40,896 nt of DNA from a virus. The notes under the pieces were generated by a model. The model worked only from the letters and a program-made list of their open reading frames with translations, had not been told where the DNA came from and made no database searches. A program made the position numbers and the translations under genes. The first letter of the stretch is position 1. Each line of letters starts with the position of its first letter. Below, piece by piece: positions 1 to 40,896 of the stretch. Location of the stretch: IMG/VR virus record IMGVR_UViG_3300020195_000062, positions 1-40,896 of that record. One strand, 5' to 3'.

Positions 1-205
1 GAGAGGATATAATATTCTCTTTTGGAATTACAATTACTCTGCGAAACTCATCATCAACCAAATCGCCAGCTAATACTATTTTGGTTTTGTCCTCTCTAAT
101 AACAAACCCTACACTGGAAATAACAGCAACTTCAAACTCCTCATCTTTGTCACATTGAGTGATGAACATATTACTATCCCTCCAAGTTATTATTCTTGAT
201 TTCAT
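1..205 (-). CDS. hypothetical protein, partial (left edge cuts the 3' end)
   Basis: The N-terminal 68 codons of a small acidic protein (starts M-K-S-R-I-I-T-W-R-D), identical to the complete 70-aa copy at 38417-38629. The ATG at 205 directly follows the stop of the 97-aa gene at 207, so the pair is translated together. I recognise no domain. Alternating hydrophobic residues (E-V-A-V-I-S-S-V-G-F-V-I) suggest a small beta-rich fold. Confidence 0.7.
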   Translation of the reverse strand, partial: MKSRIITWRDSNMFITQCDKDEEFEVAVISSVGFVIREDKTKIVLAGDLVDDEFRRVIVIPKENIISS

Positions 206-206
206 C

Positions 207-500
207 TTATTCTTTAGGTAGGGAGGATCTGCCTCCTTTCTTTCCATTTTCACGACTAGATTTTGCTTTTTTTGTGGTTTTAATTGAACCCATTGATACT
301 GCTTTTCTATTTTTTTTACTGCAAATGTGCTTTACCCATTGATGATTTGGATAATGGCTATCGTGTGTGAAGTCAAATTCCAATTCCCCACTAGCACCAT
401 TACCAGCTTTAACTATTAAAGTTCCCTTAGTGCCGTCCTTATCGCATTTTTGGCAAGCGTGTGGTCCATAATAAACTAACTTCTCGTCTGTTTCTTTCAT
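207..500 (-). CDS. hypothetical protein with CxxC and His residues, basic tail (copy 1)
   Basis: 97 aa. The first half has C-Q-K-C, then H-D-S-H and H-I-C, a plausible single zinc site. The second half is Lys/Ser/Gly-rich (K-K-A-K-S-S-R-E-N-G-K-K-G-G-R) and may bind nucleic acid. An identical copy is at 38631-38924. It is preceded by a good sigma70-type promoter (542-570) and a leader of about 35 nt with no Shine-Dalgarno site. Function unknown. Confidence 0.7.
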   Translation of the reverse strand: MKETDEKLVYYGPHACQKCDKDGTKGTLIVKAGNGASGELEFDFTHDSHYPNHQWVKHICSKKNRKAVSMGSIKTTKKAKSSRENGKKGGRSSLPKE

Positions 501-541
501 AATTTTTAGGGTTTTTTAATAATAATGTTTTCCCTTAGTGT

Positions 542-570
542 ATTATATGCTAGCGTTAGGTTTATTGCAA
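542..570 (-). promoter_or_regulatory. sigma70-type promoter (TTGCAA-N17-TATAAT), copy 1
   Basis: On the minus strand, TTGCAA (565-570) is followed by a 17-bp spacer and a perfect TATAAT (542-547), pointing at the 97-aa gene starting at 500. It lies directly after the stop of the gene at 572. The duplicate copy is at 38966-38994. Confidence 0.6.
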
Positions 571-571
571 G

Positions 572-877
572 TTATATATCTTTAGGGTTAGTGTCTAGGG
601 ATGCGAGGAGTCTTTCACATAAATCATTTAGAGTTTCGTGCCGTTTTCCTTCTATTCTTATTTCAGGGCAAATTACTTTTCCCTCGCCATTTGTTATTCT
701 TTCAGTTTCAATTATAAATCTTTGTTCCCAAGTTTCACTTGCACGTCCACTAAATCTTTCAAAACCACCCTGCATAGTTATTTTGAATAGATTTTTATCG
801 CCACCATACCAACCCAGGTTATAGCCCCATGCAAGTAGTTTCTCAAATCCTACTAAATTATATGGTTCGTATTTCAT
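572..877 (-). CDS. hypothetical protein with shared SLDTNPKDI tail
   Basis: 101 aa, starting M-K-Y-E-P-Y-N-L-V. The body is unlike its neighbours (W-G-Y-N-L-G-W-Y-G-G-D-K), but the end, L-L-A-S-L-D-T-N-P-K-D-I, is the tail block also seen at the end of the 38996 gene. Its ATG overlaps the stop of the upstream gene (ATGA), so the two are probably coupled. Only the tail belongs to the modular family; the body is unrecognised. Confidence 0.65.
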   Translation of the reverse strand: MKYEPYNLVGFEKLLAWGYNLGWYGGDKNLFKITMQGGFERFSGRASETWEQRFIIETERITNGEGKVICPEIRIEGKRHETLNDLCERLLASLDTNPKDI

Positions 878-1431
878 ATATTTTTATCTGTTAATGGTTT
901 ATCTAGGGAGGCGAGGATGTCGTCTAGGGCTTGGTTTCTAAAATTATCTTCGCAAGGATATTCTTCGCTTAGCTTTCTTGCTTTATCTTCATCGGACCAA
1001 CGAACCCACTTACCACCTGTCGGGCTATCCCAAACAGAACAATGACAGGCATACTCAAACTCTTTTTCACCTTTTTTATATTCCACCTCAAGTTTGTTAT
1101 CTTGTATATCCATTTCACCCATAAAACACAGTGAACACATAAACGGAACGCTGGAATATCCACCCATTTCATTTGGTGTTGGGTTGTGTTGATATAATCT
1201 TGGCTCAGAAAACTCAATACCTCTTTTCATTCCTTCAAGAATACCCCTCACCCTCTTCCTATCTTCTGCTAGGGCTTGGTGGATTGATTCGGTAACAAAC
1301 TCCTTAAAACATTCTTCTTGGAAGTTTGATATAAAGCAAGGATATGATTGGTGTGTTTGTGGTGCAAAACTATCTTCAACTGCTATAAATGTCTCATCAA
1401 ATTCCTCTAATATTTTTTCTGTGTGGGTCAT
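874..1431 (-). CDS. modular accessory protein (head, middle and tail blocks)
   Basis: 185 aa with all three family blocks. The head is M-T-H-T-E-K-I-L-E-E-F-D-E, the middle (about residues 60-80) H-Q-A-L-A-E-D-R-K-R-V-R, and the tail L-A-S-L-D-K-P-L-T-D-K-N-I. Between middle and tail is a unique insert with C-S-L-C and C-H-C motifs, possibly metal-binding. The middle block shares a 34-nt identical stretch with the gene at 37817-38164, although the surrounding residues differ. The stop overlaps the next ATG. Function unknown; the blocks suggest shuffled domains. Confidence 0.75.
   Translation of the reverse strand: MTHTEKILEEFDETFIAVEDSFAPQTHQSYPCFISNFQEECFKEFVTESIHQALAEDRKRVRGILEGMKRGIEFSEPRLYQHNPTPNEMGGYSSVPFMCSLCFMGEMDIQDNKLEVEYKKGEKEFEYACHCSVWDSPTGGKWVRWSDEDKARKLSEEYPCEDNFRNQALDDILASLDKPLTDKNI
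875..917 (-). repeat. tail block of the modular array, example at 875-917
   Basis: Minus strand: CTCCCTAGA-AAACCATTAACAGAT-AAATAT-ATG. It encodes S-L-D-K-P-L-T-D-K-N-I and then the next ATG. Variants occur near 571-612, 35780-35818, 36478-36508, 37821-37860, 38164-38195 (partial), 38387-38430, 38995-39032, 39448-39475 (diverged) and 39740-39780. Confidence 0.8.
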
Positions 1432-1433
1432 AT

Positions 1434-1529
1434 CTATTCCTCTTGCGAGCTGTTAGTTAATAATCCCCCTATAAATGTCTTTGTTTCTTCTGACTCTTGT
1501 ATTCGTTTTATTGTTTCTTCGTGGGTCAT
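1434..1529 (-). CDS. very small hypothetical protein, head-block relative
   Basis: 31 aa, M-T-H-E-E-T-I-K-R-I-Q-E-S-E-E and onward. The first residues resemble the family head (M-T-H-T-E-K-I-L). It ends two bases before the ATG of the 874-1431 gene and starts one base after the stop of the gene at 1531. It could be a degenerate head block used as a coupling peptide. Support is its tight spacing and start sequence only. Confidence 0.4.
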   Translation of the reverse strand: MTHEETIKRIQESEETKTFIGGLLTNSSQEE

Positions 1530-1530
1530 A

Positions 1531-1773
1531 TTATTTAATTATTATATCGCATCTTTTTACACGACCATCCCACGCATTTCTAATTGGTATACCACCCTTA
1601 TCCCTGCAAATCTGAAACTCTATCGGCTCTGCATAAGTAGCAATTGGTAATTCTACCCAGTCAAAAGGGTCTGACATTATCCAGCCAATAAAACCAACCA
1701 AAGCATACGCAATAAAGATAAATGAGATAATCCCAATTATAGCTACTGATATCATTTTTATTACTTCTTTCAT
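1531..1773 (-). CDS. small membrane-anchored protein with paired cysteines
   Basis: 80 aa. Residues 7-33 form a hydrophobic segment (I-S-V-A-I-I-G-I-I-S-F-I-F-I-A) fit for one membrane helix. The C-terminal half reads Q-I-C-R-D-K-G-G-I-P-I ... D-G-R-V-K-R-C, a C-x-x-x-G-G-x-P-I ... C pattern I have met in small phage proteins of unknown role. The cysteines could form a disulfide outside the membrane. Confidence 0.65.
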   Translation of the reverse strand: MKEVIKMISVAIIGIISFIFIAYALVGFIGWIMSDPFDWVELPIATYAEPIEFQICRDKGGIPIRNAWDGRVKRCDIIIK

Positions 1774-1791
1774 GTCTATTTAGCTATTGGT

Positions 1792-2010
1792 TTATTCTAT
1801 TATTTTTCTTATTTCTCTGTACTTCTTCCCGTCTTCTACCAACTCAACATCTTCTTGTCTTATTTGATACATAAACTTTCTTTTGTCGTTATCCAAAACC
1901 GTCTTCATTATCTCGTGAGCCTTTATAAGAAAGTTCATTTGTTCTTTCTTCATTTTATATAATTCCTCCCTAAGTTCCCTTATTTCTTCCTTGTATTTTG
2001 AATTAAACAT
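1792..2010 (-). CDS. small coiled-coil protein
   Basis: 72 aa, highly charged: K-Y-K-E-E-I-R-E-L-R-E-E-L-Y-K-M-K-K-E-Q with leucines at heptad-like spacing, then a second charged stretch ending I-R-K-I-I-E. No catalytic motif. It sits in a run of small same-strand genes upstream of the ERF gene in coordinates but downstream in transcription. Function unknown. Confidence 0.65.
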   Translation of the reverse strand: MFNSKYKEEIRELREELYKMKKEQMNFLIKAHEIMKTVLDNDKRKFMYQIRQEDVELVEDGKKYREIRKIIE

Positions 2011-2012
2011 AT

Positions 2013-2231
2013 TTAGTTATTTAAATCTGCGTACTTTTTCACCAACTTCATGCAGTTATCGAGTGCTATGCTGTGAGTCTTTCCTTGTCCTACATACATT
2101 TCTCCCTCAAACTCGCACACGGCACGTTTGTTCTTGCTATTTTTTATAGGCACGATTGCCATAGTGAGTTTTATTCCTCTTTGTAATCTCCACCGCTTGT
2201 AGTTTCCGATTGTTACTTCTGGTTTTTTCAT
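2013..2231 (-). CDS. small basic hypothetical protein
   Basis: 72 aa from the ATG at 2231, chosen because it overlaps the upstream stop as ATGA; a longer in-frame start at 2339 would bury it in the neighbouring gene. The sequence (Y-K-R-W-R-L-Q-R-G-I-K ... G-Q-G-K-T-H-S-I-A-L-D-N-C) is basic and ends in a G-x-G-K-(T/S)-x-x-x-A pattern loosely like the second half of a double-stranded-RNA-binding fold. That likeness is weak. Confidence 0.6.
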   Translation of the reverse strand: MKKPEVTIGNYKRWRLQRGIKLTMAIVPIKNSKNKRAVCEFEGEMYVGQGKTHSIALDNCMKLVKKYADLNN

Positions 2232-2539
2232 GATAATTTTGCGTATATTCTTGTTTGTAATGCTTTCAATGCTCTTGCGTTTGCTTTTGAATACGCTTTG
2301 TAGAGTGTCATCTTTCCTCCGTCTTCTGTTACCTTCCACTTTCTGTCAATGTCTTTTTCTGTTTTCTTTTCTTCACTCTCTTTTTCTATGAGGTAAAAGA
2401 TTGCTTCGAGCTTTTCAAGTCGTGCTAGCTCTAGCGTTACGTCTATATCAAAGAAAGAGAGGTTGTCGTAATACTTTTCTGTCTGTTCCTTGCTAAAGGT
2501 GTCTTCTCGTATTTCTTTGTACAGGTCGAGTAGTTTCAT
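2228..2539 (-). CDS. hypothetical protein in recombination operon
   Basis: 103 aa, mostly helical in appearance and charged (L-A-R-L-E-K-L-E-A-I-F-Y-L-I-E-K-E-S-E-E), with a C-terminal Y-S-K-A-N-A-R-A-L-K-A-L-Q. It follows the 83-aa gene by six bases and overlaps the next by ATGA. Its place beside ERF and a conserved 83-aa phage protein suggests a DNA recombination role, but no motif proves it. Confidence 0.65.
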   Translation of the reverse strand: MKLLDLYKEIREDTFSKEQTEKYYDNLSFFDIDVTLELARLEKLEAIFYLIEKESEEKKTEKDIDRKWKVTEDGGKMTLYKAYSKANARALKALQTRIYAKLS

Positions 2540-2545
2540 AGGGTG

Positions 2546-2797
2546 TCAAGTTCTTTGAGTTGGAAAAGTTGGTTTGTCTGTATTCGGCTTCCAGTCATTC
2601 AACTCTAAATAAAGGACTCCCTTGTCTTTACTCTTTTTCAGATCTACATTCACCCATCCTTTTTCGTTCTTGTATTTCTTGAGAAACTCTATCGCACTGT
2701 CTACTTCAAAACTTAATCTACCTTTTATAAAATCAGGTGAGCCTTCTCTTGGTTTTTCAAATCTCATCCCTTCTGCGAATACTTTTTGTTTGTCCAT
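2546..2797 (-). CDS. conserved small phage protein beside ERF
   Basis: 83 aa: F-A-E-G-M-R-F-E-K-P-R-E-G-S-P-D-F-I-K-G, then W-V-N-V-D-L-K-K-S-K-D ... Y-L-E-L-N-D-W-K-P. This G-x-x-F-x-x-P-x-x-x-x-P-D-F-V-x-G / G-W-V-N-x-D pattern is one I remember from a phage family that sits next to recombination or single-strand-binding genes. Four bases separate it from the ERF stop. Likely early recombination module; biochemical role unknown. Confidence 0.7.
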   Translation of the reverse strand: MDKQKVFAEGMRFEKPREGSPDFIKGRLSFEVDSAIEFLKKYKNEKGWVNVDLKKSKDKGVLYLELNDWKPNTDKPTFPTQRT

Positions 2798-2800
2798 GGT

Positions 2801-3211
2801 TTAAAAACTGAGGTCATCATCTTGTAATGTTTTTCCACTTGCACTGTTCGCGTCATCGTCTGTTGCTTCCAAGGCGAGCATACTCTGTAAAGCGTACCTT
2901 CTGTAGTACGTTATGACAGACCCTGTTTCTTGGGCTGTTTTGCCCTCTGGTAGCACGCATGTCTCAACAATTGCATCTACACCGTCTGCATCCATAATCG
3001 ACGTTTTAAGGGCAATTCTGCCCGTTTCATGGGTGGTCAGGGATTGCATGAGGATAAGTCCGTGCTTATTTAAGATTGGTTTCACTTCTGCGAGTACTGC
3101 GTTGATGTCGAAGTACTTTGATTTGAAGAAGGGGTTTGTACTATCTCTTTTTATTGCTCCGGTTTCTTCTTGGCACAAAAGTAGTTTTTGTCGTAGTGAA
3201 TTAGTAGTCAT
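2801..3211 (-). CDS. erf: ERF-family single-strand annealing recombinase
   Basis: 136 aa. It shows ERF hallmarks: N-P-F-F-K-S-K-Y-F-D-I-N-A-V near residue 27, K-P-I-L-N-K-H-G-L-I-L, G-S-V-I-T-Y-Y-R-R-Y-A-L-Q-S-M-L near residue 100, and the acidic D-D-D-A-N end. ERF proteins anneal complementary strands and, in P22, circularise terminally redundant genomes after entry. The protein is short for the family, essentially just the annealing core. It overlaps the upstream 54-aa gene by 11 bases. ERF without an integrase fits a circularly permuted, headful-packaged genome. Confidence 0.85.
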   Translation of the reverse strand: MTTNSLRQKLLLCQEETGAIKRDSTNPFFKSKYFDINAVLAEVKPILNKHGLILMQSLTTHETGRIALKTSIMDADGVDAIVETCVLPEGKTAQETGSVITYYRRYALQSMLALEATDDDANSASGKTLQDDDLSF

Positions 3212-3365
3212 AGGTTGTGGTTAATATTTCTTCTAGTGTAATAACTCGTCTTGTAAACTCTGGGTCTGTTTGTAAGTCTGTGAAGTAATCTTCTTTTTCA
3301 CAGTATCTGGCGGTGCGAGCTTCCATCTGTCTGATGATTGATTTTTGATGTGCGGTGTATTGCAT
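3201..3365 (-). CDS. small hypothetical protein overlapping ERF start
   Basis: 54 aa, M-Q-Y-T-A-H-Q-K-S-I-I-R-Q-M-E-A-R ... ending T-T-T-Y-D-Y. It begins one base after the stop of the 61-aa gene and ends 11 bases inside the ERF gene in another frame, a spacing typical of a coupled operon. It is charged and probably helical. No family recognised. Being so short, it rests on its tight fit between neighbours. Confidence 0.55.
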   Translation of the reverse strand: MQYTAHQKSIIRQMEARTARYCEKEDYFTDLQTDPEFTRRVITLEEILTTTYDY

Positions 3366-3366
3366 A

Positions 3367-3552
3367 TTAGTCTTCTCTTACATCTTTGCCTTGTAATATA
3401 TCTCCGTCTTCTGAATCGTACTGAAAGCTATCTTCGATAAATGTTTTTATCATGAGAAGCATTGCATCGTCAGACATTGTGTCTGTGAGAGCGTATCTGC
3501 GAGCGACTACTGTTTCGTCTTTGTCGTTTACTGATTCTAGGAATATTTGCAT
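3367..3552 (-). CDS. small acidic hypothetical protein
   Basis: 61 aa: M-Q-I-F-L-E-S-V-N-D-K-D-E-T ... D-S-E-D-G-D-I-L-Q-G-K-D-V-R-E-D. Strongly acidic towards the end. The ATG follows the stop of the 26-aa membrane peptide by one base (TAATATG). No domain recognised. Acidic small early proteins in phages are often inhibitors or DNA mimics, but nothing here proves that. Confidence 0.55.
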   Translation of the reverse strand: MQIFLESVNDKDETVVARRYALTDTMSDDAMLLMIKTFIEDSFQYDSEDGDILQGKDVRED

Positions 3553-3553
3553 A

Positions 3554-3634
3554 TTAGTTTGTGATAGCCATTAAAAGAACAGTGAAGATATACATTGATG
3601 TGGTGATTGCGAGAACGTGTAGTGTTGTTTTCAT
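3554..3634 (-). CDS. 26-aa single-span membrane peptide
   Basis: Encodes M-K-T-T-L-H-V-L-A-I-T-T-S-M-Y-I-F-T-V-L-L-M-A-I-T-N, almost entirely one hydrophobic helix. The stop TAA and the next ATG are separated by one base, which supports translation. It lies immediately downstream of the structured element at 3649-3713 on the minus-strand transcript, so that element could be its leader. Confidence 0.4.
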   Translation of the reverse strand: MKTTLHVLAITTSMYIFTVLLMAITN

Positions 3635-3648
3635 AAAGTTGTGGCTAT

Positions 3649-3713
3649 CGCCTTCCCTCGCTTATCAGTAAGGGGAGGCGACAACCGATAAGCTGGTTGC
3701 TAATAAGTTGTCG
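3649..3713. ncRNA. structured element, possible kissing-hairpin RNA
   Basis: Complementary segments interlock here. Stem A pairs 3649-3657 (CGCCTTCCC) with 3672-3680 (GGGGAGGCG), and is continuous only with a U-G pair on plus-strand RNA. Stem B pairs 3682-3686 (CAACC) with 3695-3699 (GGTTG), or the longer 3679-3685 with 3707-3713. The loop of A contains GCTTATC (3660-3666) and the loop of B contains its exact complement GATAAGC (3687-3693). That is the layout of two kissing hairpins or a switch. The region holds no gene. Strand is unproven. Confidence 0.5.
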
Positions 3714-3798
3714 TGACGTACGGGTTACTCAGTCTGAACCAAGTAATCGCTTGTCTTTTTAGAGTATATACCCTGTTGAGAATGATGTCAATGTCATG

Positions 3799-3807
3799 TG
3801 TGGATAA
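3799..3807 (-). other. perfect DnaA-box-like site (TTATCCACA)
   Basis: TTATCCACA reads on the minus strand just downstream of the zinc-ribbon gene and beside the structured element. A near match (CTATCCACA) lies at 4441-4449. Two sites in the only long non-coding stretches make this the best candidate origin region, on thin evidence. Confidence 0.3.
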
Positions 3808-3809
3808 CT

Positions 3810-4004
3810 TTATTTCTTCTTCATAAAAAACTTTCCGTGCTTTTTACTTTTACAATAGATTAGCTTCCCGTCTAATGACTTATATATTTTATTACAACAA
3901 AAGGGACACTTATCAACTCGGAGAGCTTCCCATTGAGGAGGGAGTAAAGTCATTTCATATTTGATTGTGAATCGCTCAAGGTATTTTTGTATGTTTATTT
4001 CCAT
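3810..4004 (-). CDS. small zinc-ribbon protein
   Basis: 64 aa. After an N-terminal helix (M-E-I-N-I-Q-K-Y-L-E-R-F) comes K-C-P-F-C-C-N-K-I-Y, then Y-C-K-S-K-K-H-G-K-F, giving three to four metal ligands of a C-x-x-C ... C-x(5)-H type, and a basic tail (M-K-K-K). It is probably DNA- or RNA-binding. It stands alone between two structured non-coding stretches. A weak AAAGG lies 8 nt before the ATG, with a TACAAT -10 upstream. Confidence 0.6.
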   Translation of the reverse strand: MEINIQKYLERFTIKYEMTLLPPQWEALRVDKCPFCCNKIYKSLDGKLIYCKSKKHGKFFMKKK

Positions 4005-4250
4005 AAGTCTAACCTTTAAAGAACTATTGTATTGATACTAATTAGATTTATATAGTTTAAAACTTTATTACGAAAGATTGAGTTGTTACAGCCCCCCTAC
4101 CCCCACAGTCTTATACAAGAAAGTAAGTTATGTTTTATTTTAGCGAAGTGCTACAAACAAAACATCGGTAAGAGAGTTGTGGACTTCATTACGATGAGTC
4201 TCGGTGTCTGTTTTAGGCGACACGCCACAACGGTTACTGGTTTATATTAA

Positions 4251-4315
4251 AGTCGCTCCAGTTAAACCCCCCAGCGACTAAGAAACAAAAAAAACACACT
4301 ATTGGAGGAGCGATT
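4251..4315. promoter_or_regulatory. mutually exclusive stems, switch-like element
   Basis: AGTCGCT (4251-4257) can pair with AGCGACT (4273-4279), a perfect 7-bp stem. The overlapping TCGCTCC (4253-4259) can instead pair with GGAGCGA (4307-4313). The two pairings exclude each other. On plus-strand RNA the second hides a GGAGGAG sequence placed before an ATG at 4316. This alternative pairing is the layout of a switch or attenuator; no ligand class is recognised. Confidence 0.4.
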
Positions 4316-4333
4316 ATGTGCATTAAGTCACAT

Positions 4334-4347
4334 TGAGCTTTCGCTCA
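4334..4347 (-). ncRNA. hairpin with GAAA (GNRA) tetraloop on minus strand
   Basis: Read on the minus strand this is TGAGC-GAAA-GCTCA: a perfect 5-bp stem closed by a GNRA tetraloop, a very stable RNA motif. It lies about 55 bases downstream of the minus-strand promoter at 4403-4430, so it would be near the 5' end of that transcript. Confidence 0.45.
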
Positions 4348-4402
4348 CTCCCCCAAGACTGTGTTCTTTCCTAAATTATCTTAATGTAATTTAACCTCTG
4401 TA

Positions 4403-4430
4403 ATTATACCAACCCTGCAACGGCTTGCAA
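4403..4430 (-). promoter_or_regulatory. promoter TTGCAA-N16-TATAAT with TGG extension
   Basis: Minus strand: TTGCAA (4425-4430), a 16-bp spacer and TTGGTATAATTA, an exact copy of the recurrent extended -10 motif. It drives leftward transcription into the structured non-coding region and on to the zinc-ribbon gene, about 390 bases away. A leader this long contrasts with the leaderless genes elsewhere. Confidence 0.6.
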
Positions 4431-4485
4431 ATCACACACCTGTGGATAGCTTATTTGTATATTCAATTATCTTTGCGTCAATTAC

Positions 4486-4863
4486 TTAACTGGGAAAAGT
4501 TTGTCCATTTAAGATATTGAGGAGTTTTTCATATACTTCGTTGTAGTTTATTTTGAGTGTTCCAACCATCAATATTCCCTTTCTTTTTTCCAAACCAACA
4601 AACCACTTCATTCCTTTTATTTGGAGCACTCGTGAAGCCCAATAACTTTCGTTGTGGTGTAGTTTAAAATGACACCCATTGCATAGATTTATAAGATTTT
4701 CAAAATCGTATCGAAGTGCCAAACTCTTACTCTTATGAACGTGGTGATGTGCCACTTGAGTTCTGCCTCCACACAACAAACAGACAGGCTTGAATTTTAC
4801 TAAAATAGGACTCAGTAATTTGTCGCAGTCTTTTTGATTGTGTTGTCTCTTTACTTTTTTCAT
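4486..4863 (-). CDS. HNH-type nuclease, NinG-like
   Basis: 125 aa. The core reads C-L-L-C-G-G-R-T-Q-V-A-H-H-H-V-H-K-S ... F-E-N-L-I-N-L-C-N-G-C-H-F-K-L-H-H, with two C-x-x-C zinc pairs around an H-H active centre. This layout matches lambda NinG-type recombination nucleases and HNH proteins beside them. It follows the small gene at 4867 by three bases. Likely roles are branched-DNA processing with ERF, or homing; I favour the former because it lies near the recombination genes. Confidence 0.75.
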   Translation of the reverse strand: MKKVKRQHNQKDCDKLLSPILVKFKPVCLLCGGRTQVAHHHVHKSKSLALRYDFENLINLCNGCHFKLHHNESYWASRVLQIKGMKWFVGLEKRKGILMVGTLKINYNEVYEKLLNILNGQTFPS

Positions 4864-4866
4864 ACG

Positions 4867-5052
4867 CTAAAAACAAAGAATCTTTTGCACATGGTGATTC
4901 GTTTTTAATCGAAAGAAGTCTCCTGATGTCGTTCTCACATAGATTGCGTTGTTGCACTTCTCGACAGACGTTACTGTTGAACACTCTTTTGCGTGCAATA
5001 GAATCCAGTCTCCTTTTTTGATTTGTTTGTTATTGAGCCACTCCGTCTTCAT
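4867..5052 (-). CDS. small hypothetical protein, SH3-like barrel pattern
   Basis: 61 aa from ATG 5052. A TATTAT -10 ends exactly six bases before this ATG, so the message would be leaderless. A longer frame exists only through a TTG at 5094. The sequence K-K-G-D-W-I-L-L-H-A ... A-I-Y-V-R-T-T-S-G-D-F-F-R-L alternates like a small beta-barrel. No known family assigned. Confidence 0.6.
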   Translation of the reverse strand: MKTEWLNNKQIKKGDWILLHAKECSTVTSVEKCNNAIYVRTTSGDFFRLKTNHHVQKILCF

Positions 5053-5058
5053 CCCATA

Positions 5059-5064
5059 ATAATA
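5059..5064 (-). promoter_or_regulatory. leaderless promoter (TTG-TATTAT, 6 nt before ATG 5052)
   Basis: Minus strand TTGTATTAT followed by six bases and ATG. Transcription normally starts about seven bases after the -10, which is at the start codon itself. Confidence 0.45.
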
Positions 5065-5172
5065 CAACAAAAAAGCCCACACGACTGTGGACAATTTCTG
5101 TTAGGTTATGGTTGAACCGACTTGAGTGTTTGTTTTACAAAACTGTGTATAAGAAAATAGCAACGCATTTAT

Positions 5173-5178
5173 TATAAT
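5173..5178 (+). promoter_or_regulatory. -10 element for the cytosine methyltransferase
   Basis: TATAAT on the plus strand, 13 bases before ATG 5192 and 7 bases before an in-frame GTG at 5186. The RNA would have almost no leader. It is the only clear plus-strand promoter in the window. Confidence 0.5.
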
Positions 5179-5191
5179 ATATAATGTGCCT

Positions 5192-6187
5192 ATGAGGTAC
5201 TTATCAACATTTAGTGGAATTGGCGGTTTTGAATTAGGAATACAATTAGCTTATGAAAATATACAATGTAGCGAGAGGTTTCAACAGGGGAGGGTGGATA
5301 GAAACGGAGACTTGCCCAACACTGGGGAGTCATGCTTGGCAGCACAACCACTTTGTATTGGTTACTCCGAAATCGACAAGTACGCCAGTTCCATTTATCA
5401 ATCACACTTCCCCACACACCACAACTATGGAAACATCACCACTATCATCGCAGAAGACCTCCCCGACTTTGACCTCCTTGTCGGAGGCTTCCCTTGCCAG
5501 TCTTTTAGCATCGCTGGAAAGCGGGGTGGCTTTGACGACACCGGAGGGACAATGTTCTTTGAACTTGCGAGAATACTGCGAGCAAAACAACCTCGACTAT
5601 TCTGCTTTGAAAACGTTAAAGGACTTCTCAGCCACGACAAGGGGAACACTTTCAAAACTATCATCTCCACGCTTGATGAGCTGGGGTATGACCTCCAATG
5701 GCAAGTGCTTAACAGCAAAAATCACGGAGTCCCACAGAACAGGGAACGAGTGTTCATTATCGGACATCTTAGAGGAACACGTAGACCCGAAGTATTTCCT
5801 TTCACGGGAAGTTGTGGAAAAGATATTGTCCAACTCAACCAACCTACCCACTCAAACGACAGGGTCTATGGAACAGACGGTGTAAGCCATACACTTAACA
5901 CTATGCAGGGAGGGAATAGACAGCCGTTTATACAGAATCCAAAGATGATGAATTACAAGAAAGACTACGAAAACAGTGTGGCAATTACAGCTACGAGCTA
6001 CAAGGAGCCACCTGTAGTAAATGGTATCCGCAGACTAACTCCAACCGAATGTGCTCGCCTACAAGGATTCCCTGATGACTGGCACAAGATACAGGGAATA
6101 TCAGACACACAGGCATACAAGTGTTATGGTAACGCAGTTACCGTCAATGTTATAGAAGCAATTATGGAAAAGTTATTAAGACAATAG
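5192..6187 (+). CDS. DNA (cytosine-5) methyltransferase
   Basis: 331 aa from ATG 5192 (an in-frame GTG at 5186 is an alternative leaderless start). Motif I F-S-G-I-G-G-F-E-L-G (residues 7-16), motif IV P-C-Q-S with catalytic Cys102, motif VI E140-N-V, motif VIII Q182-N-R-E-R, and the late motifs L-T-P-T-E-C-A-R-L-Q-G-F-P and Y-G-N-A-V are all present, so it should transfer a methyl group from SAM to C5 of cytosine. It is the only long gene on the plus strand, which suggests a late acquisition. A stretch of about 30 residues between motif I and G-Y-S-E-I-D (residues 23-54) is not usual for the family; read in the +1 frame it resembles another methyltransferase segment. Likely anti-restriction. 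Confidence 0.92.
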   Translation: MRYLSTFSGIGGFELGIQLAYENIQCSERFQQGRVDRNGDLPNTGESCLAAQPLCIGYSEIDKYASSIYQSHFPTHHNYGNITTIIAEDLPDFDLLVGGFPCQSFSIAGKRGGFDDTGGTMFFELARILRAKQPRLFCFENVKGLLSHDKGNTFKTIISTLDELGYDLQWQVLNSKNHGVPQNRERVFIIGHLRGTRRPEVFPFTGSCGKDIVQLNQPTHSNDRVYGTDGVSHTLNTMQGGNRQPFIQNPKMMNYKKDYENSVAITATSYKEPPVVNGIRRLTPTECARLQGFPDDWHKIQGISDTQAYKCYGNAVTVNVIEAIMEKLLRQ

Positions 6188-6226
6188 ACACCATTACAGT
6201 GCCTATTGGGAATCTTAATCACCCCC

Positions 6227-6307
6227 TCAAAAAGTAAAAGAAAGGAAGAACAGCATGAAAGCACAGAACAACAAAAAGTGAAACATATTGTCGTGGTCGT
6301 TTTTCAT
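6227..6307 (-). CDS. 26-aa membrane peptide with strong Shine-Dalgarno site
   Basis: Encodes M-K-N-D-H-D-N-M-F-H-F-L-L-F-C-A-F-M-L-F-F-L-S-F-T-F, a single hydrophobic helix. Unusually for this window it has a good ribosome site: GAGGAG ends three bases before the ATG. The gene lies in the gap between the end of the methyltransferase and the HNH gene at 6326. Role unknown. Confidence 0.45.
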   Translation of the reverse strand: MKNDHDNMFHFLLFCAFMLFFLSFTF

Positions 6308-6325
6308 TGTCTCCTCACTAGTAAC

Positions 6326-6868
6326 TTACGTTGAGCGAGTTTTCTGCAACACGGGCAAGGTGACGATACAAACTTGTTTTTTTCTCCCCCAAGTATCGGT
6401 TTTTTTATGACACGGCACACACAAAGTACGGCCATTTGAAACCTCCAAGCGTAATTCAGGATAATCGCAAAATCTTTTTATGTGGTCTGCGTTAAGGGTT
6501 CCTCCCCTTTTAAAACACAAGACACAGGTGTGATTATCTCTAATGAAAACTGCGGTTCGCCATTTTTGATACTTACAGCTTTTCCGTATTTTTTCACTTA
6601 GCTTTGTTAATCCTCCTTTCCAATTATGGTGGTTACATCCTGTTGGTAACTTTCTGTCTCTGACCCAGTTAAGATTTTTAGGTTTTAGTGAATTGTAAAA
6701 TCTAACTCTGGCGTTGCAAAATTCTCTATTCTTTGCCCTAAAGTCAAACGTGCCCTTATTGACACAATCCTTGCACCAAGACGCTCGTGCTTTTGATGGT
6801 CTATCTGTCCTAATTCGAAAATTAACCAAACAGAGTTCTTTTTTACACTTGGTGCAAACCTTTTTCAT
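6326..6868 (-). CDS. HNH endonuclease with N-terminal zinc finger
   Basis: 180 aa. It starts C-T-K-C-K-K-E-L ... W-C-K-D-C, a four-cysteine zinc finger. The HNH core is C-V-L-C-F-K-R-G-G-T-L-N-A-D-H-I-K-R-F ... L-C-V-P-C-H-K-K-T, with the D-H catalytic pair and a second zinc pair. This layout is typical of free-standing phage homing nucleases. Its own promoter places TATTAT six bases before the ATG, so it is expressed independently and leaderless. It probably cuts DNA site-specifically to spread itself. Confidence 0.85.
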   Translation of the reverse strand: MKKVCTKCKKELCLVNFRIRTDRPSKARASWCKDCVNKGTFDFRAKNREFCNARVRFYNSLKPKNLNWVRDRKLPTGCNHHNWKGGLTKLSEKIRKSCKYQKWRTAVFIRDNHTCVLCFKRGGTLNADHIKRFCDYPELRLEVSNGRTLCVPCHKKTDTWGRKKQVCIVTLPVLQKTRST

Positions 6869-6874
6869 CTAAAC

Positions 6875-6880
6875 ATAATA
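6875..6880 (-). promoter_or_regulatory. leaderless promoter for HNH gene
   Basis: Minus strand TTGTATTAT then GTTTAG and ATG 6868: exactly six bases between the -10 and the start codon, so the transcript begins at or beside the ATG. Confidence 0.5.
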
Positions 6881-6895
6881 CAACATCTTTGTTGA

Positions 6896-7111
6896 TTACC
6901 CAATGCGGGGGACAGCAACCATAAAGTAATCAGGGTCTAACCAAAACATGTTCAGTACATCCGCTATTTGTGGAGCAGTGAGATTTGAAAAAAGCAGGTG
7001 ATACGCTTCGTGCTTGTTGCGTGGTACTTCCGAGATGTTTCTAGGCTCATTTAAGCCGCCCAAACTTCTGCATTTTCTATGGTGCTTATCTGTCGCTCTC
7101 CTCTTCCTCAT
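6896..7111 (-). CDS. HHRKCRSLGG small protein, HNH-like remnant
   Basis: 71 aa: D-K-H-H-R-K-C-R-S-L-G-G-L-N-E-P-R-N-I-S-E-V-P-R-N-K-H-E-A-Y, resembling the H-H ... S-x-G-G ... N ... H core of small HNH nucleases, followed by L-F-S-N-L-T-A-P-Q-I-A-D-V-L. I remember close relatives mainly in Patescibacteria genomes, which is a clue to the host, though I cannot check it here. No zinc-binding cysteine pairs are present, so activity is uncertain. It overlaps the 65-aa gene by 26 bases. Confidence 0.7.
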   Translation of the reverse strand: MRKRRATDKHHRKCRSLGGLNEPRNISEVPRNKHEAYHLLFSNLTAPQIADVLNMFWLDPDYFMVAVPRIG

Positions 7112-7283
7112 CTTCCGATACCTCTGGATGAAGTGAGACGGCTTGCTCGTGAGTCAAGTCAAGAGCGAATTGGTCTTTGGTATGCACAGGATGAGTCCCG
7201 TGATACGCGTACACTGCCTTACAGCAGGGACACGTTACATAAATAAAGCCACGCTCGTCTGTCTTCTCCCATTGGACTGTCAT
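7086..7283 (-). CDS. small zinc-finger protein with acidic tail
   Basis: 65 aa. Y-V-T-C-P-C-C-K-A-V-Y-A-Y-H-G-T-H-P-V-H provides likely zinc ligands, and the end D-E-E-E-E-S-D-R is strongly acidic. It has one of the few true Shine-Dalgarno sites here: GGAGG five bases before the ATG, in a leader from the promoter at 7319-7324. It is probably a regulator or nucleic-acid-binding accessory protein. It and the 6896 gene form a pair. Confidence 0.65.
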   Translation of the reverse strand: MTVQWEKTDERGFIYVTCPCCKAVYAYHGTHPVHTKDQFALDLTHEQAVSLHPEVSEDEEEESDR

Positions 7284-7318
7284 ATTGCCTCCGTGTGTAA
7301 ATGTGCGTTCTGACCTTA

Positions 7319-7324
7319 ATTATA
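7319..7324 (-). promoter_or_regulatory. -10 element (GAGTATAATTA) for the 7283 gene
   Basis: Minus strand TATAAT with the common TTA extension, about 35 bases before ATG 7283. The leader carries GGAGG near the start codon. Confidence 0.5.
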
Positions 7325-7334
7325 CTCCTCCAAT

Positions 7335-7379
7335 AAAAAAAGAGAGATAGTTATCCCCCTTTTCTTATCCAACTCTCTC
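7335..7379 (-). terminator. rho-independent terminator after the lysis genes
   Basis: Minus strand: GAGAGAGTT ... AACTATCTCTC followed by seven T. It lies just downstream of the transglycosylase stop (7398) and just before the promoter at 7319, separating the lysis transcript from the next unit. Confidence 0.65.
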
Positions 7380-7397
7380 ATCTTGTGGGACAAGAGG

Positions 7398-7913
7398 TCA
7401 CCCGTCTTTCAACGGGCAAGTAGACCACATAAGACATTTTCCCTTAAGGAGGTTTGTAACTAAAAAATTAATTGCGAAGTCTTCGTTTTGCATTTGTTCT
7501 ATTGAAATATGTGGGTGCCAACAAATATTTATTTGGCTTAACCCATGTGAGGGACCGTAACTTTGAGTACGCTTACACCAGTAGTCTTTATCGCCGACAG
7601 CATTTTTCTTGTATCTACTTTCACGGCTTATTATTTGCTTTGCTTGTTTTATCACAACTTCATTACCTTGAGCAAGTTTTTCTATTTTCCCGTTAATCCT
7701 CTCTATATCCGTCATAACAGGTAAATTCGCCACCACGGGCGTTTTTGGGGCTTCTACGGGCGTTGTAGGGGCGTGCACTTGTGTAGTTATCGGCAGAGTA
7801 ACTTGTGAGTTTACTGCAATAACAAATGAAAGAAGGTATATAAGTATAGTGAATACATAGCGGGCTTTCCGAGTTTCTCCTTGTGGGTATAGTCCGACGA
7901 AGACTAGAGACAA
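7398..7913 (-). CDS. membrane-anchored lytic transglycosylase (SLT fold)
   Basis: 171 aa from a TTG start, since no upstream in-frame ATG exists before a stop. Residues 20-35 form one membrane helix or signal anchor, followed by a Pro/Thr/Val-rich linker (about 38-66) and a coiled stretch. The catalytic domain then starts: S-R-E98-S-R-Y-K-K-N-A-V-G-D with the expected catalytic Glu, G-L-S-Q-I-N (124-129) and a final W-S-T-C. SLT enzymes cleave the glycan strand of peptidoglycan. It follows the holin-like gene, so it is probably one endolysin of the phage or a virion entry enzyme. Confidence 0.8.
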   Translation of the reverse strand: MSLVFVGLYPQGETRKARYVFTILIYLLSFVIAVNSQVTLPITTQVHAPTTPVEAPKTPVVANLPVMTDIERINGKIEKLAQGNEVVIKQAKQIISRESRYKKNAVGDKDYWCKRTQSYGPSHGLSQINICWHPHISIEQMQNEDFAINFLVTNLLKGKCLMWSTCPLKDG

Positions 7914-7918
7914 GTGTG

Positions 7919-8122
7919 CTATTTCTGTGTGTTGTCAGTTGTCCAGAGTCTCAAAAAGTTCACCAATACAGATGACAGTGCCACGATAAACGGAGTCCAT
8001 ACTCCAAAATCAAGACCGTCTGACATTGTTGGAATCCACACTATCAAAGCACCTGCGAGAGCTACGCCAAGTCCTTTGACTAAACTTTTAAATTCTGGAG
8101 AACCAAATTCAAATGATTTCAT
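7919..8122 (-). CDS. holin-like small membrane protein
   Basis: 67 aa with two hydrophobic stretches, residues 15-32 (V-K-G-L-G-V-A-L-A-G-A-L-I-V-W-I) and 42-60 (W-T-P-F-I-V-A-L-S-S-V-L-V-N-F), and a short polar end. Size, topology and position six bases before the transglycosylase fit a holin that opens the membrane for the endolysins. Holins share little sequence, so the call rests on layout. Confidence 0.65.
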   Translation of the reverse strand: MKSFEFGSPEFKSLVKGLGVALAGALIVWIPTMSDGLDFGVWTPFIVALSSVLVNFLRLWTTDNTQK

Positions 8123-8143
8123 ATATTGTCTTGCGACACCTTT

Positions 8144-8149
8144 ATTATA
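8144..8149 (-). promoter_or_regulatory. -10 element for holin and transglycosylase
   Basis: TATAAT on the minus strand, 21 bases before ATG 8122, directly after the terminator hairpin at 8161-8186. It gives the lysis pair its own transcript. Confidence 0.5.
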
Positions 8150-8160
8150 CTACAAAAGTA

Positions 8161-8186
8161 AAAGGGCAAGTAATAACCTGCCCTTT
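8161..8186 (-). terminator. terminator after the phosphoesterase gene
   Basis: AAAGGGCA ... TGCCCTTT, an 8-bp stem with a 10-nt loop, followed on the minus strand by TTACTTTTG. It sits just downstream of the stop at 8190. Confidence 0.6.
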
Positions 8187-8189
8187 GTT

Positions 8190-9341
8190 TTACTCCGTCA
8201 AATGTGCACGGTAATTCCCGTCAGCGAGCAGTTCCATTGACACACCACCCTGAGCAGGAGGCTTGTAGCCAGCTTCGTATGCGTAGCTTCCGTACCAACC
8301 CAAGAAGGCTTGTGAAACAACAGTCCACTGCTTCATGAATAGAAGCCGACAATTAATCGGGTCTTCCACGATTGCTGTTTCGGATTCTGCAATGCAGTCA
8401 TGCGTATGACCTGACACAAAGAAGTGAACCATGCCTGTCCAACCTTTCGGGCGTGAAGCCATGTTCATCTTTCCACCCTTGGTTTGTGAGTTCCCAAAAC
8501 CGTGGAAGACATAGAAAGTCCACTTGTAGGTGTTAGCCATAATTGTCATGGTAACTGGTCCGTTAAAATACGGGACCTTGAGTCGTTCTGCAAGAATCTG
8601 AGCAACATCAATACCTGTCTTTTTCTTTGTTCTCGCTTCGTGGTTTCCAGGGGTCGAAACAAGTATCTTGTGGGCAATCGTTGAAAGGATTTCTGTTATC
8701 CTATCAAGCTGAGTCATGGGTGCGTGAGCTTGGTCGTACATCATTCCACGACCATCATCAATCGCATTTTCCATAATATCGCCACCAAGAATTGCATACA
8801 CGTTTGGTGTTTCACGAATCCATTTCACATATCCAAGAAACTTATCAAAATTGTGAGTTTGGTGTCCGTAATGAATATCAAACAGTGGTGCAATGATAAC
8901 CTTTTCTTTGAACTTTGGAAGGTTCACCAAAAGATAGGGTTGTTCGTTCCCATGACTGTCTTTGCCAACGTGGTGTACAAACGTCTTTGGAAGAAGTTTG
9001 ATGCCCGCGGGGGGCTTTGACAGCAGGATGTACACAAGCTCGTGGTATGTGTTTCTTTGTTCAAACAAAACCAAACCTTTGTACTTTGCCTTGAGGAGTG
9101 TGTCCCAATCTTCAAACCTTTCCTGAACCTCCTTAAGGGTACGACCCTGTGTCAGATACTTTTGAAACGCACTCGTGTTGTTCCCGGTTTTCTTATTCAC
9201 AAAATCCCCCATTTTCAAATTTCTTCGGTAGCACCATTTACGGAGAGAGTCTCCATTAAATTGCTTTCCGTACTTCTGGTTTACCAGTTCCGCTATCTGT
9301 GTCCACCCCTTATCAAAATTACTTTGAATGTACTGTTCCAT
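8190..9341 (-). CDS. calcineurin-like phosphoesterase with N-terminal HTH
   Basis: 383 aa. Residues 10-45 (G-W-T-Q-I-A-E-L-V-N-Q-K-Y-G ... S-L-R-K-W-C-Y-R-R) look like a helix-turn-helix. The metallophosphoesterase motifs follow in order: F-D-I-H-Y-G-H, G-G-D-I-M-E-N, P-G-N-H-E-A and S-G-H-T-H-D, so it should bind two metals and cleave phosphodiester bonds. The DNA-binding N-terminus suggests a nucleic-acid substrate. It sits inside the lysis region but is transcribed alone, from a promoter five bases before its ATG to its own terminator. Confidence 0.88.
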   Translation of the reverse strand: MEQYIQSNFDKGWTQIAELVNQKYGKQFNGDSLRKWCYRRNLKMGDFVNKKTGNNTSAFQKYLTQGRTLKEVQERFEDWDTLLKAKYKGLVLFEQRNTYHELVYILLSKPPAGIKLLPKTFVHHVGKDSHGNEQPYLLVNLPKFKEKVIIAPLFDIHYGHQTHNFDKFLGYVKWIRETPNVYAILGGDIMENAIDDGRGMMYDQAHAPMTQLDRITEILSTIAHKILVSTPGNHEARTKKKTGIDVAQILAERLKVPYFNGPVTMTIMANTYKWTFYVFHGFGNSQTKGGKMNMASRPKGWTGMVHFFVSGHTHDCIAESETAIVEDPINCRLLFMKQWTVVSQAFLGWYGSYAYEAGYKPPAQGGVSMELLADGNYRAHLTE

Positions 9342-9346
9342 ATGTA

Positions 9347-9355
9347 ATTATACCA
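9347..9355 (-). promoter_or_regulatory. leaderless promoter TGGTATAAT, 5 nt before ATG 9341
   Basis: Exact copy of TGGTATAATTA. Only five bases lie between TATAAT and the ATG, so the mRNA can have no leader. The terminator of the previous gene abuts it. Confidence 0.65.
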
Positions 9356-9379
9356 ATAAAAAACAGCACAAGGCTGTTT
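9355..9379 (-). terminator. rho-independent terminator abutting a promoter
   Basis: Minus strand AAACAGC-CTTGT-GCTGTTT followed by a T-rich run. It closes the unit ending with the 39-aa gene at 9378, and its T-run leads directly into the TGGTATAAT of the next promoter. Confidence 0.7.
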
Positions 9380-9497
9380 ATATAAACTCATTATGCGTTT
9401 CACAAAAATTTGGGTCGTCTTCACAAGTGCAGACTTTTTTTCTGTTGTGCGTTTCCTCCCAATCCTTTTCGTCAAACTCGCTTGAGTTGTAGTCCAT
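9378..9497 (-). CDS. 39-aa acidic cysteine-containing protein
   Basis: M-D-Y-N-S-S-E-F-D-E-K-D-W-E-E-T ... K-V-C-T-C-E-D-D-P-N-F-C-E-T-H-N-E-F-I. The C-x-C ... C ... H set could hold one zinc. The stop codon lies at the foot of the terminator hairpin at 9355-9379, as expected for the last gene of a transcript. Function unknown. Confidence 0.5.
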   Translation of the reverse strand: MDYNSSEFDEKDWEETHNRKKVCTCEDDPNFCETHNEFI

Positions 9498-9553
9498 TTC
9501 TTATAAAAGATACCTCTGTATTGTCCTTTAAATATGTGCCCTTGATAATATAG

Positions 9554-10168
9554 TTATCCACAGTTTTCCCCTGTACAACCTTGACTCTTTTTCTGCATCA
9601 TTTGAGCAATCATTTGTTGGTAGAGCACAATGAGCTGTCTTAGTAGTTCCATCTTCTCCCCATCTTTGTTTTGCAAAGGGATGAACGGGACATCTGTTTT
9701 CTTCGGAGGGTACACAGTCTTCCTTGCCCAGTCATCTGGGAGGAGGTTGCCGTAACATTCTGTTGTTAGCTGGAGTCCACGGTGAGGAAAGATGTTTTGC
9801 TTCGGTATTGAAATTGTTGTGCCCTTTTTTACTTTGAGCATATATGCGTTCTGCTCGATAATGTTGAGGGCGAGTACACGCAAGGTGTCCTTCTGTGCGT
9901 CTGTCGGAAGTCCTGTAGAGAAGTTTCCTGCGAGGCAGATAGACACGGTGTCCTTGTTGTGTCCTTTCTGTGCGGCTGTTTCTTCTCCGACAAACCTACA
10001 CTGTGTCCATTCGCCATTCTTCCAGATGATGATGTTGTAGCCTACCCAGAGGTCAGGTCGCATTTCTGAAGGCAAATCAATCCACCGTGACTTATGCCAC
10101 GCGTTGATACTTTGGAGGGTGTCGAAGTTTCCTGCGGTGTGATGTACCGCTATGTTTGTTATTTTCAT
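9554..10168 (-). CDS. N-acetylmuramoyl-L-alanine amidase (endolysin)
   Basis: 204 aa, Amidase_2/PGRP fold. H9-H10-T-A-G at the start, Y44-N in the middle, H129-R-G and C138-Y-G near the end supply the zinc ligands (His9, His129, Cys138). It cuts the bond between the sugar and peptide parts of peptidoglycan. After residue 150 there is a Pro/Lys linker and a hydrophobic/polar helix ending in Met/Gln-rich sequence and C-T-G-E-N-C-G. With the SLT enzyme the phage has two wall-degrading activities. It overlaps the upstream 49-aa gene by ATGA. Confidence 0.9.
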   Translation of the reverse strand: MKITNIAVHHTAGNFDTLQSINAWHKSRWIDLPSEMRPDLWVGYNIIIWKNGEWTQCRFVGEETAAQKGHNKDTVSICLAGNFSTGLPTDAQKDTLRVLALNIIEQNAYMLKVKKGTTISIPKQNIFPHRGLQLTTECYGNLLPDDWARKTVYPPKKTDVPFIPLQNKDGEKMELLRQLIVLYQQMIAQMMQKKSQGCTGENCG

Positions 10169-10314
10169 TTCTTCTTTGGTTCCACTACAGGCTCTACTAC
10201 AGGCTCTGCAAGGAGGGTAGCAACAAGGTCATTGAACGCTGCCACTTCTTCTCCCTTGAGAGAAACTCTACTCATAAAAACTGAAAAGTTCTTCTTTCGT
10301 TCTTCGTTAAGCAT
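10165..10314 (-). CDS. 49-aa protein ahead of the amidase
   Basis: M-L-N-E-E-R-K-K-N-F-S-V-F-M-S-R-V-S-L-K ... then a small repeat V-V-E-P-V-V-E-P-K-K-K. The stop overlaps the amidase ATG (ATGA), so it is translated with it. The promoter at 10341-10346 precedes it by 26 bases. No family recognised; it may be a lysis regulator or only a coupling peptide. Confidence 0.5.
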   Translation of the reverse strand: MLNEERKKNFSVFMSRVSLKGEEVAAFNDLVATLLAEPVVEPVVEPKKK

Positions 10315-10340
10315 TTGTTTTATGTTACTTGTAAGAGGTA

Positions 10341-10349
10341 ATTATACCG
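10341..10349 (-). promoter_or_regulatory. -10 element (CGGTATAATTA) for the amidase unit
   Basis: One base different from the consensus TGGTATAATTA; 26 bases before the ATG at 10314. No Shine-Dalgarno in the leader. Confidence 0.5.
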
Positions 10350-10376
10350 TATGTGGTGCAATTTCCCCGTTGATAA

Positions 10377-11165
10377 CTACATAAAGGCGAAGAAGCCACT
10401 GTTGCCAGTGGGTGCTGCCGCCACCATTGTCCAAGTTCCACTCGATGTAAAAGTGTGAATTGTATCAGCTCCTGAAGTAGTGATAGTTCCTCCAGTTGAA
10501 GATGTAGATACTCCTGTGCTTCCGTCTGTTGGGTAAGAGATTATGACAATACCTGAACCACCTGCACTTATAACAATTCCATCCCAGCCCGCACCACCAC
10601 CACCCGTGTTCGCTGTACCATTTCCACCACCACTGCTTGCTCCCCCTCCAGCTCCGCCAACGCCACCTGTGTACCCACCACCCCCACCAGCATAAGTAAC
10701 AGAGGCACCAGTTATTGAATTAGCTGTACCAGCACCTCCATTACCACCAGCACCACCCGTGCCGTTTGCCCCAACTGCAGTAGCACCTCCTCCGCCAGCA
10801 CCACCAGATGAACTGCCACCCCCCGAACCTCCTGCATTACCCTGACTTCCAGTTCCTCCACCCCCAGAACCACCTGTTCCAGCATCTCCACCCCCAGAAC
10901 CACCGTTACGACCCTCTCCAGCCCCAGTTCCACCACCACCACCCCCACCATTTGCTGTAATTGTACTAAAAGTAGAAGCTACTCCGTCTGAACCAGCCCC
11001 ACCACCAGAACCCGCTCCACCAGCTCCGACAACAATAGAGTATGCCTGTGCTGTTACAGTAAAGGTTGCGTCGTATTGGTATCCACCACCACCACCTCCA
11101 GCTCCTCCAGTTTGACCTCCCCCTCCGCCTCCTCCACCTATTGCTAATACTTTTGCTGTAGCCAT
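10377..11165 (-). CDS. glycine-rich tail tip or fibre protein
   Basis: 262 aa, more than a third glycine. The N-terminus M-A-T-A-K-V-L-A-I-G-G-G starts a long run of Gly-Gly-x repeats (to about residue 195), then S-G-I-V-I-I-S-Y-P-T-D-G, T-G-G-T-I-T-T-S-G and H-T-F-T-S-S-G-T-W-T. This Gly-rich body with a G-I-V-I-I-S-Y end is a known pattern in phage tail and surface-binding proteins. Polyglycine sandwiches often carry receptor-binding loops. It lies at the end of the structural genes, after the main fibre. Confidence 0.75.
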   Translation of the reverse strand: MATAKVLAIGGGGGGGGQTGGAGGGGGGYQYDATFTVTAQAYSIVVGAGGAGSGGGAGSDGVASTFSTITANGGGGGGGTGAGEGRNGGSGGGDAGTGGSGGGGTGSQGNAGGSGGGSSSGGAGGGGATAVGANGTGGAGGNGGAGTANSITGASVTYAGGGGGYTGGVGGAGGGASSGGGNGTANTGGGGAGWDGIVISAGGSGIVIISYPTDGSTGVSTSSTGGTITTSGADTIHTFTSSGTWTMVAAAPTGNSGFFAFM

Positions 11166-11166
11166 A

Positions 11167-11283
11167 TTATTTCATTGCAATAATTACCAGTAACACTGTC
11201 CACAGTATCATCACAGGTACTCCTATCAGCATTTCTAAATGCCAATACGAAGAGAAGTTTATTTTTTTAAGTAGTTTTTTCAT
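11167..11283 (-). CDS. 38-aa single-span membrane protein
   Basis: M-K-K-L-L-K-K-I-N-F-S-S-Y-W-H-L-E-M, then a hydrophobic helix (L-I-G-V-P-V-M-I-L-W-T-V-L-L-V-I-I-A) and M-K. The positive N-terminus is typical of small membrane peptides. It stops one base before the ATG of the glycine-rich gene and starts four bases after the upstream stop. With the 95-aa gene it could form an accessory lysis pair. Confidence 0.55.
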   Translation of the reverse strand: MKKLLKKINFSSYWHLEMLIGVPVMILWTVLLVIIAMK

Positions 11284-11287
11284 AGTA

Positions 11288-11575
11288 TTAATCAAGCTTG
11301 CCCTTGAGGAAGTAGATTGTCGCAGTTGCCGCTCCCAACACTCCAAAGAACTTAAGTGTTTTTATAAACAAATCCCACAGCCAGTTCGTGTTAATATAGG
11401 CAAGTTTCATTGGCTCTACACCCTCTTTCCATTTCCTGTCTTCTTCTTTCCACGCCTTATCAATTTCTATGTAGTCGTCAAAGCTATTTCTCATAGCGTC
11501 AATTTTTCCATTAACGGTTACTTGTATAACGCTTTTAATTAATTCTGATATGTGTGTCACTTCCTCTGGTTTCAT
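11288..11575 (-). CDS. coiled-coil protein with C-terminal membrane helix
   Basis: 95 aa. A polar helical N-terminal part (I-S-E-L-I-K-S-V-I-Q-V ... D-K-A-W-K-E-E-D-R-K-W-K-E-G) is followed by F-F-G-V-L-G-A-A-T-A-T-I-Y-F-L-K-G-K, one membrane span at the end. This resembles XhlA/hemolysin-type lysis accessory proteins. Placement between fibre and lysis genes agrees. Function inferred only from layout. Confidence 0.6.
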   Translation of the reverse strand: MKPEEVTHISELIKSVIQVTVNGKIDAMRNSFDDYIEIDKAWKEEDRKWKEGVEPMKLAYINTNWLWDLFIKTLKFFGVLGAATATIYFLKGKLD

Positions 11576-11601
11576 TTCGTATGTATTATGCCACGATTAG
11601 A

Positions 11602-14052
11602 TTAAGCCTCCAAAGCAGACGCTATACAATCCCATTTTGTATCAGCGACATTATACTTAAATCCGACATATAAAGTTTTACTAATAACAGTTGTCGTTGG
11701 TAACGTCACTCCTATAGCTCTAAATACTGCGTTCCAAGTCAAAGCACGGGCTGTAGCATTGTCTTTAATTCTTATCACTAGGGTATTTCTGTCTGAGAGA
11801 GTTATAACAGAAGTAGGAGCAGCAAAAGCATCTGCGGCTGCCAGAGCTGTGATTGTGTGAGTATGTCTTGTACCTGCGATTGCAATAGTTGTAGTTGCAC
11901 TAGATGCTTCTGTTGTTGTTCCTTCTGTTGTTATAACTACTCCTTCGATTGCTCCTACCCCTGCTGCTGAACGAGAGAGGGTTGTATCTGTAGCGTGGCC
12001 GAGTTCTATAGTTCCTGTTGCAGTTGCCCCTGTTGTGCCTCCTAGAGTTATAAGCAAGGAGTTTACTGTCGTGGTTCCACCGTTAGCAGAACCGATGTTT
12101 ACGTTAGTTGTAGAGGAGGCTGCACCACCTGTCGCTACGTTTACAGTCTTTGTAGTTGCTGCTGCTGTGGCGTTTGTAGAGTAGTTGTGTGTAATCGCTG
12201 TCGTAGGCGTGCCTCCAATAGTGAGTGTCGTAGCTGCTCCGTATGCCGTACCAGTAAGGATGTTTGTGTTAAACAATGCACCCGTGCCTGTGCTGGTCGA
12301 AGTTATCGCGGGAGAAACGCCGTTAAGAGCAAAGGAGGTTGCGTTGGCACACGTTAGTGTTACGTTTCGCAAGTTCATCGTGCCTGTTGTTGCTCCAATC
12401 GTAAGCGTGGTAGCTGCACCTCCTAAGTTTAATGTTGTGGCGGTGGTGTTTACAAGGTCAAATGATGCAGAAGCAGTTACAAGTGATGTTGTAATTGACG
12501 GAGAGGTCATTGTCTGAACACCTGTAAATGACTGAGCAGCGTCTGTACGAGCGATAGTAGCTGACGTAGTGGGGAACGTCATTGTCGTTGCGTCCGTACC
12601 CGCAAGTGTGAGGGTGTTAGAGACGTTTAGAATCTTGCCGTCAGTTATGTTGGCTCCTATGTACGAGACACTCCAAGAAGCAGCAGTTGTTCCTGACGCG
12701 AGAATACACGTAACAAAAGCTCTTGTGTTTCCTGCAAGAACACGCACCAGGTTAGCTCCTGACGAGTTAATAGTTACCGCTCCCGTGCTGTTGTTCCTGA
12801 TATAGAACTGCTGTCCAAGGACAAGGGTGCTCGCAACAGGAAGTGTCAGTGTTTGTGTTGAGGAGCCTGTAAAGAATTGAAGGTAGGTGCTGTCTACAGT
12901 AAGAGTTGTTGTTCCTGCCGCGGTAACGGTTGTGGTGTAGCCCTGTAGCAAGTTATCTGCTGCAAGGTTAGCGTTGGCATCTCGTGAAGCAAGGGTTGAG
13001 GCGGTAGCAGCAGAAGCTACTCCTGAGCCTGTAGGAAGTCCTGTTAGAACAGGTGTGGTGATTGACGCTCCTGTTGGGATAGTGACAGTGCCAGTAAATG
13101 TTGGTGACGCCAGGTTTGCTTTAAGGGCCAGGTCGGTGTCGTCTGCAAGCGTTCCAGCACGGTTTTGGAGCGTGTAGATTCTGTCAGCCGTGTTGGTATT
13201 CGTGAAGCTTCCATTAAAGGTTCCTGCCACGTTTCTCATTAAGAGAGTTGCGTCATTGAAAGTCTTAGCTCCTATGTTGGTTTGAGCGGTAGCTAGTACC
13301 ATATCTCCACCTCCTCCTGCTCCTGTAGTGACTGTTACTACACCAGCACCATCATTAGTGACCGCACCGTTAGTGAACTTGATTGTGTTTACGTTGGTTG
13401 CAGTAGGAGTTCCGTCTATGTCTTGCACAGTGAGAGCAGAGCCTGTACTGACAGCTACCAGAGGACTGGAGTCAGTTCCATTTCCTGTGATAGTTGTGCC
13501 GTCTACTTTGACTGTTTTGTTTATAAGGTACTGACTTCGTGTATCTAAAATTGCAATAGCTCTATCAAGGCTCTCTTGAGTGGTGAACTTGTCTATTCCT
13601 TCAATCTGCTTAGCTTCTATTTTGAGGTCGCTCTTTTTTCCCTTGTTTATTTTCTCTACTATTTCCTTACGAGTGTCTGGTGAACCGTCCACCCCGTCTA
13701 TCCCGTCTAATGGCTTGTTAATCTCAATTTTCTTAATTTCTGACAAGGCTTGCTGTGCCTTTCCTAGTGTATTTTCGGTATTCTTGGTGAGTATCCCTAT
13801 TCTTCCGTCTACGATGCCTTGTAGGGCAGTTTTAAGGCTTATTTGACCCTCCTCAAGCTCTGTTAGAGATTGCTCTAGTCTTGATCTAAGCTCTTTAGAG
13901 GTTTGGGTGTTTTCCTCAGATAAAGAGGCTTTAGTTTTTTGGATAGATTCTGTTACAGCTTTAAGGAACTGAGCAAGTTGCTCTGGTGAAATAGTGGTTT
14001 CACTTAATAATTCAAGAACCTTCTTTAGTTTTTCTAATTTGTTATTTTCCAT
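11602..14052 (-). CDS. tail fibre protein
   Basis: 816 aa. Residues 1-110 are coiled coil (L-E-K-L-K-K-V-L-E-L-L-S-E-T). A short collagen-like D-G-I-D-G-V-D-G-S-P-D follows near residue 125. The rest is a long Thr/Ala/Gly-rich beta region with many repeats such as T-L-T-I-G-A-T-T-G and T-T-N-V-N-I-G-S, and a C-terminal domain from G-T-R-H-T-H-T-I to K-T-L-Y-V-G-F-K-Y-N. Trimeric fibres are built this way. It probably binds the host surface. A 31-aa gene just upstream has a similar start. Confidence 0.8.
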   Translation of the reverse strand: MENNKLEKLKKVLELLSETTISPEQLAQFLKAVTESIQKTKASLSEENTQTSKELRSRLEQSLTELEEGQISLKTALQGIVDGRIGILTKNTENTLGKAQQALSEIKKIEINKPLDGIDGVDGSPDTRKEIVEKINKGKKSDLKIEAKQIEGIDKFTTQESLDRAIAILDTRSQYLINKTVKVDGTTITGNGTDSSPLVAVSTGSALTVQDIDGTPTATNVNTIKFTNGAVTNDGAGVVTVTTGAGGGGDMVLATAQTNIGAKTFNDATLLMRNVAGTFNGSFTNTNTADRIYTLQNRAGTLADDTDLALKANLASPTFTGTVTIPTGASITTPVLTGLPTGSGVASAATASTLASRDANANLAADNLLQGYTTTVTAAGTTTLTVDSTYLQFFTGSSTQTLTLPVASTLVLGQQFYIRNNSTGAVTINSSGANLVRVLAGNTRAFVTCILASGTTAASWSVSYIGANITDGKILNVSNTLTLAGTDATTMTFPTTSATIARTDAAQSFTGVQTMTSPSITTSLVTASASFDLVNTTATTLNLGGAATTLTIGATTGTMNLRNVTLTCANATSFALNGVSPAITSTSTGTGALFNTNILTGTAYGAATTLTIGGTPTTAITHNYSTNATAAATTKTVNVATGGAASSTTNVNIGSANGGTTTVNSLLITLGGTTGATATGTIELGHATDTTLSRSAAGVGAIEGVVITTEGTTTEASSATTTIAIAGTRHTHTITALAAADAFAAPTSVITLSDRNTLVIRIKDNATARALTWNAVFRAIGVTLPTTTVISKTLYVGFKYNVADTKWDCIASALEA

Positions 14053-14061
14053 AGTATCTAT

Positions 14062-14157
14062 TTAAGTAAGATTCAGTTGTTTTGTGACAGGGGACGCAGA
14101 GGGTTCTTCCGTTGGTGTAAGCATATCCTTCAAAGTCTGTAGCTTGTTGTTGTCCAT
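14062..14157 (-). CDS. 31-aa leader-like peptide resembling the fibre start
   Basis: M-D-N-N-K-L-Q-T-L-K-D-M-L-T-P-T-E-E-P and onward. Its first 13 residues resemble M-E-N-N-K-L-E-K-L-K-K-V-L, the start of the fibre gene 10 bases downstream. It may be a partial duplication of the fibre 5' end, kept as a coupled short gene, or an eroded remnant. Confidence 0.4.
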   Translation of the reverse strand: MDNNKLQTLKDMLTPTEEPSASPVTKQLNLT

Positions 14158-14209
14158 TGGTGTTGATAACTTAGTTGATTACGCCTTTTTATGTGATATA
14201 TTCTTAGGT

Positions 14210-14278
14210 ATGATATTTTTTATACTACTTGTTGTTTGGTTTGTTGTTTGGAATAGCTATGTTGATTCTTTAAGCTAA
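14210..14278 (+). CDS. possible 22-aa plus-strand membrane peptide
   Basis: M-I-F-F-I-L-L-V-V-W-F-V-V-W-N-S-Y-V-D-S-L-S, one hydrophobic helix. A TGATATATT extended -10 sits seven bases before the ATG, the leaderless layout used by other genes here. It converges with the stop of the 488-aa gene. Could be chance in an AT-rich gap. Confidence 0.25.
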   Translation: MIFFILLVVWFVVWNSYVDSLS

Positions 14279-15741
14279 TTATTTATAACACTAGCTCCTA
14301 CAGTTCCAACTACACCAGTTCCAGCTGTCCACCCAATAACCTTTGCTTTTGTTGGGTTTCTTTTAATCCATACCTGTAAGGCATTAAGTCCCTTTTCTTT
14401 AACTGCTTTTGTGTTTACCACATCTTTAATGTTAAACAACCCTGACATATCTTTCATAAACCCTTTGTATGTATTATCTGGGGTTCTTTCTGCTATAAAA
14501 TCTTGAATCCCATTTCTAAATTCTTTCTTTATAGTGTTTTGTAGTGTTGGAGAACCAGAAAATGCTTTTTCGATAGTTCTATCAAACTCTTTTCGAGACT
14601 TCCAAAGAGTTTCCATATCATTCTTTTCTAACCCCTTCATAAAGTTGTCTATTGTAGCTTTCTTTAATTTAGCTAGTCTTTTTTCATCAACAGTTAAGTC
14701 GTCAATGTTTTCTAATTTTGAGGTAAGAGAATTTTTAAGTTCGCCTTTGTTAAATATACCATTATTCTTTTTTAAGAATTGACCTACTTCTGTGTCTTTT
14801 TTAGCAATTTCATCTGCTATTCTTTCTGTATTTTTTACAGGGTCGTTTGTAAATATGCTCTTATATTTTTTAGCAATTTCTTTTTCTCCGTCAGAAAGAA
14901 CATATTTAGCTGGGCTTGTTGATGTTTTAGGTGTAATTTTACCTTGATTTAATAACCTTTCATATTCTGTCGGTGTTAAGTCTTTTGTGTTTGGTGTAAC
15001 AGCATCTAAATATGCTTCGCTTTTTTGAATTTTAGCTCCTCTTATTCCACCCGATACACCTCCAATAACTCCACCCAGTATTCCACCAGTTACTGCACCA
15101 CCCACTCCTGTAAGTAGTCCCTCCTTTACAATTCCACCCAAGTCTTTATCTTTTTTCAGTCCTTGAGATACACCTGTCGCAGTTCCAAAAGCTCCACCAG
15201 ATACTGCTCCAGTTTTGGCTCCCTGAACAAAGCCCTGACCAAAAGAAGTAGCCGATGTTGCGGATTTAGCAACCCCAGGGATTTGTCCCGCACCCAATAT
15301 AGTAGTCCCTAACTGCAATGCATCTCCAGCAATTTGTTTACCGGTTATTCCTTCTTGGTTAAGCAAACTTTCAGTATTTTGTGCAGATTCACTTGATGTT
15401 ATGGTCAATTCAGAAAGAGCTTTCTCTAGTTTAGTAGTGTCCTCTCCCGTTGCTCTTTTAGCCTTAATAGCCTTTATGAGATTGCCTTGTATGTTGGCAG
15501 ATTCTTGCTGTACCTGTTCTTGCTGTCTAGCAATTTCAGGGTTGGCAATGGCTTGCCCAAGTCCCTTAGCGATGACATCGCCCCCAGTAAAACCTGCGAT
15601 TTTCTCAGTGAGAGGTTTCTTCGATGGCTCTGGCGGTGTGGATTGTATGTTCAATGACCTTGCAGCCGAATCAATATCTTCCATTGATGGCATATCTTTA
15701 AATTCTATTATTTGTCCGTTTGAAAATTGTATTTTAGGCAT
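14275..15741 (-). CDS. probable ejection or internal virion protein
   Basis: 488 aa. It starts M-P-K-I-Q-F-S-N-G-Q-I-I-E-F-K-D-M-P, a short motif common at the N-terminus of phage virion proteins. Residues 150-240 are Gly/Ala-rich with membrane-insertion potential (G-A-V-S-G-G-A-F-G-T-A-T-G ... G-G-A-V-T-G-G-I-L-G-G-V-I-G-G). The C-terminal half is helical and charged and ends with another hydrophobic stretch (V-I-G-W-T-A-G-T-G-V-V-G-T-V-G). In podoviruses such proteins are ejected to form a channel for DNA. It is next to a second large helical protein, as in that pattern. Confidence 0.6.
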   Translation of the reverse strand: MPKIQFSNGQIIEFKDMPSMEDIDSAARSLNIQSTPPEPSKKPLTEKIAGFTGGDVIAKGLGQAIANPEIARQQEQVQQESANIQGNLIKAIKAKRATGEDTTKLEKALSELTITSSESAQNTESLLNQEGITGKQIAGDALQLGTTILGAGQIPGVAKSATSATSFGQGFVQGAKTGAVSGGAFGTATGVSQGLKKDKDLGGIVKEGLLTGVGGAVTGGILGGVIGGVSGGIRGAKIQKSEAYLDAVTPNTKDLTPTEYERLLNQGKITPKTSTSPAKYVLSDGEKEIAKKYKSIFTNDPVKNTERIADEIAKKDTEVGQFLKKNNGIFNKGELKNSLTSKLENIDDLTVDEKRLAKLKKATIDNFMKGLEKNDMETLWKSRKEFDRTIEKAFSGSPTLQNTIKKEFRNGIQDFIAERTPDNTYKGFMKDMSGLFNIKDVVNTKAVKEKGLNALQVWIKRNPTKAKVIGWTAGTGVVGTVGASVINN

Positions 15742-15745
15742 ATTA

Positions 15746-17593
15746 TTATGGAATTATTGTGAATGGGAAACCCGATGTTGTTACCCCTTGACCATTGTTA
15801 ATTTTTCCCCAAGCATTAGGTATAGACCAAGTATTACCTGAGGGGGTTGAGCCACTTGTTGTGGGGGTAGAACCACTTGTTGCTTGTGTTGTGTTTAAAG
15901 ATTTAAGTTTGTCGTAGGTACTTCCAAGAGTACCTCTGTAAGTACTATCTATTGTTGAATCAAATGCCCTCATTCTACCAGACATTATTGCAGTGTTTAA
16001 TCCCTCTGATTTATTTATACCAGGGAATATAGAAGCAATATCTTTTCCTTCTTGTTCTGAGTATGCTGTTCCTGAAACAGCGTTTCTATATACTTGAAGA
16101 TTTGTTTGAATCTGAACAGCTAAATTAACCAATTTAGGGTCTTTTACTTCTCCAAGTTTATTAAAGGTTTTTTCATAATTTCCATTAAATATATTTGTTT
16201 TTCCTCCTTTTGCATAAAATTCTTTTAAACTTGAATTTATATCTGTTAATGCACCTTTTGCGGTTTCATAACTTTCTACTTTAGTTTGATTAGCCCCAGA
16301 CATCAGACCTTTAGCTTGGTTTTTAATCACAATAAATGGGTCTTCTCCATTATTGATAGCATTTCTTATTGCATTAGATTGCTCTTTAGTATATTTACCT
16401 GAACCAAGAATTGTATTTATAACCCCAGCATATTCAGGGTTTGTAATCTTTCCACCCACAGTTTGGGAAGTATTCATTTCAGCCCTAGTTTTATCTGCAC
16501 TAGCTCTACTGTTTGCGGCACTTGCATTACTTGCTGCCGTAGAAGCTCTCTTTGCTTCATTACCAAGAAAATCTCCTGCATATACTCCAAGAGTCTTTGC
16601 TACCGCCATTGAACTTTCCCCCTTCTTTACCGCATCAAGTGCTTTTGTTGTTGCAGATGTTGGTGCACCCTGAGAAAAGGCGTTGATAATCATCTCTTGT
16701 GATGCCTTACGGTTTGCTTCTCCTTCTGTGTAGGCTCTATCAGATTGTTTTTGAAGTGCGTCTATTTTGTTCTGGTCTTGCTTGCCAAGGATAGCTGAGA
16801 AAGCGTCATACATCTTGTTCTTGCGATTGTATGCGTTAGTAGCATCGTCAGAATATATCTTGAAAAGCATATTCATGTTTGATTCCGCCATTGCAAGATT
16901 CCCCTGAGCTGCAGAAAGTTGTGCCGCGACAGGAAGTGCTAGGATGGCTGCTTCTCTAGCAATTTGAGCCTGTCTACCGCCGATGATAGTTTCTGGTATT
17001 CCTCGCCCTTGTGCTGTCTCTGCAATCTGTTGAGTCTGTGAGGTAGCTACAATCTGGTTTAGTTGACCTGTTAAGTCACCGACTAATTGTTGTTTCTGTA
17101 GGATTCCAGTTTCATTTTGAGCTTTTTTGAAAGCATCAGCCGAGCTAGGTAATGGCTCTGTCATCTGCTTCATTAACAAAGATAACTGGTTATTTGAAGC
17201 ATTACTCTGAGCGTCAGAAAGTTGTGTGTCTACGCTTTTTGGAGTCCCGTCTGGGTTATTTGTTGAAAGACTATTAGTAATACCTGTGTAGTTTGCGGGA
17301 TTTAAAATACTTTCAAAACTTCCAAAGTTTATCTTTTGACTCTCGGGATTGTTTACTCCGATATTAGGAGCTTGAATGACATTGCTCAGCAATGGAGCTA
17401 CATTATCTGGTGCCACGAATGCTACGTTAGGATTATTTACGTTTTGAGAAGGGAGGGTTGCACCTGCTCCTGAACTACCACTTGCGATTGAAGATGCGGT
17501 TGCACCTGCTCCTGAGTAAGCGTTTATTCCAGCAGCAACATTTGCTGCACGCGCTGCGTTTATTGATGATACTTGAGAGCTAGTGTATGCCAT
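15746..17593 (-). CDS. large helical virion protein, probable ejection protein
   Basis: 615 aa, Ala/Asn/Ser/Gln-rich and largely helical. It runs from M-A-Y-T-S-S-Q-V-S-S-I-N-A-A-R through Q-L-S-A-A-Q-G-N-L-A-M-A-E-S-N-M-N-M-L-F-K and a long A-S-T-A-A-S-N-A-S-A-A-N-S-R-A-S stretch to a low-complexity end (S-G-S-T-P-T-T-S-G-S-T-P-S-G). No enzymatic motif. Position between the stopper genes and the Gly/Ala-rich protein suggests an ejection protein; a tape measure is unlikely because no tail-tube genes are present. It has its own promoter 11 bases before the ATG. Confidence 0.55.
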   Translation of the reverse strand: MAYTSSQVSSINAARAANVAAGINAYSGAGATASSIASGSSGAGATLPSQNVNNPNVAFVAPDNVAPLLSNVIQAPNIGVNNPESQKINFGSFESILNPANYTGITNSLSTNNPDGTPKSVDTQLSDAQSNASNNQLSLLMKQMTEPLPSSADAFKKAQNETGILQKQQLVGDLTGQLNQIVATSQTQQIAETAQGRGIPETIIGGRQAQIAREAAILALPVAAQLSAAQGNLAMAESNMNMLFKIYSDDATNAYNRKNKMYDAFSAILGKQDQNKIDALQKQSDRAYTEGEANRKASQEMIINAFSQGAPTSATTKALDAVKKGESSMAVAKTLGVYAGDFLGNEAKRASTAASNASAANSRASADKTRAEMNTSQTVGGKITNPEYAGVINTILGSGKYTKEQSNAIRNAINNGEDPFIVIKNQAKGLMSGANQTKVESYETAKGALTDINSSLKEFYAKGGKTNIFNGNYEKTFNKLGEVKDPKLVNLAVQIQTNLQVYRNAVSGTAYSEQEGKDIASIFPGINKSEGLNTAIMSGRMRAFDSTIDSTYRGTLGSTYDKLKSLNTTQATSGSTPTTSGSTPSGNTWSIPNAWGKINNGQGVTTSGFPFTIIP

Positions 17594-17604
17594 ATATTTA
17601 TATA

Positions 17605-17613
17605 ATTATACCA
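17605..17613 (-). promoter_or_regulatory. promoter TGGTATAAT, 11 nt before ATG 17593
   Basis: Exact copy of TGGTATAATTA; TSS expected about four bases before the ATG, a nearly leaderless message. It lies directly after the stop of the 85-aa gene, so it splits the structural operon. Confidence 0.6.
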
Positions 17614-17614
17614 T

Positions 17615-17872
17615 TTATACCTGTGCACCTACTAAGGAAAAAATATTTGCTGTACTACAAATATACAATTTGCCTCCAACTTCTATAATTTCTCCCACTT
17701 CTGCGGTTGTTGGTGCGGTCACATAACTTGGCACCCTCAGTCGTGTAGTGAAGTTGCTTTTTTTATTAAAGTCCTGTACTGCTGAAAAGTTGTTCTTGTA
17801 ATACTCATTGTTAAGAGCCTCTAAGTCTTTCCTAAGCTGGTCTATTTGCATCTGCATTTCTGTAATGTTCAT
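17615..17872 (-). CDS. small virion-associated protein with coiled-coil start
   Basis: 85 aa: M-N-I-T-E-M-Q-M-Q-I-D-Q-L-R-K-D-L-E-A-L-N-N-E-Y-Y as a heptad-like helix, then a beta-rich end (L-R-V-P-S-Y-V-T-A-P ... G-G-K-L-Y-I-C-S-T-A-N-I). The V-G-x-x-x-x-V-x-G-x-L-Y-I-x-x pattern occurs in small tail or fibre attachment proteins. Its ATG shares one base with the stop of the 498-aa gene (TAATG). Confidence 0.6.
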   Translation of the reverse strand: MNITEMQMQIDQLRKDLEALNNEYYKNNFSAVQDFNKKSNFTTRLRVPSYVTAPTTAEVGEIIEVGGKLYICSTANIFSLVGAQV

Positions 17873-19368
17873 TAGATTGTAGAGAGAGGTGTTGCACGAG
17901 CAGCCCAGCTAGTAATTTCCGCACCACCAGTACTTTCAATCCTAAACTTAAACTCCTTTCCACTTGGAAAAGCCAGTCCAGTAGACTCTATGACGTTAAA
18001 TGTCTTTGTCAGTGCCCCTACGGTACTAAAGCTTCCTATTGTAGTGAACGCCACCGCATCATCTACCTTAACTTTGACGGTAATGCTCTCTCCTGACACC
18101 AACCTTCTAAATGACACCTTGAAGCTGTCTAGGCGTTTATCCATCTCTACATCACTAAACTCTTGTATAAGAGTGTCATATATTGAAGTGAAGGCGTAGG
18201 TAGCTACGTCATTTGTCTTATCCACACTGCCATCGTTGTTGTACGCTATGAAAAAGAAGTTAGCGGCAGAACCAAAGGCTTGTATTCCTGCGGTAGTTAC
18301 GTTCTCATCAATCAAATCTAGAGTTAATGCCCACGGATAGTTAGCGTTCTTCCTTCCGAATGACCAGATACCCTCGTCATACTCTGTACCTGCTTCATTT
18401 GTCATTATCTTTGCTGAAAAGAATAGACGGTTGTTCTTGACCGCCTTAGATATAGGCATAGTCTTCCCTGTGAGCTTCAAGGTGAAGACTTCTTTCAATA
18501 CTTGAGGAATACCCCCAGAATAGCCTTGTATAATCATAGACCCCCTTCCTGCCCCTGTAGCGTTATTCAAATATCTGTCAGTAACACCGACAATCATACC
18601 TTCGATAGATTCTATCACTCGAAGTTCACCCTCTCCCCAGTCAATTACCTCCTGGACGTCTGGAGAAGTGAGATTCCATAAGAAAACCTTTGATACTCCA
18701 TTAAATGTTGAAATAGGGGCACAGCCGATAGCTAGATACTTTCCAAAGTTACAAATGGAAGTAATTTTAAAGTTTGTAGGAAGTGTAAGAATTGCATCTT
18801 GCACAGTGCCTCCTGCGTTTACTCGTACGAGCTTGTTGTTATAAGGAAGATACAGGTTATCGTCTAGTGCAATAACACCCTGAGCAACACTGGTGATAGT
18901 TGCCACAGTTCCTTGTGAGTTTGTGATAGTTGGAGTACCGGAAAGAAGTCCCCAGCGAAAGACTTGAGTCGTTCCTTGAAAGCCCCACGCATAATCTTTG
19001 TATTCTACTAAACAGCCGTTCTTTACTGCTCCATTACCCTCTGAAGAAGCTGGGGTAGTCCATAGTCCTGACTCTGCTAAATCCTTTTGTAAAATCTTAG
19101 TCAATCCTCCTGCTGTTTGACCAAGTCCATAGAGCTTTCCTGAACCAGAGGGATAGAGAAAGTCTCTGACAAAATACTGTCGTAAGTCAGTCGCACCAAC
19201 AGCAGTAGCGTGGTCTACTTCAAGTGAACGATAGGGTGTTAGCTTCTTTGGATTTGAAAATATGTCAAAGTGTTTAGTGATTATAAATTCACTAGACGAC
19301 TCTTTCCTGACATCATCTGCGATGCCACCTGAGAAGTTATTTACCCTTATTTCTACTGTTTTAGGCAT
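17872..19368 (-). CDS. tail stopper or tubular-like structural protein
   Basis: 498 aa, beta-rich. It begins V-E-I-R-V-N-N-F-S-G-G-I-A-D-D-V-R, a start I associate with podoviral tail tubular B/stopper proteins (N-x-F-x-G-G-x). Later parts have repeated blade-like turns (L-Y-G-L-G-Q-T-A-G-G-L, Y-K-D-Y-A-W-G-F-Q-G-T) typical of a propeller. It would close the head-tail channel below the adaptor encoded at 20829. It overlaps the upstream fibre-type gene by 8 bases. Confidence 0.6.
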   Translation of the reverse strand: MPKTVEIRVNNFSGGIADDVRKESSSEFIITKHFDIFSNPKKLTPYRSLEVDHATAVGATDLRQYFVRDFLYPSGSGKLYGLGQTAGGLTKILQKDLAESGLWTTPASSEGNGAVKNGCLVEYKDYAWGFQGTTQVFRWGLLSGTPTITNSQGTVATITSVAQGVIALDDNLYLPYNNKLVRVNAGGTVQDAILTLPTNFKITSICNFGKYLAIGCAPISTFNGVSKVFLWNLTSPDVQEVIDWGEGELRVIESIEGMIVGVTDRYLNNATGAGRGSMIIQGYSGGIPQVLKEVFTLKLTGKTMPISKAVKNNRLFFSAKIMTNEAGTEYDEGIWSFGRKNANYPWALTLDLIDENVTTAGIQAFGSAANFFFIAYNNDGSVDKTNDVATYAFTSIYDTLIQEFSDVEMDKRLDSFKVSFRRLVSGESITVKVKVDDAVAFTTIGSFSTVGALTKTFNVIESTGLAFPSGKEFKFRIESTGGAEITSWAARATPLSTI

Positions 19369-20641
19369 TTTTAATAATTAGGGCTGTCGTGCTGTAAGAA
19401 AAACCGATGGTCTTAGGTACAGTCCCCGCTGATGTTGAAAGCAGTCCATTTGTATCTGATAGGTAGTAAACAGTTCCTGCGGTTAAGGTTAGGCCACCAA
19501 CACTTCCTTGAACTGTTACATTGCCTGATGCTTGAGCAACAATAGAACTTGGAGCGAAACCGATAAAGTTATTAGCTCCTTCGGCTACCTTCGCTGTTGT
19601 TTTAACAATCTTTCCTGCATTGTCTCCACTTGCTACGATAGCTCCAACACCCGTGTATGAGACCGCTGCACCTTGCTTAAGAACGTTTGAAGTTGAATTG
19701 ATTATAACATTTGCGGTTCCTGCAGTAACAAGCAAGAAGTAAAGATAATCGTTGTACGCAGCTCCAGCAGCGGATATTTGTGAGCCAACTTTTGCCATTG
19801 CAATTCCTCCATACGTTACGCTTGTCACATCTGCTTCAGTTGCACTCTGATTAAAGATAGATACCCACAGTCCAATGTTTGACCCTGTGACTGTTACAGA
19901 GGTCGAGAGAGCTGTGCTGGTACCAGAAATTGCCGTCACAGCGTTAAGGGCGATAGTGCCATTTGGCTTCATGTGAGCCGCCATCATGCTTGTGCCCGAA
20001 CTTGCGTGAGTGGCTATTAGTGAGGCGTAATTACCAGCATCAGAAACAGCAGCTCCGTCCATTGTAATACTCCCACCAGCATTTGACCTAAACGTGGTAT
20101 TTGCTCCTGCCGTTGCTGTTGCACCAAAGAAACCGCCGCCAAAGAACCATGACCCGTCCCACAGAGAAGTTAGGGAGGCTGTGGTTGTTGTTCTTGTTCC
20201 TGATGCAACAGTGGCTAGTATTGCGGGACTGACTAATACACGGACTGCGTCATTGGCGGCTATTGCACCAGCAGCTGGCATTGAGACTCTTACTGACGAT
20301 GCGAAGAAAGTAGCTAGGTAGGTGAGCAACTTAGCAGGGGTGAGAAATAACTTAGCACCTGTTGCACCCGTTGCAGTTCCAGCAGTTACTTCTGCATCAG
20401 TTCCTTCTTCTACAAGCCCTCTAACTGTTTCACTTGCATTTTGTTGTCCGCCTGAGTCCACATACGCCCTTACTGCCTTCTGTGTAGCAACTTTCAAGTC
20501 ACTATTAGCAGCAAGAGTAGTATCGGTATCAAGTACAGTGGTCTCTACTTTATCAGCGTTAAGGTTACTGAAATTGGTATTAATGTCAGTACGACTTGTT
20601 GAGATATTATCTCCTGCGTTGATTGTGGTTAAAATACTCAT
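19361..20641 (-). CDS. tail fibre or appendage protein
   Basis: 426 aa. It starts M-S-I-L-T-T-I-N-A-G-D-N-I-S-T-S-R-T-D-I-N-T-N-F-S-N-L-N-A-D-K, a frequent opening of phage fibre proteins, followed by K-V-A-T-Q-K-A-V-R-A-Y-V-D (about residue 50) and L-T-P-A-K-L-L-T-Y-L (about 105). The remainder is a Thr/Ala/Gly-rich beta region. Proteins of this type attach to the tail and bind host glycans. Its start overlaps the 63-aa gene by ATGA. Confidence 0.75.
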   Translation of the reverse strand: MSILTTINAGDNISTSRTDINTNFSNLNADKVETTVLDTDTTLAANSDLKVATQKAVRAYVDSGGQQNASETVRGLVEEGTDAEVTAGTATGATGAKLFLTPAKLLTYLATFFASSVRVSMPAAGAIAANDAVRVLVSPAILATVASGTRTTTTASLTSLWDGSWFFGGGFFGATATAGANTTFRSNAGGSITMDGAAVSDAGNYASLIATHASSGTSMMAAHMKPNGTIALNAVTAISGTSTALSTSVTVTGSNIGLWVSIFNQSATEADVTSVTYGGIAMAKVGSQISAAGAAYNDYLYFLLVTAGTANVIINSTSNVLKQGAAVSYTGVGAIVASGDNAGKIVKTTAKVAEGANNFIGFAPSSIVAQASGNVTVQGSVGGLTLTAGTVYYLSDTNGLLSTSAGTVPKTIGFSYSTTALIIKNA

Positions 20642-20829
20642 GCTGGTTTTGCTATGTTAGTAAGTGAGGAACCCGGTCTTAATGTGTTAGTAAAGATTGT
20701 TCCCGTGGCTGCCCAAGTGCGAGTCTCACTGGCGTATGTTGTGGTGATGGTAGCCCATGTTTCATATCCGACAACCTTTGCTGTGTTTATAAGTGATGAT
20801 GTTGGTCGTGAAATGTTTGAGATTGCCAT
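20638..20829 (-). CDS. small structural protein with internal repeat
   Basis: 63 aa. R-P-T-S-S-L-I-N-T-A-K-V near the start is echoed by R-P-G-S-S-L-T-N-I-A-K-P at the end, with W-A-T-I-T-T-T-Y-A-S-E-T-R-T-W between. It sits between adaptor and fibre genes, overlapping both by one to four bases. Probably a minor virion part. The repeat is seen directly; the function is a guess. Confidence 0.6.
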   Translation of the reverse strand: MAISNISRPTSSLINTAKVVGYETWATITTTYASETRTWAATGTIFTNTLRPGSSLTNIAKPA

Positions 20830-21551
20830 TATCGTGAGCTTCTACGCTTGGTTGTTAGTTTTAACACCTCATCTGTCTCTCTGCTTGCAAAGTATTCATC
20901 AATAACCGCTTCTTCTTTCTGTAGCTCTACTGAGAGTGCTTGTAGGTTAGGAAGTCCCAATGTAAACGCTACATCATAGGCTGAAGCCACAATGAAGCCT
21001 CTGTGGAGGTCATCAGCCACTCCAGGTTGTTTTGTTGTGTCTGTTGCTACGAAGTACGAAGGCGAACGCTGGAAGTAGTACATGATTCCTGAAGTTACTG
21101 ATACCGCAGGCTTTGGATAGAGCCTGATAACGTTATCGGCAATCTTGTCGTAGTAAAGTGGGAGATTTGCGGTTTTATTCCACTCATCAAGAGCAATACC
21201 TCCGAGTTGTGCTTGGTCAATAGGAATAAGCTGTCTCCATAGGCCCGAAGCGTCTAGGATGTCAATTCTGGTAAGGTTGGTGATCCTATTACCCTGCTCA
21301 TCGGTAAGGAATGAATACTCGGATTGGTTTGCAACAAGGTTTGTAGTTCCTCTTGGGAGTTTTGTATGGTTTGTGTCATCAAGCTGAAAGCGTCTATCAA
21401 GCACCTTTCCTCTAGTAAAGATGTGATTAAGCCAGTTGTTACACGAATTTACCACATTGGCGGTTGCCCATTGGGTAGCATCAACACGAGCCATAACTCT
21501 GACTTGCTCCACGATGCCCAAACCAGTCGATGTATTCGAGAAGACTGCCAT
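20829..21551 (-). CDS. head-tail adaptor (tail tubular A-like)
   Basis: 240 aa, mostly helical with a beta middle. Typical adaptor sequences are C-N-N-W-L-N-H-I-F near residue 31, A-N-Q-S-E-Y-S-F-L-T-D-E-Q-G-N-R (about 73), P-L-Y-Y-D-K-I-A-D-N-V-I-R-L-Y-P-K-P (about 130) and P-G-V-A-D-D-L-H-R-G-F-I-V-A-S-A-Y-D-V-A (about 177). This pattern is found in podoviral gp4/gp11-type proteins that sit under the portal. Length suits the family. Location between coat and stopper agrees. Confidence 0.7.
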   Translation of the reverse strand: MAVFSNTSTGLGIVEQVRVMARVDATQWATANVVNSCNNWLNHIFTRGKVLDRRFQLDDTNHTKLPRGTTNLVANQSEYSFLTDEQGNRITNLTRIDILDASGLWRQLIPIDQAQLGGIALDEWNKTANLPLYYDKIADNVIRLYPKPAVSVTSGIMYYFQRSPSYFVATDTTKQPGVADDLHRGFIVASAYDVAFTLGLPNLQALSVELQKEEAVIDEYFASRETDEVLKLTTKRRSSR

Positions 21552-21561
21552 AATAGTGTGG

Positions 21562-22092
21562 TTATTTTTTCTTAAAGTTTGTCTTAAAGTCGACTATGTG
21601 GCTAAAGATTGACGCTATGATTACATCATCCTCTAAATACAATGAATCGTAATCCTCGTACTGGTCTTGTAAAAACGGCTTCATGAATCCACGGCTCAAA
21701 GGTATAATCTTGTCGTTATACTTCTGTGCTTTGAGTGCAATCTTGTTTCTTTCTGTCTCTTTATCTTCCTTATTCTTTTTTACTTCTTCATACTTGTTTC
21801 TTAGCTCTGGTGCCATCTGTGCAGTCATTCTGTCAAAGATTTCTTGCTTGTATACCTTCATTTCTGCAATAGCGTCTTCTACTTTTACTGTTACAGCCTT
21901 CTCTTTCTCTGAGATGTCTGAAATATCCACCTTTTTTTCTTCTTCTATAAGTGTTTTGTTTATCTCCTCTAGTTCTATCTCAAGTGCATCAATTTCTACT
22001 GAAACAGCTCTGCCTTTTTCCACCAAAGCACCCTTCTCTAACATGAGTTTCTTCAATTTATCAGAATCGATTGTAATAAGTCTTGGGTACAT
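21562..22092 (-). CDS. coiled-coil protein, structural module
   Basis: 176 aa, extremely charged (K-L-K-K-L-M-L-E-K-G-A-L ... I-E-L-E-E-I-N-K-T-L-I-E-E-E-K-K ... E-E-V-K-K-N-K-E-D-K-E-T-E-R-N-K), likely one long coiled coil, with a more structured C-terminus (F-M-K-P-F-L-Q-D-Q-Y-E-D-Y-D-S-L-Y-L-E-D-D-V). It lies between the glycosyltransferase and the adaptor. A TGGTATAATTA motif 14 bases upstream is embedded in the last codons of the glycosyltransferase. Virion role probable, exact role unknown. Confidence 0.6.
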   Translation of the reverse strand: MYPRLITIDSDKLKKLMLEKGALVEKGRAVSVEIDALEIELEEINKTLIEEEKKVDISDISEKEKAVTVKVEDAIAEMKVYKQEIFDRMTAQMAPELRNKYEEVKKNKEDKETERNKIALKAQKYNDKIIPLSRGFMKPFLQDQYEDYDSLYLEDDVIIASIFSHIVDFKTNFKKK

Positions 22093-22096
22093 AGTG

Positions 22097-23185
22097 TTAT
22101 GAGTTAATTATACCATTTTTAAACAAAGTAGCGTAAGCATCTCTCCATAGGTGAGCGTTGTTTGCAATCGAGTATGTCTTTTCCACATATTCCCTTGCCT
22201 TTTTCCCCATTTCAATTCGTAGCTCCTTGTCAGCAATGAGGGTCTCAATCTGTTCAATCCATGAAGCTGTATCAGTAGCCAGAAGAAGGTGTTCTGTGTC
22301 TGATTTGTTCACTTCATATGGAGAATCACCTGTAGAGAATGATTGTGCAACTGTTGGAATCTCCAGCATACTATTTTCCATAAACTTGAGGTTAGACTTA
22401 CAGCGATTGAATAGCGAGTCATGTCGAGGGATTATCACCATGTCGAGCTTGAGATTGTTTAGATACTCATAATATTCGTCAGTCGGTGCGTATGAGTGCC
22501 ATTCAATGTTCATCTTATTCCAAAAGGCGTATTCCTCTACATATAACTGCTTGTATATAGCATTATTGCCTTCTGGTGGAAGGGATAGAAGCACAAGTCT
22601 CACTCTAGGGTCGTTCTGATAGTGTTCTATGATTGGTTTCAGTCCTTCTACGTCAGCAGTCACCCCAACAGAGCCTGTGATACCTATTCTCACAATGTCT
22701 GTTTCATTTCTTAGAGGTTCTGGGTAGTAGAAAGGGTCTACGGTGTTTGGTAAGACGATCACATTGGGATTTAAGACTTCGTATTCCTTTTTGAGAAACT
22801 CTGTAGAGCAAGTTACCAGGTCTGCCTCTGTAATGAAGGTGTCGAGGTTCTTATTCATTATGTCTAGTCCACGCTTCACCTTTTCTTCATTCATGTATTC
22901 CGTAAACTTGAAACCTCCGGCGTCTTTTGCGGTGTCATCATTGTCAAAGACTATCTTCTTGCCTTGTGCCTTGAGTGCCCTTGCCACAGTGAGAAGTTCT
23001 TCTGATTCTGGTCGGTGGAATACTACTACATCTGCGCCCATTAAAGCCTTGGCCTTCTCCTCTGGTGTTGCTCGGTTAATGGCTAGAGTTGTTCTGTCAC
23101 CATCCCAGCCGTTCTCCTGTAAAGGAAAGAGACATCTGACGTTAAAACATCCTTCGAGTGAAGTGTGAATGAAGTAAACTTTCAT
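22097..23185 (-). CDS. glycosyltransferase (GT-B, group 1-like) inside the head module
   Basis: 362 aa. The C-terminal domain has the usual GT4-type stretch: a Rossmann half with R-V-R-L-V-L-L-S-L-P-P, then C-K-S-N-L-K-F-M-E-N-S-M-L-E-I-P-T-V-A (about residue 270), where nucleotide-sugar binding is expected, and K-K-A-R-E-Y-V-E-K-T-Y-S at the end. The N-terminal half (V-V-F-H-R-P-E-S-E-E-L) is a second Rossmann domain. It lies between the coat region and the adaptor, far from the glycan island. Virion glycosylation is the simplest reading. No signal peptide, so it acts in the cytoplasm. Confidence 0.8.
   Translation of the reverse strand: MKVYFIHTSLEGCFNVRCLFPLQENGWDGDRTTLAINRATPEEKAKALMGADVVVFHRPESEELLTVARALKAQGKKIVFDNDDTAKDAGGFKFTEYMNEEKVKRGLDIMNKNLDTFITEADLVTCSTEFLKKEYEVLNPNVIVLPNTVDPFYYPEPLRNETDIVRIGITGSVGVTADVEGLKPIIEHYQNDPRVRLVLLSLPPEGNNAIYKQLYVEEYAFWNKMNIEWHSYAPTDEYYEYLNNLKLDMVIIPRHDSLFNRCKSNLKFMENSMLEIPTVAQSFSTGDSPYEVNKSDTEHLLLATDTASWIEQIETLIADKELRIEMGKKAREYVEKTYSIANNAHLWRDAYATLFKNGIINS
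22107..22115 (-). promoter_or_regulatory. promoter motif TGGTATAAT inside the end of the glycosyltransferase gene
   Basis: The motif is read as codons N-G-I-I-N-S of the upstream gene and also lies 14 bases before ATG 22092. One sequence serves both as protein end and as promoter. Confidence 0.5.
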
Positions 23186-23186
23186 A

Positions 23187-23495
23187 TTATTGTTCTAGTA
23201 GCTCAAGCTCTGCCTTCTTCTCGGCAATCCTGAACTTCTTTAATTCTTCTAATTCTGCTAGGTGCTTCTTTGCTTGTGCTATTTGGTCTAGGACTGATAA
23301 CTCCCCCATAGGAGTTAAGGGTGCTACAGGAGCCATTGTAGGGGCTATTGAAACTACTACAGGAGCTACTGCTGGTGCAACATACTCTGGCGTTACTGGT
23401 TCTATTATCTGTTTGGTTCTAGCATTAATAACATTCCCATCTGGGTCAATCCTAACGCTTTCTTTTCGTATGTTTGGCGATATTACTGTTGTCAT
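23187..23495 (-). CDS. small protein following the coat gene
   Basis: 102 aa from ATG 23495; a longer frame to 23552 would run through a hairpin. It opens M-T-T-V-I-S-P-N-I-R-K-E-S-V-R-I-D-P-D-G-N, has a Pro/Val/Ala-rich middle (E-Y-V-A-P-A-V-A-P-V-V-V-S-I-A-P) and ends in a charged helix (L-A-E-L-E-E-L-K-K-F-R-I-A-E-K-K-A-E-L). Could be a head decoration or chaperone, but no family is recognised. It is followed directly by the glycosyltransferase. Confidence 0.6.
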   Translation of the reverse strand: MTTVISPNIRKESVRIDPDGNVINARTKQIIEPVTPEYVAPAVAPVVVSIAPTMAPVAPLTPMGELSVLDQIAQAKKHLAELEELKKFRIAEKKAELELLEQ

Positions 23496-23508
23496 AATTG
23501 CGTGCAGA

Positions 23509-23549
23509 TGTGCCTCATATCTCGCAATCTGCATTGAGTACGAGGCACA
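23509..23549 (-). promoter_or_regulatory. long hairpin between coat gene and next gene
   Basis: TGTGCCTC (23509-23516) pairs perfectly with GAGGCACA (23542-23549), and the inside can pair further (CTC, CAAT with ATTG, GAG) around a CTGC loop. No T-run follows, so it is more likely an RNA processing, stability or partial read-through element that sets the coat protein apart from the following genes than a classic terminator. Confidence 0.6.
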
Positions 23550-23568
23550 CAATTAGTCTTATAATTGA

Positions 23569-24483
23569 TTACGCCGCTGTAAGAATTCTTACACCTGCTT
23601 CATCTCGGTTTTCAACTACACCGTAGAGCAAGTCTGCGGTTGTAAGAGTCGAGAGGTATTCAGGAATGTAGTTCGATTGAATACGAACTCCATGCTTACC
23701 TGTCATTGAACTACCTAGTGAACCACCTGACCCAAGTGGAGACCTTGCCCAATGAAGAGCGTCTTTGTGGGCTAGTGTGTTATATCTACCTGCTGTTCCT
23801 GACACGTTCTGAACGTTGTTAGATACGAACACTGGGATACCATACAAAGTTGCTCGTGGAAGTTTTGCTGTTGGGTCATTCACTGGTGAATTAATCGCGA
23901 GAGAAAACTTATCGAGGTTTTGTACTTGTTTCCAGAACACTGCTGGTGAAAGGAAGAACGCGACATCTGACTGGGTGTCAATACCTACTGATTCGAGAGC
24001 TGAGATAGCTGCACGGATTTCACTGTCGGCTAGGTTGGTAGTAGAAGCACCAACTACTGTTGAGAAACCTTTGAAAAGGTCTGCTAGTGCTAATTCTAAC
24101 TTTCTTGCCATTGTGTAACCAGCACTCTGAGCATACCTCTCCTGGAGGTAGTATGACTGCTTAACCTGTGCTGCTTCACGGTCTTCGATAGCAAATGATA
24201 CTTCAAACCACTGGTCTACAGTGAGAGTTACCTTTGTGTCAGTAGCGTTGTTAAGAGTAACTGCTGTTGCGTTACTTTTAGCTGCTGCTGCAAACTCGGT
24301 AAGATTCGGAGTGTAGAGTGCTGAACCTCCATCTGCTAATTCTGCAGAACGGTCTGTGAAGAACTCTGCAATCGAGAGTTTCAATTTGAAGAACTCGTTG
24401 ATTTTCTCACCCCAGATTAGAGGAATACTTTCCGCTAATGTGGTTGAGGATTGTGACGCTGTTGGAAATGTTCCAGTTGCCAT
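23569..24483 (-). CDS. major capsid protein (HK97-type fold, podovirus-like)
   Basis: 304 aa. M-A-T-G-T-F-P-T-A-S-Q-S-S-T-T-L-A-E-S-I-P-L-I-W leads into an N-arm, then a beta/helix part (V-T-L-T-V-D-Q-W-F-E-V-S-F-A-I-E-D-R-E-A) and A-R-K-L-E-L-A-L-A-D-L, a long helix like the HK97 spine. L-Y-G-I-P-V-F-V-S-N-N-V (about residue 218) and an end with V-E-N-R-D-E-A-G-V-R-I are typical coat features. It follows the scaffold gene by 41 bases, as in many podoviruses, and is the expected most abundant product. Confidence 0.85.
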   Translation of the reverse strand: MATGTFPTASQSSTTLAESIPLIWGEKINEFFKLKLSIAEFFTDRSAELADGGSALYTPNLTEFAAAAKSNATAVTLNNATDTKVTLTVDQWFEVSFAIEDREAAQVKQSYYLQERYAQSAGYTMARKLELALADLFKGFSTVVGASTTNLADSEIRAAISALESVGIDTQSDVAFFLSPAVFWKQVQNLDKFSLAINSPVNDPTAKLPRATLYGIPVFVSNNVQNVSGTAGRYNTLAHKDALHWARSPLGSGGSLGSSMTGKHGVRIQSNYIPEYLSTLTTADLLYGVVENRDEAGVRILTAA

Positions 24484-24524
24484 ATAATTTATAAACTAAT
24501 AATTATGTATTTTTACTAGTAATG

Positions 24525-25022
24525 TTATTTACCCATTACTTTCTTAAAAGCCTTCATGTGTTCCTCTCGTGTCATCTCGGATTTGATTTCAGACTGGTCT
24601 TGCGATTCGCCTGAACCCTTTGAAGCACCGAGCTTTGCATCTTCCTTTCTTTTCTTCTCTTTCAAATCACTTTGATAGGTTAGGAAAAGGGGTTCTTTGA
24701 CAGCTTCGGTTAGGGCAATGCCCTTTCCTTTTGCTACCACTTTTGCTTGTTCAATTTCTTCATCCGATAAACCACGGGCAATCAGTTTAAGCTCCTCTAA
24801 AAGTTGTGGGTCGTTGTTAATTGAAGGTGGCGTAGATTTTCTTAATTGCTTAAGTTCGTCTTCTGCCCTTTTAGCTCTTGCGTTGATGTCTCGATTGGCT
24901 TCACGAGCTTTTTCTAATTCATCTGCAAGGTCTACAGTTTCCTCCTCACTGTCTTTGTTGCTACTGGTAGCTTCCTCATCCTCTGTGTCTATGACCACAG
25001 CGTCGTCGTTGGTGTTATCCAT
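24525..25022 (-). CDS. capsid scaffolding protein
   Basis: 165 aa from ATG 25022; the longer frame to 25112 would translate the hairpin region and is rejected. Acidic start (D-T-E-D-E-E-A-T-S-S-N-K-D-S-E-E-E), central coiled coil (L-E-K-A-R-E-A-N-R-D-I-N-A-R-A-K-R-A-E-D-E-L-K-Q), basic helical C-terminus (E-E-H-M-K-A-F-K-K-V-M-G-K). Such acidic coiled-coil proteins directly before the coat gene are scaffolds that bind coat through the basic C-terminus. Two identical-loop hairpins precede its start. Confidence 0.75.
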   Translation of the reverse strand: MDNTNDDAVVIDTEDEEATSSNKDSEEETVDLADELEKAREANRDINARAKRAEDELKQLRKSTPPSINNDPQLLEELKLIARGLSDEEIEQAKVVAKGKGIALTEAVKEPLFLTYQSDLKEKKRKEDAKLGASKGSGESQDQSEIKSEMTREEHMKAFKKVMGK

Positions 25023-25031
25023 TGATGTGTA

Positions 25032-25080
25032 GCAGATTATGCTTACTGCCAAGCGTTTATGCAGGATTATGCTTACCTGC
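25032..25080 (-). promoter_or_regulatory. two tandem hairpins with identical 10-nt loops before the scaffold gene
   Basis: 25032-25049 is GCAG-ATTATGCTTA-CTGC and 25061-25080 is GCAGG-ATTATGCTTA-CCTGC (minus-strand loops TAAGCATAAT). Same loop, same stem type, 11 bases apart, the second ten bases from the scaffold ATG on the mRNA. This fits a protein-binding operator for translational control of scaffold and coat, or a DNA site. Confidence 0.65.
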
Positions 25081-25118
25081 GAGCCTATGCGTTGTTGAGA
25101 CGCACCCCTCAATCAATA

Positions 25119-25346
25119 CTACCTCGCTTCGTTCTTTATCTCTTTGGTTTCTGACTTTGAGGTGAAAAGGAGTTCAAGGTTAGAGAATGCTTCATCTATC
25201 ACATCTTTAGCCTCTGCGATTGCTTTGGTGTCCTCTTGAGCGAACACCTTCACTACTGCCTTATCGGTGAGAAAAGACATAAGGTAGTTTTTAACTTCCC
25301 CTCTCATATTCTCATTCAAATAAAAGTCTTGGAGAGCACTAGGCAT
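25119..25346 (-). CDS. small protein between portal and scaffold
   Basis: 75 aa, helical and charged: M-P-S-A-L-Q-D-F-Y-L-N-E-N-M-R-G-E-V-K-N-Y-L ... K-E-I-K-N-E-A-R. It starts 8 bases inside the end of the portal gene. A small gene in this place is common in podoviral head modules, often an uncharacterised portal partner. No motif recognised. Confidence 0.6.
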   Translation of the reverse strand: MPSALQDFYLNENMRGEVKNYLMSFLTDKAVVKVFAQEDTKAIAEAKDVIDEAFSNLELLFTSKSETKEIKNEAR

Positions 25347-27147
25347 TTTGAGGTGTTGCGTTAGCTTGTAGACTCATGGGACTTGCCTGTTGTGGTTGTC
25401 CTGTTGGTTGCATAGCCATTTGTGCCTGTGCTTCCTTAGCCTTTTCGTTAATAGCACTTGTAATCTGCACTGGACTGATACCAGCTCCTGATAGCTCGAT
25501 AATCTTGGTAAGGAGTTGTGAAGCTACTGGGTCGTTAGCTAGGTTAGGATTAGAAGCGTAGGTGACAAGAATGTTGTTGAGACTCTCAAGAGTTGCTGCT
25601 TTGTTTCTCTGTTCACCTGTAATGTTCACAGTTACTTTTACCTTTAGATTCTTGTAGAAGTCCTTTGGAATGTTAATGAATCTCTGGCTTTTTGTTTGTT
25701 TAATGAACTCGTCATAGTTGTCTATAAAGGTCTGGTACTCCTCTGCTGTGATGTCTCCGCCTGAAAGGATGATGTCTTTGGCTTTCATGTTTGCCTCTCG
25801 GATAGAGAACTTTGAGTCAATGTCTTTCAGTTCATTTGGTGAGAAGTCGTACGAGAGGATGTGTTCAGCGGTGAGCTTAGTCGCAAGATACGGCATTACC
25901 CAGTCCTCAATTATTTCAGTCAGAAAGATACCAAACTCCTCTTGAAGCACTTGGAAGACTGAAGATGATTGCTGAAGAACGGTTGCTTGGAGTCTGAATG
26001 GAGTCCCTGACGGTGGTGTATCGCCTCTTTGTGCGGCATAAGCACTTGTAGTCTTCTGTAGTTGGTCGTACCACTGATTGATAATTAAGCTGTACTGATT
26101 GAGCCCTCCACTTGGTAGGAGATTGAGAGCTGTAATAGGTTTATTCTCCTCAGTCTCTAGGATAGTTCCATCATCTGTTTCAGTGAGTAGGTTTCTCCCC
26201 TTGAGCTTTTTAGATGCAGTCTGCCCGATAACCTTTGTTGTGTACTCCATTGCTCGGTACTGCTTCAAGATTGCGTCATTAGTCCACACTTGAGCTTCTT
26301 CTCCTTCTTCCATAACACCGACTCCAAACGCTCTGCCTGCCTTTGGCTTACGAGCAAGATACTTGTACACCTCGTCTGTGTTATCTTCGCAATACATAAT
26401 TTCAAATGCGTCATTGTCTACCTTGCCTTCATCCTTACTTGGAAGACCGGCAATGTAATACAGTTGATATGAGAACTTTGATTTGTCAGCGTCAGTGAAT
26501 CCTTCACCTTTTGCGTCTTTGTAGATAGCCTGTGAGAATGTGCCTCGTACTTCATACACAGGTATAGTAGTGTTTGATGTTTGATTTTCTAGTTTGTCGA
26601 GAACTGCTGTGAGGTTCTTCCACCCTTTCTTCTGTGCTATCTCAACCGCAGTCATCCAGTGAGTTTCTACAATAGGTCTGCTTAGTATCTTTCTTTGGTC
26701 AGTAATGAGGTTCTTCCACTCTGGGAGTTCGAGTGTCAATTCTCCATCCTTCGTAACTTTCTTTACGAGGAGTGAACCATAGCGAGTGTGCGTATTTCTC
26801 ATATCATTGAGAGTCTTAGCAAAGTTCGTATCCTTCATCCATACATATATATCCTTTGAAAGAAGCCACGACTCTAGGTAGTGGTTTGCATCATCAGATG
26901 TTATCTGAATATCTTTAGTATCTAAGTCCTTAGCGGTGTTCTCCACATCGCAGATAGCATTAAGAATCTGCAAGAAAGGCTTTTCCCTTCCAAGCTCATC
27001 CTTCTGTCCATTTAGATACTTAGAGTTGTTGTAGAACTCAATCGTTCGTATTGTTTGCTTTTGAGAGAATGACAAACCTTCTACAAGGTCAATGGTCTTG
27101 GAATAATTAACCTTGATTTGTTCCAGCTCGGTTTTGATGGATACCAT
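25339..27147 (-). CDS. portal protein
   Basis: 602 aa, within the range of podovirus portals. Recognisable pieces are K-Y-L-N-G-Q-K-D-E-L-G-R-E-K-P-F-L-Q-I-L-N-A-I-C-D-V-E-N (about residues 42-70), W-K-N-L-I-T-D-Q-R-K-I (stem/clip start) and W-V-M-P-Y-L-A-T-K-L near residue 410. The C-terminal part is Ala/Gln/Met-rich (Q-A-Q-M-A-M-Q-P-T-G-Q-P-Q-Q), resembling barrel tails. Located between terminase and scaffold. It would form the dodecameric DNA gate. The start (M-V-S-I-K-T-E-L-E-Q-I) is echoed by a 60-aa gene just upstream. Confidence 0.8.
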   Translation of the reverse strand: MVSIKTELEQIKVNYSKTIDLVEGLSFSQKQTIRTIEFYNNSKYLNGQKDELGREKPFLQILNAICDVENTAKDLDTKDIQITSDDANHYLESWLLSKDIYVWMKDTNFAKTLNDMRNTHTRYGSLLVKKVTKDGELTLELPEWKNLITDQRKILSRPIVETHWMTAVEIAQKKGWKNLTAVLDKLENQTSNTTIPVYEVRGTFSQAIYKDAKGEGFTDADKSKFSYQLYYIAGLPSKDEGKVDNDAFEIMYCEDNTDEVYKYLARKPKAGRAFGVGVMEEGEEAQVWTNDAILKQYRAMEYTTKVIGQTASKKLKGRNLLTETDDGTILETEENKPITALNLLPSGGLNQYSLIINQWYDQLQKTTSAYAAQRGDTPPSGTPFRLQATVLQQSSSVFQVLQEEFGIFLTEIIEDWVMPYLATKLTAEHILSYDFSPNELKDIDSKFSIREANMKAKDIILSGGDITAEEYQTFIDNYDEFIKQTKSQRFINIPKDFYKNLKVKVTVNITGEQRNKAATLESLNNILVTYASNPNLANDPVASQLLTKIIELSGAGISPVQITSAINEKAKEAQAQMAMQPTGQPQQASPMSLQANATPQNA

Positions 27148-27198
27148 AAATAATTAAATTTATGTCTCCAGTTTTCCTGCTAGACGTTATTACCTATA

Positions 27199-27204
27199 AT
27201 TATA
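27199..27204 (-). promoter_or_regulatory. -10 element in the portal leader
   Basis: TGTTATAATTA on the minus strand, about 50 bases before the portal ATG at 27147. Unlike the leaderless cases this leaves a leader of roughly 45 bases, with GGAG 18 bases from the ATG, too far for a standard ribosome site. Confidence 0.4.
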
Positions 27205-27224
27205 ACACATTCATATTCGCAAAT

Positions 27225-27407
27225 CTAATTATTAGTCAGGAATATCTTCTGTTCTCTCTTCACAATAAAATTGTCGGGTTTTCCCTTAGAGTCCTTCTGT
27301 ATAGTTACAGTCTCAAAGGGTCTAAGTTCTCTTAGTATATCAATGATGGTCTGCTCGTTTGGTGTCATCTTGATGATTTGTTCCGGCTCGGTTTTTATTG
27401 TAAGCAT
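27225..27407 (-). CDS. 60-aa protein sharing the portal N-terminus
   Basis: M-L-T-I-K-T-E-P-E-Q-I-I-K-M-T-P-N-E-Q-T-I-I-D-I-L-R-E-L and onward, ending K-R-E-Q-K-I-F-L-T-N-N. The first codons match the portal start (I-K-T-E-x-E-Q-I), with AAAACCGAGC and GGAACAAATC shared at DNA level. A leaderless promoter is seven bases before the ATG. It could be a partial duplication of the portal 5' end joined to another sequence, or a small early protein. Function unknown. Confidence 0.6.
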   Translation of the reverse strand: MLTIKTEPEQIIKMTPNEQTIIDILRELRPFETVTIQKDSKGKPDNFIVKREQKIFLTNN

Positions 27408-27414
27408 TTATATA

Positions 27415-27423
27415 ATTATACCA
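27415..27423 (-). promoter_or_regulatory. leaderless promoter TGGTATAAT, 7 nt before ATG 27407
   Basis: Exact copy of TGGTATAATTA on the minus strand; transcription should start at the ATG. Confidence 0.6.
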
Positions 27424-27441
27424 TTTTTAGTAATGCAAGCA

Positions 27442-27600
27442 CTAACGTGAACTCTTATTATCGTTCCTCTGCCTACTCTCCAGTCGTTCTAATCTCTCAA
27501 TCGGGTCAATGTCTTCATTAAAGGCTCTCCCATTCTTAAAATAAATACTCTTGATAAGAGCAAACTCTGCTGGGTCGTGAAGTGTGGGTCTTTTATCCAT
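27442..27600 (-). CDS. 52-aa protein coupled to the large terminase
   Basis: M-D-K-R-P-T-L-H-D-P-A-E-F-A-L-I-K-S-I-Y-F-K-N-G ... I-E-R-L-E-R-L-E-S-R-Q-R. Its ATG shares a base with the terminase stop (TAATG), which strongly suggests coupled translation. Helical, charged C-terminus. It could be a terminase partner, but no motif says so. Confidence 0.6.
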   Translation of the reverse strand: MDKRPTLHDPAEFALIKSIYFKNGRAFNEDIDPIERLERLESRQRNDNKSSR

Positions 27601-28832
27601 TATCGTGTTTGATTAACCTGCCCTCTTAACCTACTCATAAGCCTTTCAGCCTTCTCGGCTTCCATGTCACCCGTTCCATCCTTGATAAGTGAAGCAAGAG
27701 CGTAGCGTAGTGCATCCATTGAATGGTCAAAGCCGGCTTCTGGTTCATTGATTATCTTTTCATTCTTATCGGTAGTCCAAAAGAAGTTGTTGTATTCCCT
27801 AATGATGTTCTGAGACCTTTGGGTAAGAGATACTTTCTGTGCTTGAATTGTCGTAATGCCATGCACGATACTATCACTCCCTTTCACAGCACCTACAATA
27901 CTGATTCCGTAGCTTGCTATCTCGTCAATACTCTTAGGCTCTGCACTATCAGCCACAACAAGAGCTGTGTCATGGTTCCTTAGTATGTCCCCTATTTGTT
28001 TATTGCTTAGCCCCTTTTGAAAGGTTATCTCATCTAAGATATAGCCTCCGTTGTAGTAGTAAACAGCAACAATAGATGTTGGGTCGTTTGAATAGCCAAA
28101 GTCTAGTCCATAGCGTTCTAGTCTTGCTTCGTGGGGTATTGATTCAATGATAGCCCAGTTTCTGTATATCTTTCTTTCAAGACTATTAGGCTCTCCTAGC
28201 CACTTATGTTTATACAATGCAGGTCGCTTCTCTTTGTCATCCTCCATTTCAAGGCGAATAATATCGGGCATCATCTTGTACTTCATTGCGATGTCGTAGT
28301 TCACATTGATGACGAGTGTGTTGGGTCTACCTTCTAGTACAAGTCTTTGGTGTACAGGGTCATCTTCAAGGAGTCTGTTGTATGTATATATAATCCGTGA
28401 GCCTTCCTTTCTAACTGTAGGTGTAAGGACATCAATGCTTGGCTTAGATACTGATTGTGCTTCTTCTACCCATGCTATATCAATACCCTCGATAGACTTG
28501 ATAGATTGCTCGTTGCGGTGCATTCCTTTGAATAGAAAGTCAGAGCCATTGAGCTTATTTATGATTGAGTTGTTTGTTATCTCAAACTCTTTTAGTTCGT
28601 AGAGGTTTATAAGGTCTGCAAGGAGTTGGTGTGAACTGTCAGCAATAGAGCTTTGAAACTCTCGGAAGCACGCTATTCGTGTCTTCTTCATACGAGCTTG
28701 TATCAATAGGTATCTTGCTACTGTGTGAGACTTCAAAGAGAACCTTCCTCCGTAGACAGCAGCTTCACGCCAGTCATTATCAAACAAGCGTTTGTACTCT
28801 ATTGGTATCTCTACTACTTTTAGGTTATCCAT
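27600..28832 (-). CDS. terL: terminase large subunit, PBSX family
   Basis: 410 aa from ATG 28832 (a TTG one codon earlier is not needed). ATPase: Walker A G-G-R-F-S-L-K-S (28-35) and Walker B I-D-I-A-W-V-E-E (117-124). Nuclease (RNase H fold): D244 in Y-G-L-D-F-G-Y, D295 in V-A-D-S-A-E-P, and D369/D373 in F-D-H-S-M-D-A-L-R. It pumps DNA into the prohead through the portal and cuts it. The Walker A form GGRxSxKS is usual in PBSX types. Overlaps the small terminase gene by 8 bases. Confidence 0.93.
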   Translation of the reverse strand: MDNLKVVEIPIEYKRLFDNDWREAAVYGGRFSLKSHTVARYLLIQARMKKTRIACFREFQSSIADSSHQLLADLINLYELKEFEITNNSIINKLNGSDFLFKGMHRNEQSIKSIEGIDIAWVEEAQSVSKPSIDVLTPTVRKEGSRIIYTYNRLLEDDPVHQRLVLEGRPNTLVINVNYDIAMKYKMMPDIIRLEMEDDKEKRPALYKHKWLGEPNSLERKIYRNWAIIESIPHEARLERYGLDFGYSNDPTSIVAVYYYNGGYILDEITFQKGLSNKQIGDILRNHDTALVVADSAEPKSIDEIASYGISIVGAVKGSDSIVHGITTIQAQKVSLTQRSQNIIREYNNFFWTTDKNEKIINEPEAGFDHSMDALRYALASLIKDGTGDMEAEKAERLMSRLRGQVNQTR

Positions 28833-29094
28833 CAATGAACTTAACTAAGATTGGTACTGGTGTTGTTATCTCTAGGGTGGTTGAGGTGTCTTGTTGTGCT
28901 TTACCCTCTGCAAACTCAATCATATCTTTACCGCTTACCTTGTGATCTGAGAGGAATCGTTCTTTATCCTCGTCTGACATTTCCATAAACTTCTTACTTA
29001 GAAATTGCTTCATTGTTCCCTTTGGTCTGCCACTAATGTTACCTGATTGCCCAGGCTGAAACCTTGTACTTATTGATGGGTTAGGATTAGACAT
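28825..29094 (-). CDS. terS: probable terminase small subunit
   Basis: 89 aa. The start reads S-T-R-F-Q-P-G-Q-S-G-N-I-S-G-R-P-K-G-T, the F-x-P-G-Q-S-G-N-x-x-G-R-P-K-G signature of small DNA-binding proteins found beside phage terminases. A helical middle and beta end follow. It overlaps TerL by 8 bases. It would recognise the packaging site. The call rests on the N-terminal signature and position, since small subunits vary widely. Confidence 0.7.
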   Translation of the reverse strand: MSNPNPSISTRFQPGQSGNISGRPKGTMKQFLSKKFMEMSDEDKERFLSDHKVSGKDMIEFAEGKAQQDTSTTLEITTPVPILVKFIDG

Positions 29095-29207
29095 AATGTT
29101 CCTGTTGGTTTCCTGTTACTAGGAATGGAATAAACGCTACCCCTGTTTAGTAAACCCCTTTTTAAAAGTTCCGTTCGAGTGTCTTTCAGTATCTTCCATA
29201 TCATTGT

Positions 29208-29213
29208 ATTATA
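29208..29213 (-). promoter_or_regulatory. promoter TGTGGTATAAT at the end of the glycan gene
   Basis: The minus-strand motif overlaps the last codons of the 29209 gene (E-K-G-V-V then TAA). It would drive the terminase gene set beginning at 29094, with a leader of about 105 bases that contains a possible 20-aa frame at 29137-29199. Confidence 0.5.
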
Positions 29214-29805
29214 CCACACCCTTCTCTCTTTTAAGTATCTCTCCGTCTATCTCTGCTCTTTGTTCTTCAGTAGTCCAATAGGTTCCCTTCCATTTTATCA
29301 TATATTCATTCTCCAACTTCATTCTTTTCATACCGTGGATTTCTTCAAAGACGTTTGTGTGTACCGGTAGGTCTGGTGTGAACTCTGTGTACTTAAATCC
29401 ATCTAACCACCTAACTTCTAGGTATACAGCGAGTATCTTATCGTGGACTATTGGTAGGTTAGGAAGTTCTTTTGTTACAAACTTTCCCATGTAGTGGAAA
29501 TTGGATTTGGTGAAGACAACATTTCCTTCTATAGCAAAGACTTTATCAAATAAACTAATATCTTTTATTAAACAAGTATCGTGTATAAATACAAACTCAT
29601 CAAAATTTTCCTTACCTCGTTGGAGTACTGCCAATTCCCAGCCATTCCATTCGTTTACTATAAGGTTATCAATAGGAAAATCTGGGGTGTAGTTATCATT
29701 TGATACTACCAGTACCTTATACGGAGTTCCTTTAAGAGATTCCAAGCAAGGTTTGAGAAAGTTCTTTGTGAATTGCGAAGTTCCAATGACGATTCCCTTT
29801 TTCAT
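29209..29805 (-). CDS. putative glycosyltransferase-like protein
   Basis: 198 aa from ATG 29805, chosen because it overlaps the HNH stop as ATGA. G-I-V-I-G-T-S-Q-F-T-K-N-F-L-K-P-C-L-E-S-L-K-G and V-L-V-V-S-N-D-N-Y look like the first strands of a GT-A fold, and E-F-V-F-I-H-D-T-C-L is the place where such enzymes hold their metal or acceptor; there is no clear D-x-D. C-terminal half is aromatic-rich. Placed in the glycan island. Likely a sugar transferase, uncertain. Confidence 0.55.
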   Translation of the reverse strand: MKKGIVIGTSQFTKNFLKPCLESLKGTPYKVLVVSNDNYTPDFPIDNLIVNEWNGWELAVLQRGKENFDEFVFIHDTCLIKDISLFDKVFAIEGNVVFTKSNFHYMGKFVTKELPNLPIVHDKILAVYLEVRWLDGFKYTEFTPDLPVHTNVFEEIHGMKRMKLENEYMIKWKGTYWTTEEQRAEIDGEILKREKGVV

Positions 29806-30257
29806 ATATTCCATTTAATTAAATAGTCTGCCACGCCCTTAACTAGTAATGGATTTTCTTTTAACAACCCTATAGCTTGATTACAACTTGAACACAATAA
29901 TTGTCTAACTTTACCTGTTGTATGATTATGGTCAACCGAAAGTGCTTGTATTCTATCGTTTTTTCTCTTAACAGTTTCGGAATTTAAGCATATAGCACAA
30001 ACACCATTTTGGCTTTTTAACATCTCATCATATTTATCAGGTGTTAAACCATATTTTTTAAGTATTTTAGTTCTATTAAAAGGCTTCTCCTTTAGGGGGT
30101 TATCTTTTCTATATTGATTATTATAGAGTTTTATTTCCTCTTGGTTTTTTGCATAATATCCTTTGTAATATTTTTCTCGCTGTTGCTTTATTTTTTTTAT
30201 ATTTTTAATATAACGCAACTTATCACTTTCTCTTTTCTTTTCTTTGTTATATGGCAT
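29802..30257 (-). CDS. HNH nuclease, endonuclease VII-like
   Basis: 151 aa. A Lys/Tyr-rich start (Y-N-K-E-K-K-R-E-S-D-K-L-R-Y) precedes Y-G-L-T-P-D-K-Y-D-E-M-L-K-S-Q-N-G-V-C-A-I-C (about 70-95), then L-S-V-D-H-N-H-T-T-G-K-V-R-Q-L-L-C-S-S-C-N-Q-A-I-G-L. The C-x-x-C / D-H-N-H / C-x-x-C-N set is the endonuclease VII signature. As a free-standing gene between glycan genes it is likely a homing or recombination nuclease. Its end (D-Y-L-I-K-W-N-I) overlaps the next gene and matches the end of the 31005 HNH gene. Confidence 0.88.
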   Translation of the reverse strand: MPYNKEKKRESDKLRYIKNIKKIKQQREKYYKGYYAKNQEEIKLYNNQYRKDNPLKEKPFNRTKILKKYGLTPDKYDEMLKSQNGVCAICLNSETVKRKNDRIQALSVDHNHTTGKVRQLLCSSCNQAIGLLKENPLLVKGVADYLIKWNI

Positions 30258-30258
30258 A

Positions 30259-31017
30259 TTAATTTGTTGCTATTCTGTCTGGTAGTCCTGGTGTCTTAAT
30301 AATACTATATCCATTATTTTCTTCTATTACTTTCAACTTTTCAGCCACATCCTTTCGGATTGCAAAAAAGTCTCCGTGAGTGGTATTTACCCTACTAATA
30401 AATATACAATGTGTATCACTTAACGCAGCTTTCATAATTTCACTGTCTTCCCGCCCGTGCCACTCGCCACGAAAGTGTTTCACGAGAGACATATAGGGCT
30501 TAAAAGCCGTGAGTATCTGCCCCTCCATTCCTTCTGTATCTACCTTGAGGAGGTCGATTTTGGGGAAGTTATGCTTGTCTACAATGTCTTTGAGCGTTGA
30601 GGCTGGTACTGTTATCTCGTGGTCTAGCTTTGAACCCATAGGCTCGAACAAATCCCATCTGAAATTGCCTTCAATATGATTATTCCCCCTCCATTTACAT
30701 ATATTAAAAGTAACTTCCCTCCTATTGTCTCCAGTAATAGCACCCTCAACATAAATTAGTTTGTTATCTGTGTTAAGTTTGACGTATTTCATGCACTCTG
30801 GGTCTGGTTCGCAAGATAATATCTTGGCGTTCGGGAAATATCGTTGAAATTGATAAGAGGCCGCACCAACATTTGCTCCTATGTCAACGATGTATTCTAT
30901 GTTTGGGTCTGCATCAAAAAGCTCTTGAATCTTGTATTCGTCTTGAACAATGACGGCTTCTTCGTGACCGACAACACATTCTTCTAGCTCTGGTGAAAAG
31001 TGTTTTAAATATCCCAT
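30259..31017 (-). CDS. FkbM-family methyltransferase
   Basis: 252 aa. SAM-binding motif V-D-I-G-A-N-V-G-A-A-S (about 44-54), acidic end of the second strand C-E-P-D-P-E (69-74), then I-D-L-L-K-V-D-T-E-G-M-E-G (about 175), the typical FkbM signature. These enzymes O-methylate sugars or related hydroxyls. It starts inside the end of the HNH gene (13-base overlap) and is followed by another HNH gene. Probably caps or decorates a glycan made by neighbouring transferases. Confidence 0.85.
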   Translation of the reverse strand: MGYLKHFSPELEECVVGHEEAVIVQDEYKIQELFDADPNIEYIVDIGANVGAASYQFQRYFPNAKILSCEPDPECMKYVKLNTDNKLIYVEGAITGDNRREVTFNICKWRGNNHIEGNFRWDLFEPMGSKLDHEITVPASTLKDIVDKHNFPKIDLLKVDTEGMEGQILTAFKPYMSLVKHFRGEWHGREDSEIMKAALSDTHCIFISRVNTTHGDFFAIRKDVAEKLKVIEENNGYSIIKTPGLPDRIATN

Positions 31018-31550
31018 TTTATTAAATAATCTATTACATTTTTTATTGAGCCACCTCCACTTCCTATGTCTGCTAAATGATTTTTGTAATCGTAGATTTT
31101 ATGGCAAGAGGCACATAATCTTATCCAATCCTCTAAATTTCTTTTATACTTATGGTCTTTGTTTGCCCAATGTATTTTCATTCCCGTTAATCCCGTTTTA
31201 CCACAATGTTCGCAAGTAGTCGGTTTTCCTTTCCATCTCATTACCCAACTATGTAATGTAAAGTACCCGACCCTATCTCCTGCCCAATTTGGATGTTCGC
31301 CACCCACTATTCCATACATCGGATTGCCTTTACCTGTCATTCTTTCAGATGTCTCTGGGCTTTTTTTCCCTAAATTTATCTTATGTCCCTTGGGAAATCT
31401 ATAACCACTAAAATTCGGATGCCCTTCTTGAAAACCATTTTTTATAATACCTTTCGTTCCCGCGTGCCACGGTTTGTTTCCTTTTTGAAAACCATTCTTC
31501 CTTGAAATGGCATTGTGGTATTCCGTTCTTTTGTAAGTTCCTGTTGGCAT
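31005..31550 (-). CDS. HNH endonuclease with NUMOD-type repeats
   Basis: 181 aa. The N-terminal half is full of short basic/aromatic repeats (N-G-F-Q-K-G-N-K-P-W, N-G-F-Q-E-G-H-P-N-F and K-K-S-P-E-T-S-E-R-M, the last a NUMOD3-like DNA-binding piece). The HNH core is C-E-H-C-G-K-T-G ... H-W-A-N-K-D-H-K-Y ... L-C-A-S-C-H-K-I-Y. Leaderless promoter: TATACT six bases before the ATG. Free-standing homing nuclease in the glycan island. The C-terminal D-Y-L-I-K-W-D-I overlaps the FkbM start. Confidence 0.88.
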   Translation of the reverse strand: MPTGTYKRTEYHNAISRKNGFQKGNKPWHAGTKGIIKNGFQEGHPNFSGYRFPKGHKINLGKKSPETSERMTGKGNPMYGIVGGEHPNWAGDRVGYFTLHSWVMRWKGKPTTCEHCGKTGLTGMKIHWANKDHKYKRNLEDWIRLCASCHKIYDYKNHLADIGSGGGSIKNVIDYLIKWDI

Positions 31551-31556
31551 AATTAA

Positions 31557-31562
31557 AGTATA
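31557..31562 (-). promoter_or_regulatory. leaderless promoter (TATACT, 6 nt before ATG 31550)
   Basis: GGTATATACT on the minus strand, then TTAATT and ATG, the same six-base spacing as for two other HNH genes. Confidence 0.45.
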
Positions 31563-31585
31563 TACCTATCACACACGAATGTCAA

Positions 31586-32473
31586 TCACTGAATAGAGTC
31601 ATAAAACTTCAAATGTACATCGCCCTGTGCCGTCAACATATCGCGTTGTGTGTGATAGCTGTAATGTACTAAAGTTGCATCTCCACAAAAGTAATTAGGT
31701 TTCCCCAACGCCTCTGGTATCTCCCACGAGATTTGAGGTTCCTCAATATATCCCAAGCGTATCTTATCTTTACCAAACCAACACACTGAGCAGATAGAGA
31801 ATCGTTCATAGTTAGTTAGGCTTCTACTTGGAAGGTGGTATTCGCTTAGTGTTCCTGCCTCGTAGTTTTTTCTGAAGGTGTTGTGTATGTGGTTTATAAG
31901 TCTGTTGTCGGTGTAGTTAAATTCGTGTAGGTATGAGTAGTCCGGGTCTGTCTTGTCATACTTCCTCACCACACCAGCTTCCTCACTGAGTACACCCTTC
32001 TCTTGATGCCACGCTGTGCAGGTGGTGGAGTTAATTATGTTTGGGTAAATTATGAAAGCGTCTGGGTTGTCTATCCTAGCCTGACACATCTTTTCTATAG
32101 CATCATCTGCCATCCAAATAATATCATCATCAAATCGTATGTAAATTGTGTCGTCATCTTGAGCGTTTGCAAAGAACTTGTGTGTCTTTAATGGGTTAAA
32201 TGTCTCATACAAACCACTTACCCCGTCTTCGGTTGAGTCTATAGCATCTCCTATCCTGTAAATCTTTACCTTTGGATTCTCCGCTTCCATGCTGAGGAGA
32301 TATGCAGTGTCTCCAGCATCTATGGTGTTGTACCAGAGTTGCCAGCCGTCAATCAAACCTTCTTCCATTTTCTTGTAGATGGATTTCTTAAAGACAGAAA
32401 GATACTTCTCCCTTCCTGCTGGGGTGCAGATCACTACCTTAAACTCCTGGTCTTTATATTTTATCATAATCAA
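31586..32473 (-). CDS. glycosyltransferase with DDD motif
   Basis: 295 aa; ATG 32467 is an alternative start two codons later. V-V-I-C-T-P-A-G-R-E-K-Y-L-S-V-F starts the nucleotide-sugar fold, and I-Y-I-R-F-D-D-D-I-I-W-M (about 110-120) is the metal-binding D-x-D-type motif. The set resembles putative rhamnosyl transferases (R-F-D-D-D). Acts in the cytoplasm with a nucleotide sugar. Overlaps the upstream methyltransferase by 20 bases, so it is in the same operon. Confidence 0.75.
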   Translation of the reverse strand: MIMIKYKDQEFKVVICTPAGREKYLSVFKKSIYKKMEEGLIDGWQLWYNTIDAGDTAYLLSMEAENPKVKIYRIGDAIDSTEDGVSGLYETFNPLKTHKFFANAQDDDTIYIRFDDDIIWMADDAIEKMCQARIDNPDAFIIYPNIINSTTCTAWHQEKGVLSEEAGVVRKYDKTDPDYSYLHEFNYTDNRLINHIHNTFRKNYEAGTLSEYHLPSRSLTNYERFSICSVCWFGKDKIRLGYIEEPQISWEIPEALGKPNYFCGDATLVHYSYHTQRDMLTAQGDVHLKFYDSIQ

Positions 32474-33200
32474 ATGGACCTATTTTAGTAAACTTAGCAC
32501 TCTCTACCTTTTGCGGAATCATCCACGGGGCTGTAGCACCAAACTTTAATTCAAGAGGAACAAACTTGCGGGCGATACTTAGTCCACAACGATAGGGAAA
32601 GTGTTTGCCGTGTACCTCTCTGCTTGTTCCTAGATTAAGTACATCATACCCCATTTCCTTGAAATCGTTTACTAACTGCCGTTCAGGTGGACAAAAGACC
32701 CAACCACCCTCAACTTCATAGGATATTTCAGGCCACGGGATACCTGAAGTATTTGGTGAGTCCTTGGTGGGCCAAAGGTTAGTGTCGTGAAGGACTAGAA
32801 TAGTCTTATCGGTGATGATGGATGCCCTACGAAGTTTTTGAAACACACAAAGCTCGGCTTCGTAGGCGTGGCAATCAAAGAATACCAGATCAACCGCCTC
32901 ATTACCCAAGTCTTCTGGGGTTAAATCTGAGACTTCTTTAATGATAGCAACGTGATTATCTGCGACCTTTGGGGTAATCTCCTCTACTCCCCAATCAACA
33001 GAGTAGACTGTGCCTTTATCGCCTACTGCCTCACAAAAGTTCTTAGCACCATACCCACCAGCAGACCCCAGCTCCAAGATTCTTTTAATTCTAGTTGTCC
33101 TTATTAAGCCAAAGAGAAGAAGGGCTTCGTCATCTTGAATCGGCCCTGGGTTGCTCTGTTCTTCAGCTTGGGTTAGGTGTTCTAGGTTATAGGTAGTCAT
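32454..33200 (-). CDS. class I SAM methyltransferase, sugar-modifying type
   Basis: 248 aa. Motif I I-L-E-L-G-S-A-G-G-Y-G-A (about 40-51), second strand Y-S-V-D-W-G, then V-D-L-V-F-F-D-C-H-A-Y (about 105) and L-V-L-H-D-T-N (about 135). This is the layout of Methyltransf_24 and cephalosporin hydroxylase-type enzymes, which act on small hydroxylated molecules or glycans. Overlaps the transferase gene upstream by ATGA. Probably methylates a sugar in the same pathway. Confidence 0.75.
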   Translation of the reverse strand: MTTYNLEHLTQAEEQSNPGPIQDDEALLLFGLIRTTRIKRILELGSAGGYGAKNFCEAVGDKGTVYSVDWGVEEITPKVADNHVAIIKEVSDLTPEDLGNEAVDLVFFDCHAYEAELCVFQKLRRASIITDKTILVLHDTNLWPTKDSPNTSGIPWPEISYEVEGGWVFCPPERQLVNDFKEMGYDVLNLGTSREVHGKHFPYRCGLSIARKFVPLELKFGATAPWMIPQKVESAKFTKIGPFDYDKI

Positions 33201-34048
33201 TTTGTTAGTTCATACCACGCCTTACGCTTTAATAAAAAGACATATTTGTACCACTCATCATACTCTCCTTTCCAGTATTCCTCATTCTTCCTTATTCCCA
33301 CCGCTTCGTGTTCGAGGCTTTGGAAAACATTAGATGATCTTGTGTGGAGGATTCTTGCATAACCCGACACGACACCCCAGTTAAGTTCTGCGAAGCTCTT
33401 TACCACTTCAAGTCCCATCCAAATATCGTCAAAGCGTTCTGCACCCTTGTATTGTCCGACTGGTGCGAAGTAAATGTAGGGCAGTGCCTCTCTCCTAAAC
33501 GCCATATTCATACCACAACAAGGAAAGAAGATTCCTTTTGGTATCACACCTTGATAGTAGGTAGGCTTAAACTCTGGGTTCATCAAGAGCTGTGTGGGTG
33601 CGTCATAGTCTGGGACTCCTTCCCATACTCCGTGACTGAGCATTACCTGTGCCTCGGTTCTTACTCCATAAGGAAATCCACGCATCGGTACATTTGCAGT
33701 AGACAGCCAAGAGATAGGTACTTTCATATTAAGTGCGTCTATGTGGTCTTGGATAGGGTCGCCAATAGGTTCGGTGTCGGTGTCAAAGGTTAGAATGTAC
33801 TCCACATCTGGGAGGTACCGGGCTATGTAGAGGAAGCCTAGTTGCCTTACTCCCGCACACTTGTTTGAGATTAAGGTGTTTTCAAGTTTTATTACTTCTC
33901 CTTTATATTCTATGTGAGGCACATCACCTGCATCGTTGACTAAGATAAACTCTACTTGGTGCTTATCAAACAGAGCTTGCCACTTACCTAAGAATAAGTC
34001 GGTGAGTTCTTGTTTGTGCGAAGGTACTACTACAGCGATATTAGACAT
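33197..34048 (-). CDS. glycosyltransferase, RGP/GT75-like
   Basis: 283 aa from ATG 34048, which shares a base with the upstream stop (TAATG). N-I-A-V-V-V-P-S-H-K-Q-E-L at the start, Y-I-L-T-F-D-T-D-T-E-P (D-x-D motif, about residue 85), M-N-M-A-F-R-R-E-A-L-P (about 180) and E-R-F-D-D-I-W-M-G-L (about 205), then H-T-R-S-S-N-V-F. The order of pieces recalls reversibly glycosylated proteins/UDP-arabinopyranose mutases. Transferase activity likely; the specific sugar is not deducible. Confidence 0.7.
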   Translation of the reverse strand: MSNIAVVVPSHKQELTDLFLGKWQALFDKHQVEFILVNDAGDVPHIEYKGEVIKLENTLISNKCAGVRQLGFLYIARYLPDVEYILTFDTDTEPIGDPIQDHIDALNMKVPISWLSTANVPMRGFPYGVRTEAQVMLSHGVWEGVPDYDAPTQLLMNPEFKPTYYQGVIPKGIFFPCCGMNMAFRREALPYIYFAPVGQYKGAERFDDIWMGLEVVKSFAELNWGVVSGYARILHTRSSNVFQSLEHEAVGIRKNEEYWKGEYDEWYKYVFLLKRKAWYELTK

Positions 34049-35046
34049 TAGTTGAGCCATTGTTTATTTTCTAAAGACCATTGTATATATTTTATGAGGG
34101 ATTCCTTGAGGTTGAATGGCATAACCCACCCTGTTTCTCTTAGCTTAGTTCCGTCTAGTGCGTAACGTCGGTCATGACCCTTTCGTTCCACATGGAAGTC
34201 TACAAGCTTGTATTTTAACTCCTTGCCCATGAGTTCAGCTACCATTATTGCAGCTTCACGATTATCAAGCTCATCATCAGAGGTTACATTGAATCTTAGG
34301 GGTCTATCTTGCTCATCTTTACACATTTTCACAGGGAGATTTTCTAGGATGTGGAGGATTGCGTCTGCGTGATTGTCTACATAAAGGTAATATCTTCCAC
34401 CGATATAGTTGTCGTTTCCGTGTATGGTTACAGTCTCGTCATTGTGAATAAGTTTTATCAGCTTTGATAAATATTTTTCGCTATCCTGATTTTCACCGAA
34501 GTTGTTGACAGTGTTGGTCAAAACTAAAGGCACATCATAGGTTCTCCAATAAGAGATGGCGAGGGCTTCTTGTGCTGCTTTTGAGGCCGCATAGGGATTT
34601 GAGGGAAGTATTGCATCCCATTCCTTGTACCTTGTTCCTATTGGTGCAGAGCCATACACTTCATCAGTAGAGACCTGTAAAAAGACTTTGGGCTTAACTA
34701 TACGAGCAAGCTCTAGCATCGTTAGAATTAACTCAACATTGTTTTGGATAAAGGGTACCGGGTCTTCGATTGAGCGATAAACGTGTGAATCACTCGCAAC
34801 ATTCACAATGTAATCAATCTGAGGCAGGGTGGAGATGGTATGTTCTGTAAAACGCTTTGTGAGGTCGTGAGTGATTACTCGCACTCTGTCTCGATATTCT
34901 GGTGTTCTATCAAATATCTCGGTTATTCTTTCTGGTGTTCCTTTGTGGGACCACGATGCAGGACAAATAAAATTCCAGTCTGTGTTTTTGAGAAAGTATT
35001 CTAAACAATGAGAGCCAATAAATCCGCTGGCTCCACTGCATATCAT
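34048..35046 (-). CDS. NAD-dependent sugar-nucleotide epimerase/dehydratase
   Basis: 332 aa from ATG 35046, chosen because it overlaps the HNH stop (ATGA) and gives the family start I-C-S-G-A-S-G-F-I-G-S-H. Rossmann G-x-x-G-F-I-G, catalytic serine/threonine region V-S-T-D-E-V-Y-G (about 125), Y-A-A-S-K (about 150) with the Tyr-x-x-x-Lys pair. Looks like dTDP-glucose 4,6-dehydratase-type or GDP-mannose-type enzymes. It supplies an activated deoxy sugar to the transferases downstream. Confidence 0.9.
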   Translation of the reverse strand: MICSGASGFIGSHCLEYFLKNTDWNFICPASWSHKGTPERITEIFDRTPEYRDRVRVITHDLTKRFTEHTISTLPQIDYIVNVASDSHVYRSIEDPVPFIQNNVELILTMLELARIVKPKVFLQVSTDEVYGSAPIGTRYKEWDAILPSNPYAASKAAQEALAISYWRTYDVPLVLTNTVNNFGENQDSEKYLSKLIKLIHNDETVTIHGNDNYIGGRYYLYVDNHADAILHILENLPVKMCKDEQDRPLRFNVTSDDELDNREAAIMVAELMGKELKYKLVDFHVERKGHDRRYALDGTKLRETGWVMPFNLKESLIKYIQWSLENKQWLN

Positions 35047-35483
35047 AGTCCTTTGGTATTTTTTTTCCATTTTCTTGTTGTTTGCCAATGGTGTTTCAGG
35101 TGCTCAGATTTGTTGGCAAATAAATATAAATTGTTAATTTTGTTGTTGTTTGGGTTGTTGTCAATATGGTGCACCACCTCCTCACTTGACAATTTTCTCC
35201 CCAAATGTTTTTCCATTACATATCTGTGGTATTTTAATCGGATACCGTCCTTGCCAATGTTCCAATAGCCTGTATTTTTATCAAAATACGGTTTTCCACT
35301 TCCCGTATTCCAAGGCTTTTGCCCCTTCTTAAAACTTGTTGGGTTCTCCTTAACCAGCTGATAAACAAGCCCGACAGGTCTTGTGCGGTATTTGTAGAAA
35401 CACTTTTTGCAACAATACTTCTTTCTGTGAAGAAGGTAGGGTTTGACAAAGAAGACTTTTCCACACGGGCAGGTTTTATCCAT
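35043..35483 (-). CDS. HNH homing endonuclease (HNH_3 type)
   Basis: 146 aa. N-terminal zinc finger C-P-C-G-K ... Y-C-C-K-K-C, a linker with F-K-K-G-Q-K-P-W-N, then Y-H-R-Y-V-M-E-K-H-L-G-R-K-L, V-V-H-H-I-D-N-N-P-N-N-N-K-I-N-N-L, the HNH_3 active site. A leaderless promoter with TATAAT six bases from the ATG drives it. It is the first gene of the glycan island and overlaps the dehydratase gene by 4 bases. Confidence 0.9.
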   Translation of the reverse strand: MDKTCPCGKVFFVKPYLLHRKKYCCKKCFYKYRTRPVGLVYQLVKENPTSFKKGQKPWNTGSGKPYFDKNTGYWNIGKDGIRLKYHRYVMEKHLGRKLSSEEVVHHIDNNPNNNKINNLYLFANKSEHLKHHWQTTRKWKKNTKGL

Positions 35484-35489
35484 GCCCCA

Positions 35490-35495
35490 ATTATA
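35490..35495 (-). promoter_or_regulatory. leaderless promoter (GAGTATAAT, 6 nt before ATG 35483)
   Basis: Minus strand GGGAGTATAATTGGGGCATG: TATAAT, six bases, ATG. It marks the start of the glycan island transcript. Confidence 0.5.
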
Positions 35496-35543
35496 CTCCC
35501 CATAAACCCTGTGTCAAGCAAGATGATATTTCTTTTATACATT

Positions 35544-35780
35544 CTACTTCTTTGCATTTACTTCTGGTCCTTCTGGTTTGAAATCTGTTATAGCTTGGTT
35601 GATTGCCTTTAGGTTTGCTTGGCTTTGTTCAAGGTTTACCAATGAGTCGTATGCCATTGCCTTTAGTTGCTCAAGGGTGATATTTTCTTTATACATATTG
35701 TTTATATTATTACACATAATAATGGTTAATTTATCCAGTAATTCCATAGTTTCTTTGAAAAATGGGGCTGTGTTGGTCAT
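35544..35780 (-). CDS. small helical protein with family-like start
   Basis: 78 aa: M-T-N-T-A-P-F-F-K-E-T-M-E-L-L-D-K-L-T and onward, ending K-P-E-G-P-E-V-N-A-K-K. The first four residues and the upstream bases (CGATATATGACCAACAC) match the modular head block, but then the sequence diverges. A charged, helical body (L-E-Q-L-K-A-M-A-Y-D-S-L-V-N-L-E-Q). Function unknown; shows that the head block also joins unrelated bodies. Confidence 0.6.
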   Translation of the reverse strand: MTNTAPFFKETMELLDKLTIIMCNNINNMYKENITLEQLKAMAYDSLVNLEQSQANLKAINQAITDFKPEGPEVNAKK

Positions 35781-35786
35781 ATATCG

Positions 35787-35936
35787 TTATTTAGTTGGTT
35801 TGTCTAGGGAGTAGAGGAAAGATTGGACATATTTTTCGTAAAGTTTCATTGCGTTCTTCTCGTCTTGCATAGATAGTCCTGCAAAGAAACTATCAAAACT
35901 TTCAAACTCCGCTAAGATTTTTTCTGTGCAATTCAT
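35787..35936 (-). CDS. short modular protein (head and tail only)
   Basis: 49 aa: M-N-C-T-E-K-I-L-A-E-F-E-S-F-D-S-F-F and, after a short body, L-Y-S-L-D-K-P-T-K. Head and tail blocks are joined by only about 30 residues with no middle block, so it is the smallest family member. The tail DNA continues past the stop into the next ATG as in other members. Confidence 0.6.
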   Translation of the reverse strand: MNCTEKILAEFESFDSFFAGLSMQDEKNAMKLYEKYVQSFLYSLDKPTK

Positions 35937-35938
35937 AT

Positions 35939-36478
35939 TCACTTTGTTATTTTAGTAAAAATTATTTGTTTCGGAAGTATATCTCGACAAATATACACAG
36001 TCTTAAACGAAATGCCTTTATTTTTCTGATTTTCAAACTCGGTTCTTTTATCTGGGATAAGCATTTGTGGTTCTATTCCATTTTTCATAAATAAATTAGG
36101 TATACCATTATCGCCAAAACTGTTAAAAGGTAGAAATAATGCAAATGGTTTTCCAAAACTTATAGCCTTTTCTACATACTTTGTTTTATTTTTGAAAGGT
36201 GGATTGTCTAAAATAATATCAAAGTGAAAGTTTGGGATATTCGTTAGGAAATCAACACCCTCCCAAGTTTCTGGGTTGTAATGAGTATTTATTACTTTAT
36301 AACCTTTTCCACGGAGATAGTCTGCAAAGTTATGTTCATCTCGGCTAAATGGTGCCCAAATAACCCAGTCTTTATTTATGTAAGGAAGAATAATATCAAC
36401 TGCATATTTAGGTGTGTATGCCTCAATGTTATTCTTATCCATATTTACAAACCTTTCTTGTATGCTGTTTGGTTTCAT
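35939..36478 (-). CDS. DNPPF-type (N6/N4) methyltransferase-like protein
   Basis: 179 aa. Y-T-P-K-Y-A-V-D-I-I-L-P-Y-I (21-34), W-A-P-F-S (41-45) in place of motif I, V-I-N-T-H-Y-N-P (62-69), F-D-I-I-L-D-N-P-P-F (86-95), the catalytic motif of amino-methyltransferases. It is shorter than full DNA methyltransferases and lacks an obvious target recognition domain, as in several phage Dam-like proteins. It overlaps the GHKL gene by ATGA. DNA adenine methylation for defence is the favoured role. Confidence 0.75.
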   Translation of the reverse strand: MKPNSIQERFVNMDKNNIEAYTPKYAVDIILPYINKDWVIWAPFSRDEHNFADYLRGKGYKVINTHYNPETWEGVDFLTNIPNFHFDIILDNPPFKNKTKYVEKAISFGKPFALFLPFNSFGDNGIPNLFMKNGIEPQMLIPDKRTEFENQKNKGISFKTVYICRDILPKQIIFTKITK

Positions 36479-37761
36479 ATATCTGTTAATGGTTTGTCTA
36501 GGGCGTTAATTAACTCATCAATGAGGAATGTAACAAACTCGCGTTGTCCGTCATTGTGTCCAATGGCGTGAAAGTGCTCTTCCAGTAAGGTGTTTTTCAC
36601 CTCCTTAATACTGTTTAGGTGTTTTCTTGCGTGGTAGATGATATCGCTTTCTTTGTCGTACCAAGCAATAACATCACTGGTCATGGTTTCTACAATAACT
36701 ATCTTGGAATCTATTCTATACCCCACGTTAGTTAGTTGCTCGATTGCGGTTGATATTAACTTCTCTTCCGCTGTGGTCGCTACCAATTCCTTAAACTGCT
36801 TGTCCCCCTTCATTCCAACCACCTCAATATCCTTGAACTGCTTAGAAATCTTCATTGCTAGTTGTTCTGGGACGATAAAGCTATTTGACTTACCTTCAAA
36901 ATCACCAGAATGTATGGCTAGGTTTTCTGGATAAACCCTCTTCCCTAATAGGATTGAGTGCCACATATCTGAGAGTTTGTCGCTGACGTACTCCCAATTA
37001 AGATTTTCCTCGAAGTTGCCCTTCCAGTTCCGTAAATAGTTCTCAATAGTCATCTTGTTAGAAGTTACAGCAAAATATGAAGCAATCCTTTCTTTCACTT
37101 GGTGTTCGTATTGGTAAGTTCGGCTTTCGTTTATCTCGATTTTGTCGAAGTTGTACCAGCATAATGATTTTGTCGCATTCTTTGGGTAAATCCTTATGCC
37201 CTTACGATAACAGATAAACTCTTCGCCTTCCCTCGCCAGAAGTTCAACTTTCCCATAGCCTGTGTTTTCTATACTTCGGTTAGTTCTACCGCCCAGCAGG
37301 ATAAACCTCTCTATGTTCTTGAAAAAATCTTCCAGTTGTACTGTTAAGGCAACAAACACACTAGTTTTCCCCGCGACTCCTTTTGGCTCTTGGGTAATCT
37401 TCATATCAGGACTACCTTCATCTACTGCATTACAATACAACTCTCTAATAGCAAACCAAGTTTCCCAATCGGGTCCCATTGAGGTTGTTAACGAGGTCTT
37501 CTCTCCATCTATAACAATCTGCTCAAAAAGCTTACCCCTAAACATTACTTGCTCAGTTTCAATCCTTACCTCTTTCTTGCCAGAGAAAATCCTTACTGGT
37601 ATTTTTTCTCGTAGTAAGAGAGCGAGTGCGTACTTATTCCCAGAGCCAAAGAAGCCAATTTTATCTTCATCCTCTCTTTTAGAAGAAACTCCCATTAGAT
37701 GTAAGCCACCCAACTCTATCTCTCCTTTATTTGTTATCTGAACCCAAGTTGTTTTTTTCAT
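36475..37761 (-). CDS. GHKL-type ATPase with C-terminal HxH motif
   Basis: 428 aa. Residues 8-60 (I-T-N-K-G-E-I-E-L-G-G-L, K-I-G-F-F-G-S-G-N-K-Y-A-L-A) are the Gly-rich ATP lid of GHKL (Hsp90/MORC/MutL) proteins; R-E-L-Y-C-N-A-V-D-E-G (about 112) is the N-box helix. After an S5-like middle the end reads L-L-E-E-H396-F-H398-A-I-G-H402-N-D, which may bind metal. The last residues L-D-K-P-L-T-D-I are the accessory tail block. Known MORC-like phage proteins have unclear roles. Could be an anti-defence or DNA-remodelling machine. Confidence 0.8.
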   Translation of the reverse strand: MKKTTWVQITNKGEIELGGLHLMGVSSKREDEDKIGFFGSGNKYALALLLREKIPVRIFSGKKEVRIETEQVMFRGKLFEQIVIDGEKTSLTTSMGPDWETWFAIRELYCNAVDEGSPDMKITQEPKGVAGKTSVFVALTVQLEDFFKNIERFILLGGRTNRSIENTGYGKVELLAREGEEFICYRKGIRIYPKNATKSLCWYNFDKIEINESRTYQYEHQVKERIASYFAVTSNKMTIENYLRNWKGNFEENLNWEYVSDKLSDMWHSILLGKRVYPENLAIHSGDFEGKSNSFIVPEQLAMKISKQFKDIEVVGMKGDKQFKELVATTAEEKLISTAIEQLTNVGYRIDSKIVIVETMTSDVIAWYDKESDIIYHARKHLNSIKEVKNTLLEEHFHAIGHNDGQREFVTFLIDELINALDKPLTDI

Positions 37762-37816
37762 ATATCTTTATTCTTTTAAGTTTGTTTACATCTTTTCTTG
37801 AATGTATACAAAGTTG

Positions 37817-38164
37817 CTAGTTTTGTTTATCTGTTAATGGTTTGTCTAGGGAGGAGAGAGTGGTATAAATATCATCTACAGTTTGACTACAGCAGCCTGA
37901 TTTAGTTTTATAATGGCCCAGATATTCCCTCACCCTCTTCCTATCTTCTGCTAGGGCTTGTTGGATTGAGGCGGAGAGGAATGCGAGCATTTGTTCTCCT
38001 GTATCTTCCCAATCTTTTGTATCCTTATTCAGAGTAAGTGTTTCTTGATACCAAGGACACCCAGTTGTTGAGTAGTCGCACGCTTCTCTTAAGCACGCCT
38101 TGCATATTTTTTGTTTAAGAAACTTCTCTCTAAACTCCTCTAATCTTTTTTCTGTGTTGGTCAT
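37817..38164 (-). CDS. modular accessory protein with cysteine-rich insert
   Basis: 115 aa: head M-T-N-T-E-K-R-L-E-E-F-R-E-K-F, insert C-K-A-C-L-R-E-A-C-D-Y-S-T-T-G-C-P-W (four cysteines, likely zinc), middle Q-Q-A-L-A-E-D-R-K-R-V-R-E-Y-L, tail L-S-S-L-D-K-P-L-T-D-K-Q-N. The middle DNA shares 34 identical bases with the 874-1431 gene, yet the inserts are unrelated. Followed on the transcript by no gene for 1.3 kb leftward except the GHKL/methyltransferase pair upstream in coordinates. Function unknown. Confidence 0.72.
   Translation of the reverse strand: MTNTEKRLEEFREKFLKQKICKACLREACDYSTTGCPWYQETLTLNKDTKDWEDTGEQMLAFLSASIQQALAEDRKRVREYLGHYKTKSGCCSQTVDDIYTTLSSLDKPLTDKQN
37929..37960 (-). repeat. 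middle block of the modular array, example
   Basis: Codes Q-A-L-A-E-D-R-K-R-V-R. The 34-nt stretch around it is identical to one near 1246-1279 in an otherwise different gene. Related copies lie near 39151-39182 and 39931-39970. Confidence 0.75.
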
Positions 38165-38180
38165 ATATCTTTATTATCTG

Positions 38181-38387
38181 TTAAAAGACTTCTAGTGCTG
38201 ACTTTCGTATTACTTCAAACTGCTCTTCTGTGATGAACACTTCTAGTATATTCTTTTCGATTTCTCTACGAGGGTAATCAGAATTATCTATTCTTGAACT
38301 TCCAAATCGTGAGCGGTCTTTATAGTCAGCCATTTCAGCCTCGTATTGGTCGTTGTTTACAAATCTTTTTATGTTTAATTTAATCAT
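38181..38387 (-). CDS. small basic/acidic hypothetical protein
   Basis: 68 aa: M-I-K-L-N-I-K-R-F-V-N-N-D-Q-Y-E-A-E-M-A-D-Y, later I-L-E-V-F-I-T-E-E-Q-F-E-V-I-R-K-S. Starts right after the conserved AACAGATAAATAAAGATATATG element. No known family. One of several unrelated bodies placed next to tail blocks. Confidence 0.6.
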   Translation of the reverse strand: MIKLNIKRFVNNDQYEAEMADYKDRSRFGSSRIDNSDYPRREIEKNILEVFITEEQFEVIRKSALEVF

Positions 38388-38416
38388 ATATCTTTATTTA
38401 TCTGTTAATGGTTTGT

Positions 38417-38629
38417 CTAGGGAGGAGAGGATATAATATTCTCTTTTGGAATTACAATTACTCTGCGAAACTCATCATCAACCAAATCGCCAGCTAATAC
38501 TATTTTGGTTTTGTCCTCTCTAATAACAAACCCTACACTGGAAATAACAGCAACTTCAAACTCCTCATCTTTGTCACATTGAGTGATGAACATATTACTA
38601 TCCCTCCAAGTTATTATTCTTGATTTCAT
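38417..38629 (-). CDS. hypothetical protein (complete copy of the left-edge gene)
   Basis: 70 aa from ATG 38629, which follows the 97-aa gene stop by one base. The body equals the partial copy at 1-205. Its end (N-I-I-S-S-P-P) is made by reading the tail-block DNA in another frame: the block would encode S-S-L-D-K-P-L-T-D-K if shifted. That shows the block is conserved as DNA, not only as protein. Confidence 0.65.
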   Translation of the reverse strand: MKSRIITWRDSNMFITQCDKDEEFEVAVISSVGFVIREDKTKIVLAGDLVDDEFRRVIVIPKENIISSPP

Positions 38630-38630
38630 C

Positions 38631-38924
38631 TTATTCTTTAGGTAGGGAGGATCTGCCTCCTTTCTTTCCATTTTCACGACTAGATTTTGCTTTTTTTGTG
38701 GTTTTAATTGAACCCATTGATACTGCTTTTCTATTTTTTTTACTGCAAATGTGCTTTACCCATTGATGATTTGGATAATGGCTATCGTGTGTGAAGTCAA
38801 ATTCCAATTCCCCACTAGCACCATTACCAGCTTTAACTATTAAAGTTCCCTTAGTGCCGTCCTTATCGCATTTTTGGCAAGCGTGTGGTCCATAATAAAC
38901 TAACTTCTCGTCTGTTTCTTTCAT
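38631..38924 (-). CDS. hypothetical protein with CxxC and His residues, basic tail (copy 2)
   Basis: Identical to the 97-aa protein at 207-500, including the C-Q-K-C and H-x-C set. Upstream promoter (38966-38994) is also duplicated. Two perfect copies 38 kb apart indicate recent duplication or active conversion; function unknown. Confidence 0.7.
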   Translation of the reverse strand: MKETDEKLVYYGPHACQKCDKDGTKGTLIVKAGNGASGELEFDFTHDSHYPNHQWVKHICSKKNRKAVSMGSIKTTKKAKSSRENGKKGGRSSLPKE

Positions 38925-38965
38925 AATTTTTAGGGTTTTTTAATAATAATGTTTTCCCTTAGTGT

Positions 38966-38994
38966 ATTATATGCTAGCGTTAGGTTTATTGCAA
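38966..38994 (-). promoter_or_regulatory. sigma70-type promoter (TTGCAA-N17-TATAAT), copy 2
   Basis: Duplicate of 542-570: perfect TATAAT and TTGCAA with 17-bp spacing, in front of the second copy of the 97-aa gene. Confidence 0.6.
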
Positions 38995-38995
38995 G

Positions 38996-39319
38996 TTATA
39001 TATCTTTAGGGTTAGTGTCTAGGGAGGAGAGGAGTGCTCCTAGTACAACATTTATTTCCAAGGCTGAATCGCACTCCACGCAATCGGTCTTTTGAAACTT
39101 CGGCAATCCGTGTTCAGGACATTCCCAATGGCTTTCTTCTATAATTTTTCCTACCCTCTCCCTATCTTCTGCTAGGGCTTGTGCGATTTTGGAGGCAATA
39201 AACTCTTTCATTTCAGTAACTACCCAAAGACCTACTCCATAATGAAAATCGACGTCTTCAGTTCTTTTTATTTTAATCCATTCATCAAACTCCGCTAAGA
39301 TTTTATCTGTGTCGTTCAT
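38996..39319 (-). CDS. modular accessory protein with CxxC-type insert
   Basis: 107 aa: head M-N-D-T-D-K-I-L-A-E-F-D-E-W-I, middle A-Q-A-L-A-E-D-R-E-R-V-G-K-I-I, insert C-P-E-H-G-L-P-K-F-Q-K-T-D-C-V-E-C (zinc-like), tail L-S-S-L-D-T-N-P-K-D-I. The insert differs from those of the other members and sits after the middle block rather than before it. The tail DNA is shared with the 572 gene and forms the repeat boundary. Confidence 0.7.
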   Translation of the reverse strand: MNDTDKILAEFDEWIKIKRTEDVDFHYGVGLWVVTEMKEFIASKIAQALAEDRERVGKIIEESHWECPEHGLPKFQKTDCVECDSALEINVVLGALLSSLDTNPKDI

Positions 39320-39328
39320 ATATGTTTA

Positions 39329-39448
39329 TTATTTTAATAATCCTCCAATAATTAGTCCTAAAACTGTACCTATAAAGAATATACCTAACAACATCGCCAC
39401 ATCTATTTGAAATTCTTTATGTAATATGTTTTTGAGTTGTTCTTTCAT
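39329..39448 (-). CDS. 39-aa single-span membrane protein
   Basis: M-K-E-Q-L-K-N-I-L-H-K-E-F-Q-I-D-V-A, then a hydrophobic helix M-L-L-G-I-F-F-I-G-T-V-L-G-L-I-I-G-G-L-L and K. Its ATG overlaps the stop of the 98-aa gene (ATGA), and its stop lies 9 bases before the next start. Small membrane protein of unknown role. Confidence 0.55.
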   Translation of the reverse strand: MKEQLKNILHKEFQIDVAMLLGIFFIGTVLGLIIGGLLK

Positions 39449-39741
39449 ATCTCTTTTAATTTGTCTTGGGAGGAGATGGCTTTCTTAAAAACATCTACTC
39501 TCATACTAACAGCGTGTCCTGTTTTTCTTTTACATTCAATAATATCTGTGTCATTCCATCTGCCACAATAACCTAAAACACTTACTATCTTTTTCAACAT
39601 CTCCTGTTCTACTTCTTCAAAGTAGTCCAGTTTATCTTTTAAGTCCTGCCAGTCTTTACAATTTTCTAAGGGATGACCGTGCTTATCTGTGAAGGAGTAA
39701 GTCTCTAACTTGTCTATAAGATTGAGTAGTTCTTCTTTCAT
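39445..39741 (-). CDS. small hypothetical protein with variant tail
   Basis: 98 aa: M-K-E-E-L-L-N-L-I-D-K-L-E-T-Y, C-K-D-W-Q-D-L-K-D-K-L-D, middle V-L-G-Y-C-G-R-W-N-D-T-D-I-I-E-C-K-R-K-T-G, end I-S-S-Q-D-K-L-K-E-I. The ending S-S-Q-D-K-L-K-E-I looks like a diverged tail block. Two overlapping joints (ATGA both sides). Confidence 0.6.
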   Translation of the reverse strand: MKEELLNLIDKLETYSFTDKHGHPLENCKDWQDLKDKLDYFEEVEQEMLKKIVSVLGYCGRWNDTDIIECKRKTGHAVSMRVDVFKKAISSQDKLKEI

Positions 39742-40277
39742 ATATTTTTATTTATTAATGGTTTGTCTAGGGAAAAGAGGAGGTCGGACAAAACCCTATC
39801 TTTTGCCACCCACACTATTTGAGTTATGACCTTATCATCAAGTCCTTCAGTGGCTTGATTATTTCTTAATTCTCTTTGAACTCTTATAAAGTAATCTGGG
39901 TTAGCAACCAGTCCTTTCATTCCCCCTATCTCCTCCCTCACCCTATCTCTTTCTTCTGCTAGGGCTTGGTTGATTTTGGTGGTGATGAAGGCTTCTATTT
40001 TTTCTAATTCAAACTTTTTAATTGCTCCATTCGTCATTAAATAGCGTAATCCTAGAGAGCTTTCGTCCTTAAGAAATATATCTCTAAACTCCGCTAAGAT
40101 TTTTTCTGTGTTGGTCATGTTATTAGGATTAAAAACCATACCATTGTTCATGGATTTTAAGTTTTCGTCTATACCAGCTTTTCCTTGGTCTATGTGGGAT
40201 TGCTCACGACCTACAGCTTCGTCAAATGCTTTTCTTAGTCCACTGTTTTCTCCTTCAAATATTTCTGATGGTTTCAT
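39738..40277 (-). CDS. modular accessory protein with an extra N-terminal piece
   Basis: 179 aa. Residues 1-53 (M-K-P-S-E-I-F-E-G-E-N-S-G-L-R-K) are unrelated to the family; a full head block M-T-N-T-E-K-I-L-A-E-F-R-D-I-F follows at about residue 54, then middle N-Q-A-L-A-E-E-R-D-R-V-R and tail F-S-L-D-K-P-L-I-N-K-N-I. It may be a read-through fusion of two genes, or start internally at the Met of the head (ATG 40118). Function unknown. Confidence 0.65.
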   Translation of the reverse strand: MKPSEIFEGENSGLRKAFDEAVGREQSHIDQGKAGIDENLKSMNNGMVFNPNNMTNTEKILAEFRDIFLKDESSLGLRYLMTNGAIKKFELEKIEAFITTKINQALAEERDRVREEIGGMKGLVANPDYFIRVQRELRNNQATEGLDDKVITQIVWVAKDRVLSDLLFSLDKPLINKNI

Positions 40278-40525
40278 TACTTTAATATGTTACTGATATC
40301 TTCTAATCCGACCACTTCTCTTTTTATATCTCCGTCAGAGATAATGAATTTTACTTTCTCTATCTCCTCTTGCTTTGATTTTAGGAGGGAGTCTATTTTC
40401 TTTATCCACCAGTCAGCCATATTTCCTACGCCAATATACTTTTCACTGCCATCATTGTTTGACCAGATAATACTATCGGCAAAGTTTTGAAACTCCTCTC
40501 TTAATTCTTTTTCTGTGTTAGTCAT
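40277..40525 (-). CDS. modular family relative (head, diverged middle)
   Basis: 82 aa: M-T-N-T-E-K-E-L-R-E-E-F-Q-N-F-A-D, later I-D-S-L-L-K-S-K-Q-E-E-I-E-K-V-K in the middle-block position and no standard tail (I-S-N-I-L-K at the end). Probably a diverged member. Its stop shares a base with the start of the next gene. Confidence 0.6.
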   Translation of the reverse strand: MTNTEKELREEFQNFADSIIWSNNDGSEKYIGVGNMADWWIKKIDSLLKSKQEEIEKVKFIISDGDIKREVVGLEDISNILK

Positions 40526-40564
40526 ATATTTAATTATTAGTTAGTCGTGGTATGTCGGTTTAGA

Positions 40565-40896
40565 TTACACCTTCTTAAATACCCAAAAGTAAGTGTGTAT
40601 CTTTCGTAAGTGCCTTTGGGTAGTGTTAGGGTTAGTAATTTTGTTTGGTTTTACGAGTATTGCCAAATCTTTTGCGTAAAATCCCTGCAGTGTAGCGAGA
40701 TGATATGCGTGAACGTGCGTCATTGTTGTTGAACTGTCTGTGTAGTCTTGGCATTTGAATATCAAAATGCCTTTCTTTCCTAACACCCTGTGGGCTTCTT
40801 TGATTATTGCTTCGTACGCAACGTACAGCTCATCAAAATCTTTATATATAGTGTGTGTTTTGCTCGAATAATAATCTTTTGTCTTTCCGTGTATAC
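40565..40896 (-). CDS. class I (DNA) methyltransferase, C-terminal part, runs off the window
   Basis: At least 110 codons, 5' end outside. F-D-E-L-Y-V-A-Y-E-A-I-I-K-E-A-H-R-V-L, K-K-G-I-L-I-F-K-C-Q-D-Y-T, then L-Q-G-F-Y-A-K-D-L-A-I-L-V-K and Q-R-H-L-R-K-I-H-T-Y-F-W-V-F-K-K. This order resembles the end of small phage-type SAM-dependent DNA methyltransferases, where the helix, G-x-L-I-x-K and H-x-Y-F-x-V-F-K-K mark the final strands. Catalytic motif not visible here. Confidence 0.6.
   Translation of the reverse strand, partial: IHGKTKDYYSSKTHTIYKDFDELYVAYEAIIKEAHRVLGKKGILIFKCQDYTDSSTTMTHVHAYHLATLQGFYAKDLAILVKPNKITNPNTTQRHLRKIHTYFWVFKKV

Follow-up and report, generated by a model that had tools for sequence, protein, structure and literature searches.

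Small phage genes with common head, middle and tail blocks and interchangeable front and back bodies

The array and its setting in the window

The stretch of DNA analysed here, referred to as the window, is a complete IMG/VR record (IMGVR_UViG_3300020195_000062; handle G000) of 40,896 bp in the class linear. It belongs to a tailed phage with terminase, major head protein, amidase and ERF genes, and it carries an array of small genes that, together with all their blocks, lie on the minus strand (Table 1). The original prediction, made from this sequence alone, held that at least six of these genes share a head, a middle and a tail block around differing bodies. The blocks were borne out, with corrections on which gene has which: all three are present in genes 874, 37817, 39738 and 38996 (the last with the variant tail SLDTNPKDI), whereas 35787 lacks the middle and 40277 has the head only. 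The consensus is GATATATGACCTACACAGAAAAAAGATTAGAGGAGTTT for the head, TTCCTCTCCGACTCAATCGCACAAGCCATAGCAGAAGAAAGGGAGAGGGTG for the middle and CCTCTCCTCCCTAGACAAACCATTAACAGATAAAGAA for the tail, each block being 37-51 nt long. The longest exact common runs measure 34 nt in the middle (genes 874 and 37817, as predicted), 33 nt in the tail and 25 nt in the head; in 30 surrogate sequences drawn from a first-order Markov model of the window, no repeat exceeded 17 nt. In many cases the tail runs through the stop codon, AAAGATAT and ATG into the head as a single unbroken junction stretch. That the tail also ends genes with unrelated bodies was confirmed for gene 572, in a variant form, and for the GHKL-like gene 36475, for which an IMG/VR search with the gene as bait gave zero relatives. 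The middle and the tail start with a similar pyrimidine tract (TTCCTCTCCTCC, FLSS), and this common start would allow a middle-to-tail deletion as in gene 35787, which equals the front body of L095_232 fused directly to the tail.

Table 1. Array genes, blocks and selected other features of the window.
Feature	Position	Strand	Remarks
Tail-bearing gene, variant tail	572..877	-	G003 has a copy with 98% identity, among different neighbouring genes
Cassette gene, 185 aa: head, front body, middle, Cys-containing back body, tail	874..1431	-	
Middle block of gene 874	1249..1299	-	found with nhmmer
31-aa 'empty' member of a second modular family, MTHEETIKRIQ / ESEETKTFIGGLLTNSSQEE	1434..1529	-	
Small gene, last array gene before the conserved flank	35544..35780	-	shares first ~18 nt of head
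51-aa gene, head and tail, no middle or back body	35787..35942	-	
GHKL-ATPase-like gene (phrog_8203)	36475..37761	-	in-frame tail block at end; GHKL label from the original prediction only
Cassette gene, 115 aa, all three blocks	37817..38164	-	
Tail block of gene 37817	37822..37858	-	33 nt identical to 38393-38432
Middle block of gene 37817	37931..37981	-	34 nt identical to middle of 874
Head block of gene 37817, upstream GATAT included	38132..38169	-	
68-aa gene without middle	38181..38387	-	transferred between window and G003 as a single tail-to-head unit (305 bp, 94%)
Tail block out of frame with preceding ORF 38417 (ends ...SSPP*)	38393..38432	-	start of 38181 follows directly
Cassette gene, 107 aa, variant tail	38996..39319	-	
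Middle block of gene 38996	39153..39202	-	
39-aa membrane-like ORF between array genes	39329..39448	-	also in G023, at 100% identity
Cassette gene, 179 aa, 53-aa leader ahead of internal head	39738..40277	-	leader common to G023
Middle block of gene 39738	39939..39989	-	
Small gene, head block only	40277..40525	-	
ERF-family ssDNA annealing protein	2801..3211	-	PF04404, 5.5e-27; phrog_2324, 7e-35
Amidase	9554-10168		
Major head protein	23569-24483		
Terminase	27600-28835		
611-bp direct repeat	1..611 and 38425..39035		99.7% identity, two mismatches; copy 1-611 stops inside a tail block

Two features had been overlooked in the original prediction, namely the 611-bp direct repeat and the second modular family. 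Because the repeat ends sharply in a tail block, the contig holds two alternative arms upstream of gene 38631, which are either two strain variants or a real duplication; the repeat suggests that two array variants coexisted in the sampled population. In a close relative, G003 (IMGVR_UViG_3300020213_000070), the array runs without a break from one flank to the other, and the window, in which these two flanks are found near opposite ends, is thus a circularly permuted map of the same genome.

Outside the array, the segment 29209-35088, between the terminase gene and the array, holds glycosyltransferase-like, methyltransferase-like and NDP-sugar epimerase genes with interspersed HNH genes, which is unusual for a 41-kb phage. 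A partial gene at the contig end (40565-40896, minus strand; VLGKKGILIFKCQDYTDS...) is possibly the C-terminus of a methyltransferase. Among named phages, the nearest terminases are less than 60% identical to that of the window. A Shine-Dalgarno-like motif precedes only 2 of 32 core genes; A/T-rich sequence precedes the core gene starts and may hint at the host group. A search for hosts with the middle-block pattern gave zero matches in 84,980 genomes, and a looser pattern gave four, none of which was retained: L063 is a chance match in a large portal-like phage protein, and L064-L066 have no block match in the profile search.

Array replacement and assortment of front and back bodies

G003 has 83 ORFs in common with the window at a median protein identity of 98.8%. 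Its flanking genes are the same and its array, which is crossed in one contig with both flanks included, is almost wholly replaced, nearly everything in the array between window positions 2010 and 35715 being different. Three pieces are kept: 363 bp at 936-574 (the tail of 874 and gene 572), 305 bp at 38432-38132 (tail block to head block around gene 38181) and 129 bp at 1531-1403 (leader to head), and all three terminate in or beside a head or tail block. The original prediction had proposed cassette shuffling at short homology blocks and had set as its test whether the array varies in a close relative with the same flanks; the outcome for G003 favours shuffling, and the proposal is supported by this array replacement together with the assortment of fronts and backs described below.

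The G003 array has features of its own. It starts with a pentapeptide-repeat-like gene (L022 7040-7561; ADLSDANLSGADL), and it contains a 327-bp duplication (L022 7721-8047 and 10458-10784, 93.6%) with a tail remnant (TTAACAGATAAATAA) at one boundary and a head at the other. The second modular family, built as MTHEETIKRIQ, body and SEETKTFIGGLLTN, has three copies there in addition to the one at 1434-1529 of the window: two (L022 7920-8015 and 10657-10752) are 'empty' like the window copy (31 aa), and the third (L022 11176-11604) has a body of about 110 aa between the same ends.

We collected 63 distinct middle-bearing ORFs and clustered their 55 front and 59 back bodies. Among 22 body-sharing pairs, 12 have the same front only, 8 the same back only and 2 both. 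One front body, ILRDGLSEDWYDRTPLEKQRAID, is found in G004, L032 and L089 with three back bodies, each of which recurs elsewhere with a different front (L044, G003 and L050). The front body of gene 38996 of the window recurs in L095 with another back body, and its back body in L038 with another front. Front and back bodies thus assort independently at the middle block, across 46 contigs.

This one-sided sharing rules out plain tandem duplication with drift, in which copies of a single ancestral gene would have drifted apart in their bodies, with protein-level constraint preserving the blocks. Such a history would fit the tandem copies on one strand, the conserved amino acids of head and tail and the true duplication of 327 bp in G003. 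It does not fit the same front with different backs in other phages, and the reverse, nor the invariant wobble bases of a middle block that lies between unrelated bodies, nor arrays that differ between phages 98.8% identical elsewhere, and we give it almost no credence.

The position of the breakpoints was determined at the DNA level. In body-sharing pairs, the identity per 15 nt drops inside the middle block, from about 14/15 to about 5/15 (a few rows are blurred by indels on the shared side). A broad test of all homology ends between arrays gave a modest excess in blocks (21% vs 14%); because structural-gene homology and other repeat families were mixed in, it was replaced by a cassette-only test without whole-body preselection, which comprised 22 alignments with at least 48 nt of body. 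In the latter, 20 of 22 internal ends fell in the middle block, where 28% were expected from its share of the head-to-tail length (about 28%). A binomial estimate for this outcome is about 1e-9, by hand arithmetic and with pairs that are not all independent; because some pairs share a module, there are fewer than 20 independent exchanges. Arrays are replaced between near-identical phages, then, and breakpoints lie within the blocks.

We considered whether an assembler could have joined unrelated contigs at the short common blocks and so created false front/back pairs. The blocks are repeated within and between genomes, and base 1 of the window, where the 611-bp repeat begins, lies in a tail block, as would be expected of a tangle in an assembly graph. 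However, exact common runs within the window reach only about 34 nt, the reading frame is open across every strong middle copy, and the G003 array lies with both flanks in one contig. Moreover, common bodies are usually several per cent apart, synonymous changes included, which is not what one molecule joined twice would give, and the members of body-sharing pairs were sampled in different IMG datasets (that of the window itself being unidentified). Based on the synonymous differences and the separate datasets, we judge assembly chimaeras to be very unlikely.

Conservation of the blocks, their carriers and their products

To what extent the blocks are conserved as DNA was assessed at 33 middle sites from 24 contigs, collected with a pattern that left wobble bases free. 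Ile is ATC, Gln is CAA and the second Ala is GCA at 33/33 sites, and the I/V/L codon ends in A at 33/33 while its first base varies. Because these wobble bases are invariant though the search left them free, block identity is kept at the DNA level; alternatively, these bases could be invariant because the block itself has a function as DNA. A larger set, with a bias because its members were detected at the DNA level, has a synonymous identity of 0.78 in the middle, where codon usage predicts 0.38. The middle occurs in variants, with CCCTAG in 4/4 copies of the window, CCATAG in most G003 copies and GTAGCAG elsewhere, and this preference for one variant per genome suggests that copies are homogenised within a genome. 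Fold z-scores of the blocks were -0.25, -2.19, +1.06 and -0.22; a stem-loop in the middle block was dismissed, as one of three variants folds better than shuffles and a consistent structure is absent.

Conservation at third positions even where the amino acid varies is what one would predict for a dedicated recombination site that is recognised by a specific enzyme, such as a site-specific recombinase or a homing nuclease, and immediately downstream of the array there is an HNH gene (35043-35483). Yet among 18 carriers searched, a tyrosine integrase was found in none and a resolvase in only one, the block DNA varies at several positions and lacks a consistent stem-loop, and the end-point of identity within the block differs from pair to pair. 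A dedicated site therefore appears improbable to us.

Degenerate block patterns found 23, 15, 12 and 66 stretches in IMG/VR, and a profile search gave 71 middle matches in 46 contigs, a few chance matches included. The blocks occur in more than 30 viral contigs: all 32 records checked have 1-5 middle copies, on one strand per genome, and a reversed control pattern had zero matches in the same 32 records. The carriers are unrelated phages. Their 19 terminases form 13 lineages at 60% identity; G001 shares with the window only the terminase (49%) and cassettes, and G004 one further small protein. Every carrier sequence is a metagenome assembly. In 50,697 named phages and 72,556 plasmids the middle block is absent, a query with head and tail gave only chance matches of 20-25 nt, and the named phages have zero cassette proteins. 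Among wider relatives of the flanking glycosyltransferase and ERF genes, blocks are absent outside the window's own species group.

The cassette proteins are about 100 aa long, with bodies mostly of 20-40 aa. Bodies common to different phages have a pN/pS of about 0.42, which means that they encode protein and that purifying selection on them is moderate. The known phage WDGH domain (PF25311, 7e-40) makes up one back body; in a Pfam scan of 54 cassettes there were few family matches, and most bodies matched nothing. An AF2 model of 37817, built with 54 sequences, is all-helical (pLDDT 73, pTM 0.50), with helices at residues 3-19, 49-88 and 94-107 and every one of the three blocks placed within a helix; a fold comparison of this model gave zero matches.

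These helices raise the possibility that the blocks are only a selected protein frame and that recombination at them is ordinary background phage mosaicism, a reading that is also in line with the strong middle copies being in frame and with purifying selection on the bodies. Protein selection, however, leaves the invariant wobble bases across unrelated phages unexplained, tails are fused to unrelated enzymes and once stand out of frame, and confidence in the model is modest. We regard a purely structural role as doubtful, if less so than a dedicated site. The products themselves are probably small, mainly helical accessory proteins acting on the host, for example in counter-defence or takeover, which is a guess from position and variability without functional data; the accessory role suggested in the original prediction is likewise a reasonable guess.

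Proposed exchange at shared blocks and its precedents

The explanation that we favour, and hold to be likely, is that the array is a parts-kit accessory region shuffled by homologous exchange at short shared blocks. It would constitute a hypervariable accessory region of a tailed phage in which each small gene is laid out as head, front, middle, back and tail. In a cell that is host to two replicating block-bearing phages, homologous annealing of strands, or exchange, at a block would swap everything on one side, so that whole genes would be swapped at a tail-head junction and half genes at a middle block, the reading frame being kept because the middle block is always in the same frame. The constant blocks would form helices bearing interchangeable bodies, and new front/back combinations would be tried continually. 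The enzyme, the co-infection setting and the protein function are inferred.

In the window phage, about 1.3 kb separate the array from the ERF gene, which is upstream of it and on the same strand, and the product of this gene would be the most likely enzyme; other carriers may rely on other annealing proteins or on host machinery. Annealing families (ERF, RecT and Rad52) were found in 8/32 carriers: ERF in the window phage, G003, G010 and G017, RecT in 2 others and Rad52 in 2 others, one of the Rad52 matches being below the cut-off. In the remaining 24/32, many of which are fragments, none of the three families was seen. In the recombination of DNA of 78% identity, Erf of phage D3 is as effective as Red-beta, which for its part requires about 30 bp (PMC3945230). 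This relaxed, Rad52-like recombination acts at short diverged homology, as proposed for the ERF-encoding window phage; what is described there is an enzyme, not a standing set of standardised homology blocks.

The original prediction went too far in stating that no described system has this form, since HsdS domain shuffling, conserved boundary sequences and the PeSLs of T4 are real precedents. HsdS is one subunit of about 400 aa. In HsdS / DOMO, two variable domains are swapped by recombination at central and flanking conserved regions (PMC3077401, PMC3874165). The likeness lies in a conserved region that parts two variable halves, each swapped independently, as the assortment and breakpoint tests indicate here. 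In contrast to HsdS, which has a known function and a few bacterial loci, we found arrays of phage proteins of about 100 aa without a restriction partner, whose bodies are unrelated to target-recognition domains and whose blocks cross phage lineages and also end unrelated genes. No Methylase_S or M/R partner was matched by Pfam in 54 cassettes or in the scanned array genes.

In lambdoid-type phages, short conserved junction sequences, termed boundary sequences, were proposed to permit module exchange by homologous recombination, and cannot be found at most mosaic boundaries (PMC3029335). The tail-stop-start-head junctions resemble them, as the pieces kept between G003 and the window end in or beside such junctions; unlike boundary sequences, the blocks described here are coding, one of them lies mid-gene, and they are found at nearly all internal breakpoints tested. 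PeSLs are mobile promoter/stem-loop cassettes of T4-type phages whose repeated motifs shuffle genes between related phages (Arbiol 2010 and Comeau 2014, as cited in PMC4503421). PeSLs are promoter-terminator motifs, whereas the present blocks are coding, have no consistent hairpin, lie inside genes and are exchanged between unrelated phages. A survey of protein mosaicism, with a minimum of 50 aa for an aligned fragment, reported recent within-protein shuffling for the most part among tail proteins and endolysins (PMC10684548); with this minimum it would miss most of the bodies found here, which differ from its cases in being mostly 20-40 aa long with a standard joint. A diversity-generating retroelement differs in its reverse transcriptase, as RVT_1 is absent in the 18 carriers searched, and site-specific shufflons or integron-like cassettes differ in their recombinases, given the count of 0/18 for tyrosine recombinases and 1/18 for resolvases. 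A description of a block-joined front/back system of phage mini-genes was not found in the literature, and within-gene assortment of fronts by backs across unrelated phages is new here.

Most genes for small host-targeting phage proteins look like orphans, so that the origin of new ones is an open question. In the arrays, the parts, the joints and many assembled products are visible side by side, and many apparent orphan genes are new pairings of recurring halves. Bodies are easily found by searching for the joints and reading between them, and the mosaic-exchange hypothesis becomes testable at defined sites of 37-51 nt. It is conceivable, though we put it forward only tentatively, that the blocks are a common currency of DNA joints across the phage community, kept because carriers can plug in half genes from unrelated phages, with selection on the joint nucleotides; if this is true, the arrays would amount to a system of combinatorial protein design that works with standard joints at the level of the population. 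Should the bodies turn out to be counter-defence proteins, large sets of these could be reached through the joints.
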